64,000 nt of DNA from an uncultured Lachnospiraceae bacterium. Lineage in GTDB: Bacteria > Bacillota > Clostridia > Lachnospirales > Lachnospiraceae. Below, piece by piece: positions 1-64,000 of the stretch. The stretch covers positions 1-64,000 of the forward strand of contig CACWLA010000004.1 of the NCBI GenBank assembly GCA_902761665.1, in the 5' to 3' direction. The translations under genes were made by a program, and so were the position numbers. Under the pieces are notes generated by a model. It had not been told where the DNA came from and made no database searches. It saw only the letters and a program-made list of their open reading frames with translations. Numbering within the stretch: the first letter of the stretch is position 1; every line of letters begins with the position of its first letter.

Positions 1-20
1 TCACACCTTGATTTTAACGC

Positions 21-69
21 AAAAAGAGGCACCAGCCAACCCCTTTGGGCTGTACTGGTGTCTCTTTTG
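21..69 (-). terminator. Terminator downstream of efp
   Basis: A hairpin pairs positions 21-35 with 55-68 (core CACCAG/CTGGTG, extended by GAG/CTC and an A:T stretch). Read on the minus strand, the stem ends in a run of five T. It lies about 70 bases beyond the efp stop. The plus strand also has T-rich sequence after the stem, so it may work in both directions. Confidence 0.7.
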
Positions 70-135
70 TTTTGCGCTTATTTTGCAACGCGCCCTTTTT
101 TGCTTGCCGCAGATCCTGCGGCAGTCCGCTTTTGC

Positions 136-693
136 TTACGCTCTGGACATGTACTCGCCGGTACGGGTGTCGATGCGGACGCGGTCGCCCTGGTTCACGA
201 AGAGCGGGACAGCGATCTGTGCACCGGTCTCCACGACGGCGGGCTTGGTCGCGCCGGTCGCGGTGTTGCCCTTGAAGCCGGGCTCGGTGTCGGTGATCTC
301 CAGTTCCACGAAGAGAGGCGGTTCCACGGAGAAGACGCTCCCCTTGTAGGAGCAGAGCTTGCAGATCTCATTTTCCTTCACGAACTTCAGCGTATCGCCG
401 ATCTGATCTTTCGTCAGAGCGACCTGCTCGAAGGTCTCGTTGTCCATGAAGTAGTAGAAATCACCGTCATTGTACAGATACTGCATGTCCTTGCGGTCGA
501 TGATGGCGTTCTCGAAACGGTCGGTCGGGCGGAAGGAAGTTTCCACGACGCCGCCGCTGATGATGTTTTTCAGTTTGGTGCGGACAAAGGCAGCGCCCTT
601 GCCGGGTTTGACGTGCTGGAATTCGATGATCTGCCAGACGCCGCCCTCATATTCGATCGTAATACCGTTCTTAAAATCACCTGCTGATACCAT
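136..693 (-). CDS. efp: Elongation factor P
   Basis: The 185-residue product has the usual EF-P length and three-domain layout. The N-terminal KOW-like domain carries the loop PGKGAAF with Lys32 at the tip, the position that is modified or contacts the peptidyl-transferase centre in this family. The C-terminal part has the family signature around [16 protein letters not shown] binds ribosomes stalled on polyproline stretches and restores peptide-bond formation. The ATG at 693 is preceded by an AGGAG site at 701-705. Its own promoter lies at 768-796 and a terminator follows at 21-69, so it is probably a single-gene transcript. No epmA/B-type modification gene is nearby. Confidence 0.97.
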
Positions 694-767
694 ATAGTTC
701 CTCCTGAAGTCTGTAGGGTTTTCTTTCGATGCGCCCTGCGGCGCCGGTTGTCTGATTTTCCTGCAAT

Positions 768-796
768 ATTATATGCGATAAAAACGCCGATTTCAA
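768..796 (-). promoter_or_regulatory. Sigma-A type promoter of efp
   Basis: On the minus strand TTGAAA (791-796) is followed by a 17-base spacer and a perfect TATAAT (768-773). The -35 element overlaps the last codons of the upstream yqeG gene. The predicted start gives a leader of about 65 bases to efp. Confidence 0.75.
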
Positions 797-1308
797 CTAT
801 TTTTTTGACGTCTTTTCCAGAAGCCGAAAACGATCTTCTCGAAAGGCCTCTTGAGGCGTACGCCGGCCGTGTCCTTTTTCGGTTCGACCGGTGCGACGAG
901 CACGCTCCGGATGCGGGAACGGTTCGCGCCCCAGATATCCGTAAAGAGCTGGTCGCCCACGACGACCACTTCGCTGCGTCTGAGGTGCATGCCCCGGATC
1001 GCCGCGAGATACCCTCGCCGCGACGGCTTCTTCGCCTTATGACAGTAGCCGCAACCGACCGCTTCAGCAAAGGCCTTTACCCGCGGCTCCGCGTTGTTCG
1101 AAACCACGAAGGTCTTTATTCCCGCCGCGTGCAGCCTTTCGAAATAGCGCCTTGCCGCCTCATCCGCCGGCGCATCCTGGGGGACCACGGTGTTGTCGAT
1201 ATCAAAGACGACGCCCTTTGCCCCGCGCGCGGAAAGCCACTCCGGCGTGATCTCTGCGATGCCGGAGACGTATTCCGTCGGATAAAAGAGATGAAACGGA
1301 CCGTTCAT
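793..1308 (-). CDS. yqeG: YqeG-family HAD (subclass IIIA) phosphatase
   Basis: The 171-residue protein has the HAD motif I VFDIDNTVVPQ (nucleophile and acid/base Asp) near residue 37, motif II in TFVVSNN, and the motif III/IV region VVVGDQLFTDIWGANR. These match the YqeG family, predicted phosphatases of unknown physiological substrate that are common in Firmicutes. The start codon overlaps the nrdR stop by four bases, which suggests translational coupling. Nothing in the sequence identifies the substrate. The C-terminus is rich in Lys/Arg, as often seen in this family. Confidence 0.9.
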   Translation of the reverse strand: MNGPFHLFYPTEYVSGIAEITPEWLSARGAKGVVFDIDNTVVPQDAPADEAARRYFERLHAAGIKTFVVSNNAEPRVKAFAEAVGCGYCHKAKKPSRRGYLAAIRGMHLRRSEVVVVGDQLFTDIWGANRSRIRSVLVAPVEPKKDTAGVRLKRPFEKIVFGFWKRRQKNS

Positions 1309-1754
1309 TTCCTGTGCGCCAGCTTGTTGATCTCTTCGAGCAGCGTATCGAGATCCTTGAATTCGCGGTAGACCGAGGCAAAGCGGACATAGGCAACGCC
1401 GTCCAGGGCAGCCAGCTTGTTCATGACCATCTCGCCGATGACGCTCGACGGGATCTCCTTCTCGCCGCTCGCGATCAGCTCGTTCTCGATGTCATCCACG
1501 AGGCCGGTGATCCGGTCGACGGGTACCGGGCGCTTGTGGCAGGCACGGAAAATGCCCTTTTCGATCTTCGAACGGTCGAATTCCTCGCGCACGCCGTCCT
1601 TCTTGATCACCATGAGCGGGATCACTTCCACGCGTTCATAGGTCGTAAAGCGCTTGCCGCATTTTTCGCACTGGCGGCGTCTTCTGATCGTGCCTTCGGC
1701 GGGACGGGAATCGATGACTTTCGTATCTTCCGCGCTGCAAAAGGGGCATTTCAT
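1305..1754 (-). CDS. nrdR: Transcriptional repressor NrdR
   Basis: The 149-residue product begins with a four-cysteine zinc ribbon (CPFC ... CEKCGKRFTTYE, residues 3-40) and continues with an ATP-cone domain, exactly the NrdR layout. NrdR senses ATP/dATP and represses ribonucleotide reductase operons by binding paired NrdR boxes. No ribonucleotide reductase gene is in this window, so its targets lie elsewhere. The start abuts the prfC stop and the end overlaps yqeG, so the three genes are probably co-transcribed. Confidence 0.96.
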   Translation of the reverse strand: MKCPFCSAEDTKVIDSRPAEGTIRRRRQCEKCGKRFTTYERVEVIPLMVIKKDGVREEFDRSKIEKGIFRACHKRPVPVDRITGLVDDIENELIASGEKEIPSSVIGEMVMNKLAALDGVAYVRFASVYREFKDLDTLLEEINKLAHRK

Positions 1755-3335
1755 TTACGTATTCCTCCCAAATTCTTCGAGTTTCAGTCCGGGGTTGCGG
1801 TCCAGCACCATGCCGGGGCTCCAGCTGTTGGCAAAAAGCAGGAGCGGCCGCCCCTTAAGGTCAGTCACGCACTTCATGTCGGAAGTGCCCGAGATCTTCG
1901 CCGGGTCGGTATCGCTCACGATCCAGCGGATGTATTCATAGGGCAGCATGTCCAGCCCGGCTTCCACGTTGTATTCGTTCTTCAGGCGGAACATGAGCAC
2001 GTCGAACTGCAGCACGCCCACCACGCCGACAATGATCTCCTCCATGCCGCCGCGCATCTCCTGGAAGATCTGGATGGCGCCTTCCTGGGCGATCTGCATC
2101 ACGCCCTTCAGGAACTGTTTGCGCTTCATGGTATCGACCTGGCGGAGCCTCGCGAAATGCTCCGGCGCGAAGGTCGGAATGCCCTCGTAGCAGAAAATGT
2201 CATCGCTTTCCGTCAGCGTATCGCCGATGGAGAAAATGCCGGGATCGAAGACGCCGATGATGTCGCCCGCCCAGGCTTCCTCCACGATCGTGCGCTCCTG
2301 CGCCATCATCTGGGTGGACTGGGACAGGCGGATCTTCCGGCCGCCCTGCACGTGGTTCACCTCCATGCCCGCCGTGTACTTGCCGGATACGATGCGCAGG
2401 AAGGCAATGCGGTCGCGGTGCGCCTTGTTCATGTTGGCCTGGATCTTGAAGACGAAGGCTGAGAAAGGTTCCTCCGGCTCCACCACATGCGTATCGGCCG
2501 CGCGCGGTCCGGGGCAGGGCGCCATCGCCAGGAAATGCTCCAGAAAGTTCTGCACGCCGAAGTTCGTGAGTGCCGAGCCGAAGAATACCGGGCTGAGCCG
2601 CCCGCCGAGGACCTCGTCCATGTCCAGTTCGGCTACGGCATCCAGGAGTTCCAGGTCCTCCGCCAGCTGGTCCATGGCCGGGCCGCCGACCTTTTCCCGG
2701 GTCGAAGGCGCGTCCGGATCCAGTGTTTCGGAAGCGATCTCGTGCTGTCCGGCATCCGCCGCGGTAAAGGTGGTGATCACCTTCCGGTCGCGCTCGTAAA
2801 TGCCCTTGAAGGACTTGCCGGAACCGAGCGGCCAGCTCACCGGGCAGGTCGCGATGCCCAGCACGTGTTCAATGTCGTCCAGCAGTTCAAAAGGATCCTT
2901 CGCCTCACGGTCCATCTTGTTGATGAAGGTGAAGATCGGGATGTGCCGCATCACGCAGACCTTAAAGAGCTTGATGGTCTGTGCCTCGACGCCCTTGCTG
3001 CCGTCGATGACCATGACCGCGGAATCCGCCGCCATGAGTGTCCGGTAGGTATCTTCCGAGAAGTCCTGGTGTCCGGGCGTGTCGAGGATGTTGACGCATT
3101 TCCCGTCGTACTGGAACTGGAGCACCGAGGAGGTCACCGAAATGCCTCTCTCCTTTTCGATCTCCATCCAGTCGGACACGGCGTGGCGCGCGGTCTTCCG
3201 GCCTTTGACGGAACCGGCCAGGTTGATGGCGCCGCCGTAGAGCAGGAACTTTTCCGTCAGCGTCGTCTTGCCGGCGTCGGGGTGGGATATGATGGCGAAG
3301 GTCCGCCGTCTTTTGATTTCTTCCGTAATTGACAA
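1755..3335 (-). CDS. prfC: Peptide chain release factor 3
   Basis: The 526-residue translational GTPase has P-loop SHPDAGKTTL near residue 18, switch II DTPGHQDFSEDT, and NKMD for guanine recognition, followed by the beta-barrel and C-terminal domains of RF3. It recycles RF1/RF2 from the ribosome after peptide release. The reading frame starts at a TTG codon (3333-3335), reading M-S-I-T-E-E-I-K-R-R-R, with a GAGG ribosome-binding site about seven bases upstream; no in-frame ATG precedes the P-loop at a sensible distance. The next gene, nrdR, begins immediately after its stop. Confidence 0.96.
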   Translation of the reverse strand: MSITEEIKRRRTFAIISHPDAGKTTLTEKFLLYGGAINLAGSVKGRKTARHAVSDWMEIEKERGISVTSSVLQFQYDGKCVNILDTPGHQDFSEDTYRTLMAADSAVMVIDGSKGVEAQTIKLFKVCVMRHIPIFTFINKMDREAKDPFELLDDIEHVLGIATCPVSWPLGSGKSFKGIYERDRKVITTFTAADAGQHEIASETLDPDAPSTREKVGGPAMDQLAEDLELLDAVAELDMDEVLGGRLSPVFFGSALTNFGVQNFLEHFLAMAPCPGPRAADTHVVEPEEPFSAFVFKIQANMNKAHRDRIAFLRIVSGKYTAGMEVNHVQGGRKIRLSQSTQMMAQERTIVEEAWAGDIIGVFDPGIFSIGDTLTESDDIFCYEGIPTFAPEHFARLRQVDTMKRKQFLKGVMQIAQEGAIQIFQEMRGGMEEIIVGVVGVLQFDVLMFRLKNEYNVEAGLDMLPYEYIRWIVSDTDPAKISGTSDMKCVTDLKGRPLLLFANSWSPGMVLDRNPGLKLEEFGRNT

Positions 3336-3403
3336 TGTTTTGCCTCTTCCGTATGTTTTCGTCTTCCGCAGGAGCGGCTCCGTTTTTTCTCCGTTTCAGG
3401 CGG

Positions 3404-5038
3404 TCAGGCCTGGTCTCTCACGAGCGCCTCGGCAATGTTCATGGCCTGGTCGCCGCAGCGCTCAAGGTCCGTGCACATGTCCGTAAAGATGACGCCGCCG
3501 AGCGGGTCGCAGGCCGAAGTCATCAGCCGGCTGACGTGGTTCGCAATGAAGCGCTCCTGCATATCGTCGATCTCCTGTTCCTTCGCCTTCGTCTCCTCCA
3601 GCAGTTCGAAGCGTTCCTCTTTGAAGACCTCCATCGCGCGGTCCAGGTTGTCGATCACCGCGTCAGCGAGCGTCTTCAGTTCCGCCACGGCGGTCTCCGA
3701 AAGGACCGCCTTCGCAGACTTCATCTTTGCTGCGAACTCAATGATGTTCTCCGCATGGTCGCTGATCCGCTCGAAATTGGAGACCACCAGGATCAGGCGA
3801 GACAGGCGGAACACGTCCTTATCCGACATCGGCATGGTCCTGAGTTCCACCATCCGGTCTTCGATCGCCTTGTTCAGCCAGTCGACCGTTTCTTCCGTTT
3901 CCTCCACCTGGTCAAACAGTTCCGTCTGCGACGGATCGAAGAAGTAGCGGACGGCAGTCTTCAGATTGCTGGCAGCGATCCCGCCCATCCGGACGGTCTC
4001 GAGTTTCGCCTGGCTCATGGCCACCGCAGGGATGGTCTTGCTGCTGATGTTCGCGAGATACACGAGCCTTCGGTCCTCCAGTGCATGCTGTTCGCTTTCC
4101 CGGAGCGGGACCGCCTTCTCCGTCAGTTTCACGATCCGGTCCGCGAAGGGACTGATGACCAGCACCGCGAAGACCGCGAAGATCGTATGGGTATTTGCGA
4201 CCTGGCGGGCGACATCTCCGGGCGACAGGCTTTGAATGAACCTCGGCACTGCCGGAATGAGCAGGACGATCAAAGTCAGCATGGCACCCCGGATCAGGTT
4301 GAAGAACAGATTAAGCAGGGCCGTCCGCTTGCCGTTCCGGCCGGTGGTAAGAGAAGCGAGCAGGTTCGGCGTCACCGAACCGATCGCCGCGCCGATGATC
4401 AGGAATACGCACTCTTCGTAGCTCAGCATCCCCTCCACGGCGAAGGCCTGGAAGATGACGATCGACGAGGAAGAGCTCTGCAGCAGAGCCGTAAAGAGAA
4501 TGCCGAAGAGGATGCAGACCGCTGGATGCTCCAGGAAGGTCAGCGCCTTTACGAAGGCCGCGCTGTCCGCAAGTACCTTGATGGCGCTCTTCAGGATCCC
4601 GATGCCGACGAAAAGCATGCCGAAGCCGAGGACCACCTTACCGATGTTCTGCGCGGTCGTGTTCTTCACGAACAGGGCAACGATGCAGCCGGCAAAGAGC
4701 AGGAACGGCGCGTAGCTCGCCAGGTCGAAGGCCGTGATCTGCGCCGTGACCGTGGTACCGATGTTCGCGCCCATGATCACGCCGATCGCCTGGGACAGGT
4801 TCATCAGCGCCGAGTCCACGAAGCCGATCACCATCATGTCCGTGGCCGACGAGCTCTGGATCAGCATGGTCACCAGAATACCGACCAGAATGGCCGTGAT
4901 GCGTTTCCCGGCTACCTTTTCCAGGATGATCTTCAGTTTATCGCCGGCGACGTTTTTCAGTCCTGTCGACATGACGGACATGCCGTACAGGAAAAGCCCG
5001 ATGCCGCCGAAAAAGGACAATACTGTCTTCAGATCCAT
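3404..5038 (-). CDS. Na/Pi-cotransporter family protein with C-terminal PhoU-like domain
   Basis: The protein has the two inverted Na/Pi symporter repeats, each with the diagnostic QSSS motif (IQSSSATD in the first half and LQSSSSS in the second), and many hydrophobic helices through about residue 310. A helical PhoU-like cytoplasmic domain follows to the C-terminus. Such proteins take up or export phosphate with sodium and are called NptA or YjbB in other species. I chose the ATG at 5038 because GAGG lies six bases upstream; an ATG six codons earlier has no ribosome-binding site. Substrate and direction are not decidable from sequence. A promoter is visible at 5081-5109. Confidence 0.9.
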   Translation of the reverse strand: MDLKTVLSFFGGIGLFLYGMSVMSTGLKNVAGDKLKIILEKVAGKRITAILVGILVTMLIQSSSATDMMVIGFVDSALMNLSQAIGVIMGANIGTTVTAQITAFDLASYAPFLLFAGCIVALFVKNTTAQNIGKVVLGFGMLFVGIGILKSAIKVLADSAAFVKALTFLEHPAVCILFGILFTALLQSSSSSIVIFQAFAVEGMLSYEECVFLIIGAAIGSVTPNLLASLTTGRNGKRTALLNLFFNLIRGAMLTLIVLLIPAVPRFIQSLSPGDVARQVANTHTIFAVFAVLVISPFADRIVKLTEKAVPLRESEQHALEDRRLVYLANISSKTIPAVAMSQAKLETVRMGGIAASNLKTAVRYFFDPSQTELFDQVEETEETVDWLNKAIEDRMVELRTMPMSDKDVFRLSRLILVVSNFERISDHAENIIEFAAKMKSAKAVLSETAVAELKTLADAVIDNLDRAMEVFKEERFELLEETKAKEQEIDDMQERFIANHVSRLMTSACDPLGGVIFTDMCTDLERCGDQAMNIAEALVRDQA

Positions 5039-5080
5039 TTCGAACCTCATTTTCAAGTATCAGCCATCCGGAGATGACCC

Positions 5081-5109
5081 AATATATGGTAGCACAGGCC
5101 TGCAGTCAA
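5081..5109 (-). promoter_or_regulatory. Promoter of the Na/Pi cotransporter gene
   Basis: On the minus strand TTGACT (5104-5109), a 17-base spacer and TATATT (5081-5086) form a good sigma-A promoter. An overlapping alternative uses a second TTGACT six bases upstream with TACCAT as the -10. Confidence 0.65.
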
Positions 5110-5218
5110 GTCAACGAAACACAGCGCAAAAAATAGGCGTCTCTGCGCTTTTCCATCTTGATTTTTCCGGGATTTATGAGAAAATATAAGGGATTATGTG
5201 TATTGATTGAGGAGACTT

Positions 5219-6844
5219 ATGATCACTGTCAGCAATGTTACCGTGCGGTTCGGCAAAGTACCGCTTTTCGAAGACGTCAACGTCAAATTCGTCCCCGGCG
5301 AATGCTACGGCATCATCGGCGCGAACGGCGCCGGCAAGTCCACCTTCCTGCGCGTCCTCACCGGCGAACTGGAGCCGTCCAAGGGGGACGTGTTCGTCAC
5401 GCCCGGCGAACGCATCAGCATCCTGAAGCAGGACCATAACGCCTATGACGCGCACCAGGTCCTGGAAACCGTCATGCTCGGCAACCCGCGGCTTTTCGAA
5501 GTCATGAAGGAGAAGGACGCCCTCTACATGAAGGAGGACTTCAGCGAAGAGGACGGCATCCGCGCGAGCGAACTGGAGGCCGAATTTGCCTCCATGAACG
5601 GCTGGGAGGCCGAGTCCGATGCGGCGACCCTCCTGAACGGCCTCGGCATTGAGCCGGAGCTGCACGAAAAGATGATGAGCGAGCTCTCCGGCGCCGAGAA
5701 GGTGAAGGTCCTGCTTGCCCAGGCCCTCTTCGGCAATCCCGACATCCTGCTCATGGACGAGCCGACCAACCATCTGGACCTCGCCGCCATCGCCTGGCTC
5801 GAGGAATTCCTGATCAATTTCGAAAACACCGTGATCGTCGTGTCCCATGACCGCTATTTCCTCAACAAGGTCTGCACCATGATCGCGGACATCGACTACA
5901 ACAAGATCCAGCTTTACGCCGGCAACTACGATTTCTGGTACGAATCCAGCCAGCTTCGCGTGCGCCAGATGAAGGAAGCCAACAAGAAGAAAGAGGAACA
6001 GATCAAGGAACTGCAGGAATTCATCCAGCGCTTCTCCGCGAACGCCTCGAAATCCAAGCAGGCGACCTCAAGAAAGCGTGCCCTGGAAAAGATCCAGCTG
6101 GATGACATCCGCCCTTCGAGCCGCAAGTACCCCTACATCGATTTCCGTCCCGACCGCACGATCGGCAACGAAGTGCTGGAAGTGAAGCACCTCAGCAAGT
6201 CCATCCAGGGCGTGAAGATCCTCGACGATATCAGTTTCGTGCTGCGGCATGACGACAAGGTCGCCTTCGTCGGCGCCGATGAGTTTGCCAAGACCGTGCT
6301 TTTCCAGATCCTCATGGGCGAGATGGAGCCCGACAGCGGTTCCTACAAATGGGGCGTCACCACAAGCCGCGCCTACTTCCCGAAGGACAGTTCCGACGAA
6401 TTCAAGGCCGACCTCACCATCACCGAATGGCTGACCGGCTACTCTCCCGTCAAGGACATGACCTATGTCCGCGGCTTCCTTGGCCGCATGCTCTTTGCCG
6501 GCGACGACGGCGTGAAGAAGCTGACGGTCCTTTCCGGCGGCGAGCGCGTGCGCTGCATGTTCTCGAAGATGATGATCAGCGGCGCGAACGTCCTGATCTT
6601 CGACGAGCCGACCAACCATCTGGACATGGAATCCATCACCGCGCTCAACAACGGCATGATCAAATTCCCGGGCGTGATCCTCTTCACCTCCCGCGACCAT
6701 CAGATCGTCCAGACCACCGCGAACCGCATCATTGAGATCATTCAGGGCAGGATCATCGACAAGATCACGACCTATGACGAATATCTGGCGGACGACATCA
6801 TGGCCATGAAGCGCATGGTCTACAATGCCGGGACCGAGGACTGA
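5219..6844 (+). CDS. ABC-F family ATP-binding protein (YkpA/YbiT-like)
   Basis: The 541-residue protein has two ABC ATPase domains joined by a charged linker (about residues 240-300) and no membrane segments, which is the ABC-F layout. Domain 1 has Walker A GANGAGKST, signature LSGAEK and Walker B ILLMDEPTNHLD. Domain 2 has signature LSGGER and Walker B VLIFDEPTNHLD, but its Walker A reads GADEFAKT, lacking the glycine before lysine. ABC-F proteins act on the ribosomal E site in translation or antibiotic resistance. The start at 5219 follows GAGGAG; an upstream TTG overlaps that site and is unlikely. Resistance activity cannot be inferred. Confidence 0.92.
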   Translation: MITVSNVTVRFGKVPLFEDVNVKFVPGECYGIIGANGAGKSTFLRVLTGELEPSKGDVFVTPGERISILKQDHNAYDAHQVLETVMLGNPRLFEVMKEKDALYMKEDFSEEDGIRASELEAEFASMNGWEAESDAATLLNGLGIEPELHEKMMSELSGAEKVKVLLAQALFGNPDILLMDEPTNHLDLAAIAWLEEFLINFENTVIVVSHDRYFLNKVCTMIADIDYNKIQLYAGNYDFWYESSQLRVRQMKEANKKKEEQIKELQEFIQRFSANASKSKQATSRKRALEKIQLDDIRPSSRKYPYIDFRPDRTIGNEVLEVKHLSKSIQGVKILDDISFVLRHDDKVAFVGADEFAKTVLFQILMGEMEPDSGSYKWGVTTSRAYFPKDSSDEFKADLTITEWLTGYSPVKDMTYVRGFLGRMLFAGDDGVKKLTVLSGGERVRCMFSKMMISGANVLIFDEPTNHLDMESITALNNGMIKFPGVILFTSRDHQIVQTTANRIIEIIQGRIIDKITTYDEYLADDIMAMKRMVYNAGTED

Positions 6845-6864
6845 CATCAGAGAGGAGAACTGCA

Positions 6865-7419
6865 ATGTCCAAAATCTGCGCGAACTGCGGCGCGGCGCTT
6901 GAAGACGACGCCGTTTTCTGCCCGGAATGCGGTACCCGCTTCGGTACCGTTCCCGCGGCAGATGAAGCGCCTGCTCCGGAGATCCGTCCCGAACCGCAGG
7001 AAGATGCGGTTTCCGAACCTGCAGGCCCCGGGCCTGTGCCCGTCAGGCCGCAGCCCGATACCGTAAGGCCCGAACAGGTATGGCAGACTGCGCCGCCTAT
7101 TCCCGCACCCGTCCCCGTACCGGCCGGGGAGCCCGAAAAACGCTCGAAAGAGATCAGCACCGCCGGTTATTTCTGGCTCATGCTGCTCTTCGCCGTTCCC
7201 GTCGTCGGCTTCATCGCCATGCTGATCTTTGCCGGCGCCGTGAAGAACAAAAACCTCCGCAACTTTGCCCGTGCCCACGTCGTATGGGTCATCGTTGCCC
7301 TGATCACCGCGATCGCGCTTTGGGTCGTCGCCAGGATCGCCCTGAAAGCGGCCGGCACCGCGATCGACTGGCAGGGAATTTTCGACAGCATCAAAAACGC
7401 ATTTCCTTTCGGGAATTGA
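6865..7419 (+). CDS. Zinc-ribbon membrane protein, unknown function
   Basis: The 184-residue protein opens with a four-Cys zinc ribbon (ICANCGAALEDDAVFCPECG, residues 3-22). A Pro/Glu-rich linker to about residue 95 follows, then two hydrophobic segments (about 103-125 and 134-157). This is a common clostridial design in which a cytosolic zinc ribbon is tethered to the membrane; function is unknown. The gene has a good GAGAGGAG site upstream and sits 20 bases after the ABC-F gene. It is a paralogue in layout of the next gene, and the two are probably co-transcribed. Confidence 0.75.
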   Translation: MSKICANCGAALEDDAVFCPECGTRFGTVPAADEAPAPEIRPEPQEDAVSEPAGPGPVPVRPQPDTVRPEQVWQTAPPIPAPVPVPAGEPEKRSKEISTAGYFWLMLLFAVPVVGFIAMLIFAGAVKNKNLRNFARAHVVWVIVALITAIALWVVARIALKAAGTAIDWQGIFDSIKNAFPFGN

Positions 7420-7445
7420 TGCATAATTGAAAGGAGACCAAAACA

Positions 7446-7898
7446 ATGGCATTTTGTCCCAAATGCGGAACCAAACTCGAAGAGGGCACGTCGTTCTGCC
7501 CGAACTGCGGCGCCAGGATCGGCGGTGAAAAAGCCGCTTCCAAGACCGACTTTTCCGACGATCTGAAGAAACTGGCCGACACGCCCGATACCACGGCGAA
7601 TTACAGCGCCGCTGACATCAATAACAACAAGGGGATGGCGATCCTCTGCTATCTTGGCATCCTGTGGCTGATCCCCTTCCTCGGCGCCAAGGGATCACCC
7701 TTCGTGAAGTATCACCTGAACCAGGGTCTGACTCTTCTGATCCTCGGCATTGCCGCTGCAGTCGTTTCCTGGATCCCCGTGATCGGCTGGCTCTGCGGCG
7801 TCATCGTGTTCGCCCTGGCGATCATCGGCATCGTCAACGTCGTGAACGGCAAGGCACAGGAGCTTCCCGTCATCGGAAAGTTCAAACTGATGAGCTGA
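7446..7898 (+). CDS. Zinc-ribbon plus DUF4870-like membrane protein
   Basis: The 150-residue protein starts with a zinc ribbon (CPKCGTKLEEGTSFCPNCG). A short linker leads to a membrane domain with two to three hydrophobic segments, including the stretch KGSPFVKYHLNQGLTLLILG. The KYHxNQGL pattern is typical of small DUF4870/YIP1-like membrane domains. A GAAAGGAG site precedes the ATG. It follows the similar zinc-ribbon gene by 26 bases. Function unknown; a membrane-associated sensor or scaffold role is only a guess. Confidence 0.75.
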   Translation: MAFCPKCGTKLEEGTSFCPNCGARIGGEKAASKTDFSDDLKKLADTPDTTANYSAADINNNKGMAILCYLGILWLIPFLGAKGSPFVKYHLNQGLTLLILGIAAAVVSWIPVIGWLCGVIVFALAIIGIVNVVNGKAQELPVIGKFKLMS

Positions 7899-8001
7899 GC
7901 CCGACCGCCTCTGAAACAGGCAAAACGCGTCCGCTTTTCGGCGGATGCTCATAAGAAAGTTTTGATTAAAAAAATCTGGGCATCTGTCTGACAAGGTTGG
8001 C

Positions 8002-8048
8002 AAAAACAGAATCCCGGACTGTTGTATCTCTGCAGCAGTCCGGGATTC
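8002..8048 (-). terminator. Terminator of the bla-like operon, possibly bidirectional
   Basis: A perfect 12-bp stem (8009-8020 with 8037-8048, GAATCCCGGACT/AGTCCGGGATTC) is followed on the minus strand by a T run at 8002-8006. It sits between the convergent zinc-ribbon gene and the membrane-protein gene ending at 8087. Confidence 0.8.
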
Positions 8049-8086
8049 TTATCTCTATTGTCTCAGAGTTAATCCGCGGTATAGTT

Positions 8087-9046
8087 TTATATCTTGCCAT
8101 CTTTGTTTAAGAGGCGGCAAATTAACAGCGAGATTCCACCTGAAGCGAGAATGACAAGAATATCTATAGGCGCCAATACCAGCTTCCCTAATCCCTCAAA
8201 CAAAAACCCACTTCCAAATCTGTACAGATTTCCGCTGAGCAAGATCATCTCGCCGATATACATGGCAATTGTCACTATAGCAGCGATTGCTGTTGGAAGT
8301 GCCAGCGAGAGCAGTTTCCTTTTCCCCATAGTAAACGACCCGGTATATACGCCCATTGTTATACCCAAGAGGGCAAAGAACACAGCCATCAGTACGGCAG
8401 AAAGCGGAGAAACTGTTATCTCTCCAGTCCGATAGAAAGCGGTAAAACAAGCCCAGATACACATCCCCAGAAACGCCGCGCTAGTTATCGTCTGTACGAC
8501 CAGTGCTTTTTTCCTGCTATGATCGCCGGTTCGAATCATCTTGGCAATGCCGTAAAAGCAATTCAGAAGCGATACGATAATCACGACAGATATCAGATAA
8601 AAATGGATCTTAAAGGCTGGGCTGTACCCACCCAGAAGCACATCCACGGCCTCCCAAGTCCTGGTTTCAAACTGTTCCGGTGGAATGTAACATAATGACA
8701 TCTGCCAGCTTTCCAGTGGGATTAGTTCCTGCGTCTGAACCAGGACTTTAGTCTCCATGATCCTTTCAGCCAGAAAAAATACGGCAATGGAAGTAATAGA
8801 GCCAAAGAGCAAATCAAGCTTCCTGGACAGTCTTTGGAACAAAGGAATTAACAGTACGCCCACGATCAGAGCAATCGCAATCGGTGTATATGGAATGATG
8901 TACTTCGGGTATTCCTCGATAGGAACCGCTCCGTTCTGCACCATTTTTGTAATAACGCTTATACCCATATACAGTGGGTAAATAGAAACAGCAACGGCTA
9001 CCGCAAGAGAATACCAACAATACTTTTTATAATTAGTATTACTCAT
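8087..9046 (-). CDS. Polytopic membrane protein of the BlaI/M56 operon, unknown function
   Basis: The 319-residue protein is strongly hydrophobic, with about seven to eight candidate membrane helices (first at residues 12-32, last near 285-308) and no recognised catalytic motif. It is the last gene of a minus-strand operon (blaI-like, M56 peptidase, lipoprotein, this gene) and follows the lipoprotein stop by three bases, with an AAGGGA ribosome-binding site. Its base composition is AT-richer than the surrounding chromosome, as is the whole operon. It may be an effector, transporter or immunity-type partner of the sensor pair. I do not recognise the family. Confidence 0.75.
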   Translation of the reverse strand: MSNTNYKKYCWYSLAVAVAVSIYPLYMGISVITKMVQNGAVPIEEYPKYIIPYTPIAIALIVGVLLIPLFQRLSRKLDLLFGSITSIAVFFLAERIMETKVLVQTQELIPLESWQMSLCYIPPEQFETRTWEAVDVLLGGYSPAFKIHFYLISVVIIVSLLNCFYGIAKMIRTGDHSRKKALVVQTITSAAFLGMCIWACFTAFYRTGEITVSPLSAVLMAVFFALLGITMGVYTGSFTMGKRKLLSLALPTAIAAIVTIAMYIGEMILLSGNLYRFGSGFLFEGLGKLVLAPIDILVILASGGISLLICRLLNKDGKI

Positions 9047-9049
9047 GGT

Positions 9050-9694
9050 TTATTTTCCCTTCCATCCCAGATAGTTTCTATACACCGTGAAGTGCTTATA
9101 CCCTGCAACTAATTGTGAACTTACCATCCCGGCCCAAATACCTTCCCACGTCGCTGTAGGATCGTCCACAAGAACATAGTTATCATAGCTTGAGTACAGG
9201 GCGGTAGAAGAAGGAGCATCTCCAGTAAAATGAAGGAGATATTTGAATGATTCCTGATAGTCCACCGCCTCCACAGTACTTTCGCGCACCTTCACGGAGT
9301 ATTCCGTTCCATCGTATTCTACCAGATAGAAGAACAGCTTTGGATATTTATCTTTTAATTCTTCGTATAATTCTGCGCTGTTATGCTCTTTATCAAGAAC
9401 GTAGTAATCGGCGCAAAGGACTGATGCCGGGGTCCCGTTACTGACGGTCTGGAAGAATGTATCCCAAGTCTCATTTCCAGAAGTGCATCCCTGCCGTTCA
9501 AAAACAGGTATATTTGATTTTCTGGCCAACTCCAGCGCATCATCAGCAGAGCATACAGTTTGGAAAAGGGCCTCAAGATCCTGATTTGTATTATGGGACA
9601 TCGTATTTTCCTCACTATTCCCTTTATCTACTGAGCACGAGGCAAGCATAACAACAGCAAGCACAGCCAGCAATATGATCATTGTTTTCCTCAT
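9050..9694 (-). CDS. Putative lipoprotein of the BlaI/M56 operon
   Basis: The 214-residue product begins with a short basic N-terminus, a hydrophobic stretch and the lipobox LASC, which predicts a lipid-anchored extracellular protein. The start at 9694 follows AGGAGG by six bases; an upstream in-frame ATG that overlaps the previous gene has no such site. The mature part is charged and soluble with no motif I recognise. Because it is co-transcribed with a membrane metallopeptidase and a repressor, it could be the extracellular sensing or effector component; this is inference. Confidence 0.75.
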   Translation of the reverse strand: MRKTMIILLAVLAVVMLASCSVDKGNSEENTMSHNTNQDLEALFQTVCSADDALELARKSNIPVFERQGCTSGNETWDTFFQTVSNGTPASVLCADYYVLDKEHNSAELYEELKDKYPKLFFYLVEYDGTEYSVKVRESTVEAVDYQESFKYLLHFTGDAPSSTALYSSYDNYVLVDDPTATWEGIWAGMVSSQLVAGYKHFTVYRNYLGWKGK

Positions 9695-9707
9695 GTTGAA
9701 CCTCCTC

Positions 9708-10622
9708 TTATCCCGCATTAGTCAGCAGAGTATAGATGATCGCAATGATCAACAAAGCGAATCCAACGCTGGAAACTAATGTCATCTGCTTATATGACAG
9801 GACGTTTTCAATTCTTGTCCGGACTTTTGCTCCGCCAAAAGCAGAAACAAATACGTTTTTATTCTGGACACAATTCAAAAGCGTTCGAGCGTATTCTTTA
9901 CGTTCTTCATCGGTATATTTGGAAACAGCCTTCTCGTCACATGCCAGCTCCAAATCTGCAAGAAACACCTTCAGAAACAGCCAAGACAGCGGATTAAACC
10001 AATGAACTGCTGTCAGTAGAACCCCTATCAACCTCCAAAGATTGTCACAGCGCCGGATGTGAGTCCTCTCATGCTGCAACACATATTCCCGATCCGTATC
10101 TGCAAAAGATGCAGGCAAAACGATCTTGGGTTTTATAATTCCATATACTGCCGGGCTTTCGATTTTCTCGGACAAATACACATTCGGGTCCAGTAGACGC
10201 GAATCTTTAATTTCACGCTTCGTAGCCATATACAGTATTGCCAAGGCGATAATGATTGCCAACGTACCAATGAGCCAGATAAACCCTGCAATTTCAAAGA
10301 CTCTGCTGAGCATATTGACCTTATATGTAATAGGGAAATAGCTGTTTGCAGCCATAATGGCGTTAGTCATAGAAAGAGTTAAGTCATCAGCAGGCTGTAA
10401 AACAGTTACTGTCTTTGTGGTAAACCGTGATATGAGAGTCATTAGACTGTATGGACTGTTTATGCCAAAAGGGATGCACATCCGTAAAAACGGAATGACC
10501 CACAGAAATACCGACACTCTGTGAGGAATGAATTTAACTTTCCGTATAGCCAAAACCAGTAGACCCATTACAGAAGCAACAATGCTCATATTGAAGATCC
10601 AATAGCAACACTCACCAATCAT
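9708..10622 (-). CDS. M56 family (BlaR1/MecR1-like) membrane metallopeptidase without sensor domain
   Basis: The 304-residue protein has four N-terminal-half membrane helices and the zinc-metalloprotease motif HERTHIRRCDNLWR (HExxH) near residue 190, followed by LACDEKAVSKY, which supplies the third ligand region (ELACD). This is the BlaR1 protease core. Unlike staphylococcal BlaR1 (about 600 residues) it stops after one last helix and has no penicillin-binding sensor domain. It presumably cleaves the neighbouring BlaI-like repressor on an unknown stimulus. It begins just downstream of blaI. No beta-lactamase is adjacent, so a link to beta-lactam resistance is not supported. Confidence 0.9.
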   Translation of the reverse strand: MIGECCYWIFNMSIVASVMGLLVLAIRKVKFIPHRVSVFLWVIPFLRMCIPFGINSPYSLMTLISRFTTKTVTVLQPADDLTLSMTNAIMAANSYFPITYKVNMLSRVFEIAGFIWLIGTLAIIIALAILYMATKREIKDSRLLDPNVYLSEKIESPAVYGIIKPKIVLPASFADTDREYVLQHERTHIRRCDNLWRLIGVLLTAVHWFNPLSWLFLKVFLADLELACDEKAVSKYTDEERKEYARTLLNCVQNKNVFVSAFGGAKVRTRIENVLSYKQMTLVSSVGFALLIIAIIYTLLTNAG

Positions 10623-10628
10623 AATGCG

Positions 10629-10985
10629 TCACCTTTTATCAATGAGGTCCCGGAGTTCCTTAATCTCAGTATCTGACAAATCTTCATCTTCGAGCAATGC
10701 TGAAAACAGTGCCTTGCGTGACCCGCCAAAAACCTTGTTCAACAATGACACGGCTTCTTTCTTCTGCATTTCTTCCTGTGAAACTAACGGCGTGCAGATG
10801 AATCCAGGATCAGTACGTTTGATAAAACCTTTTGATTCAAGTTTTTTAATTACCGTATAGGTCGTGTTTTTATTCCATCCAATAGAATCTGCGGCAATCA
10901 AACTGATTTCTTTTGCAGAAAGAGGTCCTCTATTCCAGATGATTTCCATAACTTTGGCTTCACTGTCAAATAGCTTTTCTTTCAT
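10629..10985 (-). CDS. BlaI/MecI/CopY family transcriptional repressor
   Basis: The 118-residue protein has the winged-helix N-terminal domain (AKVMEIIWNRGPLSAKEI ... NTTYTVIKKLESKGFI) and a C-terminal dimerisation helix region, typical of BlaI/MecI. It is the first gene of the operon and precedes the M56 peptidase that would inactivate it by proteolysis. The ATG follows GGAGGTG. Two inverted repeats with ACTA/TAGT ends in the promoter (10998-11031) resemble BlaI-type operators, so autorepression is likely. Confidence 0.93.
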   Translation of the reverse strand: MKEKLFDSEAKVMEIIWNRGPLSAKEISLIAADSIGWNKNTTYTVIKKLESKGFIKRTDPGFICTPLVSQEEMQKKEAVSLLNKVFGGSRKALFSALLEDEDLSDTEIKELRDLIDKR

Positions 10986-10997
10986 AACAGCACCTCC

Positions 10998-11044
10998 AGA
11001 CTATTTGCGTAGTCTATACTATCACAATAGTCCAGATTTGTCAA
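10998..11044 (-). promoter_or_regulatory. Promoter with two BlaI-like operator dyads
   Basis: On the minus strand the promoter is TTGACA (11039-11044), a 17-base spacer and TAGTAT (11016-11021). Dyad 1, ACTATCACAATAGT, spans 11018-11031 and overlaps the -10 and spacer. Dyad 2, AGACTA-N6-TAGTCT, spans 10998-11015 just downstream. Both have the ACTA...TAGT half-sites known from BlaI/MecI operators. Repressor binding here would block RNA polymerase. Confidence 0.8.
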
Positions 11045-11242
11045 ATGCCAAATATAGAATTGTGTAAAAACCAGAAAACGGTCTTTCCCCGCCTCTAACC
11101 TCAATCAAACAAGGCAAAAGGCTATATGAACGCAATTGTCATTTTCCTGATAATGTCGCTTTAGCGTTTTGCAAAAAACGCGCAGCTCACACGAAGTGTG
11201 ATCACTGGGTTTGGGAGGTGTTCGGGGCGAGCCGGTGCAGAA

Positions 11243-11369
11243 ATTGCGCGCAGGTCCGGATCTGTACACTGCTTGTCAAGTACTGAACAGCCATCCGGAC
11301 ATTCGCGCAATTGTGCAAAACCTGTATGTGCAGGCCCTGCTTGCCAGGTACTGAAAGCCTGGCAAGCAG
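11243..11369. repeat. Nested inverted repeats at the left border of the recombinase remnant
   Basis: A 19-base arm at 11243-11261 matches the reverse complement of 11293-11311 at 17 positions. A second, perfect 12-bp inverted repeat pairs 11337-11348 (CTGCTTGCCAGG) with 11358-11369. The two units share the near-identical text CTGCTTGYCARGTACTGAA as a direct repeat (about 11269 and 11337). The block lies exactly where recombinase homology stops. It could be an inserted small repeat element. The stretch 11045-11242 before it holds no gene I can support, only two tiny hairpins. Confidence 0.6.
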
Positions 11370-11372
11370 TAA

Positions 11373-11885
11373 CATCTTAAGGAAGTCATCTGGTACGTAG
11401 GCCACTATGAAAGTCATTTCAGGTCAATTATGGAGTCCAAGCTGAAAAGCGAAAGCAGGGAGATCCTTCGTGCCAGGCAAAAGCAGCTTGAAAAGGACGA
11501 GAAGCGCATTGCAGAATTGGATTGTCTCTTCGTCCGACTCTACGAAGACAATGTGGCATCCCGGATCAGTGATGACCGCTTCGCCATGATGAGCCGGGCC
11601 CATGAAGAAGAGCAGCGAGAACTGAAAGCGGAAGCCGAAGTCTTACGGCAGGAAATTGAAACACAGGAACAACAGAACCATAATCTTGAACTTTTCACTC
11701 AGAAGGTCAGAAAGTACGCAGAACTAACAGAATTGACGCCATACGCAGCGCATGAGCTGATCAAGGCAATCTATGTCGGGGCTCCGGATAAAAGCAGCGG
11801 AAAACGCCGTCAGAGCATCCATATCTGCTATGATCTGATAGGGTTCATCCCGCTGAGTGAACTGATGGAACAGGAAATGGCATGA
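11373..11885 (+). pseudogene. 3' remnant of a large serine recombinase (DUF4368 end)
   Basis: The frame from 11373 to the stop at 11885 reads like the C-terminal third of a TnpX/Tn4451-type large serine recombinase. It has LKEVIWYVGHYE, then a coiled-coil with AELDCLFVRLYEDN, then a DUF4368-type end with ELTPYAAHELIKAIYVG. A TAA immediately precedes the homology, and the catalytic N-terminal resolvase domain and zinc-ribbon region are absent. An internal ATG at 11430 could start a 151-residue protein, but no ribosome-binding site is evident and such a fragment could not recombine DNA. It probably marks a decayed integrative element. A terminator follows at 11931. Confidence 0.82.
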
Positions 11886-11930
11886 CCCGAAGATCATGTC
11901 ATTCCTGAAAACTATAAAACTGTTTTATGA

Positions 11931-11967
11931 GGGCCGCCCCTTCTGGGCGCGTTTTTTATTTTTTTGG
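11931..11967 (+). terminator. Terminator after the recombinase remnant
   Basis: A GC-rich hairpin (CGCCC at 11935-11939 pairing with GGGCG at 11945-11949) is followed by GTTTTTTATTTTTTT. It separates the remnant from the TIR gene. Confidence 0.7.
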
Positions 11968-11991
11968 TAGATTACTGGAAAAATCTATGAT
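11964..11991 (+). promoter_or_regulatory. Candidate promoter of the TIR gene
   Basis: TTGGTA (11964-11969), a 16-base spacer and TATGAT (11986-11991) lie 36 bases before the TIR start. The -35 is weak, overlaps the T tract of the preceding terminator, and is the least certain part. Confidence 0.45.
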
Positions 11992-12027
11992 AACATTATT
12001 TTAACGACGACAAGGAGGCAGATCAAT

Positions 12028-14772
12028 ATGGAACAGCAATCCTACTGCGCGTTTATCAGTTACCGGCACCAGTCGCCGGACCAGGAGATCGCGAAGGCGC
12101 TGCATACGGCGATCGAGACCTACGGGATCCCGGGAAGCGTCCGCAAACAGACAGGCAAAAAACGCATGGGCAAGGTATTCCGCGATCAGGAAGAACTGCC
12201 TTTGTCGTCGGATCTCGGGGCAGACATCGAGGCGGCACTGGACTGCAGCGAATGGTTCATCGCGATCTGTTCGCCGCGCTATCTCGAAAGCAAATGGTGC
12301 CTCAGGGAACTTGAGTATTTCATCGAACACAAGGGGCGCGACCGCGTGCTGACCGTGCTTGTCGAGGGTGAACCTCAGGACAGTTTCCCGGAGATGATCC
12401 GTTTTGCGGAAAATGCCGACGGAACCAGAACGGAGCTCGAGCCCCTTGCCGGCGACGTACGTGCCGAAACGCCCGCGAAAAGTATCGCCAAGCTGAAAAA
12501 TGAAAAACTGCGCATTCTCGCACCGATGCTCGGACTGGGCTTCGATGATCTGAAGCGCCGCGCCAGACAGCGGAAGATCCGCATCACAGCGGCGGTCAGT
12601 TCGGCGGTCCTTATTGCGGCGGCGGCATTTACCGTCTTCCTGATCGTCAATCATAAGCGCAATGAAGCGCTCAGGCGCGAAGCGGAGGCGCAGGCAAGCA
12701 TCGCGGCGGAGCAGTCAAGACTGGCCGAAGAGGAACAGCGCCGTGCCGCAGAAGAACAGCGCCGCGCCGAAGAGGAGCAGCGCCGCGCCGAGGAGGAACG
12801 CAAAAACGCGGTCCGAAACGACCTCGGCGAACGGATGGAGCGCGCACGGGCCTCACTCGACAGCGGAGAAAAGCGTGAGGCAGCAAAGATCCTCGCAGAC
12901 GCCCTTGACATCAGTGAGCAGAACGAAGGCATGCGCCGTGACGAGCTGCTTGCCCTGATGCGCCGTACGATGTACATTGAGCCGTTCTCGGTCGTCTCCA
13001 GTTTCAACAACCAGAACATGCAGCTGCTTTACATCGAGTCGTCGCCGGACGGCACGCGGGCAGTCGGCGTGGTCAACAACCACTCGATCGCCATGGTCGA
13101 CCTGGTGAACAATGAGATCCTGTATACCGTATCCGCGGACAACGCGATCATGATGTATCCCCGCTTTTCCGAAGACGGAACGCGTTTTCTGGCCGACTGC
13201 GATTACGGCCGCTTCGTGCAGGTCTGGAACACGGAAGACGGATCGGAAGCTTTCCGCTACACGAGCAAGACGGACAAGGCGTACGAGATCGTCAACGTCT
13301 GCTTCTGGAAAGACAGCCGGACGCTCCTCCTGCAGGACGCAGACAAGTTCCTGCTGGTCGGCGATGACGGCAGTGAAAAGCTGTTCTATACCGTCGGGAC
13401 GCAGATGGACGATTACGATCCGAACAACAATTTCCTGACGCGCCTGATGAACGCGCCTCTGGATAAGCTCTTCACGAACGTTGCCGACGGCTACGCCATG
13501 CAGATGCTGGTATCGCCGGACCGGGAGCGCATCGTCCTCACCGGCAAAGCAGGCGAGATCGCCGTCATCGTACTGGACGGCGAAGGGAAACGGATCTTCA
13601 TCCCGGCTCTGCCGAACGATCCGAGCTGCATGGTGCCGGGCACCTTTGCGGATAAGTGGGCTCTCTCACCGGACGGAAAGACCCTGTGCCTCCTTTCCAT
13701 GTACCATGTCATTGCTGGATGGGACGTGGATACCGGAAACATGCTTTTCATCGATTACGTTGAAAGCGAAAATTCCTGGGCCATGCCGTCACAGCCGGTC
13801 TATTCACCGGATTCCGCGCTTTTTGCCTATACCTACGGTCCGAAACTGTATGTCGCCGACGCCAGAACGAATGAAGCGATCCTGACCGCGAACATCGACG
13901 ACACCAATTATACGCCGTCGCTCTCCTTCTCTTCCGACGGCAAGCACTTCCTCATGACCAACGAAGCGATGTTCATCATCAACGCGGAGACCTGGGTCCC
14001 GGAACTCATCGAATCGGCAGAGGGCACGAATTTCAACGGCATCATCCCGATGGATAGCATGGTGCTCGGTTCACGCTACGACGGCGTGATCAATTTCTAC
14101 AGCCTGCCGAAGCTCGCGTCAGTAACTGCAGTTGACAGTTTTGCCGGAGCGCTCATGGAACCGTACCGTGCGCAGCGGGCCGTCGAATGTGTTTCGCTCT
14201 TCGGTCAGCACGAACTCTCACCGACATTTAAGCAAACCAATTTCTACAAGGACTATCCGTCCAAGATGGCTTTCTCATGCGACGGCGGCACTGCCGCGAT
14301 CCTGTATCCTGACGGTACGATCGAACTGTTCGATACGCAGGGAGACGGCAAGGTCCGGGATACGATCGGTCAGCTGTATACCTACATCAACACGGCCGCG
14401 ATCTCGGAGGACCGCCTGATCGCGATCGACATGGATACGCGCATGATGGTCTACAACATGAAGACGAAATCCGTGGAGAAGATCTGGAAGAACGAAACGC
14501 AGTACGCGGCGTTTTCCTTCAATGCGGATGCCAGCCTGATGACGGCGCTGTGCCAGGGGCAGACAAAGATCGACGTCTTCGATCTGAATGACGGCTGCCG
14601 TCTGCTCTTCTCCATGCACGCCGACGAACCCTTCGCGGAAGCAACGTTCTCCGAAGACGGTGCGTACGCAGTCGGCAGGACTGAATCAGGTTCTTATGTG
14701 ATCGGGGATCTGTTTGCCGATGAAGAGGCGCTGGTCGAACGCCTGCGCACGTTTGCGGCAGGCTCGGAATGA
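12028..14772 (+). CDS. TIR-transmembrane-coiled coil-beta-propeller protein
   Basis: The 914-residue protein has four parts. A TIR domain (about 6-140) begins with CAFISYRH and contains SKWCLRELEYF, where Glu94 in the WCxxE pattern is the likely NADase glutamate. A single membrane helix spans about 187-208. A charged coiled coil (about 210-265) has EEQRRAE heptads. The rest (about 320-910) is a WD40/PD40-like propeller with SPDGTRAV, FSEDGTRFLADC, LSPDGKTLC and SFSSDGKHFLM blades. Bacterial TIR domains cleave NAD+ or make cyclic ADP-ribose signals in defence, or act as scaffolds. An AAGGAGG site precedes the ATG. It converges on the SLOG and HD-RyR genes. Its function is not established by sequence. 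Confidence 0.85.
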   Translation: MEQQSYCAFISYRHQSPDQEIAKALHTAIETYGIPGSVRKQTGKKRMGKVFRDQEELPLSSDLGADIEAALDCSEWFIAICSPRYLESKWCLRELEYFIEHKGRDRVLTVLVEGEPQDSFPEMIRFAENADGTRTELEPLAGDVRAETPAKSIAKLKNEKLRILAPMLGLGFDDLKRRARQRKIRITAAVSSAVLIAAAAFTVFLIVNHKRNEALRREAEAQASIAAEQSRLAEEEQRRAAEEQRRAEEEQRRAEEERKNAVRNDLGERMERARASLDSGEKREAAKILADALDISEQNEGMRRDELLALMRRTMYIEPFSVVSSFNNQNMQLLYIESSPDGTRAVGVVNNHSIAMVDLVNNEILYTVSADNAIMMYPRFSEDGTRFLADCDYGRFVQVWNTEDGSEAFRYTSKTDKAYEIVNVCFWKDSRTLLLQDADKFLLVGDDGSEKLFYTVGTQMDDYDPNNNFLTRLMNAPLDKLFTNVADGYAMQMLVSPDRERIVLTGKAGEIAVIVLDGEGKRIFIPALPNDPSCMVPGTFADKWALSPDGKTLCLLSMYHVIAGWDVDTGNMLFIDYVESENSWAMPSQPVYSPDSALFAYTYGPKLYVADARTNEAILTANIDDTNYTPSLSFSSDGKHFLMTNEAMFIINAETWVPELIESAEGTNFNGIIPMDSMVLGSRYDGVINFYSLPKLASVTAVDSFAGALMEPYRAQRAVECVSLFGQHELSPTFKQTNFYKDYPSKMAFSCDGGTAAILYPDGTIELFDTQGDGKVRDTIGQLYTYINTAAISEDRLIAIDMDTRMMVYNMKTKSVEKIWKNETQYAAFSFNADASLMTALCQGQTKIDVFDLNDGCRLLFSMHADEPFAEATFSEDGAYAVGRTESGSYVIGDLFADEEALVERLRTFAAGSE
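12730..12813 (+). repeat. 21-base tandem repeat coding the coiled coil
   Basis: Three near-identical 21-base units (12730-12750, 12751-12771, 12772-12792) and a degenerate fourth encode EEQRRA(A/E). The unit length equals one heptad, so copy changes would keep both frame and coiled-coil register. Confidence 0.8.
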
Positions 14773-14786
14773 CCTCTCCGGCACGA

Positions 14787-14820
14787 AAAAGCCCCGTCCG
14801 CGGCTGCGGACGGGGCTTTT
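14787..14820. terminator. Bidirectional terminator between TIR and SLOG genes
   Basis: A perfect 15-bp stem (14787-14801 with 14806-14820) has a four-base loop; its A and T ends give a T tract in both directions. It serves the two convergent transcripts ending at 14772 and 14841. Confidence 0.92.
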
Positions 14821-14840
14821 ATCGTATTTATCTCAAAACG

Positions 14841-16436
14841 TTACAGATTGAAGTCAGCCGTATTGTCGCGCTGGTAGGAACACCAGTTTCCGTTCTCGAT
14901 CAGTTCCTCGCGGGCGATGAGAAGAAGCAGAGCGGGGGTCTCGCCGTAACGGTCGATGCGCTCCAGGGCTTCCCGGTAAAAGCGTTCCATTTTGGCATGG
15001 TCGGATGTCACCCGCGAAAGCGAGAGGCGGCCGTAATAATTTGAAATGAACAGCGCCCCCGCCGAGATGCTGCCGAGGATGAGTTTGGACAGCGTACGGT
15101 ACGTTTCCGCTGCGGATATGCTGCGGGAGAACGGCAGCAGGCCGCCCCAGATGATCTCAAAGGCCAGTACGGCCAGATAGAGCAGAATGCTGATCCGCAG
15201 GGCAATGCCGACGATCCGTTCGCTCCCTTCGTACGCGCGCCTCGAGCGTCCGATCGCCCCCTGATGGTACCTTCGCTGCTGATCCACCCATACGTCCCGT
15301 ATGCGGTGAACGGCTGCCGGCCTGCCGGCGATGACGCAGGTCTTCAGCGCACAGACGACCCATTCGGCCTCGGTCTTTGCTGACCACGGAAGGATCTCCG
15401 CAGCGGATCCGCTGCTTCCGGCATAGCGCAGCAGTGCCTGTACCCGCAGTCCCTCCGCAAGCATCCGGTATTCCAGATAGCGCCGGTGCGAGGCAGCGCG
15501 CATTTCGCGCCGCCGCAGGAAAAAGGCAAGGAGCAGCATGGCCCCGCAGACAAGGATCATCCAGTATACGCCAGCCTCATCGTAAAGCAGAAAGGCGACC
15601 GTGATGACCGTGCTGACGATGGCCAGCGCGGCAAGAAGTTTCCGGTACTGTCCCGCAAAGCGGATGCTCAGGGCGTCCGCTTTTGCGTACAGTGATTCCA
15701 TCCTGTCCAGGCATGCATCCGCTTCACGCGCCGCAGGCAGCAGATCGTGCTGCGGCTGTGCTTCCTCTGCTGCAAGTTTGTTGAACTCATCGGTACGCGC
15801 CAGAACCTCCTCAAAGGCAGCCGCGTCTCCGAGGAAACGAAGCATTCCTGCGTCCGCGGCGCCTTCATCACCCATACGCGGCGTCTTAACGTGCCATACG
15901 GGGCAGCTTCCTCCCAGCGGGATCGCATTTTTCGGTTCGTACGCGCCCTCCAGAGCAAAGCGTACGGTTTCGGCGGTACCGCAGTGCGACGGGGCTGATT
16001 CTTTTCCGTCCCACAGCGCCAGCAGCACGTGCGCATGCGACGCGATGTAGATGCCGGCCTGCCGGTAGGCAAAATCCCTGTCCGGCGAAGGCGGTGCCTC
16101 CTCCGTTTCGGGTGCGGTAAAGCACTCTTCTGCCGCGCTGCAGAGGGTCCGGAAATGCAGCAGTTCCTCCCCGGAAAAGACCTTCTCGTACTCCTCCCTG
16201 GCCATCGGCAGGACAGCGATCAGCGGGATCGAGAGTTTGCGCGCGGCTTCCGCGCAGAGCTGATCCGCGCCCGCCGCAAGGCTGTTCAGCATGACGATCC
16301 CGGAATGCGGACACTTTTCGCGGAGCGCCTGAAGTTCCTTCATCACGGCGCTCTCCAGCCTGTCACGGTCTTCGCTTCGAATGTCCCGATGCCCCGTCAC
16401 GCCGACGACGATCGGAACCGTATCACGCAGTACCAT
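14841..16436 (-). CDS. SLOG domain protein with C-terminal SLATT-like membrane region
   Basis: The 531-residue protein starts with a Rossmann-like SLOG/LOG-type nucleotide-binding domain (about 8-185). Its motifs are VVGVTGHRDI, NSLAAGADQLCAEAA, LPMAREEYEKVF and a later LLALWDGK...GTAE loop. After a helical linker come two membrane helices (about 267-285 and 290-306), the segment HRRYLEYRMLAEGLRVQ, and two more helices (about 410-432 and 451-466). Paired helices followed by such a helical segment recall SLATT domains, the predicted pore modules of nucleotide-activated conflict systems. It lies 13 bases after the HD-RyR gene and is probably co-transcribed. The SLATT assignment is tentative. 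Confidence 0.75.
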   Translation of the reverse strand: MVLRDTVPIVVGVTGHRDIRSEDRDRLESAVMKELQALREKCPHSGIVMLNSLAAGADQLCAEAARKLSIPLIAVLPMAREEYEKVFSGEELLHFRTLCSAAEECFTAPETEEAPPSPDRDFAYRQAGIYIASHAHVLLALWDGKESAPSHCGTAETVRFALEGAYEPKNAIPLGGSCPVWHVKTPRMGDEGAADAGMLRFLGDAAAFEEVLARTDEFNKLAAEEAQPQHDLLPAAREADACLDRMESLYAKADALSIRFAGQYRKLLAALAIVSTVITVAFLLYDEAGVYWMILVCGAMLLLAFFLRRREMRAASHRRYLEYRMLAEGLRVQALLRYAGSSGSAAEILPWSAKTEAEWVVCALKTCVIAGRPAAVHRIRDVWVDQQRRYHQGAIGRSRRAYEGSERIVGIALRISILLYLAVLAFEIIWGGLLPFSRSISAAETYRTLSKLILGSISAGALFISNYYGRLSLSRVTSDHAKMERFYREALERIDRYGETPALLLLIAREELIENGNWCSYQRDNTADFNL

Positions 16437-16449
16437 ACCGTCTCCTTTT

Positions 16450-18480
16450 TCAGTCGAGTTTATAGATCCGCAGTCCGTCGAACTTGCGGATCAGCTTCAG
16501 CATGGAGTTGAACGGCTTCCAGTCCTTGCCCTGGTCCGCTTCGGACAGCTGCAGATAATGCCGCGCGATCTCGAGTTCGCCGAAATCGCCGTTTATGCAC
16601 AGTTTGTGCTGCCGCATCTGTTCCCGCAGCGCGGAGCGGTCTGTTTCCTGTTCCGGCACGGCAGTCTCATAGAGGTTCCCCGCCGTCCAGCCCATTGCGC
16701 GGTGCGCACGGAGCCAGCGGGCATGTTCCATCGGTGCAAACACGGCGCACTGCTCTTCGGTAAACGCGCGGAGCATCTCAAAGTCGACGGGACGGTCCGT
16801 ATAGAAGCAGCCGATCGCGTTCAGGTATTTCGCAAAGCTCTTGACCTGATTGATGTTGCTCAGCTGATATTCCAGGGACATCTCATCGAAATCGCGCTCG
16901 AGCTGTTCCGCCGGGATCTCCTCTTCTCTGCCCTCATACCGGTAGCGTCCGTTGATCGACACGGCAAAATCGTACATGTGCAGGAAACTGCTGCCGGAAA
17001 GATAGGTGTGCTTGCTCTTTCTGTCCGCAGCGCGCATGAACGTCGTGACGAACAGGGGATAGGCGGAAAGATCGACAATCTTTTCAATATCCGTGCGGAA
17101 GCGCTGTTCCTTCTCCGCCATGTCACTGTAGGCCTTCAGGCGGGGCGGGGCTCCCGCAGAGCCGTTCTGCTCCCAGGCGCGGTAATCCGCTTCGTACCGG
17201 CCTATCTTTTCAGATTCCTCGGCGTCAAAACAGTAGAGCGCGTGGATCATGCCCCTGCCGAAATCGAACTCCGCATCCATCGGATGCAGCTCAATGCGTG
17301 AATTTCTGCCGTAGGCGGTGCGGTCCCAGCACTGCAGTTCGTCGCACAGCATCAGAAGGTACGCCAACGGATGCAGTTCCGCCTTCAGCGGCGCCCTGCG
17401 TTTTTCCTTGTCCTTATAAAAGGCAATGGCGAACTTGAACATGCTGTTGTGCAGCATGATCGCCGTCAGCGCGTCGACGTGTCCTTCGGTGATCCGCTCT
17501 TCGCCGAGCACCTCGGCAAGTTCCTGATAGAGTCTCGTGGCGCTGAAATAGGCGTGATCCATGAAATAGCCGAAGCGGTCCGGTTCGGTCGGTTTGCTGC
17601 GGATCGTATCCAGGAGATAATTCTCCGACACGCCGTATGCTGCGCCGAGCCGTTTTTCGATCCCGTATGCCAGCAGTGCTTCGACGGAATCGAACGGACG
17701 GCCGAACAGATCCGCAAAGTGCTGTTTCGCCGCGTCGCTCATGCCGGACAGGCAGCCAAGATCCCGGTAAGCAAGGAACAAACTGCCCGGACCGCGTTTC
17801 CTGCGGTCGACTTCAAAATACGCCAGCACCTGTTCAAACGGGATCTCAAACGGATAGCCGATGTCATGGAACAAGGCCGTCAATCCCCAGAATTCAAGGA
17901 AGAATGCCGCGGCAGCATGCTCGTCCCGTTCAGGCACGAAACCGTAGAAGGTCTGAAAGGTCCTGCGGAACTGCTCGTTCGTTTCGTAGATCGCAAGTCC
18001 CAGCGCAAACACGTAGACCGAGTGCGAATAATGGTCGCGGTGCTTCATCAGAAGCGTGCTGGCGTTCGATTCAAACTCGGACAGCAGCTCGATCATCTTG
18101 CTCGACTGCCCGTAAGTCCCCACGAACATCCTCAAAAAACTGTAATAGACGGTATAAGCGTCCTCCGCAAAACCGGAGCCGATGAAGTTCTCCAGTTCGC
18201 GCTCGAGGCAGAGACGGTCGATGTCCATCTGCATGTCGTACGGGATCTGATTCCGTGAGACTGCCGTGCCCAGATACCGTCCGGTCCGCACTTCTTCCTC
18301 CGTCTTTTCAGGCGAGAAGCGGAGGCCTTCGCAGCGCTCATGCAGAAAGCGCAGTGCTGCGGACCTGAGGTCATTCCCCGCTCTTCCCGCGCCGTAAAGG
18401 GCCGGTTCAAACGGTCCGACGTCCGTACCGAAACGCTGCCTGTTCACTTTTCTCATCTGTTCCAATGCGGTATATGCCAT
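16450..18480 (-). CDS. HD-domain protein with C-terminal RyR-like domain
   Basis: The 676-residue protein has HD phosphohydrolase-type residues: His in HRDHYSHSVYV (about 150-153), His205-Asp206 in LFHDIGYPFE, His344 in LHNSMFKF, and Asp380 in LLMLCDELQCWDR. HD enzymes usually hydrolyse phosphate esters of nucleotides. The C-terminal 90 residues (about 585-672), starting MEHARWLRAHRAMGWTAG and containing LSEADQGKDWKPF, look like a RyR domain, a predicted nucleotide-binding module. The N-terminal 90 and middle 400-570 residues are unassigned. It is first in an operon with the SLOG-membrane gene. Substrate and partner are unknown. Confidence 0.78.
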   Translation of the reverse strand: MAYTALEQMRKVNRQRFGTDVGPFEPALYGAGRAGNDLRSAALRFLHERCEGLRFSPEKTEEEVRTGRYLGTAVSRNQIPYDMQMDIDRLCLERELENFIGSGFAEDAYTVYYSFLRMFVGTYGQSSKMIELLSEFESNASTLLMKHRDHYSHSVYVFALGLAIYETNEQFRRTFQTFYGFVPERDEHAAAAFFLEFWGLTALFHDIGYPFEIPFEQVLAYFEVDRRKRGPGSLFLAYRDLGCLSGMSDAAKQHFADLFGRPFDSVEALLAYGIEKRLGAAYGVSENYLLDTIRSKPTEPDRFGYFMDHAYFSATRLYQELAEVLGEERITEGHVDALTAIMLHNSMFKFAIAFYKDKEKRRAPLKAELHPLAYLLMLCDELQCWDRTAYGRNSRIELHPMDAEFDFGRGMIHALYCFDAEESEKIGRYEADYRAWEQNGSAGAPPRLKAYSDMAEKEQRFRTDIEKIVDLSAYPLFVTTFMRAADRKSKHTYLSGSSFLHMYDFAVSINGRYRYEGREEEIPAEQLERDFDEMSLEYQLSNINQVKSFAKYLNAIGCFYTDRPVDFEMLRAFTEEQCAVFAPMEHARWLRAHRAMGWTAGNLYETAVPEQETDRSALREQMRQHKLCINGDFGELEIARHYLQLSEADQGKDWKPFNSMLKLIRKFDGLRIYKLD

Positions 18481-18719
18481 GATGCTGTCTCCTCATCCAG
18501 TTCTGAACTTCAGGGTCCGTGCCCTTTTTTCGCACGCTCCGGCCGTACGGCCGGCTTTGTGATTTCATTTTAATTTAGCCGCATGACGCCGTCAAGGGAT
18601 TCTTTTGCCGCACGCCCGGCGGGTTCCGAATGACAAACGGAAAAGTATCTGCTATGATGGTTCCGTATAGGCATCTGCCAATAAAAACAAGGACCGCTGA
18701 AAGCAGCTGAGGAGGCACC
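18481..18719. promoter_or_regulatory. Divergent intergenic region with HAD promoter and a 16-bp palindrome
   Basis: This spacer separates the divergent HD-RyR and HAD genes. For the HAD gene, ATGACA (18630-18635), a 17-base spacer and TATGAT (18653-18658) form a good promoter. A perfect palindrome CCGGCCGTACGGCCGG lies at 18539-18554, about 60 bases upstream of the HD-RyR start; it could be an operator or part of a leader hairpin. I found no convincing minus-strand promoter. Confidence 0.55.
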
Positions 18720-19361
18720 ATGTACGACATCATCCTATTCGACCTTGACGGCACGCTCTCGGACTCCGGTCCCGGGATCATGCATTCCGTCCGCTACGCC
18801 CTGGCAAAATTCGGGATCACGGGGGAAAGCGAGGAAGCGCTCCGGCGTTTCGTCGGCCCGCCGATGATCCCCGCCTACATGCGCTTCTACGGCTTTACCC
18901 GCGAGCAGGCGGTGCAGGCGCTTGCGTATTACCGCGAGGATTATCTTGCCGGCGCGATCTACATGAATACCCCTTACGAAGGCATGGAGGAGACGCTCCG
19001 CGTCCTGAAAGCGCGCGGGAAGATCCTGGCCGCAGCGACCGGAAAGCCGACCTCCATGGCGGAGGACATCCTGCGGCACTTCGGCTGGGAAGAATACTTC
19101 TCCTTCGTTGCCGGCGCGACCATGGACGAGAGCCGCTCTGAAAAAAACGACATCATCGAACTCGCACTGGAGGAACTCGGCGCGGCGGACAGAAGCCGCG
19201 TGCTGATGGTGGGTGACCGCGACAATGACGTCCTCGGCGCACGCCTTGCCGGCATAGACTGCTGCGGCGTCCTCTACGGCTACGGCAGCCGGGAGGAACT
19301 GGAAGGCGCCGGCGCAAAATACATCATCCAGAAGCCGGAAGATCTTCTGACGATCGTCTGA
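18720..19361 (+). CDS. HAD family hydrolase, phosphoglycolate-phosphatase-like
   Basis: The 213-residue protein has motif I FDLDGTLSDSGPGI at residue 6, a helical cap from about 15 to 80, motif II region AAATGKPTS and the motif III/IV GDRDNDVLGAR. This is the Gph/PpaX-type HAD subfamily (HAD_2). Such enzymes dephosphorylate small phosphorylated metabolites; the natural substrate is not readable from sequence. It has its own promoter at 18630-18658 and an AGGAGG site before the ATG. It reads away from the HD-RyR operon and is probably ordinary chromosome rather than part of that locus. Confidence 0.88.
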   Translation: MYDIILFDLDGTLSDSGPGIMHSVRYALAKFGITGESEEALRRFVGPPMIPAYMRFYGFTREQAVQALAYYREDYLAGAIYMNTPYEGMEETLRVLKARGKILAAATGKPTSMAEDILRHFGWEEYFSFVAGATMDESRSEKNDIIELALEELGAADRSRVLMVGDRDNDVLGARLAGIDCCGVLYGYGSREELEGAGAKYIIQKPEDLLTIV

Positions 19362-19371
19362 GAACGGTTCA

Positions 19372-19424
19372 TATCGTTTTTCGATAAATTTTACTTGACA
19401 TTCGATAACGCATCATGCTACACT
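19372..19424 (+). promoter_or_regulatory. Promoter of the DUF2975 operon with TCGATA repeats
   Basis: TTGACA (19395-19400), an 18-base spacer and TACACT (19419-19424) form the promoter. TATCG-T5-CGATA (19372-19386) is an inverted repeat upstream of the -35, and TTCGATAA recurs inside the spacer at 19401. These are candidate operators for the small XRE regulator in the operon. Confidence 0.65.
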
Positions 19425-19482
19425 GCCTCCTGACCGGAGAATAACCCGCAGCCACGCGGCGATCCGGCCGGGAGGTCTTTTC

Positions 19483-19959
19483 ATGAACTGGAATCAGGAT
19501 AAAAGCATCGTGCTTTCCCTTGTCTGCGTCTGGCTTTTCGCGCTCGTACTGCTCGCAAGCGATGCTGCGGCAGTCATTTACCTGATCGGGCAGCTTACGG
19601 GAGAAGCACCGTTTCTGCCCGAAACGTACGGCATTGCCGCAGACGCGGAAACGCCGCTCCTGACCGTTTTCTGGCTGCTCTTCAGCATCCCTGCCTGGAT
19701 CGCCCTCTTTGAACTGCGCATGATCCTCATCTGCTTCCGGAAGAACCGGGTCTTCGAGGCCGGTACGGTCCGGCACATGCGCATTGCCTCCTGGGCCTGC
19801 GTGGGCGCTGCCGCCGTCTGCCTCGCCGGGACCTTCTTCTATCCGGGCATGTTCGTGCCGGCGCTCGCCGCCGCCTTCATGGCGCTCATCGTCCGCATCG
19901 TCAAGAACAGTTTCGAAGCCGCCATCCGCATGAAGGATGAGCTGGATCTGACGATTTAG
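19483..19959 (+). CDS. DUF2975 family membrane protein
   Basis: The 158-residue protein has four hydrophobic segments (roughly residues 8-28, 55-75, 100-118 and 122-140) and a basic loop FRKNRVFEAGTVRHMR, which match DUF2975. These small membrane proteins are nearly always encoded next to a short XRE-like regulator, as here, 10 bases downstream. Their function is unknown. A GGGAGG site precedes the ATG. The pair plus the DUF4173 gene probably form one operon from the promoter at 19395. Confidence 0.85.
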   Translation: MNWNQDKSIVLSLVCVWLFALVLLASDAAAVIYLIGQLTGEAPFLPETYGIAADAETPLLTVFWLLFSIPAWIALFELRMILICFRKNRVFEAGTVRHMRIASWACVGAAAVCLAGTFFYPGMFVPALAAAFMALIVRIVKNSFEAAIRMKDELDLTI

Positions 19960-19969
19960 GAGGTCTCCG

Positions 19970-20173
19970 ATGGACATTATCGTTAACCTCGACGTCATGA
20001 TGGCAAAGCGCAAGATCTCCTCGGGCGAACTGGCGGAGCGGGTCGGGATCACCCCGGCCAATCTGTCGATCCTGAAGAACGGCAAGGCAAAAGCGATCCG
20101 TTTTTCAACGCTCATGGCGCTCTGCCGCGAACTGCAGTGCCAGCCGGGCGACATCCTGGAATATAAAGAATGA
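19970..20173 (+). CDS. Small XRE/Cro-type HTH regulator (YozG-like)
   Basis: The 67-residue protein is a bare helix-turn-helix domain: DVMMAKRKISSGELAERVGITPANLSILKNGKAKAIRFSTL with the end CRELQCQPGDILEYKE. This is the YozG/HTH_26 family, the usual partner of DUF2975 proteins. It probably controls its own operon. The repeated TCGATA sequences near 19372-19408 are plausible binding sites. Start and frame are clear, with AGGAGG upstream. Confidence 0.92.
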   Translation: MDIIVNLDVMMAKRKISSGELAERVGITPANLSILKNGKAKAIRFSTLMALCRELQCQPGDILEYKE

Positions 20174-20192
20174 GCTGCGGAAGGAAATCATC

Positions 20193-21545
20193 ATGAATGA
20201 AGTCATAAATGAAAACATCAGTAAAAATACGGATCAGACCGTAAATGCGGCACCGGACCGCTTCGCGCCGATACCGCCGGCGCCGGAGAAAAAGCCCTTT
20301 GCGGCAAACAGCGCGGAGATCGCGTTCGCATTTCTCTCCTATGTCGCTGCCTATTTCTACGTACTGCTCTGGTTCAACGACCTCGGTTATTCGGACGAGC
20401 CCCGCATCCTGTGGCGGGTCCTTCCGGTCGCCGTGTTTGCCGCATGCGCGGTCCTGATCCTGAACCGCGGGAAGAAGAAAAGTGCTGAATCGTGGTTCTG
20501 GCTTGCCTGCTTCGTCTCCCTGGTCGCGGCATTTGCCTTCCGTCTGCACGGCGTATGGGACGAACCTCAGCTCTTCCTCCTCATTCACGCCTGCCTCATC
20601 TGGTGGGTGCTTTCCCACAGCGGAAAGCTTCTTGAAGGCGAAAGCAGCCGTTTCCTTCCCGTTGACGGCACGAACGGCCTCATCATCATTCCCTTCCGAA
20701 ACTTTTTCCTGCGGATCCGCTGCGTCTTTCACGGCATTTCCCGCTGGATAAAGCGTTCGAAGAAAGGTGCGAGCCTCCTGTGGACCGCCCTCGCCGTCCT
20801 GCTTGCCGTTGCGCTTTTTGCCGCAGCAGCCGGACTCCTCATGCAGGCAGACAGCAACTTCGCGCAGTCCCTTGACCGGATACTGCGGTATCTGGAGCCT
20901 GATGAAGAAGTCATCGTTTACGTGCTCTGCAGTCTGCCCGTCGGCGCTTACATTTTCGGCCTCATCGGCGGCTCCGTCCGCACGGATGAAGAATTCCTCC
21001 GCCGCGAAAAAAGTGCCTCGGAACGCTTCCTTGCAGCGATCCGCCGCGTCCCGGCCGGTTTCTGGGCCGCCGTCATCCTGCTGTTTTCCGCACTTTACGT
21101 CGCCTTCTTTGCCCTGCAGACCAGTTACTTCCTCGGCGCCTTCACGCACACCCTGCCGGAGGGCTTCATCGTCTCCCGCTACGCCCGCGAAGGCTTCTTC
21201 GAGCTCTGCCGCGTCATGGCGATCAACTTCGCCCTGCTGTGGCTCGTCACCCGCATGAGTGAAAAAGACACAAAAAACAGCAGGCTGCTGAAGTTCTGCT
21301 GCCTGCTGCTTCTGTTTGAAAGCCTGCTGTTCGCCGTGATCGCCGCGTCCAAGATCATCCTCTACGTTTCCGACCTCGGCTGGACACCCAAGCGGATCCA
21401 GAGCCTGTGGCTCGTCGGCGTATTAGCCGCGGCCTGCCTTGCCTGGGGGATCCACCTCATCTCCGGGAAGAAGACCTTTAAGCCCTGGCTGATGCTCTCC
21501 GCCGGCACGCTCTGCGTACTTGCCTTCCTGGGAACGGCGGCTTAA
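20193..21545 (+). CDS. DUF4173/DUF4153-type polytopic membrane protein
   Basis: The 450-residue protein has a short hydrophilic N-terminus and about ten to eleven membrane helices. A central part with RYAREGFFELCRVMAINFALLW is characteristic of the DUF4173/DUF4153 group. These proteins are of unknown function and often follow DUF2975-HTH pairs in Firmicutes. It starts 19 bases after the XRE gene with a GGAAGG site and is likely in the same operon. The next gene is convergent and only three bases away, with no room for a terminator. Confidence 0.8.
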   Translation: MNEVINENISKNTDQTVNAAPDRFAPIPPAPEKKPFAANSAEIAFAFLSYVAAYFYVLLWFNDLGYSDEPRILWRVLPVAVFAACAVLILNRGKKKSAESWFWLACFVSLVAAFAFRLHGVWDEPQLFLLIHACLIWWVLSHSGKLLEGESSRFLPVDGTNGLIIIPFRNFFLRIRCVFHGISRWIKRSKKGASLLWTALAVLLAVALFAAAAGLLMQADSNFAQSLDRILRYLEPDEEVIVYVLCSLPVGAYIFGLIGGSVRTDEEFLRREKSASERFLAAIRRVPAGFWAAVILLFSALYVAFFALQTSYFLGAFTHTLPEGFIVSRYAREGFFELCRVMAINFALLWLVTRMSEKDTKNSRLLKFCCLLLLFESLLFAVIAASKIILYVSDLGWTPKRIQSLWLVGVLAAACLAWGIHLISGKKTFKPWLMLSAGTLCVLAFLGTAA

Positions 21546-21548
21546 CGA

Positions 21549-22793
21549 TCAGTCCTCTCTCCGCTTTCTGCCGAGATATTCGTCGAGTTCCTTCTTCACC
21601 TTTTCGGGGATCTCGCGCTTCACGGGGCATTTGACCGCATCAGCCATTTCCTTCGTGAAAGCGGTGATGAAGGCACAGTCCTCAAGGATCTGCTTGTCCG
21701 AAAGCACCGCGGGCGTATCGTAGCGGTTGTGGATGGGCGCCATGTTGCCGCCGGCCAGTCTCGCGAAGGACAGGGCGGGCACACCTTTGTCGGCAAAGGG
21801 TGTGGAATCGCTGGAATACACGCCCATTGAAGCCTTGATGCCGAAACCGCGGATCGAGGCAAAGTAGCGGATGTACTGTACGAGGCCTTCCTCGGCGCTC
21901 ACCCGCGCAATGAAGCGGCCCATATAGGTGCCGATCATGTCCAGATTGATATTCAGAACGACCTTCGGGAGTTCATCCTCATGCGCGGCCGCGTAGGCTT
22001 TCGAGCCTAAGAGGCCGCGTTCTTCGCTTCCGCAGAAAACGAAGCGCAGGCCATAGCGGTGTTTCACGCCGTGCAGCGCGTCGATCACCGCCAGGAGGCC
22101 GATGCAGCCGCTCATGTTATCGTAGGAACCGCGGGAAAGAGGCGTCGTATCATAGTGGGCCGTCAGGATGATCCATTCATCCGTTTCGCCGGGCAGTTCC
22201 GCGACCACGTCGTGGGATTCCCCCTTAAATTCCTTCTGTTCTATGCGGATCTCTGCTGCCGTCACGCCGCTCTTTACCAGCTCGAACGCGTCTTTCGCGT
22301 TGATGCTGACTGCGGGAAGCTTTGGCAGGTCGCCGACCACGTAAGGCCGCAGTTCCTTATGGTCGATGTCGCGGTCCGCGAAGTTCACGTTGCCGTCGTA
22401 GGTAACGATCCCCTTCACGCCGTTATCCAGAAGATCCCGGTAGGTGTAGAAACCGATCCCGGTATCGAGCATCACGATGCAGCCTTTCGCCTTTGCAAGC
22501 GAAGCCAGGTCCGTATCCGGAAGATAAAGGAAAGGCGCTTCGACCGCTCCGCTGCCGCAGAGTTTGTAGCCCTTGCAGGGAATATCACGCTTCCCGCCGC
22601 CCGGGAGCGTTACCGTCAGGGAAGCCGCCTCAACCTCGGCCATGTCCACCGGGAAGGCTTCCAGATGCGCCGGCGCACCAAGTTTTTCGCAGGCTTCCTG
22701 CAGATACTTTGCCGCCTTCAGTTCCTCCGGCGTGCCGCTCGTATGGATGTAATCCGTGTCCTTCAGGATCTGTCTCACCTGTTTCCTGTTCAT
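21549..22793 (-). CDS. M28 family zinc aminopeptidase
   Basis: The 414-residue protein carries all M28 ligands: HYDTTPLSRGSYDN (His and bridging Asp), CGSEERGLLG (catalytic Glu and ligand Glu), LNINLDMIG (Asp) and PIHNRYDT (His). A PA-like insertion covers roughly residues 60-160. No signal peptide is visible, so it is probably cytoplasmic. M28 enzymes remove amino acids from peptides; specificity is not predictable. A GGAAAGGAG site precedes the start, and the phosphatase gene upstream ends 55 bases away. Confidence 0.9.
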   Translation of the reverse strand: MNRKQVRQILKDTDYIHTSGTPEELKAAKYLQEACEKLGAPAHLEAFPVDMAEVEAASLTVTLPGGGKRDIPCKGYKLCGSGAVEAPFLYLPDTDLASLAKAKGCIVMLDTGIGFYTYRDLLDNGVKGIVTYDGNVNFADRDIDHKELRPYVVGDLPKLPAVSINAKDAFELVKSGVTAAEIRIEQKEFKGESHDVVAELPGETDEWIILTAHYDTTPLSRGSYDNMSGCIGLLAVIDALHGVKHRYGLRFVFCGSEERGLLGSKAYAAAHEDELPKVVLNINLDMIGTYMGRFIARVSAEEGLVQYIRYFASIRGFGIKASMGVYSSDSTPFADKGVPALSFARLAGGNMAPIHNRYDTPAVLSDKQILEDCAFITAFTKEMADAVKCPVKREIPEKVKKELDEYLGRKRRED

Positions 22794-22848
22794 TGCAAGC
22801 TCCTTTCCTGCTCCGCAGCGGTTTTCTTTTTTGTCCGCGCTGCCCGTG

Positions 22849-23427
22849 TCAGACGTGCGCGGGGACCGGGGTGTGCGCCGGCGCGTCGTCCGCGATCTCG
22901 AAGCGGACCGGCTCTGCGTTCGGCGTTACGAGGGATTTCAGGGTCCCATCCTTCGGGAACCCGTTAAAATAGACGTGGACTGCCCGCGCCGCGCCGCCGT
23001 GCATGGCCAGCATCACGCTCTTCCCGGGATGCTTCCGGCGGATGTCGTCGAGGCATTCGTAGACCCGCGCAAAGACCTCCTGTACCGTTTCCGCACCGGG
23101 AAAGCGTTTGTTCCGGTCATAGTCCCAGTACTCGACGCCGGGGTATTCTTCATAGCCTGCCGCCTCATACATGCCGTAATTGCGTTCCCGGATGCGCGGC
23201 TCGGTAATGATGGGAACGCCGTGGCATTCGTTGATGATTTCCGCTGTCCGGAAGGCCCGGACGAGCGGGGAGGAATAGATGATGTCGATCGGGACGTCCT
23301 TCATCAGGTCCCTTGCGCGGGCTGCCTGCGCGAGGCCCGTTTCGTTCAGGGGAATGTCGGTGACCCCCTGCACGATCCTCCGGGCATTCCAGTCCGTCTG
23401 TCCGTGACGCACCAGATAAATGATCAT
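22849..23427 (-). CDS. Histidine phosphatase family protein
   Basis: The 192-residue protein has the RHG signature YLVRHGQTDWNARR at residue 4, the Ser/Arg pair in SSPLVRAFRTAEII, the glutamate in RERNYGMYEA and the second histidine in MLAMHGGAARAV. It is a phosphoglycerate-mutase-like phosphatase (GpmB/CobC group) of unknown substrate. Its ATG overlaps the NUDIX stop by one base (TAATG), so the two are translationally coupled. Confidence 0.9.
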   Translation of the reverse strand: MIIYLVRHGQTDWNARRIVQGVTDIPLNETGLAQAARARDLMKDVPIDIIYSSPLVRAFRTAEIINECHGVPIITEPRIRERNYGMYEAAGYEEYPGVEYWDYDRNKRFPGAETVQEVFARVYECLDDIRRKHPGKSVMLAMHGGAARAVHVYFNGFPKDGTLKSLVTPNAEPVRFEIADDAPAHTPVPAHV

Positions 23428-23894
23428 TACAGGATCTCCTTTCCGTCCAGCACGGCCTCAGCCAGCCGGTCGCCCTCATAGCACAGCTTCAGGGAGAAGA
23501 ACGGCGCACCGTCCTCCAGCAGTTTCATGAAGATGCGGTCGCCTTCCCACTGGGGGAGCGCCGCGAAATCCGACTTCCGGATCCAGGCGATCTCGCCCTC
23601 GTCGCAGTCCCGGAGTTCTCCGGCAAAACGCTCCGCCGTGAACAGATGCATGTATTCGCCTTCATAGCGGTCGCTCACGAAGGTCACGATGCCGCGGTAC
23701 TTCAGGTCGGTCAGCGTAAGGCCTGTTTCTTCCTTCACCTCACGAAGGATCCCCTCCTCGGGGCTCTCGTTTTCCTCGAGCTTGCCGCCGAAACCGATCC
23801 ATTTGTCGCGGTTCAGGTCATTTTCCTTCTTCACCCTGTGGAGCATCAGATACTCGTCGCCCCGGGAAATGTAGCAAAGCGTGGTATTGATCAT
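23427..23894 (-). CDS. NUDIX hydrolase, MutT-like
   Basis: The 155-residue protein has a full Nudix box, GGKLEENESPEEGILREVKEETGL (given here in two parts: GGKLEENESPEEG then ILREVKEETGL), about residues 38-61. The surrounding sequence, LHRVKKENDLNRDKWIGFGG and the later LFTAERFAGEL, fits 8-oxo-dGTP diphosphatases. I place the start at 23894 because GAGGAGAG lies just upstream; the open frame extends further but would give a disordered 52-residue extension. It is coupled to the phosphatase gene. Confidence 0.9.
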   Translation of the reverse strand: MINTTLCYISRGDEYLMLHRVKKENDLNRDKWIGFGGKLEENESPEEGILREVKEETGLTLTDLKYRGIVTFVSDRYEGEYMHLFTAERFAGELRDCDEGEIAWIRKSDFAALPQWEGDRIFMKLLEDGAPFFSLKLCYEGDRLAEAVLDGKEIL

Positions 23895-24012
23895 GGTCTC
23901 TCCTCGGACGCGTCCGTCCGGAAAACGGCAGGAAGCGCCGTCATCCCGGGGATGGCCGCGCTTCCTGAGCTTTTGCTCTGCAAAAATGTATTCTCTGTGT
24001 CTTCGCCGGCCT

Positions 24013-24984
24013 TTATTCTCCGTTGAAACCGTCATAGCGGAAATGCGCAAAGATCGGTTTCGAGATGGTACTGAACTGGCACGTCGTCAGGTAGTCTTCT
24101 TCGAAAAGGCTCTGCCCCGTCGACGCCAGCTGCAGTACGTAAGGAACGCCGTCTTCGGCGCGGCGCGTGGAAACCATGCAGATATGCGCATGAGACGCAG
24201 GATCGCCGGTCACCACGATGTCGCCCGGCTGCCATTCCTTATAATCGTACGGATCGGTCGTCAGGCTGACCGCGTGATTCTTGAAGAAGCAGTACTGGTT
24301 CCGCACGCGGCGGAAATTGATGTTCGGGTCGAAGTTCTCGGTGACGCGGATGTAGGTCTCGGGATGCGCCGCCATGTCGGCGTCGATCAGTGCCTTAAGG
24401 TCATAGCCGGCCGCCTTGAAGGCGAATGCGATCACGTCGGTGCAGACGCCGTAAAGAACGCCCTGGGCATCCGGGAAAGGATACCCGCCCTTATAGTAGG
24501 CACTGCTCTTGTACTGCGGATCCTGTGCCAGGAATTCCTTCGCGCCGAGCACGAACTGGGTCTGGTCGTCGATCCCGTCGCCGTTGGCGTCGTGCGGGCT
24601 CCTGTACTCCGGGATGCCAAAATCCTTATTCGTCAGGATGATCTTTCCCGGCGTACGGGTATAGGGCACCTGAAGTTCGCCGGTATATTCCGTGTCCGTC
24701 TCGTGCGTGTCAGGCTCGTCGGCGGAGGGCGCCGTTTCCTGCGCGGAAGATGTTTCCGGCAGGCTTTCCTCCGTCTTTCCGGTCGGCGTCTGAACGGAGC
24801 CGGGACTGAAATCCGGCAGCGTCAGTCCGGAAACGGAAACAGACTCTGTCGTCCTTTCCGGATCAAGGTACCTGTCCCAGATGACCGTGCTGATCTTTAC
24901 GCCGACAAACAGCAGGAACAGCACGCCCAGCACCGCCAGCATCGGTTTCAGCCACCATATCGTATTTTTCTTCTGATCACTCAT
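24013..24984 (-). CDS. DUF1287 domain protein, membrane-anchored
   Basis: The 323-residue protein has one N-terminal membrane helix (about 14-33), a Thr/Ser/Glu-rich linker to about residue 105, and a C-terminal DUF1287 domain. The domain has GVCTDVIAFAFKAAGYDLKALIDADM and the end QPGDIVVTGDPASHAHICMVS. The invariant Cys and late His suggest an NlpC/P60-like cysteine-hydrolase fold, probably acting outside the cell. A DANGDGIDD segment just before it looks like an EF-hand calcium loop. It stands alone between the NUDIX and zapA genes. Activity is unproven for this family. Confidence 0.85.
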   Translation of the reverse strand: MSDQKKNTIWWLKPMLAVLGVLFLLFVGVKISTVIWDRYLDPERTTESVSVSGLTLPDFSPGSVQTPTGKTEESLPETSSAQETAPSADEPDTHETDTEYTGELQVPYTRTPGKIILTNKDFGIPEYRSPHDANGDGIDDQTQFVLGAKEFLAQDPQYKSSAYYKGGYPFPDAQGVLYGVCTDVIAFAFKAAGYDLKALIDADMAAHPETYIRVTENFDPNINFRRVRNQYCFFKNHAVSLTTDPYDYKEWQPGDIVVTGDPASHAHICMVSTRRAEDGVPYVLQLASTGQSLFEEDYLTTCQFSTISKPIFAHFRYDGFNGE

Positions 24985-25048
24985 AAATATCCTCGCAGCA
25001 TGCCCGAAGGCACGCAGGATAGTTTAGCATAATTCAGTACATAATGCA

Positions 25049-25080
25049 AGCATGAGCCCCTGCCGCAGGCAGAGGCTCAT
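25049..25080. other. Hairpin between zapA and the DUF1287 gene
   Basis: ATGAGCCCCTGCC pairs with GGCAGAGGCTCAT with a short GCA loop and one mismatch. No clear T run follows on the minus strand, so termination is possible but not shown. Confidence 0.4.
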
Positions 25081-25107
25081 TGCTTTTCGCATCAGCTAAA
25101 AATACCA

Positions 25108-25428
25108 TCAGGTCTGATCCTGCTCCGTCAGACGGCGCGAGACCAGTTCGTGCTTCAGTTCGTAAATGCTGCGTTCCAGCGTCTCCTGTCTGGCCTTCAG
25201 TTCCTCGGCCTTTTCCTGAGACTTGAAATAGTCGTCCGCGAGATTCAGGGCCAGCATGACCTGCTGCATCTCCGGTTTCTGGCGCAGAAAACCTGAGGTG
25301 CCGCGAAGTTCGGTCCACTTCGCGTTCACATAGGTCGCCACGCGCTGCAGGTATGCCTCGTCTTCGTAGCCGCCCAGACGGTACGTTTTCCCCATCAGGT
25401 TAACATCCGTAAAAATCTTGTCTGCCAT
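25108..25428 (-). CDS. zapA: Cell division protein ZapA
   Basis: The 106-residue protein has the ZapA N-terminal domain (TDVNLMGKTYRLGGYEDEAYLQRVATYVNAK) followed by ALNLADDYFK and a long C-terminal coiled coil. ZapA promotes FtsZ filament bundling at the division site. It is the usual clostridial length. It lies downstream of ruvB after a 175-base gap containing a hairpin, so it may have its own promoter. Confidence 0.92.
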   Translation of the reverse strand: MADKIFTDVNLMGKTYRLGGYEDEAYLQRVATYVNAKWTELRGTSGFLRQKPEMQQVMLALNLADDYFKSQEKAEELKARQETLERSIYELKHELVSRRLTEQDQT

Positions 25429-25512
25429 AACACGCCTCCGGCTGTCTCATTAACAAATACATTATAAGGCGATGTCCGGCAAATGACAAGAGTTAAATCC
25501 CATAAATTGGGA

Positions 25513-25537
25513 GCAGAACGGAATTTTTCCGTTCTGC
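25513..25537. other. Perfect hairpin between ruvB and zapA
   Basis: An 11-bp perfect stem GCAGAACGGAA (25513-25523) pairs with 25527-25537. A/T bases are at the loop rather than after the stem, so it is not a textbook terminator on either strand. It may stabilise or punctuate the ruvB message end. Nothing else is evident in 25429-25603. Confidence 0.5.
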
Positions 25538-25603
25538 CCCCAAGATATAGCGGTATGGCGGATGCAGCGGCGCCGTCATGCGGTGCCTTGCCGCTTCCCA
25601 GTC

Positions 25604-26647
25604 TCAGTCAAAGAGTGACAGCTGTTCCGGCGCGGCTGCGTTTCCGGCTGGGAGCGGAATGCCCAGGTGCCGGTAAGCTTTTTCCGTGACCGTACGTCCC
25701 CGCGGCGTGCGCTTGATGAAGCCGTTCTGCAGCAGGTAGGGCTCACAGACGTCTTCCATGGTTCCGGAGTCCTCGCCCATGGCAGCGGAGAGCGTTTCCA
25801 GTCCTACCGGGCCGCCGGCGTAGTTTTCGATGATCAGGCGCAGGAACATCCTGTCGGTGCGGTCAAGCCCCAGTTCGTCGACCTGCAGGAGCTTCAGGGT
25901 CTCGTCGGCCACTGCCTTCGTGATGCGGCCGTCGTACTTCACCTCGGCGAAGTCGCGGACCCGCTTCAGGAAACGGTTGGCCAGACGCGGCGTGCCGCGC
26001 GAGCGGCGCGCGATCTCCGCAGCGCCTTCCTCTTCGATCTCCACGCCCAGCACTTTCGCCGAGCGCAGGACGATGGTCTTCAGTTCCTCGGGACGGTAGA
26101 ATTCCAGGCGGTGCACCACACCGAAGCGGTCTCTGAGCGGTGCCGTCAGCATGCCGGCGCGGGTCGTCGCCCCAATGAGGGTGAACGGCGGCAGCTTGTA
26201 GCGCATGGAGCGCGCGCCGCCTTCCTTGCCGAGCACGATATCGACCGTGAAATCCTCCATGGCCGGATAGAGCACCTCCTCCACCTGGCGGTTCAGGCGG
26301 TGGATCTCGTCGATGAACAGTACGTCGCCGGGCTTCATGCCGGAAAGCACCGCGACAAGGTCGCCGGGCCGTTCGATCGCGGGACCGGAGGTCACCTTGA
26401 TCTTCGCGCCCATCTCGTTGGCAATGATCCCGGCAAGGGTCGTCTTGCCGAGGCCGGGCGGGCCGTAAAACAGGATGTGGTCCAGCGGCTCCCCGCGGCG
26501 CCTCGCCGCCTCGATATAGACCTTCAGGGTCGCCTTCAGTTCTTCCTGTCCGATATATTCCTCAAGCGTCTGCGGCCGCAGCGAAAGTTCGAGTTTTTCC
26601 TCCTCCGGCAGACGTTTGGTCGTGATCGTTCTTCGTTCCATAGACAC
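25604..26647 (-). CDS. ruvB: Holliday junction branch migration helicase RuvB
   Basis: The 347-residue AAA+ ATPase has Walker [11 protein letters not shown], Walker [16 protein letters not shown], sensor 1 GATTRAGML and the winged-helix C-terminal domain ending GLPRTPRGRT-like ([15 protein letters not shown]). With RuvA it drives branch migration of Holliday junctions. It directly follows ruvA, three bases away, as the last gene of the long minus-strand operon. Confidence 0.98.
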
Positions 26648-26650
26648 CTC

Positions 26651-27253
26651 TTAAAATGCCGCCAGATGCCGGAAGGCTTCCTGCAGTACGTCGTCTACCG
26701 TGATGCCTTCCCGCGCTTCCACCTGCCGGACCGCCTTCATCGCTTCCGAAGAACTGTAGCCCAGCGCCATCAGTGCCTGCGCGGCTTCCGAGAAGGCGTC
26801 GTCCAGGACGAGCGGCGCGCTCTGGGGCGCACTGCCGCCGGTAATCACTTCGGCGGCATCGAAGGAATCCTTCAGTTCCAGGATCAGTTTTTCCGCCGTC
26901 TTTTTGCCCAGGCCAGGCGCGCGGGACAGGGTCTTCACGTCCCCGGTGACTACGGCCAGTTTGAGTTCGTCGGTCGGGACCGCGCTCATGATGCTCATGG
27001 CCAGCTTCGGTCCGATCCCGCTCACCTTCAGGAGCATCGTGAAAACACGCCTGTCCTCGCGGTTGGCGAAGCCGTACAGTTTCTGCATGTCTTCGGCGAC
27101 CTGGAAATAAGTATAGATCTTCACTTCTTCGCCTAAGGTCAGTTCTCCAGCTAAAGACGGCGGGACCGTGATCCCGTAGCCGACGCCGCCGGCTTCCACC
27201 ACGATCCCGTCATCCGTCAGTTCTTCAAAAATGCCTTTGATATAGGCGATCAT
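26651..27253 (-). CDS. ruvA: Holliday junction DNA-binding protein RuvA
   Basis: The 200-residue protein has the OB-fold N-terminus (MIAYIKGIFEELTDDGIVVEAGGVGYGI), helix-hairpin-helix motifs (VSGIGPKLAMSIMS and APGLGKKTAEKLILEL) and the flexible-linked C-terminal domain III that contacts RuvB. It forms the tetramer that holds the four-way junction. It lies between dtd and ruvB in a likely operon. RuvC is not present here. Confidence 0.98.
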   Translation of the reverse strand: MIAYIKGIFEELTDDGIVVEAGGVGYGITVPPSLAGELTLGEEVKIYTYFQVAEDMQKLYGFANREDRRVFTMLLKVSGIGPKLAMSIMSAVPTDELKLAVVTGDVKTLSRAPGLGKKTAEKLILELKDSFDAAEVITGGSAPQSAPLVLDDAFSEAAQALMALGYSSSEAMKAVRQVEAREGITVDDVLQEAFRHLAAF

Positions 27254-27270
27254 AAACCGTTCCTTCCGTA

Positions 27271-27717
27271 TTATCCCGGCAGTTCTTCCAGCACCAGCGT
27301 GAAGGGGCCGTCGTTTTCCAGCTCGACCTTCATGTGTGCCCCGAATACCCCGGTATCCACCTTTTCGATCTCCTGCCGGCAGAGTCCGGTAAAGTATTCG
27401 TACAGGCGGTTTGCCTCTCCCGGCTCCGCCGCCTGAATGAAACTGGGGCGGTAGCCTTTATGGCAGTCCGCATAGAGCGTAAACTGCGAAATGACCAGCA
27501 GTTCACCGCCGACATCTTTCAGTGAGAGATTCGTCTTTCCGTTTTCATCGGGGAAGATCCGCAGGCCGCAGATCTTCTTCGCAAGCTTTTCCGCCTGCGC
27601 TTCCGTATCGCCGTGCGTCACGCCGAGAAGGATCAGGAAGCCTCTGCCGATGCTGCCTTCCGTCCTGCCGTCCACGGCGACGGCGGCATGCGATACGCGC
27701 TGGATGACTGCTTTCAT
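27271..27717 (-). CDS. dtd: D-aminoacyl-tRNA deacylase
   Basis: The 148-residue protein begins [18 protein letters not shown] and has the two active-site elements SQFTLYAD and [10 protein letters not shown] (cis Gly-Pro motif). DTD removes D-amino acids mischarged on tRNA. The start overlaps the cdaR stop by four bases and it is followed closely by ruvA. Confidence 0.97.
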
Positions 27718-29003
27718 TCGCCTGTCTCCCCTATCTCCGCCGGCGTGTCCTGGGCATCCGGATCGACAACGCTGAGGCTGAGGCGCGCGGCGCCCAGCAT
27801 CTCGAATACGCTGTTGTCCAGTTCGATCGTTACCGGCAGGCTGTATTCGCCCGGGCCGTAACCCGCCACGTCCAGTGTCGCTGTGATATGCTGCTCCGTT
27901 ATGCCCTTGAAGTCTTCCTCGAGCGCCCGCAGCTGAATGTGCAGCGGCATGTTGCGGAGAATATATTCGTAGTTGGGATTCTTTCCGTTCAGTGTGACCG
28001 TTTCGACATCGCAGGTCTTCACGATCAGCGGTGCCACCTGCAGAATGACGGTCAGGACCGGCTCTTCACCGTCCACCAGTTCAATGCCTTCCGGCAGATA
28101 CTTCGACAGTTCGATCTCGACGGTCACATCCTCGGACGCGCCCGCAACGGAGAGGTCCGCATCGGGAATGGTGACGGAAGTGAGTGCTGCCAAACGGCTG
28201 CGAAGGCCCCAGACCTTGACAGCTGCAACGGACTGCTGCGCGCCGGTATAGCGGTATCCGGATGCCACTTCATCCTGCCCGGCGACATTGATGACCACCG
28301 GAACAGTCTTCATGGTCAGGATCTCAACGTCAACACGAACGCTGTCATGGCTGACGACGGTCTCCTTGGCGATTCCGAGATCCAGTTCAGAGCCGACCGT
28401 ACTGTAGTATTGCGGCGTACAGTCGAAGGAAGCATTGTCCGTCAGGCCGTTCAGATCGACCGAGACGCGCACCTCGGCGATGCGTTCGATGACCGATTCC
28501 GGCGCCTTGACCGTAATATATTCGGGATCCGCCTTGACTGAGCCGATCAGATACCCGTCAGCAAGCTCCCCGTCCGTATCCACCACGACAGCAAAGCGTT
28601 TCGAAAGAACGTCCTCGATCTTGATCTTCAGCGAGGCCGTCACCAGAGAGTAGGTAATGGAGGAGGCGCCGCGCGCGGTGCAGGTAAGAGAAAGCGGCAC
28701 CTGCCCCGTTACATCATACAGCTGTGCCAGATCGGCCGTCGCGGCAAAATCGCCTGCCGTGAGATTCTTCACGACTGACGTAGGCCCGCTCACTCTGACC
28801 GAAGTATAGAGCCTTCCATCGACCGTATAGGACTTTCCGGCTTCGGAGAAGATATCTTCGTTTACGACCGTGATCGGAACGTTCGTGATGGTCCTGTTCA
28901 TCGTCGGATCCACGAAACTCAGGATGATCACCCACGCCAGTATCGCCAGAACGACGGACAGCAGCTTCAGTTTCCAGTCGTTGAACAGTGTCTTAAATTT
29001 CAT
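27714..29003 (-). CDS. cdaR: CdaR (YbbR-domain) regulator of the diadenylate cyclase
   Basis: The protein has a short cytoplasmic N-terminus, one membrane helix ([19 protein letters not shown], about residues 9-27) and about four YbbR repeats to the C-terminus outside the membrane. This is the CdaR layout; CdaR binds and modulates CdaA. I use the ATG at 29003 ([10 protein letters not shown]), which overlaps the cdaA end by 11 bases, rather than an upstream start inside cdaA. Good AGGAGG-like sequence precedes it. Confidence 0.92.
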
Positions 29004-30000
29004 CGCCGTCCGCCTCCTTTCCGCTTTCTGCCGCAGTCTTTTCCTGTTTCGGAGCGGATCCGGCATTCTTCCGGCGGTTCCGGCCGCGCTTGCGGCCCCG
29101 TTCAGGAGGCTGCTTTTCCGTCTGCGTCCCCTTGATCCCGTTCCTGCCGGCAGCGATCAGACGGCCGATCAGGGAGGTCCCTTCCGTGTCCTTCTCATCC
29201 TTCTCTTCCATGATCTCCAGTTCGTGCCGGAGCTGTTCGGCGGTCAGGGCGTGCTTTAAGACGCCGCCGACAGCCAGGGAGACCGCGCCGGTCTCTTCCG
29301 ACACCACGATCGTGAGGCTGTCCGTGACTTCGCTGATGCCGATGGCTGCGCGGTGGCGCGTACCGTAGGATTTGTTGATCTCCATGTTGGTCGACAGGGG
29401 GAGATAGCAGGTCGCTGCCACGACGCGGCCGCCGCGCATGATCACGGCGCCGTCGTGCAGCGGCGTATTTTTCTCGAAAATATTGATGAGCAGGGCACTG
29501 GAGACCACGCCGTCCACCGGGATTCCGGTCTTGACGTACTCATCCAGGCGGATCTCCCGCTCAATGACGATGAGCGCGCCGGTGCGGTGCTTTCCCATGG
29601 CGAAAGAGGCCTTGACCAGTTCGCCGGTGATCTCCTTGGTATGCAGCGCATTGCTGCGCAGCCTTGCGGTCCCGAACAGGCGGGAGAAGAAATTGTTCTG
29701 GCCGATCTGTTCCAGAGCCTGCCTGAGCTCGGGAGCGAAAATGACCAGCAGTGCAATGAGGAGAACGCTCAGCGTTTCTCTGGCAATGTAAGTCAGAACG
29801 TTCAGTTCCAGGACGTTGACCAGGAAGACGAATAAAAGCAGCAGACCGATCCCTTTCAGGAGGAACCAGGTCCGGGTATTCTTCACCCATCGCAGCAGAT
29901 GGTAGATCAGAAACGCCAGTACAGCGATCTCTATTATATTTTTAGGGGCGATCTGCATCGTCCTGAAATACTGAATCAGATTGGAGAACAGTTCCGGCAT
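28993..30000 (-). CDS. cdaA: Diadenylate cyclase CdaA
   Basis: The 335-residue protein has three membrane helices in the first 80 residues and a DAC domain with both catalytic motifs, LHDGAVIMRGG (DGA) and GTRHRAAIG (RHR). It makes c-di-AMP from two ATP. It precedes cdaR as in most Firmicutes. The C-terminal 60 residues are an unusually basic tail (GRKRGRNRRK). The glmM gene, often third in this operon elsewhere, is absent here; dtd-ruvA-ruvB follow instead. Confidence 0.96.
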   Translation of the reverse strand: MPELFSNLIQYFRTMQIAPKNIIEIAVLAFLIYHLLRWVKNTRTWFLLKGIGLLLLFVFLVNVLELNVLTYIARETLSVLLIALLVIFAPELRQALEQIGQNNFFSRLFGTARLRSNALHTKEITGELVKASFAMGKHRTGALIVIEREIRLDEYVKTGIPVDGVVSSALLINIFEKNTPLHDGAVIMRGGRVVAATCYLPLSTNMEINKSYGTRHRAAIGISEVTDSLTIVVSEETGAVSLAVGGVLKHALTAEQLRHELEIMEEKDEKDTEGTSLIGRLIAAGRNGIKGTQTEKQPPERGRKRGRNRRKNAGSAPKQEKTAAESGKEADGDEI

Positions 30001-30954
30001 TTAATCTTCTCCTTTCTTTGCCTGCTCTTCCGGAAGCTTGATCTTGGGCACGGCTTTCACGAAGTAGTAGTAATCATCATCTTCAAAACGGACTTTCTCC
30101 GTATGGGGATAGTCCAGGCTGACCGTCAGGAACAGGGCTGCCAGCGAAACGAGGAGCCCGACGAACGCACTGAGGAACACCATGCCCGCCGACATCCGGA
30201 CGCCTGCCAGCTGGCTGGCTGCCATCATCAGTGCAGGGCAGAAAACAGCGCCTGCACCTACGGCGATCACGCGTGCGTAGTCAACGTCAGCACGGCTGAG
30301 CAGATGCACCAGCAGAGTCGTCAGCCCGAAAACAAGGACGGCGGCCAGCATTTCCTCATGGCCGAGCACGCCCTTTACCAGCAGCAGGAGCCGCTGGACC
30401 AGCGTGGATACGGTCTCGCCGGATGCCGTCACGGTCTGCTCTCCGGACAGGACGGCGGCATTGTCCGCGATCAGCTTGAGCACGTAATAGACTGCCGTTC
30501 CTCCGGCTACGGAGACGAACGCCGTGATCCCGCCGAAGAGGCCTGCAAGCAGCACGGCTGCCGTCGGGATCTTCCAGCTGAGAAGGACCGGAAGGAGTGC
30601 CAGCAGGATGCCGCAGCCGGGCAGCGTGACATATGACAGAACAGCCAGAATGATTGCAATCACCAGGAAGACAACGAATGCTTCAAGCGACAGGGCACTC
30701 AGCTGGCCCAGGACGAAAAGAACGCCGAAGACCGTAATGTATGTCCACGGAAGGATGCTGCACAGAAGCGAAACGGCGGCAACGATCAGCCCCCGGGAAA
30801 GGAGCGCCCGATAGGGAAATGCCGCATTGATGCTGAGCAGTACGGTCAGCGCCGTAATGGCCTTGGCTGCCATGACGATGTAGGGGTCGCCGGCGGCCAG
30901 GATGCGCTGTCCGATGAGGCGCCAGGTCTGCAGGCGCTGCATGAGATCTTTCAT
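30001..30954 (-). CDS. Polytopic membrane protein upstream of cdaA, unknown
   Basis: The 317-residue protein has about eight to nine hydrophobic segments and a distinctive cytoplasmic C-terminus containing FEDDDYYYFVKAVPKIKL. Its stop abuts the cdaA start, so the two are tightly linked. I know similar proteins with a DDDYYY tail only as conserved hypotheticals of Lachnospiraceae-like clostridia. A role in c-di-AMP or envelope physiology is suggested by position alone. Confidence 0.8.
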   Translation of the reverse strand: MKDLMQRLQTWRLIGQRILAAGDPYIVMAAKAITALTVLLSINAAFPYRALLSRGLIVAAVSLLCSILPWTYITVFGVLFVLGQLSALSLEAFVVFLVIAIILAVLSYVTLPGCGILLALLPVLLSWKIPTAAVLLAGLFGGITAFVSVAGGTAVYYVLKLIADNAAVLSGEQTVTASGETVSTLVQRLLLLVKGVLGHEEMLAAVLVFGLTTLLVHLLSRADVDYARVIAVGAGAVFCPALMMAASQLAGVRMSAGMVFLSAFVGLLVSLAALFLTVSLDYPHTEKVRFEDDDYYYFVKAVPKIKLPEEQAKKGED

Positions 30955-31358
30955 TCCTGCGCACCTTCTTCCTCTTCTTCATAGATCGCACGCAGGCGGC
31001 GCAGATATTTTTCCACGCGCTGCCGCTTGCGGAAAGCCTCACGGTACAGGGCAACATGCACCAGCAGGCAGATCAGCATGCCGAAGGCAAGAAGGATCAG
31101 CCAGATGTCGAGCAGTTTCTTTCCGAGAGCCACCGCGTCGGCAATGTGATAGCTGACGGTCCAGCCGTCACCGTAGGCGACCAGCCCCAGCAGTACCGCG
31201 AGTCCGTAGGCAAAAGTGATGGCAAAGAACGATTCCCAGAGTTCCTTTGCGGCATAGTCGTCAAACCAGAAGCTGCCAGTAATGAAATGCCAGCGCGTTC
31301 CGGTCTTCTCTTCCATTGCAAGCCTTGTCATCAGGATGACTTTGTCCTGCTGCAGCAT
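30951..31358 (-). CDS. Small membrane protein, first gene of the cdaA operon
   Basis: The 135-residue protein has two membrane helices (about 46-66 and 82-110) and a basic, Glu-rich C-terminus (KRQRVEKYLRRLRAIYEEEEEG). It overlaps the next gene by four bases. AGGAGG stands four bases before the ATG, and the promoter at 31421-31450 drives the operon. No family recognised. Confidence 0.75.
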   Translation of the reverse strand: MLQQDKVILMTRLAMEEKTGTRWHFITGSFWFDDYAAKELWESFFAITFAYGLAVLLGLVAYGDGWTVSYHIADAVALGKKLLDIWLILLAFGMLICLLVHVALYREAFRKRQRVEKYLRRLRAIYEEEEEGAQE

Positions 31359-31420
31359 GCCGCCTCCTTTCCCCCGTTCTCTGCCCGCACAAGGCCGTGG
31401 TTATAGTTATAGTTGTAGTC

Positions 31421-31450
31421 ATTATATCATATGATCGCAAACAGCGGCAA
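31421..31450 (-). promoter_or_regulatory. Promoter of the cdaA-ruvB operon
   Basis: On the minus strand TTGCCG (31445-31450), an 18-base spacer and a perfect TATAAT (31421-31426) lie about 65 bases before the first gene. Confidence 0.65.
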
Positions 31451-31489
31451 ACTATTTTTTGAAATGTCTGTGAAACCTTGCGGCAATGC

Positions 31490-31529
31490 AAAAGCGCCGC
31501 ATCCCCTTTCCGGGAACGCGGCGCTTTTT
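31490..31529. terminator. Terminator of greA, bidirectional
   Basis: AAAAGCGCCGC (31490-31500) pairs with GCGGCGCTTTT (31518-31528) around a 17-base loop. T runs lie on both sides. It ends the minus-strand greA transcript 16 bases after the stop. Confidence 0.8.
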
Positions 31530-31545
31530 CCGCCTGCCGTATGTT

Positions 31546-32022
31546 TCAGGCTTTTTCGATCTTGATGATCTTGTAGGTGATCTCGCCCACGGGAGCCAGA
31601 GCCACGACGGTCTCGCCCTTCCTGTGGCCCATGAGGGCGCTGCCGATCGGGGACTCGTTCGAGATCTTGCCGGCCATGGAGTTCGCTTCGGTCGAACCGA
31701 CCATGTGGAAGACCATGTTCTTCTTGGATTTCTTCTCCTGGACGGTGACGAGGCAGCCGATGTTCACGCGGTCGAAGGAGAGTTCTTCTTCCTCGACGAT
31801 CTCGACGTTTTTCAGGATCGTTTCCAGTTCGGCGATACGGGCTTCGATGCTGCGCTGTTCTTCCTTCGCGGCGTCGTATTCGGCGTTTTCGGAAAGGTCA
31901 CCCTGCTCGCGGGCCTCCTTGATCTTCTGCGCGATCTCCTTGCGCTGATTCACGGTCAGGTCATTGAGCTCGTTCTCTAATTTCTCATACCCAGAACGGG
32001 TCAGGATCTTCTTTTCTGCCAT
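31546..32022 (-). CDS. greA: Transcription elongation factor GreA
   Basis: The 158-residue protein has the N-terminal coiled coil (LTRSGYEKLENELNDLTVNQRKEIAQKI...NAEYDAAKEEQ) and the C-terminal FKBP-like domain with GSTEANSMAGKISNESPIGSAL. The acidic tip DLSENAEYD stimulates RNA cleavage by backtracked polymerase. The start at 32022 (MAEKKILT) is the family start and is preceded by AGAAAGGG; the open frame continues upstream without homology. Confidence 0.96.
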   Translation of the reverse strand: MAEKKILTRSGYEKLENELNDLTVNQRKEIAQKIKEAREQGDLSENAEYDAAKEEQRSIEARIAELETILKNVEIVEEEELSFDRVNIGCLVTVQEKKSKKNMVFHMVGSTEANSMAGKISNESPIGSALMGHRKGETVVALAPVGEITYKIIKIEKA

Positions 32023-32111
32023 TGTATACACCCTTTCTCTCCCGGAAAAGCCCCGGGAATGCGGAATATGCTCCGCGAACGGCAAGATTATACTCTGCCG
32101 CAATTCGTCTG

Positions 32112-33068
32112 TCAAGCCTTGAGGAAGGCCTCCAGCCATTTTTCCAGACCGTCTTTCGAAGTCAGTACGTTTGCTTCTTTCCGGAGCGCCGCAGCTCCCG
32201 GGAAGCCGGCGGCATACCAGGCAAGATGCTTTCTCATCTCCTGCCAACCGACGTGTTCGCCCTTTTCCCGGACCTCGGCCTCCGCGTGCCGGCGGATGAT
32301 CCTTACGGTCTCTTCGCGGGACGGCGCAGCCGGTACGGGCTCACCTCGGAGCGCTGCCGAAACTTCTGCCAGGACCCAGGGTCTTCCCCGAAGCGCCCGG
32401 CCGATCATCACGCCGTCGCAGCCGGTCCTCTCCCGGATGGCCAGTGCGCTCTCCGCGCCGTCTACGTCACCGTTTCCGATGACCGGGATGCCGACCGCTT
32501 CCTTTACCTTCCGGATGACCTCCCAGTCGGCTTTTCCCGCATAGTAATCCTCGCGGGTGCGGCCGTGGACGGTCAGCATTGCGCAGCCGGCGTCCTCGAG
32601 GCGCTTCGCCAGCTCCGGGGCGGTCTCCTCCCCTGCCGCAAAGCCCCTGCGGAGCTTTACGGTCACGGGCTTGTGCAGTTTCTTCGCCATGGTGCGGATG
32701 ATCTCCGCGGCCAGTTCCGGCTCCTTCATGAGCGCCGAGCCTTCGCCGTTGTTGACGATCTTCGGCATGGGGCAGCCCATGTTGACGTCGATCCAGTCAA
32801 AGCGGTCCTCGAGCGTAAGCGCCATGTCCGCCATGATCTCCGGATCGCGGCCGAAGATCTGAACGGCCAGGAGCTTCTCGTTCGCGGCGCGTGCAAGGAG
32901 CGTCTCCGTTCCGCGGTTCCCGTAGAACAGGGCCTTCGCGCTCACCATCTCCGTTACCGCCGCATCAGCGCCGCAGTCAAAGCAGATCTCCCGGAAGGCC
33001 TTGTCCGTCACGCCGGCCATCGGGGCGATGAAGACCGGATCGTCAAGAATCAGTTCCCCGAGGCGCAT
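32112..33068 (-). CDS. dusB: tRNA-dihydrouridine synthase DusB
   Basis: The 318-residue protein has the TIM-barrel start APMAGVTDKAFREIC, the catalytic cysteine in DVNMGCPMPKIVNNGEGSAL and the FMN-binding DGVMIGRALRGRPWV. It reduces uridines in the tRNA D-loop using FMN. It directly follows the small gene at 33069 with no gap, so they are coupled. Confidence 0.95.
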   Translation of the reverse strand: MRLGELILDDPVFIAPMAGVTDKAFREICFDCGADAAVTEMVSAKALFYGNRGTETLLARAANEKLLAVQIFGRDPEIMADMALTLEDRFDWIDVNMGCPMPKIVNNGEGSALMKEPELAAEIIRTMAKKLHKPVTVKLRRGFAAGEETAPELAKRLEDAGCAMLTVHGRTREDYYAGKADWEVIRKVKEAVGIPVIGNGDVDGAESALAIRERTGCDGVMIGRALRGRPWVLAEVSAALRGEPVPAAPSREETVRIIRRHAEAEVREKGEHVGWQEMRKHLAWYAAGFPGAAALRKEANVLTSKDGLEKWLEAFLKA

Positions 33069-33392
33069 TTACTCTCCGTCCTCCGTGAAAAAGGCCTGAT
33101 AAAACGCCTCCAGCTGCGTGAAAAGTTCTTCTTTTTCGCGCTGCAGGGCGCGGATCTGCAGTTCGGCCTCGATCTCGTCGTAGCCGAAGTCCGCTTCGTC
33201 CGGAACGATCTCAAGCCGAAGCGAGCCGTCACCGGCAAAGACCATCAGGAAGGTCGCGCCGATGCGGTCGGCCATGACCACCGTGATGTCGTGCAGTTCC
33301 TGCCGGACGGCCTCCGGCAGACGGGCAAACTCCGGATTGAAATAGTATTTGAGCTGCTCGGCGCTCGCGCCGCATAAGACTTTACCGTCCAT
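33069..33392 (-). CDS. Conserved small acidic protein, unknown function
   Basis: The 107-residue acidic protein has a predicted alpha/beta N-terminal region (VRQELHDITVVMADRIGATFLMVFAGDGSLRLEI) and a C-terminal helix (ELQIRALQREKEELFTQLEAFYQAFF). It may belong to the clostridial DUF6145 family, from memory and with low certainty. It is immediately upstream of dusB. An AAGGGAC site precedes the ATG. No catalytic motif is visible. Confidence 0.65.
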   Translation of the reverse strand: MDGKVLCGASAEQLKYYFNPEFARLPEAVRQELHDITVVMADRIGATFLMVFAGDGSLRLEIVPDEADFGYDEIEAELQIRALQREKEELFTQLEAFYQAFFTEDGE

Positions 33393-33411
33393 GACAGTCC
33401 CTTCTTTCTGA

Positions 33412-33443
33412 CAAAAAATCCGGACCGGTATTCCGGTCCGGAT
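33412..33443 (-). terminator. Terminator of the rpsF-ssb-rpsR operon
   Basis: A perfect 11-bp stem ATCCGGACCGG (33418-33428) pairs with 33433-33443 around a four-base loop. On the minus strand six T follow. Confidence 0.9.
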
Positions 33444-33454
33444 CAGTTTTGCCT

Positions 33455-33715
33455 TTAGTCCATGGAATAAGGCAGAAGCGCAAGGTTGCGGGCGCGCTTC
33501 ACAGCGGTCGTAAGAGCACGCTGATGCTTTGCGCAGGTACCGGTCACCCGGCGGGGCAGGATCTTGCCGCGCTCGGAGATGTACTTTTTCAGCCTGGCGA
33601 CATCCTTGTAATCGACTTCACCCTCCACGCCGCAGAACGTGCAGACTTTTTTCTTTCTGCGGATCGGCATGTGCTTCTTGGGCGCATCGCTCTTATCGGT
33701 TCTATTGAAAGCCAT
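33455..33715 (-). CDS. rpsR: 30S ribosomal protein S18
   Basis: The 86-residue protein has the S18 core [32 protein letters not shown]. The N-terminal part carries VCTFCG, part of the zinc-binding Cys pattern seen in C-plus S18 versions (CTFCG plus the downstream TCAKHQ). It binds S6 in the small subunit platform. It is last in the rpsF-ssb-rpsR operon. Confidence 0.97.
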
Positions 33716-33731
33716 CGTAATACCCTCCTGT

Positions 33732-34181
33732 TTAGAAATTAAACGGAAGCTCCTCGCTGTCGATGCTGTCCGGAATGTTCATGAATCCGTCAGCAGCGGG
33801 GCGGCTTCCCTCCGCAGGCGCGTTGTAGCTCTGCGAGGCGCCGGAGCCGGAACTCGCGCTCTTGCTCTCGGCAAATTCGATCTCTTCGGCAATGATCTGC
33901 ACGGAAGAAACCTTCTGACCGTCACGGTTGGTGTAGTTGTCGTTCTGGATACGGCCCGACAGAAGGATCTTGGTGCCCTTCTTCAGGTACTTCTCCACGA
34001 ACTCACCCTGTTTTCCGAAAGCGGTGCAGTTGAAGAAATCCGCGTCCTGTCCGTCATTTCCGCGTTTGAAGCGGCGGTCGACGGCAATGGAGAAGCGGGC
34101 GATGGCGGTGGCATTATCTCCGTTAGAGTAACGAACTTCCGGATCTCTCGTCAGACGGCCCATCAAAATAACTTTGTTCAT
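33732..34181 (-). CDS. ssb: Single-stranded DNA-binding protein
   Basis: The 149-residue protein has the OB-fold [19 protein letters not shown] ... [11 protein letters not shown] ... [22 protein letters not shown], a Gly/Ser-rich linker and the acidic C-terminal tip DSEELPFNF that binds partner proteins. The ATG at 34181 is the conserved start, with AAAAGAGGT upstream. The rpsF-ssb-rpsR order is standard. Confidence 0.97.
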
Positions 34182-34195
34182 GATTACCTCTTTTC

Positions 34196-34486
34196 TCAGT
34201 CTTCGTCCTTCTTGATGCAAAGGAAACGAATGACCGACTCCATGAGACGAACGTTGGATTCGATCTCACCGGGTGCGTCGGTCTCAGCTTCGAACTGGAT
34301 GAAGTAGTAGTAAGCTTCGCTCATCTTCTGGATGTCGTACGCAAGCTTCTTCTTTCCCCAGTCGTCTACGTTCGTGATGTTGCCGCCGGCTTTCTCCACG
34401 TAATCCTTCACTCTGTCAAGAGTCGCGGACCTCGCTTCGTCATCGATGGCAGCACTGAGAACAACGGCTAATTCGTACTTACTCAT
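34196..34486 (-). CDS. rpsF: 30S ribosomal protein S6
   Basis: The 96-residue protein reads MSKYELAVVLSAAIDDEARSA with VDDWGKKKLAYDIQKMSEAYYYFIQFEA and a C-terminal IRFLCIKKDED, all S6 hallmarks. It pairs with S18. AAAAGGAGGT stands before the start. Expression may be controlled by the leader hairpin at 34514-34528. Confidence 0.97.
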   Translation of the reverse strand: MSKYELAVVLSAAIDDEARSATLDRVKDYVEKAGGNITNVDDWGKKKLAYDIQKMSEAYYYFIQFEAETDAPGEIESNVRLMESVIRFLCIKKDED

Positions 34487-34513
34487 GCTATTACCTCCTT
34501 TTGGACTTTGGCC

Positions 34514-34528
34514 TTCCCTGTCCGGGAA
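34514..34528 (-). promoter_or_regulatory. Leader hairpin of rpsF, possible S6:S18 site
   Basis: In the 5' leader TTCCC-GGACA-GGGAA forms a small hairpin (minus strand) about 28 bases before the rpsF start. Many Firmicutes have an S6:S18-binding leader with a CCG-containing hairpin at this place. The stem is short and I cannot confirm the consensus, so this is a candidate only. Confidence 0.35.
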
Positions 34529-34558
34529 AGCAAGGATCGTGATATGTCACAGCGATAT

Positions 34559-34587
34559 ACTTTAACATGCCCCGTGCGGAAATGCAA
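34559..34587 (-). promoter_or_regulatory. Candidate promoter of rpsF-ssb-rpsR
   Basis: On the minus strand TTGCAT (34582-34587), a 17-base spacer and TAAAGT (34559-34564). Both elements deviate from consensus at two positions. Confidence 0.5.
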
Positions 34588-34623
34588 GGGGTTTTTTAAA
34601 CTTTTCCTTAAGGAATAAATAAG

Positions 34624-35430
34624 TCATCCGCGGCGCAGGCTGACCTCGCCGGCGGTGACGTGCTGCTCGCCTTCCTGCGTCAGAAAACGAAGGGCGCCGT
34701 CAGGGGAAATGCCCATGGCTCTCCCTTCGGCAAAGCTGCCGTCCGCCGCGATCACGCGGCAAATTTCACCCTTCCATTCCATCGACGATTCATATTCATC
34801 TATGATGAAGGAAATATTTCCCGTCTCTTCCCACTCTGCGATGAGTTTTATCATTTCAGCGGTGATCCCCGTCATCAGGTCTTCGCGCACGGCCGTGATG
34901 CCGGCCTCCTCCAGTGAGACCGCGATCTCCGCGACCTCTTCCGAATAGGCAGTCTTCGTCACGTTGATCCCGATGCCGAGAATGACGTAGTCCGCGGCGC
35001 CGCCTGAAAGCTTCGTCTCTGCCAGGATCCCGCAGACCTTCCGGTCCAACAGACGGATATCGTTCGGCCACTTGATCTTCGGCGCTGCGCCGAGCGCCTT
35101 CAGGCAGCGCGCGACGGCGATCCCGGCAAGGATGGTCAGTTCGGACAGCGCGGAAAGTTCCACCTTCGGCCGCAGCACCAGGCTCATGGCGATGCTGCTG
35201 CCCGCCGGTGTTTCCCAGACGCGCCCGCGTCTTCCCTTGCCGGCCGTCTGCCGGTCCGCCGTCACCATGGTAAAATCCGGCGCGCCGGCAGCTGCAAGCG
35301 TCGCCGCGCGGTCGTTTGTCGACGGCAGCACGTCCCAGGCTTCAAAAAACGGAAGGCGTGCGCCTTCCTCTTCTTTGCCAACGATCACTGCTGTCTTCCA
35401 TGCATTTTTCAGACGTTCCCGATCGATCAT
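34624..35430 (-). CDS. birA: Biotin-[acetyl-CoA-carboxylase] ligase, catalytic-only form
   Basis: The 268-residue protein has the biotin-ligase core: STNDRAATLAAAG, the adenylate loop ADRQTAGKGRRGRVWETPAG, KWPNDIRLLDRKVCGILAET and GIGINV. It lacks the N-terminal HTH domain of bifunctional BirA, so it should biotinylate carrier proteins without acting as a repressor. The start overlaps the stop of the upstream membrane-protein gene by four bases. Confidence 0.95.
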   Translation of the reverse strand: MIDRERLKNAWKTAVIVGKEEEGARLPFFEAWDVLPSTNDRAATLAAAGAPDFTMVTADRQTAGKGRRGRVWETPAGSSIAMSLVLRPKVELSALSELTILAGIAVARCLKALGAAPKIKWPNDIRLLDRKVCGILAETKLSGGAADYVILGIGINVTKTAYSEEVAEIAVSLEEAGITAVREDLMTGITAEMIKLIAEWEETGNISFIIDEYESSMEWKGEICRVIAADGSFAEGRAMGISPDGALRFLTQEGEQHVTAGEVSLRRG

Positions 35431-35705
35431 CCCAGACTCCTGTAACTGATGAAAGTGAGCGCGGCAAGGGAAAGTGCAAGGAGGATCCGCAGGCCGCCTT
35501 TCAGCATGCGGCGCCGCTCATCCTCCGCAAAGATCTTCACCGCAGCTGCCAGATAATATATTCCGCAGAGTGCGAAAACATACGGTGCGTAGTGCAGAGT
35601 CGGTCCCTTGATGAGGCTGAGAAGCACCAGCACCAAGGCGCCGCCTGCGCAGACGATGAAGACTGCGTTCAGCACCGTATTCAAATGGTTAAGGAAACGT
35701 CCCAT
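35427..35705 (-). CDS. Small three-helix membrane protein, unknown
   Basis: The 92-residue protein has three hydrophobic segments (about 11-32, 38-58 and 70-87) with a charged loop FAEDERRRMLKGG between the last two. It is coupled to birA by a four-base overlap and has GGAGAAAC before the ATG. It lies just downstream of the RNase P RNA. No family recognised. Confidence 0.7.
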   Translation of the reverse strand: MGRFLNHLNTVLNAVFIVCAGGALVLVLLSLIKGPTLHYAPYVFALCGIYYLAAAVKIFAEDERRRMLKGGLRILLALSLAALTFISYRSLG

Positions 35706-35721
35706 GTTTCTCCTTTATCAG

Positions 35722-36062
35722 CGGAGCAGGGCTGTAAGCCGGGTTCTGTCGAGGATGATCATCTGTCTAGACCGCCCGTTGCCGGACGGCTCAAGCGACC
35801 TACCCGAAGGCAGACGGGCCGCCTTATGCCTTCTGTTTGGTCTTGCTTCGGATGGGGCTTGCCCTGCCTCCTGCATTGCTGCCGGAGCGGTAGTCTCTTG
35901 CACTGCCGTTTCACCCTTACCGCCTGCTGACGCAGACGGCGGTCTGTTCTCTGTGGCGCTTTCCCGGGAGTCGCCTCCGCCGGACGTTATCCGGCATCCT
36001 GCCCTGTGAAGCCCGGACTTTCCTCACGGCCCGAAGGCCCCGCGATCATCCGCCCTGCTCCG
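35722..36062 (-). ncRNA. rnpB: RNase P RNA, bacterial type
   Basis: The minus strand contains the conserved RNase P RNA landmarks in order. These are the P1 5' strand CGGAGCAGGGC, GAGGAAAGTCCGGGC near the 5' end, AGGGTGAAACGGCAGTGCAA in the middle, and ACAGAACCCGGCTTAC followed by the P1 3' strand CCCTGCTCCG. P1 closes perfectly between 35722 and 36062, which sets both ends, about 341 nt. It is the catalytic RNA that matures tRNA 5' ends. Promoter at 36071-36099. The class (A, likely) needs a covariance search. Confidence 0.96.
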
Positions 36063-36070
36063 CAGTCCCA

Positions 36071-36099
36071 TATATAGCATGAAAAGCCGGGGATTTCAA
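36071..36099 (-). promoter_or_regulatory. Promoter of rnpB
   Basis: TTGAAA (36094-36099), a 17-base spacer and TATATA (36071-36076) on the minus strand place transcription start about seven bases downstream, exactly at the RNA 5' end near 36063. Confidence 0.85.
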
Positions 36100-36203
36100 G
36101 GCGCAAATCATCCGGCAGGCCCGGGCGGTCCCGAACCCAGCCCGGTGCCGTCAAAAACGAATTTTCTTAATAAAAATTTCACCTCAAAAAGTACAAAAAG
36201 CGC

Positions 36204-36232
36204 TTGCCAAGCCTCTGCATTTCGTGTATACT
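36204..36232 (+). promoter_or_regulatory. Promoter of the LytTR regulator gene
   Basis: TTGCCA (36204-36209), a 17-base spacer and TATACT (36227-36232), about 59 bases before the start codon. Confidence 0.75.
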
Positions 36233-36290
36233 GCAGGCATTCCGCGAATATCGCGCTCTTCAGCTTTTTTAGAAGGGATGCTTAAGTACC

Positions 36291-37097
36291 ATGAAGCAGA
36301 AAGAAATCTCCGCACTGTCCCTCGAAGTCGTCAGCCAGTTCTTTGACGGCACCCCTGAACCTCTGATGGAACATCTGAGTGAAAACGTCCTCTGGCTCGG
36401 TCCCCGGGACGGCCAGTTCCTGCACGGCAGGGACGTACTTTGTTCCATGATCCGGCAGTGGCACGAGAAAGCCGTTTATACCCTCGGCAACATGTCCACG
36501 CAGATCTCTCCTGTCGGCAAGAAAGGCATGAACATCGTACTCTTCTACGACGTCCTTGCGCATCTGCCGGAGGGCACTTCCGTCGTCAGCCGCCACCGCA
36601 CGCTTCTGGCGTGGGAGGAGCAGAAACTCCAGATCGATGACGAGGAAGAGTCCGCGCCGCGCCTGACCATGATCATGATCTCGAACGCCTTCTCCAGTGA
36701 GGGGAGCCGTTTTCCCTTCGATGAACTTCCTTCACGGTCAAAGACTGCGGAACTTCCGAAGCGCATCCTGGTCCGCGGGATGAAGGACGAATCGCACTAT
36801 CTGGATGCTGACAGCGTCATCTATATCGAAAGTACGGACAGCAGCCATCACAGCCTGATCCATACCGAAAACAAGGTCATTCCCTGCCTGGACAAGGTAA
36901 CCAGCCTCGCTGAGCGCTACAGCGACTGCCTCCTGCGCTGCCATGCCTCCTACCTGGTGAATCCTTTCTACGTGCGCAGCCTGAAGCGTTTTTCGCTGAC
37001 GCTGGCGGACGGGACGGTCCTTCCGGTTCCGGAAAAGAAGTACACCGCCTTCAAGCGGATGCTGAACAGCTGGGCTGAGAATCACAAGAAAGGCTGA
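36291..37097 (+). CDS. NTF2-like plus LytTR DNA-binding regulator
   Basis: The 268-residue protein has an N-terminal domain (about 8-125) that looks like a SnoaL/NTF2-like fold: VVSQFFDGTPEPLMEHLSENVLWLGPRDGQFLHGRDVL. The C-terminal LytTR domain (about 160-262) has SHYLDADSVIYIESTDSSHHSLIHT and RCHASYLVNPFYVRSLKRFSLTLADG. It lacks a receiver domain, so it is not a classical response regulator. The NTF2-like cone could bind a small ligand. It stands alone between rnpB and a terminator, with its own promoter. Targets unknown. Confidence 0.87.
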   Translation: MKQKEISALSLEVVSQFFDGTPEPLMEHLSENVLWLGPRDGQFLHGRDVLCSMIRQWHEKAVYTLGNMSTQISPVGKKGMNIVLFYDVLAHLPEGTSVVSRHRTLLAWEEQKLQIDDEEESAPRLTMIMISNAFSSEGSRFPFDELPSRSKTAELPKRILVRGMKDESHYLDADSVIYIESTDSSHHSLIHTENKVIPCLDKVTSLAERYSDCLLRCHASYLVNPFYVRSLKRFSLTLADGTVLPVPEKKYTAFKRMLNSWAENHKKG

Positions 37098-37121
37098 AAA
37101 CAGCCGGTACACCGAAACAAA

Positions 37122-37150
37122 ACGGGCCGCCCGCAGGCGGTCCGTTTTTT
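37122..37150. terminator. Bidirectional terminator
   Basis: CGGGCCGCC and GGCGGTCCG form a stem around CGCA, with AACAAAAC before and TTTTTT after. It lies between the convergent LytTR regulator and nucleoside kinase genes. Confidence 0.85.
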
Positions 37151-37164
37151 CGTGCCGTGATCAT

Positions 37165-38823
37165 TTACACGTGGAAGATGCTTCCCCCGATGAATTCCTT
37201 GAGCAGGGAGTTCTGCGGTACCTGCGTGGAATCCGTCGCCAGGAAATAGTTGAAGAAACGCAGCAGGCGGGTCGCTTCCGAGAAAGCCGGCGAATCTTCG
37301 CCGATCCCGAAGAGCAGCTGCTCCGCATAGGATTTCAGCACCGAAAGCTCGTAGACCAGCGAAGAGTTGAAGACCACGTCTGCGCTCTCCTGGTACGGGA
37401 AGATGTTCTTGTGTTCCCCGTGCCGCACGCTGGCCCAGCGGGCGATCGTATCCTCCGCCGAGTAACCCCTTGTCCGCGCGTCGCGCACCATGCGGCGGAT
37501 CAGACGGCCGTCGGAGGTCGGGATCCGGTTGTGCTCGTCGATATTGATCGTGGTCAGCGCGGAAATGTAGATCTTGAATTTCTGATCCGCCGGGATCCGA
37601 TAGCTCAGTTCTTCGTTCAGGCAATGGATGCCTTCGATCACGAGAATGTCGTTCGGTCCGAGCTTAAGGAAATTCCCCTTGTACTCCGGCATGCCGGTCT
37701 TGAAATTGAAGGTCGGCAGCTGGACTTCCTTCCCGGCCATGAGTCCCAGCATGTCTTCGTTGAACAGCTCGGTGTCCACCGCCTTGATCGATTCGAAATC
37801 GTACTCGCCGTTCTCATCGCGCGGCGTCCGGTCGCGGCTGACAAAGTAATTGTCCACCTCGATGGGATGCGGGCGGAGCCCCAGGCCGCGCAGTTGCACG
37901 GAGAGGCGGTGCGAAAAGCTCGTCTTGCCCGAAGAAGACGGGCCGGCGATCATCACGCACTTGACCGAAGGCCTTTCAGCAATCATCGTGGCGATGGCGG
38001 CGATCTTCATTTCCTGCCTGGCCTCAGCCATCAGGATCATGTCGGCGATCTCCCCCTTTGCGATCTTCTGATTGATCGCGCCGACGGTGTCCATGTCCAT
38101 CTCCTCGCACCAGTCGGAGGTGTCCTGCAGCACGTTAAACAGCTTGGGCTGCGGCAGCAGAGGTTCTACGGTCTCGGGCGCTGCCTGCTTTGGCATGAGC
38201 AGTGCCATGCCGGCTTCGTAAGGCACCACTTCGAAATATTTCAAATACCCGGTCGAAGGCACGGTGAAGCCGTAGAAATAGTCGACGTAGTCTTCGATGC
38301 TGTAGAGATTGACCGTGGAACTGCGGCGGAAGCGCAGCAGGTCGTCCTTGTCCTGCATGCCGATCTCACGGAAATACTTCCGCGCGACATCAACATGGAC
38401 GCTTTTTTTCCTGATCGGCAGATCCGCTGCGGTAAGCGCCTTCATGCGTTCTGTCAGCCGGGCAGCATATTCCGCCGTCACCGGGCGTCTGTCCCTGAAT
38501 TCGACGTAATAACCGTTGATGACGGAAAACTTGACCAGAAACTGCTCTTCTTCACGGGTCGCTGACAGGTCGTGGATCGCCTTCCCCATCAGCATCAGCA
38601 TGCTGCGCTCATAGGTCAGCATGCCGTCGCGCTCGGCCGTCGTGATGAACCGCACCTCTTCGTTGTCGGAAACAGTCTTGAACAGTTCCTTCAGTTTGCC
38701 CCGAACCTTGGCCAGAACGATGCGATGCTCGAATTCCGGCTGTATCTGTTCAGCCATCGTGAGGTAGGATGTCCCAACGGGAACTTCCAGTTTTTTTCCG
38801 TTGTTGTATGTGATCTCGATCAT
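37165..38823 (-). CDS. Nucleoside (uridine-like) kinase with N-terminal TGS/ThrRS-like region
   Basis: The 552-residue protein has an N-terminal ThrRS-like TGS segment (about 1-65) and a second ThrRS-like editing-domain remnant (about 70-200). The C-terminal P-loop kinase domain (about 285-500) has MIAGPSSSGKTSFSHRL and the lid motif IPTSDGRLIRRMVRDARTRGYS. This architecture is conserved in clostridia and annotated as a uridine kinase-related nucleoside kinase. Why a ThrRS-like half is retained is unknown. Its substrate is not certain from sequence. Confidence 0.9.
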   Translation of the reverse strand: MIEITYNNGKKLEVPVGTSYLTMAEQIQPEFEHRIVLAKVRGKLKELFKTVSDNEEVRFITTAERDGMLTYERSMLMLMGKAIHDLSATREEEQFLVKFSVINGYYVEFRDRRPVTAEYAARLTERMKALTAADLPIRKKSVHVDVARKYFREIGMQDKDDLLRFRRSSTVNLYSIEDYVDYFYGFTVPSTGYLKYFEVVPYEAGMALLMPKQAAPETVEPLLPQPKLFNVLQDTSDWCEEMDMDTVGAINQKIAKGEIADMILMAEARQEMKIAAIATMIAERPSVKCVMIAGPSSSGKTSFSHRLSVQLRGLGLRPHPIEVDNYFVSRDRTPRDENGEYDFESIKAVDTELFNEDMLGLMAGKEVQLPTFNFKTGMPEYKGNFLKLGPNDILVIEGIHCLNEELSYRIPADQKFKIYISALTTINIDEHNRIPTSDGRLIRRMVRDARTRGYSAEDTIARWASVRHGEHKNIFPYQESADVVFNSSLVYELSVLKSYAEQLLFGIGEDSPAFSEATRLLRFFNYFLATDSTQVPQNSLLKEFIGGSIFHV

Positions 38824-38853
38824 AAAGCCATTGCTCCTTTGGGAATTGCCCGG

Positions 38854-40287
38854 TCAGAACTTCCTTCCGCTGCCGGCGTGCGAGGTGCCGGAGGACGAAA
38901 CATGACCTCCGCTGTACGTGGAGCTGCCTCCGCTTCCGGAGCCGCTGCTCTTATTCTGCTGCGGCGGGCTGTAGACCCGCGTCGTCGTAACGTCGATGAA
39001 TCTGTCGTAGCTGTTCACCACCTGGAAGCTGCCGTCGACCAGATAATCGTTGGAGTCGAAGGCGGTCCGGACCGTCTTCATGCTGGCAGCCGCACTTCCG
39101 CGGGAGACCCCGCCGGAAAGAAGGCCGGCGAGCGCCGCAAATACGCCGCTCATGATCCAGCTGCCCGTGCTGTGAGGCACCTTATTGCTCTTCAGAGCTT
39201 TGTCAAGCAGTTTCAGATAGGTCTCGCAGCCCGCTGCCGCACTGTCCGCCTTGTATGCGTCGTTCTCGCTCATCTCAAGCAGGCGCGCGACCGAGCCTTC
39301 GTCTTTCAGCACGGAAGGAACATCCCCTTCGGTATAGAGCGCATAGCCGCCGGTCCCGCCGGACAGCATGACCAGCAGCACGCCGCTGTAATCGCTGAAG
39401 AGACCGTAGCCGCCGTACTGATAGAAGGCTTTCGCATAGGCGTTCTTCCCCATGCCGCAGTCGCTGCGGGCCGTGTGGATGACCACGTCCACGCCGTAGC
39501 GTTCAGACAGGGCAGCCGCCTTTTCCTCAAGCGACTTCGCCTCGCTCTTGGAAAACCACCCTGCCGTATCGGAGATGCGCGGCGCGTCCGCGTTTTTTTC
39601 ACGCACCCAGCCTGCCTGCTCTTCCACGGTCGGATACCAGATCGGGGCGAACGGCACGCCGTAGGTCAGCCAGGTCCCGACGTTGCCGATCCAGTCGGTG
39701 ACGCCCTCGGCATAGCGTCCGGAGACCATATAGCCGTAGAGTGCATCATCCAGCTGGTTGGCAATGGCTTCCGTGTAGCGCACGGGACCGTCCCCGGTCG
39801 ACGGGACCAAACGGCCTGCAACGCTCGTCCACCAGCCGCGGTTTCCGGGTTCCATGCAGATGAACAGCACGATGCCGTCCCGGCCGGGACCGAAGCCGTA
39901 GCCGTTGTAATCGTAGAAATCGTCAGCATATTCCTGATGGCTCATGCCGTAGGCGTTATCGTCCGTAACGACCACGATGTCCGCGTTTCCGCGGGCAGAC
40001 TGTTCCCCTATCGCCTTCAGGATCGCGGCTTCTTCCTCATCGGTGAAGAGGTCCGCCGTATCCACCACGCGCGGGGCGTCTGCATCGTTGAAGAACTGGA
40101 AGCCAGCGGTGCTCTCGGGGTACCAGGCAGGCTTATCCGAACCCGGCGCAGGACTGATCAGTGAAATGTCCGAAGCGGGTGCGGGGCTGCCGAGGAGCGG
40201 TGCATCGGCCTTGGCCCTGCCCGCAGGAATGAGAAGCGCCGCAGCCAGAAGAAGGATCATCCAGAGTTTCTTACGCATCGCTCTCAC
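38854..40287 (-). CDS. Membrane protein with two tandem TPM domains
   Basis: The 477-residue protein has a signal peptide, then a TPM domain (about 75-180: VVDTADLFTDEEEAAI ... RDGIVLFICMEP). A second TPM-like domain follows (about 248-345: ISDTAGWFSKSEAKSLEEKA ... DYSGVLLVMLSGG). After that come a membrane segment (about 385-400) and a Gly/Ser-rich tail ending SHAGSGRKF. TPM (DUF477) proteins are envelope proteins, some with phosphatase activity or roles in photosystem repair. It is directly downstream of the zinc-ribbon gene, three bases apart. Confidence 0.82.
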   Translation of the reverse strand: MRAMRKKLWMILLLAAALLIPAGRAKADAPLLGSPAPASDISLISPAPGSDKPAWYPESTAGFQFFNDADAPRVVDTADLFTDEEEAAILKAIGEQSARGNADIVVVTDDNAYGMSHQEYADDFYDYNGYGFGPGRDGIVLFICMEPGNRGWWTSVAGRLVPSTGDGPVRYTEAIANQLDDALYGYMVSGRYAEGVTDWIGNVGTWLTYGVPFAPIWYPTVEEQAGWVREKNADAPRISDTAGWFSKSEAKSLEEKAAALSERYGVDVVIHTARSDCGMGKNAYAKAFYQYGGYGLFSDYSGVLLVMLSGGTGGYALYTEGDVPSVLKDEGSVARLLEMSENDAYKADSAAAGCETYLKLLDKALKSNKVPHSTGSWIMSGVFAALAGLLSGGVSRGSAAASMKTVRTAFDSNDYLVDGSFQVVNSYDRFIDVTTTRVYSPPQQNKSSGSGSGGSSTYSGGHVSSSGTSHAGSGRKF

Positions 40288-40290
40288 CTC

Positions 40291-41364
40291 CTACTGCAGG
40301 AACAGCAGCCAGTTGGCCGCCATGATCACGGCGGCGCCGATGGCCGCCCATTTCCAGAAGTATTTTCTCTTAAGCGCGGCGTCTTCGGGAAGTGTGCCGA
40401 CGACCTTGCCGGTCTGGCCGTTCACGGCGAAGCTGTACTTTTCACCGTTCCACTTTACGTCAAAGACGTACACCGGCAGCAGCACGAAGCGTGCCGTGGA
40501 ATTCGACATGTCGAGCTGCGAGCGGTCTGACAGCGTCACGTCGGAGAACCCTGCCGTCGCGCGGCTCATCGCGATCGTCAGCGTGCTGTTGAGCACGCGG
40601 CGGTCCGTTCTGGCCTTCATTTCCTTCGCATTCTTATCCCAGCGGTCAGCCACGTATCCGGCCAGATAGTCGGTGTTGAAGGCCTTCAGCGCCTTGAAAT
40701 CGAAGGGTTCGAGGGAATCCATGAGGGCGTCTTCCATGCGTTCGCTCGCATCGGTCGGAATGTCGCGGAAGCTCATTTTGATCGACCGGTGCAGCTCGTA
40801 ATTCTGATGCTCGGTGACCACGTAGTCGCCGTCGCGGTAGGTGCGGTCGCAGCTGCCGTTGAATACGATCTCGCCGGCCGGATTGGAATCATAGAGCCAG
40901 AACGGGACGTACACGCCCTGTACGGTGCCGATGCTGCTGTCTGAGAAGAAATTCCGGGGAAGGAGTTTCTTGCCCTTGTAGAAGGAGCGTACGGCCGCGG
41001 GAAGCGCCTTCGGCGTGATGGCAAAGGGGATGATGCCGTCAGGTGTCAGTTCGCCGCCGATCTTATCGGACAGGACGATGTTGCTGCCGCAGTAGGGACA
41101 CACGAGCGAGACAGTCTGCGGGTCACAAACGACTTCCGCGCCGCATGACTGGCAGACGTAGGCTTTCAGGTTCTGCAGGGCTTCATTGCCCGCGGTAAAG
41201 TTCATGCTGCCGACCTGCTGCGCCTGATCCCGATCCGCGGCATCGACCTGTTCGATGGTAAAAACGGAATCGCAGAAATCGCAGCGCAGATTCCCATTTT
41301 CGGGATCGTAATGCAGCGCTGAACCGCAGTTCGGACATTTCCGTCCGCTCACATTGTTCGTCAT
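40291..41364 (-). CDS. TFIIB-type zinc-ribbon membrane-anchored protein
   Basis: The 357-residue protein has two Cys4 zinc ribbons near the N-terminus (CPNCGSALHYDPENGNLRCDFC and CQSCGAEVVCDP ... CPYCG). A middle region with YVPFWLYDSNPAGEI is seen in this clostridial family. It ends with one membrane helix (WAAIGAAVIMAANWLLFLQ). It is often mis-annotated as a helicase-like protein because of the ribbons. It pairs with the TPM gene downstream; a shared envelope role is plausible but unproven. Confidence 0.82.
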   Translation of the reverse strand: MTNNVSGRKCPNCGSALHYDPENGNLRCDFCDSVFTIEQVDAADRDQAQQVGSMNFTAGNEALQNLKAYVCQSCGAEVVCDPQTVSLVCPYCGSNIVLSDKIGGELTPDGIIPFAITPKALPAAVRSFYKGKKLLPRNFFSDSSIGTVQGVYVPFWLYDSNPAGEIVFNGSCDRTYRDGDYVVTEHQNYELHRSIKMSFRDIPTDASERMEDALMDSLEPFDFKALKAFNTDYLAGYVADRWDKNAKEMKARTDRRVLNSTLTIAMSRATAGFSDVTLSDRSQLDMSNSTARFVLLPVYVFDVKWNGEKYSFAVNGQTGKVVGTLPEDAALKRKYFWKWAAIGAAVIMAANWLLFLQ

Positions 41365-41391
41365 GGGTCTCCTTTCTTTATCGCCTGAGGC

Positions 41392-42816
41392 TCAGGCAAA
41401 GTCCAGCTGCTCGAGGTCAAGCAGCGCAAGGATGTAGATCTTCAGGCTTTCCAGCAGTTCCTCTTCGGAAGCGGCTTCTTCTGCGCCGTGGATGGATCCG
41501 GCAAAGGCCGGGCGCGGGCGCTCCGGATGTTCCGGTCCGAAAGCGACGGCATTCGGGAAATGTCTCGCGTAGGTGCCGCCGCCGATGGAGAAAGGCTTAG
41601 CCTCTTTCTCTCCGGTGACCGCCCGATAAGCGTTCATGCAGGCTTCGATCTCGGGGGAATCCGGCTCCTTCCAGAAAGGTGGCGCCGCGAGGCCGGCACT
41701 GATCACGGCCGCGCCGCCGGCAGTCTTCTCAAGGATCTCCGTGATCTCCTCGCCGGTGATATTCGTCGGATAGCGGCAGTCGAGCGTGGTCACGAGGCAG
41801 CCGTTTTCCAGGAAGATCATGCCGCTGACCGCGGTGAGCGGCTTGAAGCGGCCGTCGTCGCGGGCAATGCCGAGCAGGCTCCCGTCAGCCGCATCATGCG
41901 CTTTCAGGGCGAATTCGATAAAGGCCGCCTCTTCGTTCGAAGCGAGGCCGCGGTCCGTGACATAGTGCAGGAGCAGGCCGATCGCATTCACGGTCCCGGC
42001 CGGCATGGCCGCGTGGCCGCCCTTGCCGAAAGCCCGGAGATGCCAGACGCTTCCGCCTTCTTCATCGCCCGTCTTCACTGCTTCGACCTCGGGCGTCTTC
42101 ACCATCAGCGCTTCCTTTTCCGCCGGGACGAATACGTCCGCTTCCGCTTTCTCGGGGATGGCGTTCGGCGCGAAGCCGCCCTTGATGAAACGGATATTGC
42201 CGTTTTCGATCGGCAGGGAACTCATGCGGGCGTGGTAGATGCCCTTTTCGCCGTTGATGAGCGGGAAATCCGCATCCGGCGAGAAGCAGAACAGCGGCGC
42301 CGGATAATGCGCCAGATAGTAGGAAAGGTCACCCATCCCCGTCTCTTCGTTCGCGCCGAGCAGGGCGCGGACCGGATAACGGAGGGGTACGCCGGCATCC
42401 TTCAGATACTTCAGTGCATAGAGGCAGACGACGGAAGGTCCCTTGTCGTCCATCACGCCGCGGCCGATGAGATATCCCTCGCGCTCGCGCATGACGAAGG
42501 GATCGGCAAGCCATCCCTCTCCGGCACCCACGATATCCAGGTGGGTGATGGTGGCAAGGTATTTATCTCCTTCGCCGCCGATGAAGGCGTAGCCGATGCG
42601 GTTTTCACAGTTTCTCGTGCCGAGGCCAAGTTCCCGCGCAACCGCAAGGCCCTCATCCAGTGCCTTCTTCGGACCGGGTCCGAAAGGCGCATCCGCTGCG
42701 GCTGCGGACATGTCTTCCACGCTGTTGACCGCAACGAGCCGCGCGATGTCGCGCCGGATATTTTCCTTTTCCTTCTCGATGAATTCATTTATGTTTTGCA
42801 TTAACCGTTCGTCCAT
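41392..42816 (-). CDS. pepV: M20 family dipeptidase (PepV/Sapep-like)
   Basis: The 474-residue protein has the M20 metal-site motifs: TITHLDIVGAG (His and Asp), GRGVMDDKGPSV (bridging Asp), LLGANEETGMGDL (catalytic Glu plus ligand Glu) and FSPDADFP. The C-terminal end has GGGTYARHFPNAVAFGP with the last His. The length and inserted domain fit PepV/Sapep dipeptidases, which hydrolyse dipeptides in the cytoplasm using Zn or Mn. It is upstream of the zinc-ribbon gene. Confidence 0.93.
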   Translation of the reverse strand: MDERLMQNINEFIEKEKENIRRDIARLVAVNSVEDMSAAAADAPFGPGPKKALDEGLAVARELGLGTRNCENRIGYAFIGGEGDKYLATITHLDIVGAGEGWLADPFVMREREGYLIGRGVMDDKGPSVVCLYALKYLKDAGVPLRYPVRALLGANEETGMGDLSYYLAHYPAPLFCFSPDADFPLINGEKGIYHARMSSLPIENGNIRFIKGGFAPNAIPEKAEADVFVPAEKEALMVKTPEVEAVKTGDEEGGSVWHLRAFGKGGHAAMPAGTVNAIGLLLHYVTDRGLASNEEAAFIEFALKAHDAADGSLLGIARDDGRFKPLTAVSGMIFLENGCLVTTLDCRYPTNITGEEITEILEKTAGGAAVISAGLAAPPFWKEPDSPEIEACMNAYRAVTGEKEAKPFSIGGGTYARHFPNAVAFGPEHPERPRPAFAGSIHGAEEAASEEELLESLKIYILALLDLEQLDFA

Positions 42817-42891
42817 ATGCCATCCTTTCTGTCAGGCAGATTTTTCAGCATATATTATAGCAAAACAGAAAGAAAAACACAATATCGGGCA

Positions 42892-42923
42892 ATAAAAAGG
42901 CAGGCCCCTCCGGGAGCCCGCCA
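42892..42923 (-). terminator. Terminator of the nrfA-ccsBA operon
   Basis: GGCAGGCCCCTCC pairs imperfectly with GGGAGCCCGCC. On the minus strand the stem is followed by TTTTTATT. It lies just beyond the ccsA stop. Confidence 0.75.
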
Positions 42924-42937
42924 TCCTGACGGATCTC

Positions 42938-43756
42938 TTATTTGTAGCTGTGCAGGCCTGCGATCAGCGTGTTGACGCCGACATAGGTGAAGATCACGCA
43001 GAGAAACCCCGCCACGGCAAATATCGCTGCTTTCCGGCCCGTCATTCCCTTTCTCAGCCTGAGATGCAGGAAGATCGCATAGATCAGCCAGGTGATGAGG
43101 CTCCAGGTCTCCTTGGGATCCCAGTTCCAGTAGGTGCCCCAGGCTTTCTTCGCCCAGATGGCGCCGGTGACCATGCACAGCGTCAGGAAGAGAAAGCCGA
43201 GCGCGACCGCGCGGTAAATGATCCTGTCCAGGGTCTCATTATCCGGGATCCCGGAAAGACTCCCGGGGAAGGTATCCTTGATGAGGAAGGCTAACGCAAC
43301 ACCGAAAGCCACGCCGAACGCGCCGTAGCCGATGATGGCCATGGATACGTGGAAGCCCAGCCAGCTGCTCTGCAGGGCCGGCATCAGTTCGTGGATCTCG
43401 CGGCTCTGCATGGAGGCATAGCCGATGATCAGGAAAATGACCGGCGCGATGAATGTGCCGAGCATGTCGAACTTATACTTCCGCACGAAGATCAGGAAGC
43501 ACAGTGCGACGCCCCAGGCGAAGGCGTTCGCAAACTCGTACTGGTTGGTGAGCGGAAGCCGCCCGGCATGGATGCCGCGCACGGCAATGCAGACGGTCTG
43601 CAGGACGAAGGCCAGGCACATGAGCCCGTAGGCCGCCTTCCGCACCCACTCCTTCTTCGCCACCGCATGGAAGAAATACGCAGCTGCCGTCACGAGATAG
43701 GCGACGAGCGCTGCCATGAAGCTTATGTTCTCAATCTTTGTCAGGAGCGGATCCAT
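42938..43756 (-). CDS. ccsA: Cytochrome c biogenesis protein CcsA/ResC-like
   Basis: The 272-residue protein has about eight membrane helices and the WWD heme-handling motif WGTYWNWDPKETWSLITW near residue 205, with flanking His residues. With CcsB it forms the system II heme transporter and cytochrome c synthetase. It overlaps ccsB by 26 bases. Placed third after nrfA, it is probably dedicated to loading the five hemes of that enzyme. Confidence 0.92.
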   Translation of the reverse strand: MDPLLTKIENISFMAALVAYLVTAAAYFFHAVAKKEWVRKAAYGLMCLAFVLQTVCIAVRGIHAGRLPLTNQYEFANAFAWGVALCFLIFVRKYKFDMLGTFIAPVIFLIIGYASMQSREIHELMPALQSSWLGFHVSMAIIGYGAFGVAFGVALAFLIKDTFPGSLSGIPDNETLDRIIYRAVALGFLFLTLCMVTGAIWAKKAWGTYWNWDPKETWSLITWLIYAIFLHLRLRKGMTGRKAAIFAVAGFLCVIFTYVGVNTLIAGLHSYK

Positions 43757-44825
43757 TTTCTTTTCTCCTCTTTTCCTCCCACGGGCGGACGTAGAAAGCC
43801 AACACCAGGCCTGCGATCAGGATCAGGGCGCTCACGCCGGCAGCCGGAGCAGCCGGATCGGTCCGCGCCACGATCAGAGTATATTCGGTCGGGTCGCGCA
43901 TCACGAAGGTATAGCCGTGGACATCGATCGGCGCGCCGGGCTCCGTGATGTTCATCGAGATCAGACTGCCGTCATAATAGATCCCGTACAGGCAGCGGGG
44001 GGCATTCAGGAGCGGCGTCTTAGTGGTAAAGTAACCGTTGTCATCCAGGCCGAAGTCCGGGTAAAACTTGTTGAAATACAGTGCCAGGGCCGGCAGTTCG
44101 TCCGGGGTGGTATACTCGCCGGTGCAGATCAGGTCCGTCTTCACCGGCTGCCCGTCCTTCAGGATGTCGACCCAGGAGGCCCAGCCCATGCTGTCCTGAT
44201 AAAAACTGTAGCCGAAGGCATCAAGCGGGTGGTTGACCGAAGCCTTGCCGGAAACCGTCCTGCCCTGCGCGTCGGTCACGGTCAGGCCTGCGGTATACTG
44301 CTCCACCGTGTAATCGTCGCGGAGCGATACGTTAAAACTGTCGATCGTGAGAAGCAGGCCGGTGCGGCCGAGGGGCTGCGTGCTGCCTGCGATACCGTAG
44401 ACCACCTCTTCCTTCGCCAGGAACTGCCCCGCAGTAAAACTCACGATCAAAAGCAGGAGGCCCAGATGCGTGAGCCAACTGCCCCAGATCCCGAAGTTCT
44501 TCGTCTTCCGAAAGGCGGCAAGGACCTTGCCGAAACGCGAAACGCTGCAGAGAATGAGGTTGAGGCACAAAAGCCCCGCGAGCACTAAGAACCAGACGCT
44601 GTGGAAGACGTCATTCAGTTTCAGGCCGACGATCAGCCCGCCCTTTGAGGCACCGTAGGTCTCGAAGTAATAGCTGAGCGTCTTTCCCTGCGGAATGATG
44701 CTGCCCGCAGCGCAGGCTGCCAGAATGATCACCAATAACGCAAAACTGAACGGCATACCGCTCAGAAAACGCAGGATCTTTCTGACGGCACCCGTTCGGT
44801 TTTGCTGCTTTTCCGTATCAGGCAT
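43731..44825 (-). CDS. ccsB: Cytochrome c biogenesis protein CcsB/ResB-like
   Basis: The 364-residue protein has a ResB layout: three N-terminal helices (LLVIILAACAAGSIIPQG, then FLVLAGLLCLNLILCSVSRF, then LTHLGLLLLIVSFTAGQFL), a large external domain, and a last helix near residue 330 (VSALILIAGLVLAFYVRPW). The His in the helices would relay heme. Its start shares one base with the nrfA stop (TAATG). Confidence 0.9.
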   Translation of the reverse strand: MPDTEKQQNRTGAVRKILRFLSGMPFSFALLVIILAACAAGSIIPQGKTLSYYFETYGASKGGLIVGLKLNDVFHSVWFLVLAGLLCLNLILCSVSRFGKVLAAFRKTKNFGIWGSWLTHLGLLLLIVSFTAGQFLAKEEVVYGIAGSTQPLGRTGLLLTIDSFNVSLRDDYTVEQYTAGLTVTDAQGRTVSGKASVNHPLDAFGYSFYQDSMGWASWVDILKDGQPVKTDLICTGEYTTPDELPALALYFNKFYPDFGLDDNGYFTTKTPLLNAPRCLYGIYYDGSLISMNITEPGAPIDVHGYTFVMRDPTEYTLIVARTDPAAPAAGVSALILIAGLVLAFYVRPWEEKRRKENGSAPDKD

Positions 44826-46108
44826 TATTTCAAAAGCTCCAGAGCCTTTTTGGCCAGTTCCTCCGCCTTGTCAAGGCAGGCGTGGGAAAGTTTGCTGTTA
44901 TGCGCGCCTTCCGCATTTTCCACATAGATGAAATCCCAGTAGAACTGGGCTTCACGGTCCAGTTCCCTGATCTCGGCAAGTTTCTCTTCGCTGAGGCTTC
45001 CGGCTTCCACGGCCTTCGCCAGCTTCTCGTTGACCTGCACCAGCAGGCCGCTGATCTCTTTCTCGCGGGCCGTGACCTTCGCCTGGATCTCCTTTACCTG
45101 TCCCTTCAGGTCGCTGTGGCAGAGGGAACAGGTACTGATCAGCAGCTCGGTGTTCTCCAGCGGGCTCACGAGGTAATGGTTGGCATAGGGATCGCCGGTC
45201 TTTTCGTTGTAGGCGACGCCCATGTGGCAGTCCGCACAGGTATACATGCCCGCATGCTGGCTACCCTTGCCGTAATAAGTCTCAAATTCCGGATGCTGGA
45301 CCTTGATCATGCCCACGCCGGTGTTCTTATTGGTGTAATCGGTGAAGTTGTTCAGTTCCTTATAGTAGGCGTAAATGGCCTCCGGCGCAATCTCATCCAG
45401 GGTGGAATACGGCGTCAGCGTGGCCTTGGTATCGGGGTCGAAATAGTATTCGATATGGCACTGTGCACAGGAAACGGAGCTCGCCGGCACCTTGCCGGCT
45501 TCGATCTCGTCGCCCATGGCATTCGCCATGTAATCGTGGGTGATCACGACCGTGCCGGGGGTGTTCGCGTGGCAGTTCCAGCAGCTTACCGGTTCACTGA
45601 CCTTGCCAAAGACTTCATTGAAATCCGTGGCATAGACCTGCGTGCCCATGGCATTGACCATGGCCGTCATGTCCGGCGTCTTGCAGGTCAGGCAGTTCGC
45701 CAGCTTGTGCGGGCGGGTCGTCTCGGCAATGTCTTCCAGCGTATAATTATGCCCGATCGCTTCCGTATAGTCGAAGGAAAAGCCCATGCCGTCATAGAGG
45801 ACCTTGATGTCCGGATCGGTCTCGACATAGGAGATCCGGCTGCTGCCGTGGCCTTTGTTGTCAGCATTTTTCATGTAACTGGCATAGATATCCGGATAAT
45901 GCTTCGCCCATTCCTCGGCGGAAACGACGCCGTTCAGGCGGTTCGTCGTCACAGACGGAACAGCCGGCACCTCAATGTCGGCAATGCTGTCCACTCTCTT
46001 TTCTGCGCGCTTCAGGTCCTTTCCGTACCCGACGATGCTGACGACAAATACCGCCAGCAGCATAAGTCCCAGGATCGTCATGAAGAAATCCAGCTTTTTA
46101 TTGCTCAT
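44825..46108 (-). CDS. nrfA: Ammonia-forming cytochrome c nitrite reductase
   Basis: The protein has five c-heme sites: one CLTCK (the CxxCK catalytic heme of NrfA) followed by CWNCH, CAQCH, CADCH and CSLCH. An N-terminal helix (FFMTILGLMLLAVFVVSIVGYG) gives export and probably anchoring. NrfA reduces nitrite to ammonium with six electrons outside the membrane. I place the start at 46108, six bases after GGAGGA; an ATG seven codons upstream lacks a site. No nrfH quinol dehydrogenase is encoded next to it, so the electron donor is unclear. Confidence 0.95.
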   Translation of the reverse strand: MSNKKLDFFMTILGLMLLAVFVVSIVGYGKDLKRAEKRVDSIADIEVPAVPSVTTNRLNGVVSAEEWAKHYPDIYASYMKNADNKGHGSSRISYVETDPDIKVLYDGMGFSFDYTEAIGHNYTLEDIAETTRPHKLANCLTCKTPDMTAMVNAMGTQVYATDFNEVFGKVSEPVSCWNCHANTPGTVVITHDYMANAMGDEIEAGKVPASSVSCAQCHIEYYFDPDTKATLTPYSTLDEIAPEAIYAYYKELNNFTDYTNKNTGVGMIKVQHPEFETYYGKGSQHAGMYTCADCHMGVAYNEKTGDPYANHYLVSPLENTELLISTCSLCHSDLKGQVKEIQAKVTAREKEISGLLVQVNEKLAKAVEAGSLSEEKLAEIRELDREAQFYWDFIYVENAEGAHNSKLSHACLDKAEELAKKALELLK

Positions 46109-46136
46109 TTCGTCCTCCGCGGCAGGCATGCCCCGC

Positions 46137-46179
46137 CAATTATTGGATAAAGTGTACCATATGCCCCGGAAAAAAGCAA
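46137..46179 (-). promoter_or_regulatory. Promoter of the nrfA operon with adjacent palindrome
   Basis: On the minus strand TTGCTT (46174-46179), a 17-base spacer and TACACT (46151-46156). A palindrome CCAAT-T-ATTGG (46137-46147) lies at about +1 to +10, a possible operator. It is not a recognised FNR or NarL site. Confidence 0.6.
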
Positions 46180-46213
46180 GCCTCCGAAAGCAGAAGAAAG
46201 AAGCAGAGTCCGC

Positions 46214-46242
46214 TTGTCAAGCGTTTTCACATCATTTATAAT
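46214..46242 (+). promoter_or_regulatory. Promoter of dapF
   Basis: TTGTCA (46214-46219), a 17-base spacer and a perfect TATAAT (46237-46242), 37 bases before the start codon. Confidence 0.8.
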
Positions 46243-46278
46243 TATGCAAAACATCCTGTCAGTCAAAGGGGATCGATC

Positions 46279-47124
46279 ATGAAATTCTGGAAAATGAACG
46301 GTGCAGGCAACGATTTCATCATCATCGACAATAAAGAAGCCAGGCTGCCCGAGGATAAACTCACGCAGATCATCCGCACGGTGTGCGAACGGCATCTCTC
46401 CGTCGGCGCGGACGGCGTGATGCTGGTCGAAACGCCGGATGATCCGGCGGCGGACGTCAGGATGCGCTATTTCAATTCCGACGGCTCGGCCGGCGAGATG
46501 TGCGGCAACGGGGCGCGCTGCATCTGCCGCTATGCCTTTGAAAACGGTCTTGCCGGTGAGACGCAGACCGTTGAGACCACTGCCGGGCTCGTCACGGGCG
46601 AGCGTCTCGACGATCGGAACTACCGGATCCGCCTGAACGACCCGTCGGTGCTGGATACCGGCCGGGTGGTGGACGTGGACGGCCAGCCCTGTCAGGCGGC
46701 ATACGTGGAACTCGGCGATCCCGGCATCCCGCATGCCGTGGTCCCGGTCGCCGGCCTTGCCCGCGCGGACCGCGCGACGCTCCGTGATCTGGGCGAACTG
46801 CTGCGCTACCACCCTTCTTTCCCGAAAGGCGCCAACGTGAACTTCTATGAGATCACCGGACCGGACGAGGTCCTGCTGCTGACCTACGAGCGCGGCGTCG
46901 AGGATTTCACCTACGCCTGCGGCACGGGCACCGGTTCCACTGCCGCCGTACTGGTCACGAAGGGGCTCATCTCCGGCCGCGGGACGCGCTTTTCCATGCG
47001 CGGCGGCGTGCTGAAGACGGATGTCCTGCGGGACGAAAGCGGACGCATCACCGACATTTATCTGACCGGTCCGACCAACATCGCTGCAAAGGGCGAGATC
47101 ACGGACGAAGAACTGTCATTCTGA
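46279..47124 (+). CDS. dapF: Diaminopimelate epimerase
   Basis: The 281-residue protein has both catalytic cysteines in their motifs: MCGNGARCICRY (Cys about 74) and FTYACGTGTGST (Cys about 214), with the family start MKFWKMNGAGNDFI. It converts LL- to meso-diaminopimelate for lysine and peptidoglycan. It has its own promoter and is flanked by a terminator; it reads alone on the plus strand, divergent from nrfA. Confidence 0.97.
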   Translation: MKFWKMNGAGNDFIIIDNKEARLPEDKLTQIIRTVCERHLSVGADGVMLVETPDDPAADVRMRYFNSDGSAGEMCGNGARCICRYAFENGLAGETQTVETTAGLVTGERLDDRNYRIRLNDPSVLDTGRVVDVDGQPCQAAYVELGDPGIPHAVVPVAGLARADRATLRDLGELLRYHPSFPKGANVNFYEITGPDEVLLLTYERGVEDFTYACGTGTGSTAAVLVTKGLISGRGTRFSMRGGVLKTDVLRDESGRITDIYLTGPTNIAAKGEITDEELSF

Positions 47125-47168
47125 ACCCCAGTTATCCCGAGCGCCGCGAAGGATCCTGATCGAAAATG

Positions 47169-47218
47169 AAAAAAGCCGCGCGGATCGGGTCTGTACCCGG
47201 CCGCACGGCCGTTTTTTT
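47169..47218. terminator. Bidirectional terminator between dapF and livF
   Basis: A long GC-rich hairpin, imperfectly paired (GCCG...CGGC outer and CGGGT/ACCCG inner), has AAAAAA at its left and TTTTTTT at its right. It serves both convergent genes. Confidence 0.8.
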
Positions 47219-47226
47219 GTGGTTTT

Positions 47227-47937
47227 TCATCCACCGAGATAGGCCTTCTTCACGGCAGGGGAAGCAAGCAGTTCGTCCGCCGCGCCGCTCATGACGATGC
47301 GGCCGGTCTCCATCACGTACGCCCGGTCCGCGACCGACAGCGCCGCCTGCGCATTCTGCTCGACCAGCAGGATCGTGGTCCCGGCGGCGTTCAGTTCCCG
47401 GATGATCCCGAAGATCTGCTCAACCAGGATCGGGGCGAGGCCCATGGACGGTTCGTCCATCATCAGAAGCTTCGGCTTCGACATCAGTGCCCGGCCCATC
47501 GCCAGCATCTGCTGCTCGCCGCCCGAAAGCGTTCCGGCCGTCTGCTCCCGCCGCTCCAGAAGCCGCGGGAAGCGGCGGAACACGTCCTCCATCTGCTCTT
47601 TCACTTCCGTGCGGGACGAAATGTACGCCCCCATCTCCAGGTTCTCTTCCACGCTCATCCTGAGGAAGATCCGCCGGCCTTCCGGCACCATCGCGAGACC
47701 CTTTTTCACCACGGAATGCCCCGGCACGTGCATCAGCGAACTGCCGTGAAACAGGATCTCGCCGCTCGCGGGCAGGAGTCTCGCGATCGCGTTCAGCGTG
47801 GTCGACTTGCCCGCGCCGTTCGCGCCGATCAGGGTCACGATCTCGCCCTCACGCACCTCGAAGGAAATGCTCTTCACGGCATGGATGCTGCCGTAGGAAA
47901 CGCTCAGGTCTTTCACCGATAACATCGCTTCGCTCAT
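47227..47937 (-). CDS. livF: Branched-chain amino acid ABC transporter ATP-binding protein LivF
   Basis: The 236-residue ATPase has Walker A GANGAGKSTT, signature LSGGEQQMLAMGRAL, Walker B LLMMDEPSMGLAP and a late His-loop region. The GLAP after Walker B and the family end AVKKAYLGG mark LivF. It powers the permease LivHM. Its start overlaps the livG stop by four bases. Confidence 0.95.
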   Translation of the reverse strand: MSEAMLSVKDLSVSYGSIHAVKSISFEVREGEIVTLIGANGAGKSTTLNAIARLLPASGEILFHGSSLMHVPGHSVVKKGLAMVPEGRRIFLRMSVEENLEMGAYISSRTEVKEQMEDVFRRFPRLLERREQTAGTLSGGEQQMLAMGRALMSKPKLLMMDEPSMGLAPILVEQIFGIIRELNAAGTTILLVEQNAQAALSVADRAYVMETGRIVMSGAADELLASPAVKKAYLGG

Positions 47938-48785
47938 TCCTTTTTCCTCCCGAGGTAGGCTTCGATCACGGCCGGATCCTGCTGGATGTCCTCCGGCGAG
48001 CCCTTGGCGATGACTTCACCGAAGTTCAGCACGCAGATGCCTTCGCAGAGGTTCATGACCAGGTTCATGTCGTGTTCGATCAGCAGGACGGCAATCTCGA
48101 AGCGGTCGCGGATCAGGCGGATATTGTCCGTCAGCTCCGCCGTTTCGGAGGGGTTCATCCCGGCTGCCGGTTCGTCAAGCAGCAGTAGCTTCGGCTTCGT
48201 CGCGAGTGCCCGCAGGATCTCGAGCCGCCTCTGCGCGCCGTAGGGAAGGCTCCCCGCCCGCGCACCGGCGTACTTCTCCATGCCGAAGATCGACAGGAGT
48301 TCCGCAGCCTTTTCGCGGGCTTCCTTTTCCTTCCGCTTCCAGCCCGGTCCGTGCACGATCCCGGCAAGCAGCGAATAGCCGATCTCCCGGTCCATGGCCA
48401 CGGTGATGTTCTGCTCCACGGTCATGTTGGAGAACAGACGGATGTTCTGGAAGGTCCGCGCGATCCCGGCGTGGCAGACACCTGCCGTCGTCATGTCATG
48501 CGTGTCCCTGCCGTCCAGCAGGATCGTCCCGCTCGTCGGCTCGTAAACCTTGGTCAGCAGGTTGAAGATGGTCGTCTTGCCGGCGCCGTTCGGGCCGATG
48601 AGCCCGGCGATCTCGGTCGGTCCGAGGGTCAGGTTGAAATCCTTCACCGCGGCGAGGCCGCCGAAATTGACGCCGAGGCCGATGCATTCCAGAATGGGCC
48701 GCTTGTCCGCGTCGCGTTCCGGCACGAACCAGGTGCGGTGGACGGGGACCAGTCTGGCAGTCTCGCGTGAATTCTTAAGCGCCAT
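47934..48785 (-). CDS. livG: Branched-chain amino acid ABC transporter ATP-binding protein LivG
   Basis: The 283-residue ATPase has a 29-residue N-terminal extension before CIGLGVNFGGLAAVKDF, then Walker A GPNGAGKTTIFN, LFSNMTVEQNITVAM (LivG-specific), signature-region LPYGAQRRLEILRAL and Walker B LLLDEPAAGMNPSE. The GMNPSE is typical of LivG. It ends by overlapping livF and starts within the last codons of livM. Confidence 0.95.
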   Translation of the reverse strand: MALKNSRETARLVPVHRTWFVPERDADKRPILECIGLGVNFGGLAAVKDFNLTLGPTEIAGLIGPNGAGKTTIFNLLTKVYEPTSGTILLDGRDTHDMTTAGVCHAGIARTFQNIRLFSNMTVEQNITVAMDREIGYSLLAGIVHGPGWKRKEKEAREKAAELLSIFGMEKYAGARAGSLPYGAQRRLEILRALATKPKLLLLDEPAAGMNPSETAELTDNIRLIRDRFEIAVLLIEHDMNLVMNLCEGICVLNFGEVIAKGSPEDIQQDPAVIEAYLGRKKE

Positions 48786-49821
48786 GATCCTGCCCTCCTT
48801 CCTGCTTCGCTCCGGAGATCACCCGTGCGAGATGCCTCTTTCTGAGCGCTTCTTTTGCCCGCGGGACCACATCCACGCGGCGGCGGAATTCCTGCAGGCG
48901 CGGACTGTTCGTAAAGAGCATCGCCAGGATCAGGGCGACCGCGTACACGAGCATGCGGTAGTCGCCGAAGTCACGGAAGACTTCCGGCAGCGCCTGCAGC
49001 ACCATGGCTGCGATGACCGAGCCGCGCACGCTCCCCATGCCGCCGAGCACCACGATGACGAGGATCTCGATGGACATGTTGTAGTCGAAGGTCACGGCTT
49101 TCACGTTGGCAAAGAAGTGACCGTAGAGCGCGCCTGCCGCGCCGGCAAAGAACGCCGCGATGATGAACACCGCCAGCTTATAATAGGTCACGTTGAGGCC
49201 GATGGATTCCGCCGCGATCCGGTTGTCGCGGATCGCCATGATGGCGCGCCCCTGCTTCGACTTCTTGATGTGCATCATCACGATGACCGTGAGGAAGACC
49301 ATCACGACCGCGTAAGGCAGAAGTTCCTTCGCCCCGGAATAAATGGACTGCGTGTTCAGTCCTCTCGCACCGCCGGTGACCTTCAGGTTGGTGATGACGT
49401 TCTTCACGATCTCACCGCAGGCCAGGGTCACGATGGCCAGATAGTCGCCCTTAAGCCGCAGCGCCGGCATGCCCACGACGAAGCCGAACAGCCCCGCGCA
49501 GACCCCGCCGATCAGCATGCAGAGCGGCAGGCGGGCGATGAGCGGCAGCTTTCCGGACAGTGCGATGGAGACCAGGCAGCCGGTAAAGAGCCCCACGCTC
49601 ATGAAGCCCGCGTGTCCCAGGTTCAGTTCGCCGAGGAAACCGACGACCAGGTTCAGGGAAACGGCCAGCACGATGTACATGGACATCGGGATGAGCATGT
49701 TCGTGAACTGCCTGGTGATATGGCCGCTGTAGAGCATCCACGAAACGACCGCGTAGAAGGCCGCCAGCAGCATCAGCGTGACGGCATTTTTGTTTTTCAG
49801 CAAAGACTTCACCGCGGCCAT
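48775..49821 (-). CDS. livM: Branched-chain amino acid ABC transporter permease LivM
   Basis: The protein has about ten membrane helices and the LivM motif ALRLKGDYLAIVTLACGEIVKN that contacts the ATPase. I use the ATG at 49821 (MAAVKSLL), just after the livH stop with AAGGTG upstream; an earlier in-frame start inside livH adds a non-homologous basic stretch. It has a 16-residue His/Arg-rich cytoplasmic tail after the last helix (QEFRRRVDVVPRAKEALRKR). Confidence 0.93.
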   Translation of the reverse strand: MAAVKSLLKNKNAVTLMLLAAFYAVVSWMLYSGHITRQFTNMLIPMSMYIVLAVSLNLVVGFLGELNLGHAGFMSVGLFTGCLVSIALSGKLPLIARLPLCMLIGGVCAGLFGFVVGMPALRLKGDYLAIVTLACGEIVKNVITNLKVTGGARGLNTQSIYSGAKELLPYAVVMVFLTVIVMMHIKKSKQGRAIMAIRDNRIAAESIGLNVTYYKLAVFIIAAFFAGAAGALYGHFFANVKAVTFDYNMSIEILVIVVLGGMGSVRGSVIAAMVLQALPEVFRDFGDYRMLVYAVALILAMLFTNSPRLQEFRRRVDVVPRAKEALRKRHLARVISGAKQEGGQDHGA

Positions 49822-49822
49822 G

Positions 49823-50701
49823 TCACACCTTCTCCTGGATCTCCTTGCCCAGCAGACCGGTGGGGCGAACCACCAGAACGAGGACAAGGACGGCGAACAC
49901 GATGGCGTCAGCCCACAGCGGAGAAATGTAGGTCTTGGCCATCTGCTCGATCACGCCGAGAGCGATGCCGCCGAGCATGGCGCCCGGCAGGGAGCCGATG
50001 CCGCCGAACACCGCGGCCGTAAAGGCCTTGATGCCGGGCATGGCGCCGGTCGTCGGCTTGATGTAGACGTAGGTGAGGCCGTAGCACATGCTCGCGACGG
50101 CGGCGAGGGCGGAGCCGATGGCAAAGGTCAGGGCGATGGTCCGGTCCACGCTGATGCCCATGAGTTCCGCCGCACCGCGGTCCTCGGCGACCGCCCGCAT
50201 GGCCTTGCCGAGCTTTGTCCGGTTGATGAAGAAGCTCATGCCGACCATGATGCAGGCGGTGACCCCGAGCGTCAGCAGCGTGATGCCGTCGACCGTGACA
50301 GGACCGATCGAGACCTGGCCGAGTTTGATGTACTGCGGGTAGGCCTTCTGCTGCGAGCCGAAGATCATCAGCGCCAGGTTCTGGAGCAGGTAGCTCATGC
50401 CGATGGCGGTGATGAGAACGCTCAGCGAAGAAGCCCCGCGAAGGGGCTTATAGGCGAAGTGTTCGATGGTGATGCCGAGCAACGTGCAGGCCAGAACGGA
50501 CAGAAAGACCGTAAAGACCGGCGGCAGGCCTGCCGAGGTAAAGGCTACGATACCCGCGTAGGCGCCGACCATGATCACGTCGCCGTGCGCGAAGTTCAGC
50601 ATCTTCGCGATGCCGTAGACCATCGTATATCCGAGCGCGATCAGGGCGTAGATGCTCCCCAGTCCCAGACCGCTGATGAGTGTCTTAATGAATTCGATCA
50701 T
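49823..50701 (-). CDS. livH: Branched-chain amino acid ABC transporter permease LivH
   Basis: The 292-residue protein has eight membrane helices and starts with the LivH signature LISGLGLGSIYALIALGYTMVYGIAKMLNFAHGD (quoted in part: GSIYALIALGYTMVYG). The EAA-like loop RAVAEDRGAAELMGISVDR couples to the ATPases. It follows livJ after a strong hairpin and pairs with livM directly downstream. Confidence 0.96.
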   Translation of the reverse strand: MIEFIKTLISGLGLGSIYALIALGYTMVYGIAKMLNFAHGDVIMVGAYAGIVAFTSAGLPPVFTVFLSVLACTLLGITIEHFAYKPLRGASSLSVLITAIGMSYLLQNLALMIFGSQQKAYPQYIKLGQVSIGPVTVDGITLLTLGVTACIMVGMSFFINRTKLGKAMRAVAEDRGAAELMGISVDRTIALTFAIGSALAAVASMCYGLTYVYIKPTTGAMPGIKAFTAAVFGGIGSLPGAMLGGIALGVIEQMAKTYISPLWADAIVFAVLVLVLVVRPTGLLGKEIQEKV

Positions 50702-50744
50702 CGTTTTCGGTCTTGATCCTTTTCGTTTTTTTGCCGTAAGGATC

Positions 50745-50777
50745 CTTCGCTCCGGCTCCGCAGGAGCCGGAGCGAAG
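50745..50777 (-). other. Intercistronic hairpin between livJ and livH
   Basis: A perfect 15-bp stem CTTCGCTCCGGCTCC (50745-50759) pairs with 50763-50777 around a three-base loop, just beyond the livJ stop. On the minus strand no long T run follows directly. It likely protects the livJ message and lets the binding protein be made in excess of the permease. Confidence 0.65.
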
Positions 50778-50788
50778 TCCCTTCTGAA

Positions 50789-51946
50789 TTACTGTCCGAA
50801 CAGGCTACCGGTGCCGTCCTTGTAAATGATGGCCATGGCCTTCTTCTGGGTATTGCCGTCCGCAGTCCATTTCATCGTACCGGTAACGCCGGCCACTTCG
50901 ATCTCGGTCATGGCCTTCGCCATGGCCGCGCCGCTGGACGAACCGGCCTTTTCCATCGCAGCCTTCAGCGCATAGACGGCGTCATAGCCGTCGGCAGCGA
51001 ACTGGTCGGGCGTGGATTTGTAGGCTTCCTGGTAGGCCTTCACGAAAGCCTGCACGTTTGCTTCGGTGCTGTCTGCAGCAAACGGGGTCAGCATCAGCAC
51101 GTTGTTCGCGATGCTCACATCCTGCGCAACCTTTTCCAGAATGCCGTCCAGACCGTCGGCGCCGAAGAAGTAAACGTCATCGCCGAACTTGCCCTTGGCC
51201 TGGGTCAGGAAGGTCGAGGCGGGCTCTGCGTAGATCGGGATGAAGATCATCTTGACGTCGGCCGCCAGGAGCTTGTTGATCTGCGTGGTGAAGTCGGTCT
51301 TGGTGCCTTCGGTGAAGGTCTGGACCTCAGCGATCGCGATGCCGAGCTTGTCGCATTCGCCCTTGAACGCTTCATACAGGCCGACGGAGTAATCGTAGTC
51401 GCTCTGGTACAGGACCGCTACCTTGTCAGCCAGTTTGTGATCCTTGATGAAATCGGCTGCCACGACGCCCTGATAGGAATCGTTGAAGCAGACACGGAAC
51501 GCCTTGTCGTTGCTCTCCAGGATCTTGTCGGAAGAGCCGCTCGGGGTCAGCAGGAGGATGTCGTCATCCTTCGCTGCCGCGACGACCGTCGCCGTCTCGC
51601 CGGAAAACACGCAGCCGAGAGACAGCTTCATGCCCCAGTCAAGGAGTTTCCCGTAAGCGTTCACCGCGCTCTCGGGATCGCCCTGGGAATCCTGGAACGA
51701 GAGTTCCAGCTGCTGTCCGGCGATGCCGCCCGCCGCGTTGATCTCCTTTACGGCCTGCTCCACGCCCTGCTTGACCGAGATGCCGTAGTTCGCGTAGTCA
51801 CCGGTCAGCGGACCGATGCCGCCGATCTTCAGCGTCTCCTTCGTTCCTTCAGTGCCTGCGGGAGTGCTCGCGGGCTTATCGCCGCCGCATGCGGCAAGGC
51901 TCATGACCATCATTGCGGCCAGTACCAGGCTCAACAGTTTCTTCAT
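50789..51946 (-). CDS. livJ: Branched-chain amino acid ABC transporter substrate-binding lipoprotein
   Basis: The protein starts with a lipoprotein signal (MKKLLSLVLAAMMVMSLAAC) and has the type 1 periplasmic binding fold: IGGIGPLTGDYANYGISVKQG, LLTPSGSSDKIL and VAVLYQSDYDYSVGL. It binds Ile/Leu/Val or related amino acids outside the cell and delivers them to LivHM. I choose the ATG at 51946, eight bases after AGGAGG; the in-frame ATG at 51952 is only two bases from that site. Regulation is probably by the attenuator upstream (51979-52138). Ligand specificity is inferred from the operon. Confidence 0.95.
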   Translation of the reverse strand: MKKLLSLVLAAMMVMSLAACGGDKPASTPAGTEGTKETLKIGGIGPLTGDYANYGISVKQGVEQAVKEINAAGGIAGQQLELSFQDSQGDPESAVNAYGKLLDWGMKLSLGCVFSGETATVVAAAKDDDILLLTPSGSSDKILESNDKAFRVCFNDSYQGVVAADFIKDHKLADKVAVLYQSDYDYSVGLYEAFKGECDKLGIAIAEVQTFTEGTKTDFTTQINKLLAADVKMIFIPIYAEPASTFLTQAKGKFGDDVYFFGADGLDGILEKVAQDVSIANNVLMLTPFAADSTEANVQAFVKAYQEAYKSTPDQFAADGYDAVYALKAAMEKAGSSSGAAMAKAMTEIEVAGVTGTMKWTADGNTQKKAMAIIYKDGTGSLFGQ

Positions 51947-51978
51947 TTTCATTTCCTCCTGTTTCCTTGCTGGGAATA

Positions 51979-52013
51979 TATAAAAACGGCCCCGCTGCTG
52001 CGAGGCCGTTTTT
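51979..52013 (-). terminator. Terminator/attenuator in the liv leader
   Basis: AAAAACGGCC (51982-51991) pairs with GGCCGTTTTT (52004-52013). On the minus strand the stem ends in TTTTTATATA. It lies after the leader ORF and 33 bases before livJ, so it should terminate transcription before the structural genes unless prevented. Confidence 0.85.
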
Positions 52014-52033
52014 CTCTCGAAAACTCCTTCCGC

Positions 52034-52138
52034 CTAACAGCTCTGCCTTATGCTTTTGTCCACACGGAGAACAGCCTGCCGTACGATGACCAGCAGGCTT
52101 ACCAGTACAAGAATGATACCGGACGAAAGGGTGAACAT
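52034..52138 (-). CDS. Leader peptide rich in Ile/Leu/Val upstream of livJ
   Basis: This ORF of 34 codons has its ATG at 52136-52138 and TAG at 52034-52036. GAGAGGAG lies about nine bases upstream. The peptide contains GIILVLVSLLVIV, in which 11 of 12 residues from the first Ile are Ile, Leu or Val apart from one Ser; 16 of 34 residues are branched-chain. A 7-bp hairpin (AGCCTGC/GCAGGCT, 52073-52099) overlaps those codons. A terminator follows at 51979-52013. It is a strong candidate attenuation leader for the liv operon. A small membrane peptide is the alternative. Confidence 0.75.
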   Translation of the reverse strand: MFTLSSGIILVLVSLLVIVRQAVLRVDKSIRQSC

Positions 52139-52180
52139 GGGGCAAAACTCCTCTCGGAAGGAAAAACTTAATATGCGGCT

Positions 52181-52209
52181 ATTCTATGCCTTGTTTTTGT
52201 TCGTGTCAA
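52181..52209 (-). promoter_or_regulatory. Promoter of the liv operon leader
   Basis: On the minus strand a perfect TTGACA (52204-52209), a 17-base spacer and TAGAAT (52181-52186). Transcription would start near 52174, just before the leader ORF, leaving a 5' region of about 220 bases before livJ. Confidence 0.8.
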
Positions 52210-52255
52210 GAGATTTTTAAAAAAATAATTCTATTTATACGAAACCCACGGTCAC

Positions 52256-52348
52256 TGTCATCCTGAGGAGCGAAGTACCCGCAGGGTACAAGTGACGAAG
52301 GATCTTCAAATCAAGGCAGAAAGATCCTTCGCTGCGCTCAGGATGACA
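52256..52348. repeat. Dispersed inverted-repeat element
   Basis: The 93-base element has ends TGTCATCCTGAG (52256-52267) and CTCAGGATGACA (52337-52348) and internal GAAGGATCTT/AAGATCCTTC arms. Related halves recur at 56844-56879 and more weakly at 47132-47158 and 50739-50752. Such TCATCCTGAG...GAAGGATC hairpins are known as dispersed intergenic repeats in many bacteria. It lies between the liv promoter and the AraC gene end. Confidence 0.75.
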
Positions 52349-52362
52349 AATCTGAGAAACTT

Positions 52363-53250
52363 TTATTTCCTGCTCCTGTATTTCAGTGGGGTGGTCTTCA
52401 GCTCGGCGCGGAAGGCTTCGATGAAGTAGGACGAAGAACAGAATCCGGTCTCAAGCGCGATGCGGGAGACCGGCCAGTCGGTTTCCTCGAGAAGCTCGGT
52501 CGCCCGTGCGAGGCGGTAGGCCTTCAGGTAATGAAAGATCGTCTCGCCGGTCGTCCGCTTGAACTGCCGGCAGCACTCGCTCCCGGAGTACATTACCTCC
52601 CGGGCGATCCCGTCAAGGCTTACGGGCTCGGCAAAATGCGCCCGCAGGTATGCCATGATGCGGCGTACGAGCTCACCGGTCTCCTCCTGCCCGCTCTCCT
52701 CGCCCGCTTTCCCCGCCGCAGTCCCCTGCAGGAGTGCCAGCCACAGCAGGCTGATCCGTGCCTGAATGGCCATCTCATAGCCGAAGGTTTTCGCGTCGTA
52801 GAGCGCACCGATCGCCCGGATCTCCTCCAGCAGTTCGTTCTGCCAGGGGATCTCTTTTTTCAGAGAGCCGTGTTCCGGCCCGCCCGCGCCCACGTAGGGC
52901 TCCACGTATTTGCTCGCCGAAACGGAGCCGGGAAAGCCGCCCAGCATCCGCGGATGAAAGTCCAGGCAGAGGTAGGCGGAATCCGGGTCTCCGACCGGCC
53001 TTGCCATGTGCAGGCGCCCGCTGTTCACGAAGAAGCCTTCGCCTTCGGCAAGCAGGTACTGTGCCCCGCTCACCTGAAAATTCATGCGTCCCTTCGTCAC
53101 CACGCAGAGCTGGATCTCGTCGTGCCAGTGCCAGTTGATGTAGCCCAGAACGCACTCGCTCATGACGTAATGGTAGACCGCCACCGGGAATTCCGCGGTG
53201 CCGTGCTGCTTGATTTCCTTCTGATCGTCCAATACGCTTATCGAAATCAT
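52363..53250 (-). CDS. AraC family transcriptional regulator with cupin N-terminus
   Basis: The protein has an N-terminal cupin-like sensing domain (HWHDEIQLCVVTKGRMNF ... LLAEGEGFFVNSGRLH). The C-terminal 100 residues have the two AraC HTH motifs: LDGIAREVMYSGSECCRQFKRTTGETI and WPVSRIALETGFCSSSYFIEAFRAELKTTPLKYR. The start may be 53250 (MISISVLDD) or an upstream ATG at 53313; neither has a strong ribosome-binding site. It is divergent from serC and convergent to nothing; its targets and ligand are unknown. Confidence 0.88.
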   Translation of the reverse strand: MISISVLDDQKEIKQHGTAEFPVAVYHYVMSECVLGYINWHWHDEIQLCVVTKGRMNFQVSGAQYLLAEGEGFFVNSGRLHMARPVGDPDSAYLCLDFHPRMLGGFPGSVSASKYVEPYVGAGGPEHGSLKKEIPWQNELLEEIRAIGALYDAKTFGYEMAIQARISLLWLALLQGTAAGKAGEESGQEETGELVRRIMAYLRAHFAEPVSLDGIAREVMYSGSECCRQFKRTTGETIFHYLKAYRLARATELLEETDWPVSRIALETGFCSSSYFIEAFRAELKTTPLKYRSRK

Positions 53251-53381
53251 GTCATTTCTCAATCCTGTTATATTTTCATCCTTTATTATGATATTATTCC
53301 GCAAAATATGCAACTATAATTTTATTATCGTAAAGCAGTAAACAATTGCCCCAGGGCATGCATATTCAAGGAGGAACTGTG

Positions 53382-54470
53382 ATGAATTACGGTCGTACTT
53401 TTAACTTCTCCGCCGGCCCCGCCATGATGCCGGAACCCGTGCTGGAAGAGATCCAGGGCGAGATGATGAACTACCGCGGCAGCGGCATGTGCGTGATGGA
53501 AATGAGCCACCGCTCCAAGGTCTTCGAACAGATCATTCAGGACGCGGAAGCCGATCTTCGGAAACTCATGAACATTCCCGACAACTACAAGGTCCTCTTC
53601 ATCCAGGGCGGCGGCACCCTGCAGTTCGCCATGGTCCCCATGAATCTGATGAAGAACGGCAAGGCCGTCTACATCGAGACCGGCTCCTGGTCCAAGAAGG
53701 CCATTGCCGAAGCGAAGAAGTACGGCGAAGTGATCATCGCCGCCTCTTCGAAGGATAAGAACTTCAGCTACATTCCGGACTGCTCCGACCTGGACATCCC
53801 GGAAGACGCCGACTACGTCTACATCTGCGAGAACGAGACCATCAACGGCACCACCTACTTTGAGCTGCCGAACACTAAGGGCCACGTCCTCGTTTCCGAC
53901 CAGTCCTCCATGTTCCTCTCCCGTCCCTGCGACGTGTCGAAGTACGGCCTCATCTGGGCAGGCGTCCAGAAGAACGTGGGTCCTGCCGGCCTTGCCGTCG
54001 TCATCATCCGCGAGGATCTGATCCGTGACGATCTGCCGGCCTACGTCCCGACCTACCTGAACTACAAGACCCATGCGGACGCCGCCTCCCTGTACAACAC
54101 CCCGAACTGCTGGGCCATCTACTGCTGCGGCAAAGTGTTCAAATATCTGCAGAACACCATCGGCGGACTGGAAGCCATGAACAGGCTCAATGAAGAAAAG
54201 GCCGCTGTCCTGTACGACTTCCTGGACAGCAGCAAGCTCTTCAAGGGCGCCGTCGTGAAAAAGGACCGTTCTCTGATGAACGTTCCGTTCGTCACCCCGA
54301 GCAAGGAAATGGATGCAGACGTCGTCGCAGCCTCCGTCGCCGCCGGCTTCAGCAACCTGAAGGGCCACAAGAGCGTGGGCGGCCTCAGAGCCTCCATCTA
54401 CAACGCCATGCCGAAGGAAGGCGTCGAAGCCCTCGTTGCTTTCCTGAAAGACTACGAAGCGAAACACTGA
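53382..54470 (+). CDS. serC: Phosphoserine aminotransferase
   Basis: The 362-residue PLP enzyme starts RTFNFSAGPAMMPEPVLEEIQ and has the lysine region IWAGVQKNVGPAGLAVVIIRED, which carries the PLP-binding Lys, as well as GGTLQFAMVPMNL. It makes 3-phosphoserine from phosphohydroxypyruvate and glutamate. AAGGAGG stands eight bases before the ATG at 53382. A TATAAT-like element at 53315-53320 may be its -10. It is followed by serA, so serine is made from this operon. Confidence 0.96.
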   Translation: MNYGRTFNFSAGPAMMPEPVLEEIQGEMMNYRGSGMCVMEMSHRSKVFEQIIQDAEADLRKLMNIPDNYKVLFIQGGGTLQFAMVPMNLMKNGKAVYIETGSWSKKAIAEAKKYGEVIIAASSKDKNFSYIPDCSDLDIPEDADYVYICENETINGTTYFELPNTKGHVLVSDQSSMFLSRPCDVSKYGLIWAGVQKNVGPAGLAVVIIREDLIRDDLPAYVPTYLNYKTHADAASLYNTPNCWAIYCCGKVFKYLQNTIGGLEAMNRLNEEKAAVLYDFLDSSKLFKGAVVKKDRSLMNVPFVTPSKEMDADVVAASVAAGFSNLKGHKSVGGLRASIYNAMPKEGVEALVAFLKDYEAKH

Positions 54471-54488
54471 GACGGAGAGGTAAAGACC

Positions 54489-55406
54489 ATGGCAATTCGT
54501 ATCTTAGTGACCGACGGCATGGATGCCGCGGCAGTTGAGAACTTACGGAACGACGGTTACGAGATCGTCGAGAAATTCTATGAACCGGCCGAGCTCGGTG
54601 CGGCGCTTCGCGACTTTGACTGCGTCATCATCCGCTCCGCGACCAAGATCAAGGAAGCGCAGATCGACGAAGCGAAGGGCTCCCGCCTGAAACTCATCAT
54701 CCGTGCCGGCGTCGGCGTCGACAACATCGCCGTCAAGTACGCTGAAGCGAACGGCATCGCCGTGAAAAACACCCCGAACTCCTCCTCCAACGCGGTGGCG
54801 GAGCTTGCGATCGCTCACCTTTTCTCCTGCGCCAGGTACATTTCCCTTGCCGGCCACACCATGCGCGAGCATCTGTGGGAGAAAAAAGCCTATTCCAAGG
54901 GCTTCGAGCTGGAAGGCAAGACCATGGGTGTCATCGGCTACGGCCGCATCGGTCGCCTGGTCGGAAAGAAGGCGCAGGCACTCGGCATGAACGTCCTGTC
55001 TGTCGTTCACCGCAATAAACCTGAAGGCGTCGAATGCGAGACCATGCATTTCGTGACCATGGATGAACTGCTGGCGAAATCCGACATCATCACGCTCTGC
55101 GCTCCCGGCGCCGCCGAAGGTCCACTGGTTTCCGCAGAGTCCATCGCGAAGATGAAGGACGGCGTGGTGATCATCAACGTCTCACGCGGTTCCAACGTGG
55201 ACGAAGCTGCCCTCCTGGATGCCCTGAATTCCGGCAAGGTGAAAGCCGCCGGCCTTGACGTCTGGCTGAGCGAGAAGGAACCCAACTGGGCGCTCGCCGA
55301 ACACCCTGCCGTCAGCTGCACGCCGCACGTCGGTGCGGGCACGAAGGAAGCCCAGAAGAAGATCGGAAAAGAATTGATCAGCGTCGTCAAGGGATTCTTT
55401 GAATAA
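54489..55406 (+). CDS. serA: D-3-phosphoglycerate dehydrogenase, short form
   Basis: The 305-residue NAD-dependent 2-hydroxyacid dehydrogenase has GVIGYGRIGRLVGKKAQALGM for NAD, NVSRGSNVDE with the catalytic Arg, the Glu in LSEKEPNW and the His in CTPHVGAGTKEAQ. It lacks the ACT or ASB C-terminal domains of longer PGDH, so serine feedback by that route is not expected. The pairing with serC supports a phosphoglycerate substrate. GAGAGGT precedes the start. Confidence 0.92.
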   Translation: MAIRILVTDGMDAAAVENLRNDGYEIVEKFYEPAELGAALRDFDCVIIRSATKIKEAQIDEAKGSRLKLIIRAGVGVDNIAVKYAEANGIAVKNTPNSSSNAVAELAIAHLFSCARYISLAGHTMREHLWEKKAYSKGFELEGKTMGVIGYGRIGRLVGKKAQALGMNVLSVVHRNKPEGVECETMHFVTMDELLAKSDIITLCAPGAAEGPLVSAESIAKMKDGVVIINVSRGSNVDEAALLDALNSGKVKAAGLDVWLSEKEPNWALAEHPAVSCTPHVGAGTKEAQKKIGKELISVVKGFFE

Positions 55407-55414
55407 AACAGCGG

Positions 55415-55466
55415 AAAGCCGTGAACGGACTGCATGACAGCAGCAGTTTCTCTTCACGGCTTTTTT
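55415..55466 (+). terminator. Terminator-like hairpin after serA
   Basis: AAAGCCGTGAA (55415-55425) pairs with TTCACGGCTTT (55453-55463), with an inner CTG/CAG stem and six T. It sits just before the DUF1015 ribosome-binding site, so it may lower read-through into that gene. Confidence 0.75.
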
Positions 55467-55479
55467 GAAAGGAAAGATC

Positions 55480-56766
55480 ATGAATACTCATTTATTTGAC
55501 GGCCTTGGCTTTTCGCCGGCCGACATTCTCCTGCCGAAGGACGGCACTGACATGACCAAGTGGGCGGTCATCGCCTGCGACCAGTTCACCTCCGAACCTG
55601 AGTACTGGCAGGCCGTGGAAGAGCAGGTCGGGGACGCCCCCTCTGCCTACCGCCTGATCCTGCCGGAAGCGCACTTAAATGACGCGGACGTTGACGGGCA
55701 GATCGCCGCGATCAACGGATCGATGAAGCAATATCTTGCCGACGGCATCTTCAAAACTTACGAAGACGCGCTCATCTATGTCGAACGCACCCAGACCGAC
55801 GGGCGGGTACGCCACGGGCTGATCGGCAAGGTCGACCTCGACTGCTATGATTTCACGCCCGGCAGCGGCGCCCTCATCCGCGCGACCGAAGGGACTGTCC
55901 TGGACCGCATCCCGCCGCGGGTAAGAGTAAGAAAGGACGCTCCCATCGAACTCCCGCACATCATGGTGCTGATCGACGACCCGGAAAAGACCGTCATCGA
56001 ACCGCTGACTGCGGGAACGGACGGCATGCAGCCGGTCTACGATTTCGAGCTGATGCAGGGCGGCGGCCGCATCAGAGGCTGGCTCCTCGGCGGCGCGCAG
56101 AAAGCTGCCGTCGCGGCAGCCCTGAACGCCCTGAAGAGCCCGGAAGTGCAGGAAGCGAAATACGACCTGAAAGATGCCGCGCCGCTTCTCTACGCAATGG
56201 GCGACGGCAACCACTCTCTTGCCACCGCGAAGCAGTGCTTTGAGGACCTGAAGGCCCGCGAAGGCGAGGCGGCTTACGCCTCTCCTGCCCGCTACGCGCT
56301 CGTGGAACTCGTCAACAACCATGACGATGCCCTGCAGTTCGAACCCATCCACCGGGTGGTCTTCGGCGTCGATCCGGAAGACGTCATGACGGCCTTCTTC
56401 GCGGCGCATCCCGGCGCGCACGACGGCATCGGCGAAGGCCACGTGATCGAATATCTCTTCGGGGGCGGACACGGCTTCGTGACCGTGCCGGATCCCGAGA
56501 AGCAGCTGCCGGTCGGAACGCTCCAGGCTTTCCTGGACGTGTACGTGAAGGCGCACGAAGGTGCGAGCGTCGACTACATCCACGATGACGACGTCGTGGA
56601 GCGCCTGTCCATGCAGAAGAATGCCATCGGCTTCAAGCTGCCGGCCATGGGCAAGGACCAGCTCTTCAGGACCGTCATGGCAGACGGTGTTCTGCCCCGC
56701 AAGACCTTCTCCATGGGTCACGCAAGGGATAAGCGGTACTATCTCGAGGCGAGAAAGATCAAATAG
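55480..56766 (+). CDS. DUF1015 family protein
   Basis: The 428-residue protein matches DUF1015 (HI0933-unrelated, often annotated as an SpoOJ/ParA/ParB-like protein). Its features are LPKDGTDMTKWAVIACDQFTSEPEYW near the start, YAMGDGNHSLATAKQ in the middle and ARYALVELVNNHDDALQFEPIHRVVF. The DGNHS segment looks like an active site. Its chromosomal link to serC-serA is common in clostridia and suggests a serine-related role; serine kinase activity has been reported for relatives of ParB-like folds, but I do not assert it here. GAAAGGAAAG precedes 55480. Confidence 0.82.
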   Translation: MNTHLFDGLGFSPADILLPKDGTDMTKWAVIACDQFTSEPEYWQAVEEQVGDAPSAYRLILPEAHLNDADVDGQIAAINGSMKQYLADGIFKTYEDALIYVERTQTDGRVRHGLIGKVDLDCYDFTPGSGALIRATEGTVLDRIPPRVRVRKDAPIELPHIMVLIDDPEKTVIEPLTAGTDGMQPVYDFELMQGGGRIRGWLLGGAQKAAVAAALNALKSPEVQEAKYDLKDAAPLLYAMGDGNHSLATAKQCFEDLKAREGEAAYASPARYALVELVNNHDDALQFEPIHRVVFGVDPEDVMTAFFAAHPGAHDGIGEGHVIEYLFGGGHGFVTVPDPEKQLPVGTLQAFLDVYVKAHEGASVDYIHDDDVVERLSMQKNAIGFKLPAMGKDQLFRTVMADGVLPRKTFSMGHARDKRYYLEARKIK

Positions 56767-56782
56767 ATCCTGCTGATTTGAC

Positions 56783-56825
56783 AGCCTCCCTGCAAAATGC
56801 TATAAGCATTGCAGAGAGGCTTTTT
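56783..56825 (+). terminator. Terminator after the DUF1015 gene
   Basis: AGCCTC...GCAAAATGCT pairs with AGCATTGC...GAGGCT around a short ATA loop and ends in TTTTTC. Confidence 0.85.
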
Positions 56826-56843
56826 CTTAATCAGTAAAGCCTC

Positions 56844-56879
56844 TGTCATCCTGCGGAGCGAAGCGACGAAGGATCTTCG
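56844..56879. repeat. Half copy of the TGTCATCCTG repeat
   Basis: TGTCATCCTGCGGAGCGAAG followed by CGACGAAGGATCTTC matches the left part of the element at 52256-52348. It ends 15 bases before plsY, overlapping its leader. Confidence 0.7.
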
Positions 56880-56893
56880 AAAGGAGCCCTTTC

Positions 56894-57517
56894 ATGAAAT
56901 ATCTTCTGTATCTTCCCGTCATTCTCATCAGCTATGCGATAGGCAGCGTGAGCATGGCGCATTTCCTGTCCGGCCGGAAAGGCTTTGACATCCGCGAGAA
57001 AGGCTCCGGCAACATGGGGGCGTCGAACGCCATGATCACCATGGGCTGGGGCGCCGGCGTCATTACCGCCCTCTTCGACATGGCCAAGGCCGCGCTCTGC
57101 GTTTTCGCCGCGGACCGCCTGCTGGGGGAAACGCTCCCCTGCGTCGGCGCGGCTGCCGGCGTTGCCGCGATCATCGGCCATATTTTCCCCTTCTATCTGC
57201 AGTTTAAGGGCGGAAAGGGTCTCGCCTGCTTCCTGGGCACGACGCTTGCCCTCGACTGGCGGGTCTTCCTCGGCGCGCTCGTGATCGTCGCAGCCATTAC
57301 CCTCATCACGGATTACATCGCCATTGGGACGCTCGCCGCTGCGACCCTGGTCCCCATCGCCCTCTCCATCCTTCACCGGAACATCCTGCGCGGCGTCATC
57401 GTCTGCATCGGGCCGGTCATCATGTTCATAAAGCACCGCGACAACTTTAGGCGCATCAAAGACGGCACCGAGATCGGCTTCATCCGTGCGCGAAAAGGGG
57501 AAGGAAGAGTCAAATAA
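56894..57517 (+). CDS. plsY: Glycerol-3-phosphate acyltransferase PlsY
   Basis: The 207-residue protein has five membrane segments and the PlsY motifs: GSGNMGASNAM (motif 1), the second GHIFPFYLQFKGGKGLACFLG with the Lys-Gly glycine-rich loop, and KHRDNFRRIKDGTE at the end. It acylates glycerol-3-phosphate from acyl-phosphate, the first phospholipid step. AAAGGAG precedes the start. The next gene follows within 25 bases. Confidence 0.95.
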   Translation: MKYLLYLPVILISYAIGSVSMAHFLSGRKGFDIREKGSGNMGASNAMITMGWGAGVITALFDMAKAALCVFAADRLLGETLPCVGAAAGVAAIIGHIFPFYLQFKGGKGLACFLGTTLALDWRVFLGALVIVAAITLITDYIAIGTLAAATLVPIALSILHRNILRGVIVCIGPVIMFIKHRDNFRRIKDGTEIGFIRARKGEGRVK

Positions 57518-57541
57518 ATCTTGAACACGCCAAGGAGCAGC

Positions 57542-59854
57542 ATGCAAACACTTTCCGAATCCTATCCGCTGACCGGCCTTTCCGAGGCCGAAGCTGCCGA
57601 GCGTAAGGCGGGGGGCCTTGTCAACACACCCGTCAAGCCCCCGTCCAAATCCGTTCCACAGATCGTTTTCAGCAACGTTTTTACCTATTTCAACCTGGTC
57701 TATTCGATTTTCGCAGCGATCCTCCTGTCGATCGGATCCTACCGTGACCTCGGCTTCATGGGCGTCATCGTCTGCAACACCCTGATCGGGATCGTGCAGG
57801 AGCTGCGCTCCAAGAAGGTGCTGGACAAACTGAACGTCCTGCACGCGCCAACGGCGCTCGTCCTCCGGGACGGGAAGGAGCAGCGGATCCCCGCGGCGGA
57901 ACTCGTCCGGGACGACCTCGTCCTCTTCAGGGCCGGCGACCAGATCCCAGCAGATGCAGAGGTCGTTTCCGGGGCCGCCTCGCTCAACGAATCGCTCCTT
58001 ACCGGTGAAGCGGACGAGATCAAAAAGGCGCCGGGCGATGAACTGATGTCCGGTTCCTTCGTGGTCTCCGGTTCGCTCAGGGCGCGTCTTACCCGCGTCG
58101 GCGCCGAGTCCTACATCTCGCAGCTGACCCTGAAGGCCAAGGCCATGAAGAGCGGTGAGGATTCCGAGATCGTCCGCTCGCTCAACCGCCTCGTCAAGAT
58201 CATGGGCTTCGCCATCATCCCGATCGGTGCTGCGCTCTTTTTCCGCCAGCAGCCCCTCTTCGGCTTTAACGACAACATGCGCTCCACGATCGCCGCAGTC
58301 ATGGGCATGATCCCCGAAGGGCTCTTCCTGCTCGCCAGCATCACGCTTGCGATCAGCGCCGTCAGGCTCGCGCAGAACCAGGTCCTCATCCACAACATGA
58401 AGTGCATCGAGACCCTGGCCAGAGTCGACGTCCTCTGCGTCGACAAGACGGGGACCATCACCGAGCCGGCAATGACGGTCGCCGGCTGCGAAGCGGCCGA
58501 AGGGACGCTCGAAGCGCTTAACGCCCTCCTCTCCGATTTTGCCGCCGCGCAGGACGCGGACAATATCACCATGCGCGCCCTGAAAGCTTATTTCACCGCG
58601 CCGTCCGGCCGGAAGGCGGTGTCCGCCTCCGGTTTCTCTTCTCAGTTCAAATACAGCGGCGTCTGCTTTGAAGGCGCAAATTTCGTTCTCGGTGCGCCCG
58701 AATTTCTGCTGAAGGCATCTTATGAAACATACCGTGAACGGATCGAAGCGCGCAGCCGGGAAGGGCTCCGCGTGCTGGCCTTCGGTACGACCGAAGCCGT
58801 CCCCGACGGCAGGGAGCTGACAGCTCCCGTAAGACTTCTCGGCCTGGTCTTCCTGGACAATGCCATCCGCGAAAGCGCGCCGTCCACCTTCCGCTTTTTC
58901 GCGGAGCAGGGCGTGGCGATCAAGGTCATCTCCGGCGACAACCCGGTCACGGTCAGCCGCATCGCCGCCCGCGCCGGCATCCCGGATGCAGAAAGCTACG
59001 TGGACGCATCGGCGCTTAAGACCGAGGAGGAGGCAAAAGCTGCGATCCTCGCGCACACCGTCTTCGGCCGTGTTTCTCCGGAGCAGAAAAAGATCTTCGT
59101 GAGCGCGCTGAAGGAAGCCGGCCACACGGTTGCGATGACCGGTGACGGCGTGAACGACATCCTGGCCATGAAAGAATCCGACTGCTCGGTCGCCATGGCT
59201 GCGGGGAGCGACGCCGCGGTGCAGGCTTCCCAGCTGGTCCTGCTCGAATCCGATTTCGCGAAGATGCCCGCCGTCGTGGACGAAGGCCGCCGTGTCGTGA
59301 ACAACCTCGAGCGTTCGGGCAGCTTCTATCTGGTGAAGAACGTCTTCTCCTTCCTGATCGCACTTTCCGCCATCTGCATCGGTTTTACCTACCCGCTGCT
59401 GCCGCTCCAGATCACGCTGATCGGCGCGTTCACCATCGGTGTGCCGTCCTTCTTCCTTGCGCAGGCGCCGAATAAGGATCTGATCCGCGGAAACTTCCTG
59501 AAGAACGTTTTCCGGAAAGCCCTGCCGGGCGGGATCGCAGACGCAGTCACCGTCATCCCGCTCGTTCTGATCGCTTCCAGCATGGATCTTCCTCTTAAGG
59601 AGGTCCGCACTGCCGCGACCGTGACCGTTGCCGCGATCGGCATGCTGATCCACTACGGGATCGCGCGCCCGCTCGACCGCTACAAGACCGTCGTCTTCGT
59701 CCTCTGCGGTGTCGGTCTCGTCCTGACCATGCTGGTCCTCCACGATCTGCTGGAACTCGTTCCCTTATCGCTTCCGGCCGCACTCCTTGCTGCCGGCGCA
59801 TTTGCCGTCGCCGTTCCCGTTTATCTGCTGCTGCGCAGGCTGCTGGAAAAATAA
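57542..59854 (+). CDS. HAD-IC P-type ATPase, CtpE-like cation pump
   Basis: The 770-residue pump has the TGEADE actuator loop, the phosphorylation site VLCVDKTGTITE, the hinge MTGDGVNDILAMKESD and about eight to ten membrane helices. The unusual GMIPEGLFLLASITLAI before DKTGT and the absence of heavy-metal CPC motifs fit the CtpE group, which has been linked to calcium or magnesium. The ATG at 57542 follows AAGGAG; an upstream TTG is possible. Ion specificity is not set by sequence. Confidence 0.88.
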   Translation: MQTLSESYPLTGLSEAEAAERKAGGLVNTPVKPPSKSVPQIVFSNVFTYFNLVYSIFAAILLSIGSYRDLGFMGVIVCNTLIGIVQELRSKKVLDKLNVLHAPTALVLRDGKEQRIPAAELVRDDLVLFRAGDQIPADAEVVSGAASLNESLLTGEADEIKKAPGDELMSGSFVVSGSLRARLTRVGAESYISQLTLKAKAMKSGEDSEIVRSLNRLVKIMGFAIIPIGAALFFRQQPLFGFNDNMRSTIAAVMGMIPEGLFLLASITLAISAVRLAQNQVLIHNMKCIETLARVDVLCVDKTGTITEPAMTVAGCEAAEGTLEALNALLSDFAAAQDADNITMRALKAYFTAPSGRKAVSASGFSSQFKYSGVCFEGANFVLGAPEFLLKASYETYRERIEARSREGLRVLAFGTTEAVPDGRELTAPVRLLGLVFLDNAIRESAPSTFRFFAEQGVAIKVISGDNPVTVSRIAARAGIPDAESYVDASALKTEEEAKAAILAHTVFGRVSPEQKKIFVSALKEAGHTVAMTGDGVNDILAMKESDCSVAMAAGSDAAVQASQLVLLESDFAKMPAVVDEGRRVVNNLERSGSFYLVKNVFSFLIALSAICIGFTYPLLPLQITLIGAFTIGVPSFFLAQAPNKDLIRGNFLKNVFRKALPGGIADAVTVIPLVLIASSMDLPLKEVRTAATVTVAAIGMLIHYGIARPLDRYKTVVFVLCGVGLVLTMLVLHDLLELVPLSLPAALLAAGAFAVAVPVYLLLRRLLEK

Positions 59855-59874
59855 AAACTGACGGAGGTATTGTC

Positions 59875-60690
59875 ATGGATCATGCAGAAAGGCTTCTGCC
59901 GCCGAATGAAAAAGAAGCCGCAGCCTTTGCCGCGGACTTTCTCGCACGCAGCTTTCCGGTCCTTGCAGCCACTGAAGGCCTAAACAGCCGGCCTGAGATC
60001 CGGCCTGTCATCTTCCTCTTCGCGGAGAACGGCGCGCTGTATTTCCTGACGGCGAAAAGCCGCCGCTTCTATGCGGAGCTCTGCCGGGCGCCGCACATCT
60101 GCCTGACCGCCTTAGACCGGGAAAACGAGATCTTCCTCAGGATCTCCGGGAAGGTCTGTTTTTCCGAAGATGAACCGATCCTTGACCGCGCCGTCCGGGA
60201 ACGTCCGGAGCTCCTGCAGACCTTCGGCGGAGAGCAGAAAGCCCTGATCGTCTTTTTCCTTCTGGAAGCAAAGGCGGAGCTTCTGGCCGGGCTTGACGAG
60301 ATCCCGCAGGCGGAGTTCTACCTCCCCGATCCGTCCGGCGTCCTGACCGGGATCACGGTCAAAAAGAAGACGGAGCTGCGCGACCGGATCGCGAAGATCC
60401 TGGAGCGCCGCGAAGCGGAGCCGCCTGCTCTTCCCGAAGAGACTGCGAAACTGTACGACGGCGCCCTCTTCCTTTTCGCCGAAGCCGCGAAGGCGCTCTG
60501 GCCGCGGATGGATATCCGTCCCATCGAGCGCGCCGCCGTCTTCGAAACCTGGGATGAGCGGGAGAAGTACACGAAACTCGCCGCGAGACTCATCGGCAAT
60601 GCCGTGATCGACAAGCCGGAAGACCTCACTTATTTCCTGGATCCGGAACGCCTTGCCGAACTCCGGAAAGGCCGGACGCCGCAGGAATGA
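59875..60690 (+). CDS. Two-domain protein with PNPOx-like flavin-binding N-terminus
   Basis: The 271-residue protein starts with a split-barrel, PNPOx-like domain (about 15-150): FPVLAATEGLNSRPEIRPVIFLFAENGALYFLTAKSRRFYAEL. This resembles FMN-binding pyridoxamine-oxidase-like proteins. The C-terminal half (about 170-260) is an unassigned helical domain with DGALFLFAEAAKALWPRMD. It follows the P-type ATPase by 20 bases. Enzymatic activity unknown. Confidence 0.72.
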   Translation: MDHAERLLPPNEKEAAAFAADFLARSFPVLAATEGLNSRPEIRPVIFLFAENGALYFLTAKSRRFYAELCRAPHICLTALDRENEIFLRISGKVCFSEDEPILDRAVRERPELLQTFGGEQKALIVFFLLEAKAELLAGLDEIPQAEFYLPDPSGVLTGITVKKKTELRDRIAKILERREAEPPALPEETAKLYDGALFLFAEAAKALWPRMDIRPIERAAVFETWDEREKYTKLAARLIGNAVIDKPEDLTYFLDPERLAELRKGRTPQE

Positions 60691-60742
60691 GCCTGGGGAT
60701 CAGATAAACACAGATACGGAAGATATGCTCATGAAAAAAGAA

Positions 60743-60772
60743 CCGCTGCAGCGAATGCAGCGGTCCGTTTTT
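60743..60772. terminator. Bidirectional terminator
   Basis: A perfect 8-bp stem CCGCTGCA/TGCAGCGG with loop GCGAA has GTTTTTG on the right and, on the minus strand, TTCTTTTTTC. It lies between the PNPOx-like gene and the convergent 2-hydroxyacid dehydrogenase gene. Confidence 0.85.
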
Positions 60773-60777
60773 GTTTC

Positions 60778-61683
60778 TTATTCTCCGTACTCCCTCAGAT
60801 TCTTCAGCACGAGTTCCATCATCCTGCGGTGATTGTTGTTGCCGAAGTAACTGTTGTGGGCGGAAAGGAGGACGTTTTCCAGTTTCCACAGCGGACTGTC
60901 TGCGGGCAGCGGCTCGGTCTCGAAGACGTCCAGCGCGGCCCCGGTAAGGGTGCCGTCCGTGAGCGCCGTGACAAGCGCCGCTTCGTCGACGACCGGTCCG
61001 CGGGAGGCGTTGACCAGGAGCGCGCCGCGCTTCATGCGGGCGAAGGCATCCGCGCCGATCAGATGCCTGGTCCCGTCCGTCAGGGCGACCGCGAGGACCA
61101 GGATATCCGCCTCGGGCAGGCGCTCCTTCAGTTCGGAGAGCGGAAGGAATTCGTCCACGTTCGGGTCTTCCTTCCTGCTGCGGTTGAAGACCGTCAGCGT
61201 CACGCCGAAGGGCTTAAGGCGCCTTGCGATCTCCCGCCCGTAGGCGCCGAAACCCGCCAGGAACACCTTCTTTCCGGCCAGTTCCTGCCACTTGAAGTCT
61301 CTTTTGTATTCTCCGGCGAGCTGCATGCGGAAATCCTGCGGTACGCGCCGCAGCAGTTCCAGGATCCGCATCACGGTCCATTCCGCCATCGGTCCGCTGT
61401 ATACGCCCTCCGCATTGCAGAGTTTGATGCCGCGCTCCCTGACCCAGTCCAGGGGAATGCGGTCGAGCCCCGCGGACGTGATCTGCAGGTAACGGAGAGA
61501 CGTGAAGCCTTCGTGCCCCGTGTAATACAGCAGACTGTTGCTGATCATGCCCTCGTACTGTTCCGGATGTTCCGCCGGAACCCGTTCGTCCGGATGGAGC
61601 GTGACCTCGTGGCCGAGTGCTTCGATCGCACGGATATCGTTTTCGTCGGCTCCCAGGGAGCCGGTGACCAGGAATTTCATCAT
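60778..61683 (-). CDS. D-2-hydroxyacid dehydrogenase family protein
   Basis: The 301-residue protein has an atypical N-terminal catalytic domain and the NAD(P) fold VFLAGFGAYGREIARRL, the Arg in NASRGPVVDEAAL, the Glu in FETEPLPADSPLW and the His in LLSAHNSYFGNN. It oxidises or reduces a 2-hydroxy/2-oxo acid; the substrate is not readable. It overlaps the upstream ridA gene by four bases. The pair may deal with reactive enamine or 2-oxo acid products. Confidence 0.88.
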   Translation of the reverse strand: MMKFLVTGSLGADENDIRAIEALGHEVTLHPDERVPAEHPEQYEGMISNSLLYYTGHEGFTSLRYLQITSAGLDRIPLDWVRERGIKLCNAEGVYSGPMAEWTVMRILELLRRVPQDFRMQLAGEYKRDFKWQELAGKKVFLAGFGAYGREIARRLKPFGVTLTVFNRSRKEDPNVDEFLPLSELKERLPEADILVLAVALTDGTRHLIGADAFARMKRGALLVNASRGPVVDEAALVTALTDGTLTGAALDVFETEPLPADSPLWKLENVLLSAHNSYFGNNNHRRMMELVLKNLREYGE

Positions 61684-62108
61684 TCAACCTTTCCCGCTGC
61701 TGCGATGAGCTGCACCTCCACCGGCGCGTCTCCGGGAAGTGACGCCACGCCGACGGCCGCTCTTGCGCCGATGCCGGCGTCGCCGAACTGTTCAAACAGA
61801 TACTGTGACGCAAGGTCCGCGATCTTCGGCTGCTTCGTAAAATCCGGCGCAGAATTCACGAAAACGGTCAGCGACAGAATGCGGACGATCCGCTCGCCTT
61901 CCTCCAGGCAGTTTTCTGCCGCTGTCAGCGCGTTTTTCGCCGCCTGGACGACCGCCGGGCGGTAATTCTCCGGATCATCCGCCATGCTAATCTTCCCCGC
62001 TGCAAGCAGCACGCCGTCCCTTCTCGGCGTCATGCCTGCGGTATAAATGAGGCCGCCGAACCGGACGGCCGGTTTGTACATTCCCTGAGGGATCGGATCT
62101 TTTGCCAT
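61680..62108 (-). CDS. RidA family protein
   Basis: The 142-residue protein is a YjgF/RidA/chorismate-mutase-fold member: GGLIYTAGMTPRRDG, AAKNALTAAENCLEEGERIVRIL, VFVNSAPDFTKQPKIAD and the end GIGARAAVGVASLPGDAPVEVQLIA. The conserved Arg in GARAAVGV is the imine-binding residue. RidA proteins hydrolyse reactive 2-aminoacrylate-type imines. This longer subgroup (YjgH/YabJ-like) can have other substrates. It is followed by the 2-hydroxyacid dehydrogenase in the same operon. Confidence 0.9.
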   Translation of the reverse strand: MAKDPIPQGMYKPAVRFGGLIYTAGMTPRRDGVLLAAGKISMADDPENYRPAVVQAAKNALTAAENCLEEGERIVRILSLTVFVNSAPDFTKQPKIADLASQYLFEQFGDAGIGARAAVGVASLPGDAPVEVQLIAAAGKVE

Positions 62109-62302
62109 GACATACCTCCTGCTGCGGTCCCGGCTCCGCTTTCCCGCGGTGCCGGCCGGCTTTCTGTTTTCACTTTACCATCCGCCATTCTTTTTGTAAA
62201 GGAAAACGCCCGCGCGTTCCCGCCCTGCCGCATGCCGCAGGAAAGAGTCCCGTCATTTCCCCGTTTTTCCGACTTTTTCCGGGCTTTTTCTGCATTTTCG
62301 GC

Positions 62303-62332
62303 TTGAAATCCCGCCCCGTTTTCCTGTATGAT
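62303..62332 (+). promoter_or_regulatory. Promoter of the right-edge lipoprotein gene
   Basis: TTGAAA (62303-62308), an 18-base spacer and TATGAT (62327-62332), 34 bases before the start codon. The rest of 62109-62302 shows no gene. Confidence 0.7.
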
Positions 62333-62366
62333 AAAGGATGGTTTTTTTCTAAATCAGGAGGAGATC

Positions 62367-64000
62367 ATGAATCATTCCCGACATTTCAGACTTGCTGCTC
62401 TGTTTCTTGCCCTCTCGCTGATGCTCGGTGCCTGCGGATCCGCGAAGCCGGTCTCCACGGAAGCCGAAACGACGCCTCCCGCAACGACCGAGGCGCCGAC
62501 CACGGCGGTCCCCACCACCGAAGAGCCGACCACGGAGGAGCCCACCACCGAAGAACCGACGACCGAAGAACCGCGTGAACCGCTCACCATCGAGGAATAC
62601 ACGCTGATCGATAAGGAAAACGTCAAGGTCGTGATCCGGGACTTTGCCGAAGATGAGGAAGGCGCGCAGATCAACCTTTCCCTTGCGAACGGCACGGAGA
62701 AGAACATTGCCCTCTGCTGCACTTCCCTGATCCTGAACGGCTACACGATGACCGAACCTGCCGGCATCCGGCTCGAGCCAAACAGCGAGACCGACGCCGC
62801 GCTCCGCTTTGACCGCGCCGTGACGGATGAACTCGGCATCACTGAGATCGGTTCCGTCATCGTCAATTATAAGATCATCGATACCGATACCGGAGAAGCG
62901 GTCGCCGATCCCGACGCGTACGAGATCAAAACTTCCGCTTTCGAGCGCATGGCCGACAGCAAGGACTGGGAAGGCCGGGAGCTTTACAATGAAAACGACG
63001 TGCTGATCCTGCTGACGGACGTGACCGAGACCAATACCGGCGGGACCTGCTTCAAGCTGTATGTTGAGAACAATACGGAAAAGCACTTTGCCCTCGTCGG
63101 CGTGCAGGCCGTGGTCAACGGCCGCCGGGCTGACATTTCGTATCTCGGCATCGTCAATGCCGGAAGGAAGGCACTGACCGACCTGATCGTGACGAAGACT
63201 GCCAAGGATAAGTACGGGATCGGCGATGAGACCGACTCGCTGGAACTCTGTCTTGAAGCGCGCGACTGCAGTTCCTGGGATCTGCTGTTTTCGACCGGTG
63301 ACATGTTCTGCGATCTGAGCGGCAGCGTGCCGGCTTTTTCCGATGAGACCGAAGCCGATACCGAATTCGTCCCCGAAAAGATGCTCCTGGAAGACGATAC
63401 GCTTGCGCTTGCCTGCCTTGGCTGGCTCCCTGCCGACGGGCACGGCCCCGGCCTGAAGCTGCAGATCAGCAACAAGACCGATAAGGACATCCGCTTCCGC
63501 GTGGATGAAGTCATTGCCGACGACTACCTGATGAATAACTGCGGCCTGATCGTCCCGGTCACCGCCGGCGGAACGGCCGATGCCGCCCTGTACCTTGACC
63601 AGGATGTTCTGAACCTTACCGGCAATACGGAGTTCGGCACCATCGTGCTGGGCTGCTCCCTGCAGGACGGCGAGACGCACGAGGTCCTGAAAGCCCTCTC
63701 CGCCGTCACGGTGGAGACCGCTGCCAAGGAGCGCGTCACGGTCGCCGATACCGCAAAGGGAAAGACGATCTGCAATGAGAAGAAGCTGCAGATCGTGGCG
63801 ATCGCCTATACCGGCTACAGTGAAACGGTCGGTGAACGTCTCTATCTGTGGGTGAAGAACAGTTCCGACAAGACGATGGTACTGGAGCCCATCTATACGA
63901 AGGTCAACGGATCCTACATGCTCGGGATCGGAAAACTGACGGTACCGGCCGGAAAGATGACGATCGGTACGTACACGGTTCCCGCGCGTGAGACCGCACG
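62367..64000 (+). CDS. Large lipoprotein with Pro-Thr-Glu repeats, cut by the window end
   Basis: The frame starts at ATG 62367 after AGGAGGAG and stays open to 64000 (more than 540 codons). The N-terminus is a lipoprotein signal (FRLAALFLALSLMLGAC, lipobox LGAC). A PTTEE-rich spacer (about residues 34-70) follows, then repeated beta-rich segments that look like FxLYVENNTEK-type immunoglobulin-like domains, each about 130 residues, with patterns such as FKLYVENNTEKHF and LKLQISNKTDKDI. It is probably an exposed surface lipoprotein of unknown function. The 3' end is missing here. Confidence 0.82.
   Translation, partial: MNHSRHFRLAALFLALSLMLGACGSAKPVSTEAETTPPATTEAPTTAVPTTEEPTTEEPTTEEPTTEEPREPLTIEEYTLIDKENVKVVIRDFAEDEEGAQINLSLANGTEKNIALCCTSLILNGYTMTEPAGIRLEPNSETDAALRFDRAVTDELGITEIGSVIVNYKIIDTDTGEAVADPDAYEIKTSAFERMADSKDWEGRELYNENDVLILLTDVTETNTGGTCFKLYVENNTEKHFALVGVQAVVNGRRADISYLGIVNAGRKALTDLIVTKTAKDKYGIGDETDSLELCLEARDCSSWDLLFSTGDMFCDLSGSVPAFSDETEADTEFVPEKMLLEDDTLALACLGWLPADGHGPGLKLQISNKTDKDIRFRVDEVIADDYLMNNCGLIVPVTAGGTADAALYLDQDVLNLTGNTEFGTIVLGCSLQDGETHEVLKALSAVTVETAAKERVTVADTAKGKTICNEKKLQIVAIAYTGYSETVGERLYLWVKNSSDKTMVLEPIYTKVNGSYMLGIGKLTVPAGKMTIGTYTVPARETA
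62511..62570 (+). repeat. Four 15-base repeats coding PTTEE
   Basis: Four consecutive near-identical 15-base units encode PTTEE in the spacer after the lipobox. Repeats in such linkers are prone to length change and keep the reading frame. Confidence 0.8.

Follow-up and report, generated by a model that had tools for sequence, protein, structure and literature searches.

A TIR-linked HD-RyR locus in an uncultured Lachnospiraceae bacterium suggests a modular branch of bacterial immune signaling

What do a TIR-TM-propeller protein, a SLOG protein with membrane helices, and an HD-motif protein with an RyR domain do side by side in an uncultured Lachnospiraceae bacterium? Their genes lie in a stretch of 64,000 nucleotides analyzed here as a whole (the window; positions 1 to 64,000 of contig CACWLA010000004.1, assembly GCA_902761665.1). 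An earlier, sequence-only reading had placed the TIR gene convergent on a two-gene operon, and the open reading frames of all three genes were found where that reading had put them:

12028..14772, plus strand: TIR-TM-propeller gene, 914 aa (TIR_2 match, TM helix at residues 189-207, charged coil, WD40-type propeller region)
14787..14820, no strand: 15-pair terminator-like hairpin between the convergent TIR and SLOG-SLATT genes
14841..16436, minus strand: gene for a SLOG protein with a DUF4231/SLATT-type membrane part, 531 aa (profile and fold matches)
16450..18480, minus strand: gene for an HD-motif protein with a C-terminal RyR (R12) domain, 676 aa (HD motif, RyR family match)
18567..18595, minus strand: sigma-70-like promoter, a consensus match only, upstream of the two-gene operon

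The arrangement first read from the sequence is confirmed. The minus-strand SLOG-SLATT and HD-RyR genes are only 13 bp apart and therefore probably form a single operon, which converges on the TIR gene across the hairpin. The region holds 20 terminator-like sites versus 6.8 expected, and this hairpin has the longest stem of them; sigma-70-like promoter matches number 5 versus 2.8 +/- 1.8 expected.

The TIR protein of the window matches Pfam TIR_2 at 1e-13. Its single TM helix is followed by the charged coil and then by WD40-type propeller matches between residues 322 and 888, every one of which is below the Pfam cut-off. The candidate catalytic residues are Glu94 and Glu96, and the choice between them is guided by SARM1-type TIRs. 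Among 53 HD-RyR loci with a TIR gene (see below), 52 encode at least one TIR domain with Glu at one of the two candidate columns; the exception (L044) reads WVRKE, with the alignment one step off. Since the candidate Glu is absent from 25/92 TIR domains, second, degenerate TIRs are common.

The HD-RyR product had been called an HD phosphohydrolase with an RyR-like tail. The HD motif of the window protein is complete (H150/H153, H205-D206, H309, H344, and D380). In 88 aligned HD-RyR rows, H205 and D206 are present in 88/88, H153 is present in 87/88, and H309, H344, and D380 are present in 87, the remaining row being gapped; these six residues are also retained by relatives at 25-29% identity. 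The conservation of HD and TIR catalytic residues that the sequence-only reading presupposed is thus borne out in both families. Resemblance to established HD proteins is weak. Pfam HD was matched by 8/48 family members (best, 0.014), hhalign against six HD proteins encoded in that genome gave 12.6% (control alignment, 0.5%), a PDB sequence search with the HD part gave no match to an HD structure, and the Foldseek matches, to PDE2A and dGTPase, were nonsignificant (E of 0.3 or worse). The HD part likely belongs to the HD superfamily, a membership that rests on the motif. The protein has no PADLOC model and no NCBIfam name, and its structure model is of good quality, with a pLDDT of 84 and a pTM of 0.90.

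The RyR-like tail can be assigned through the family. The window protein by itself gave no Pfam match; RyR (PF02026) was matched by 33/48 family members (E <= 1; best, 1.1e-5) and, in a wider set, by 4/8 (best, 1.4e-17). Among structures, the family profile matched the RyR-like 3nrt (1.6e-10) as well as RyR structures from animals. Via the 3nrt alignment, H586, W589, H625, and D653 fall on the positions of H75, W78, H100, and D117 of the phage protein RyDEP, and the 3nrt spacing (+3, +25, +42, counted by hand) is that of RyDEP. Among the ungapped cells of the 88 HD-RyR rows, H586 and W589 are each kept in 87/87, H625 in 84/85, and D653 in 86/87. Of the 79 references computed, the A3 set comprises 48.

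A 2026 preprint describes phage RyDEP proteins that bind cADPR made by TIRs and cleave it; of the homologues tested, 6/8 bound the signals, and the others tested are described as not cutting them (PMC13232231). Because the RyDEP domain cuts its signal, a receptor role is not the sole role that an RyR domain may have. HD-RyR might then be an off-switch, its RyR and HD parts breaking down the TIR signal in the manner of a ring nuclease and so keeping SLOG-SLATT shut or the TIR NADase harmless. HD-RyR retains the two catalytic residues of RyDEP (as H586 and D653), so that it may destroy the signal in addition to, or instead of, receiving it, and HD enzymes hydrolyze phosphoesters. We consider this reading unlikely: in 37/79 loci the TIR and HD-RyR genes have no SLATT partner within 6 kb, which would leave TIR as the sole effector; RyR domains are elsewhere fused to outputs (ion channels and RelA/SpoT); and the homologues tested in the preprint speak more for binding than for cutting. 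The same fusions speak for a receiver role of RyR, and the same 37 loci suggest that HD-RyR is itself an output. The sequence-only reading had HD-RyR or TIR making or removing a signal; by its look, the RyR tail is more probably the receiver for a TIR product than a part of a signal-making enzyme.

The SLOG protein had been described as a SLOG-type domain fused to four membrane helices. Its matches to YAcAr (6e-4) and to DUF4231 (1e-3), which we take to be SLATT, are both below the cut-off. Among the 13 aligned SLOG-SLATT members, window included, YAcAr was matched by 10 and DUF4231 by 12 (E <= 0.1), with a best DUF4231 E of 5.4e-5; the NCBIfam SLATT_3 match is at 0.051. The SLOG part (about residues 8-222) has a Rossmann fold, finds its best fold match in YpsA (2nx2, 2.9e-5), and also matches ShosA (8zva, 1.5e-3), and the PADLOC ShosA model matches 4/13 members (best, 9e-4); the likeness to these proteins covers the SLOG fold and not the membrane part. 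The latter has helices in 241-314 and 380-467. Three are clear by hydropathy (267-285, 289-307, and 408-426), and 443-467 is a helix in the structure model only (pLDDT, 86; pTM, 0.85), so we count three helices and one probable one. The SLOG domain and three helices of the original description are therefore retained, and its fourth helix is a prediction of the model. In some loci, the membrane part is encoded on its own, with no SLOG domain (about 315-390 aa in uncut copies), and the one such protein tested matched DUF4231 at only 0.005. By analogy, we propose that the SLOG-SLATT protein is a signal-gated membrane effector.

Both minus-strand genes are rare in the family. HD-RyR is patchy, occurring in 8/200 genomes, and full SLOG-SLATT occurs in 3/200, all 3 of them among the 8 with HD-RyR (P = 4e-5, or 1e-3 without the window's own genome).

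The wider neighborhood was surveyed with the best 80 of 371 HD-RyR relatives, mostly from MAGs of uncultured Clostridia and Erysipelotrichia, many of them from rumen or gut. One duplicate (L029, whose contig is identical to that of L011) was dropped, which left 79 distinct loci, many of them cut by contig ends; the fragments L001-L009 were also left out. Loci were found by six-frame searches. Within 6 kb of HD-RyR, a TIR gene is present in 53 of these 79 loci and a SLATT or SLOG-SLATT gene is present in 26: both partners occur in 16 loci, TIR only in 37, SLATT/SLOG-SLATT only in 10, and neither in 16. Among the 79 loci, the most frequent pairing is that of HD-RyR and TIR. Where at least 6 kb is available on each side (46/79), 37 loci have TIR, 17 have SLATT/SLOG-SLATT, 13 have both, and 5 have neither. 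The sequence-only reading had joined the three proteins in one arrangement, of which the linkage holds and the fixed set does not. We therefore reject a fixed three-gene system, as both partners accompany HD-RyR in only the 16 loci and the other parts swap.

Distance adds to this picture. Across 88 loci (the 79, 8 further ones, and the window) there are 86 TIR genes within 10 kb of HD-RyR, 54 in the first kb and 7 at 6-10 kb, and TIR density per kb of flank is 0.32 in the first kb versus 0.016 at 6-10 kb. This sharp profile rules out a chance neighborhood of HD-RyR and TIR. Homologues scattered so as never to lie within a few kb of each other, an outcome that the sequence-only reading had named as adverse, are the opposite of what was found, and the co-occurrence that it had suggested looking for in other genomes is present for both partners. 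When relatives are grouped by identity, at least one TIR-linked member is found in 52/74 groups at 90%, 38/52 at 80%, and 11/13 at 70%.

Because the HD-RyR loci themselves had served to seed and iterate the TIR profile used above, we rechecked the linkage genome-wide with Pfam TIR_2. Of 10 genomes (the window's and nine others), 6 have a TIR_2 gene no more than 6 kb from HD-RyR; in 5 of the 6, the window's included, the TIR_2 gene of the locus is the only one in the genome. Those other than the window's are G075, G080, G194, and G035, and in G517 one of two TIR_2 genes is at the locus. G134 and G466 have TIR_2 genes on contigs other than that of HD-RyR (in G134, TIR and SLOG-SLATT are together on a separate contig), and G050 and G123 have no TIR_2 genome-wide, G050 having DUF4062 instead and the HD-RyR of G123 being a fragment. 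A further 21 genomes were hand-picked, six of them deliberately without TIR near HD-RyR, and positions were matched by hand; in this set, 17/78 TIR_2 matches are in the HD-RyR locus, spread over 15 genomes, one of them (L023) 6.7 kb or more from HD-RyR. These genomes have 0 to 22 TIR_2 matches each. That of L064, where HD-RyR is present, has no TIR_2 match anywhere, those of L019, L062, L075, L090, and L097 have TIR_2 genes solely elsewhere, and that of L018, the nearest relative in the 79-locus set, has two further TIR_2 genes.

These data bear on a second alternative, in which TIR would be an effector acting by NAD+ depletion and HD-RyR with SLOG-SLATT would be a separate module found on the same islands as TIR genes. 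In its favor, several HD-RyR genomes are rich in TIR genes, 16/79 HD-RyR loci lack both partners within 6 kb, and the TIR gene comes and goes among close relatives: L019 keeps HD-RyR and SLOG-SLATT and has no TIR gene because window positions 7934-14842 are missing there. Arguing the other way are the 54/86 TIR genes within 1 kb, the 5/10 genomes whose sole TIR_2 gene sits at the HD-RyR locus, and L095, which retains the link despite a TIR-propeller gene on the opposite side of HD-RyR and on the same strand as it. We consider a separate module quite improbable.

The TIR-linked sensor part varies among loci, being WD40-type in the window and L095, LRR in L011, and TPR in L015 and L081, so that TIR is the part that is kept. 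Beside the HD-RyR gene of G050 is a gene for a MORN-DUF4062-TPR protein (DUF4062, 3.6e-13). DUF4062 is described as a TIR-like NADase and, in Swarozyc, as a portal-activated one (PMC13174449). The likeness to Swarozyc lies in this DUF4062 neighbor of HD-RyR in G050 and in a second one, next to a TM-RyR protein, in G175 (DUF4062, 1.7e-11); "RyR" is absent from the main text of the Swarozyc paper.

RyR domains also occur on other outputs near TIR. Beside TIR genes, L124 and L173 encode proteins with Ion_trans_2 (2.7e-13 and 5.7e-16) and RyR (1.5e-8 and 2.7e-6), and beside a TIR-LRR gene L125 encodes RelA_SpoT (3.6e-14) with RyR (4.3e-9). Membrane proteins with RyR adjoin TIR or DUF4062 in L118, L120, L126, and L128, the RyR match being below the cut-off in L120 and L126. 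L188 has a lone 93-aa RyR protein directly before a 969-aa TIR protein, for which no Pfam propeller match was found. Any RCK-like reading was made by eye, and Pfam TrkA_N was matched weakly and once (0.004). In 294 genomes of the order there are 31 RyR places, some of which lie on short contigs (3.6 and 5.3 kb); TIR is present in the fetched region in 12/31 versus 0/14 control stretches (P = 0.005), controls that are few, one of 15 obtained (1.5 kb) having been left out, and places that are not independent, because genus g201 has TIR nearby in 2/11. Further RyR places have a TIR-type gene in G175 (DUF4062), G087, G058, G013, and G190 and none in the fetched region in G049, G151, G021, and G160; G165, G154, and G176 were left out of the neighbor count.

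TIR, SLOG, and SLATT are already known parts of predicted nucleotide-centered systems, and the nucleotide-centered conflict character first read from the locus is upheld by parts that are linked across loci and by the kept HD-motif and TIR residues. ThsA binds its signal at SLOG. In Thoeris, a TIR-made cADPR isomer activates a SLOG-bearing effector (PMC11204291, PMC7272460). The locus resembles type I Thoeris (ThsB TIR and ThsA SIR2-SLOG) in this logic of TIR signal and receiver-effector. However, it adds a possible second receiver, RyR, fused to an HD-motif protein, joins SLOG to membrane helices in one protein, and has a TIR that carries a TM helix and propeller. As the three proteins gave no SIR2 or macro match, and the ThsB model was matched only at 0.028, we liken the locus to Thoeris and do not identify it as such. 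Burroughs, Aravind, and colleagues reportedly set out TIR-SLATT and SLOG/SLATT conflict systems in 2015. Descriptions of these pair a nucleotide maker with SLATT as a predicted signal-responsive membrane effector (PMC9503650, PMC7159879). Unlike them, the window locus has an RyR-HD partner, though the 2015 paper may list part of the arrangement. With RyDEP the locus shares the R12 domain family (PF02026) and the four ligand/catalytic positions, but RyDEP stands alone as a domain in phages, where it acts against Thoeris, whereas the window RyR is bacterial, HD-fused, and TIR-linked (PMC13232231). A bacterial HD-RyR/TIR system was found neither in PADLOC nor in the open-licence literature searched; the 2015 predictions could mention it.

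A third alternative is that the locus serves a host nucleotide or NAD+ stress pathway rather than phage defense. HD-RyR has no PADLOC model, its link to phage is putative, and some HD-RyR genes stand alone amid metabolic genes; set against this, patchy occurrence (8/200), partner swapping, and repeat-type sensors are the usual signs of conflict systems. We judge a stress pathway to be rather unlikely. An origin of the locus in a phage or plasmid was also considered and rejected: HD-RyR relatives were found in a single phage record (8.3 kb, without annotation; 38% identity), in 2 viral contigs (one a 22% partial match), and in no plasmid.

We give about an even chance to what we regard as the best explanation of the whole, a modular TIR-to-RyR signaling system. 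In such a system, a trigger would be sensed by the propeller of the TIR protein, which is anchored in the membrane. The TIR domain would use NAD+ to make a signal of the ADP-ribose type; its kept Glu and known TIR biochemistry suggest this step and, as the probable product, a cADPR isomer. The RyR domain may bind this signal through the conserved H586, W589, H625, and D653 and thereby switch on the HD hydrolase, which would attack a cellular nucleotide. Where present, SLOG could read the same signal and act on the membrane through its SLATT-type part, by analogy with ThsA and with what is predicted for SLATT. The infected cell would probably be arrested or die. On the strength of its sequence features, the locus suggests a new branch of bacterial immune signaling and, if the signaling system is real, RyR would be a new receiver domain and HD a new output for TIR immunity.

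A broader proposition is that bacterial RyR domains in general are receivers of TIR-made signals, placed on swappable outputs (the HD-motif enzyme, ion channel, RelA/SpoT, and other membrane proteins) that neighbor TIR genes; we advance it tentatively, as a possibility that we would not yet favor. The RyR domain is shared with the ryanodine-receptor calcium channels of animals, and the mode of cADPR action on these receptors has long been open. The RyDEP preprint raises this question for the R12 domain (PMC13232231). A TIR enzyme and RyR-fused effectors in one bacterial locus make a small, testable system. If the proposition is true, bacterial immunity would hold an ancient counterpart of the animal cADPR-ryanodine receptor axis, with a TIR enzyme and an RyR-bearing channel already side by side.

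Between close relatives, the TIR gene varies by presence or absence: it is present in L018 (whose genome is the nearest named relative) and L031, whereas L019, near its positions 13635-13731, is without it by comparison with these two and retains the genes for HD-RyR and SLOG-SLATT. In the window, the TIR gene starts about 80 bp beyond the end of a low-GC stretch.

Window 7942-11944: low-GC stretch, 4.0 kb, with a BlaI-like repressor and an M56/BlaR1-type peptidase, plus a recombinase-type remnant (DUF4368)

This stretch is missing in L018, a relative with 92-95% identity, and looks like a recent insertion.

TIR genes also occur as tandem pairs (L011:12173-14160, and in L041, L042, L047, L049 and L053), and in each pair one TIR has the candidate catalytic Glu and the other lacks it. 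The 3.3-Mb genome of L081 has 22 TIR_2 matches, well above every other genome searched.

Other loci carry the RyR domain on other outputs, with TIR proteins nearby.

L124:4247-10126: RyR domain fused to an ion channel (TVGYGD), TIR proteins adjoining
L173:6583-12620: RyR domain fused to an ion channel (TVGYGD), TIR proteins adjoining
L176:7941-13620: consecutive HD-RyR, TIR and membrane RyR proteins, all on the same strand
L125:5894-10050: RelA_SpoT + HD_4-like + RyR protein of 925 aa, TIR-LRR protein immediately adjoining

At L176, one TIR is thus accompanied by two RyR proteins whose outputs are unlike each other. The 925-aa protein of L125 is possibly a signal-gated alarmone enzyme.
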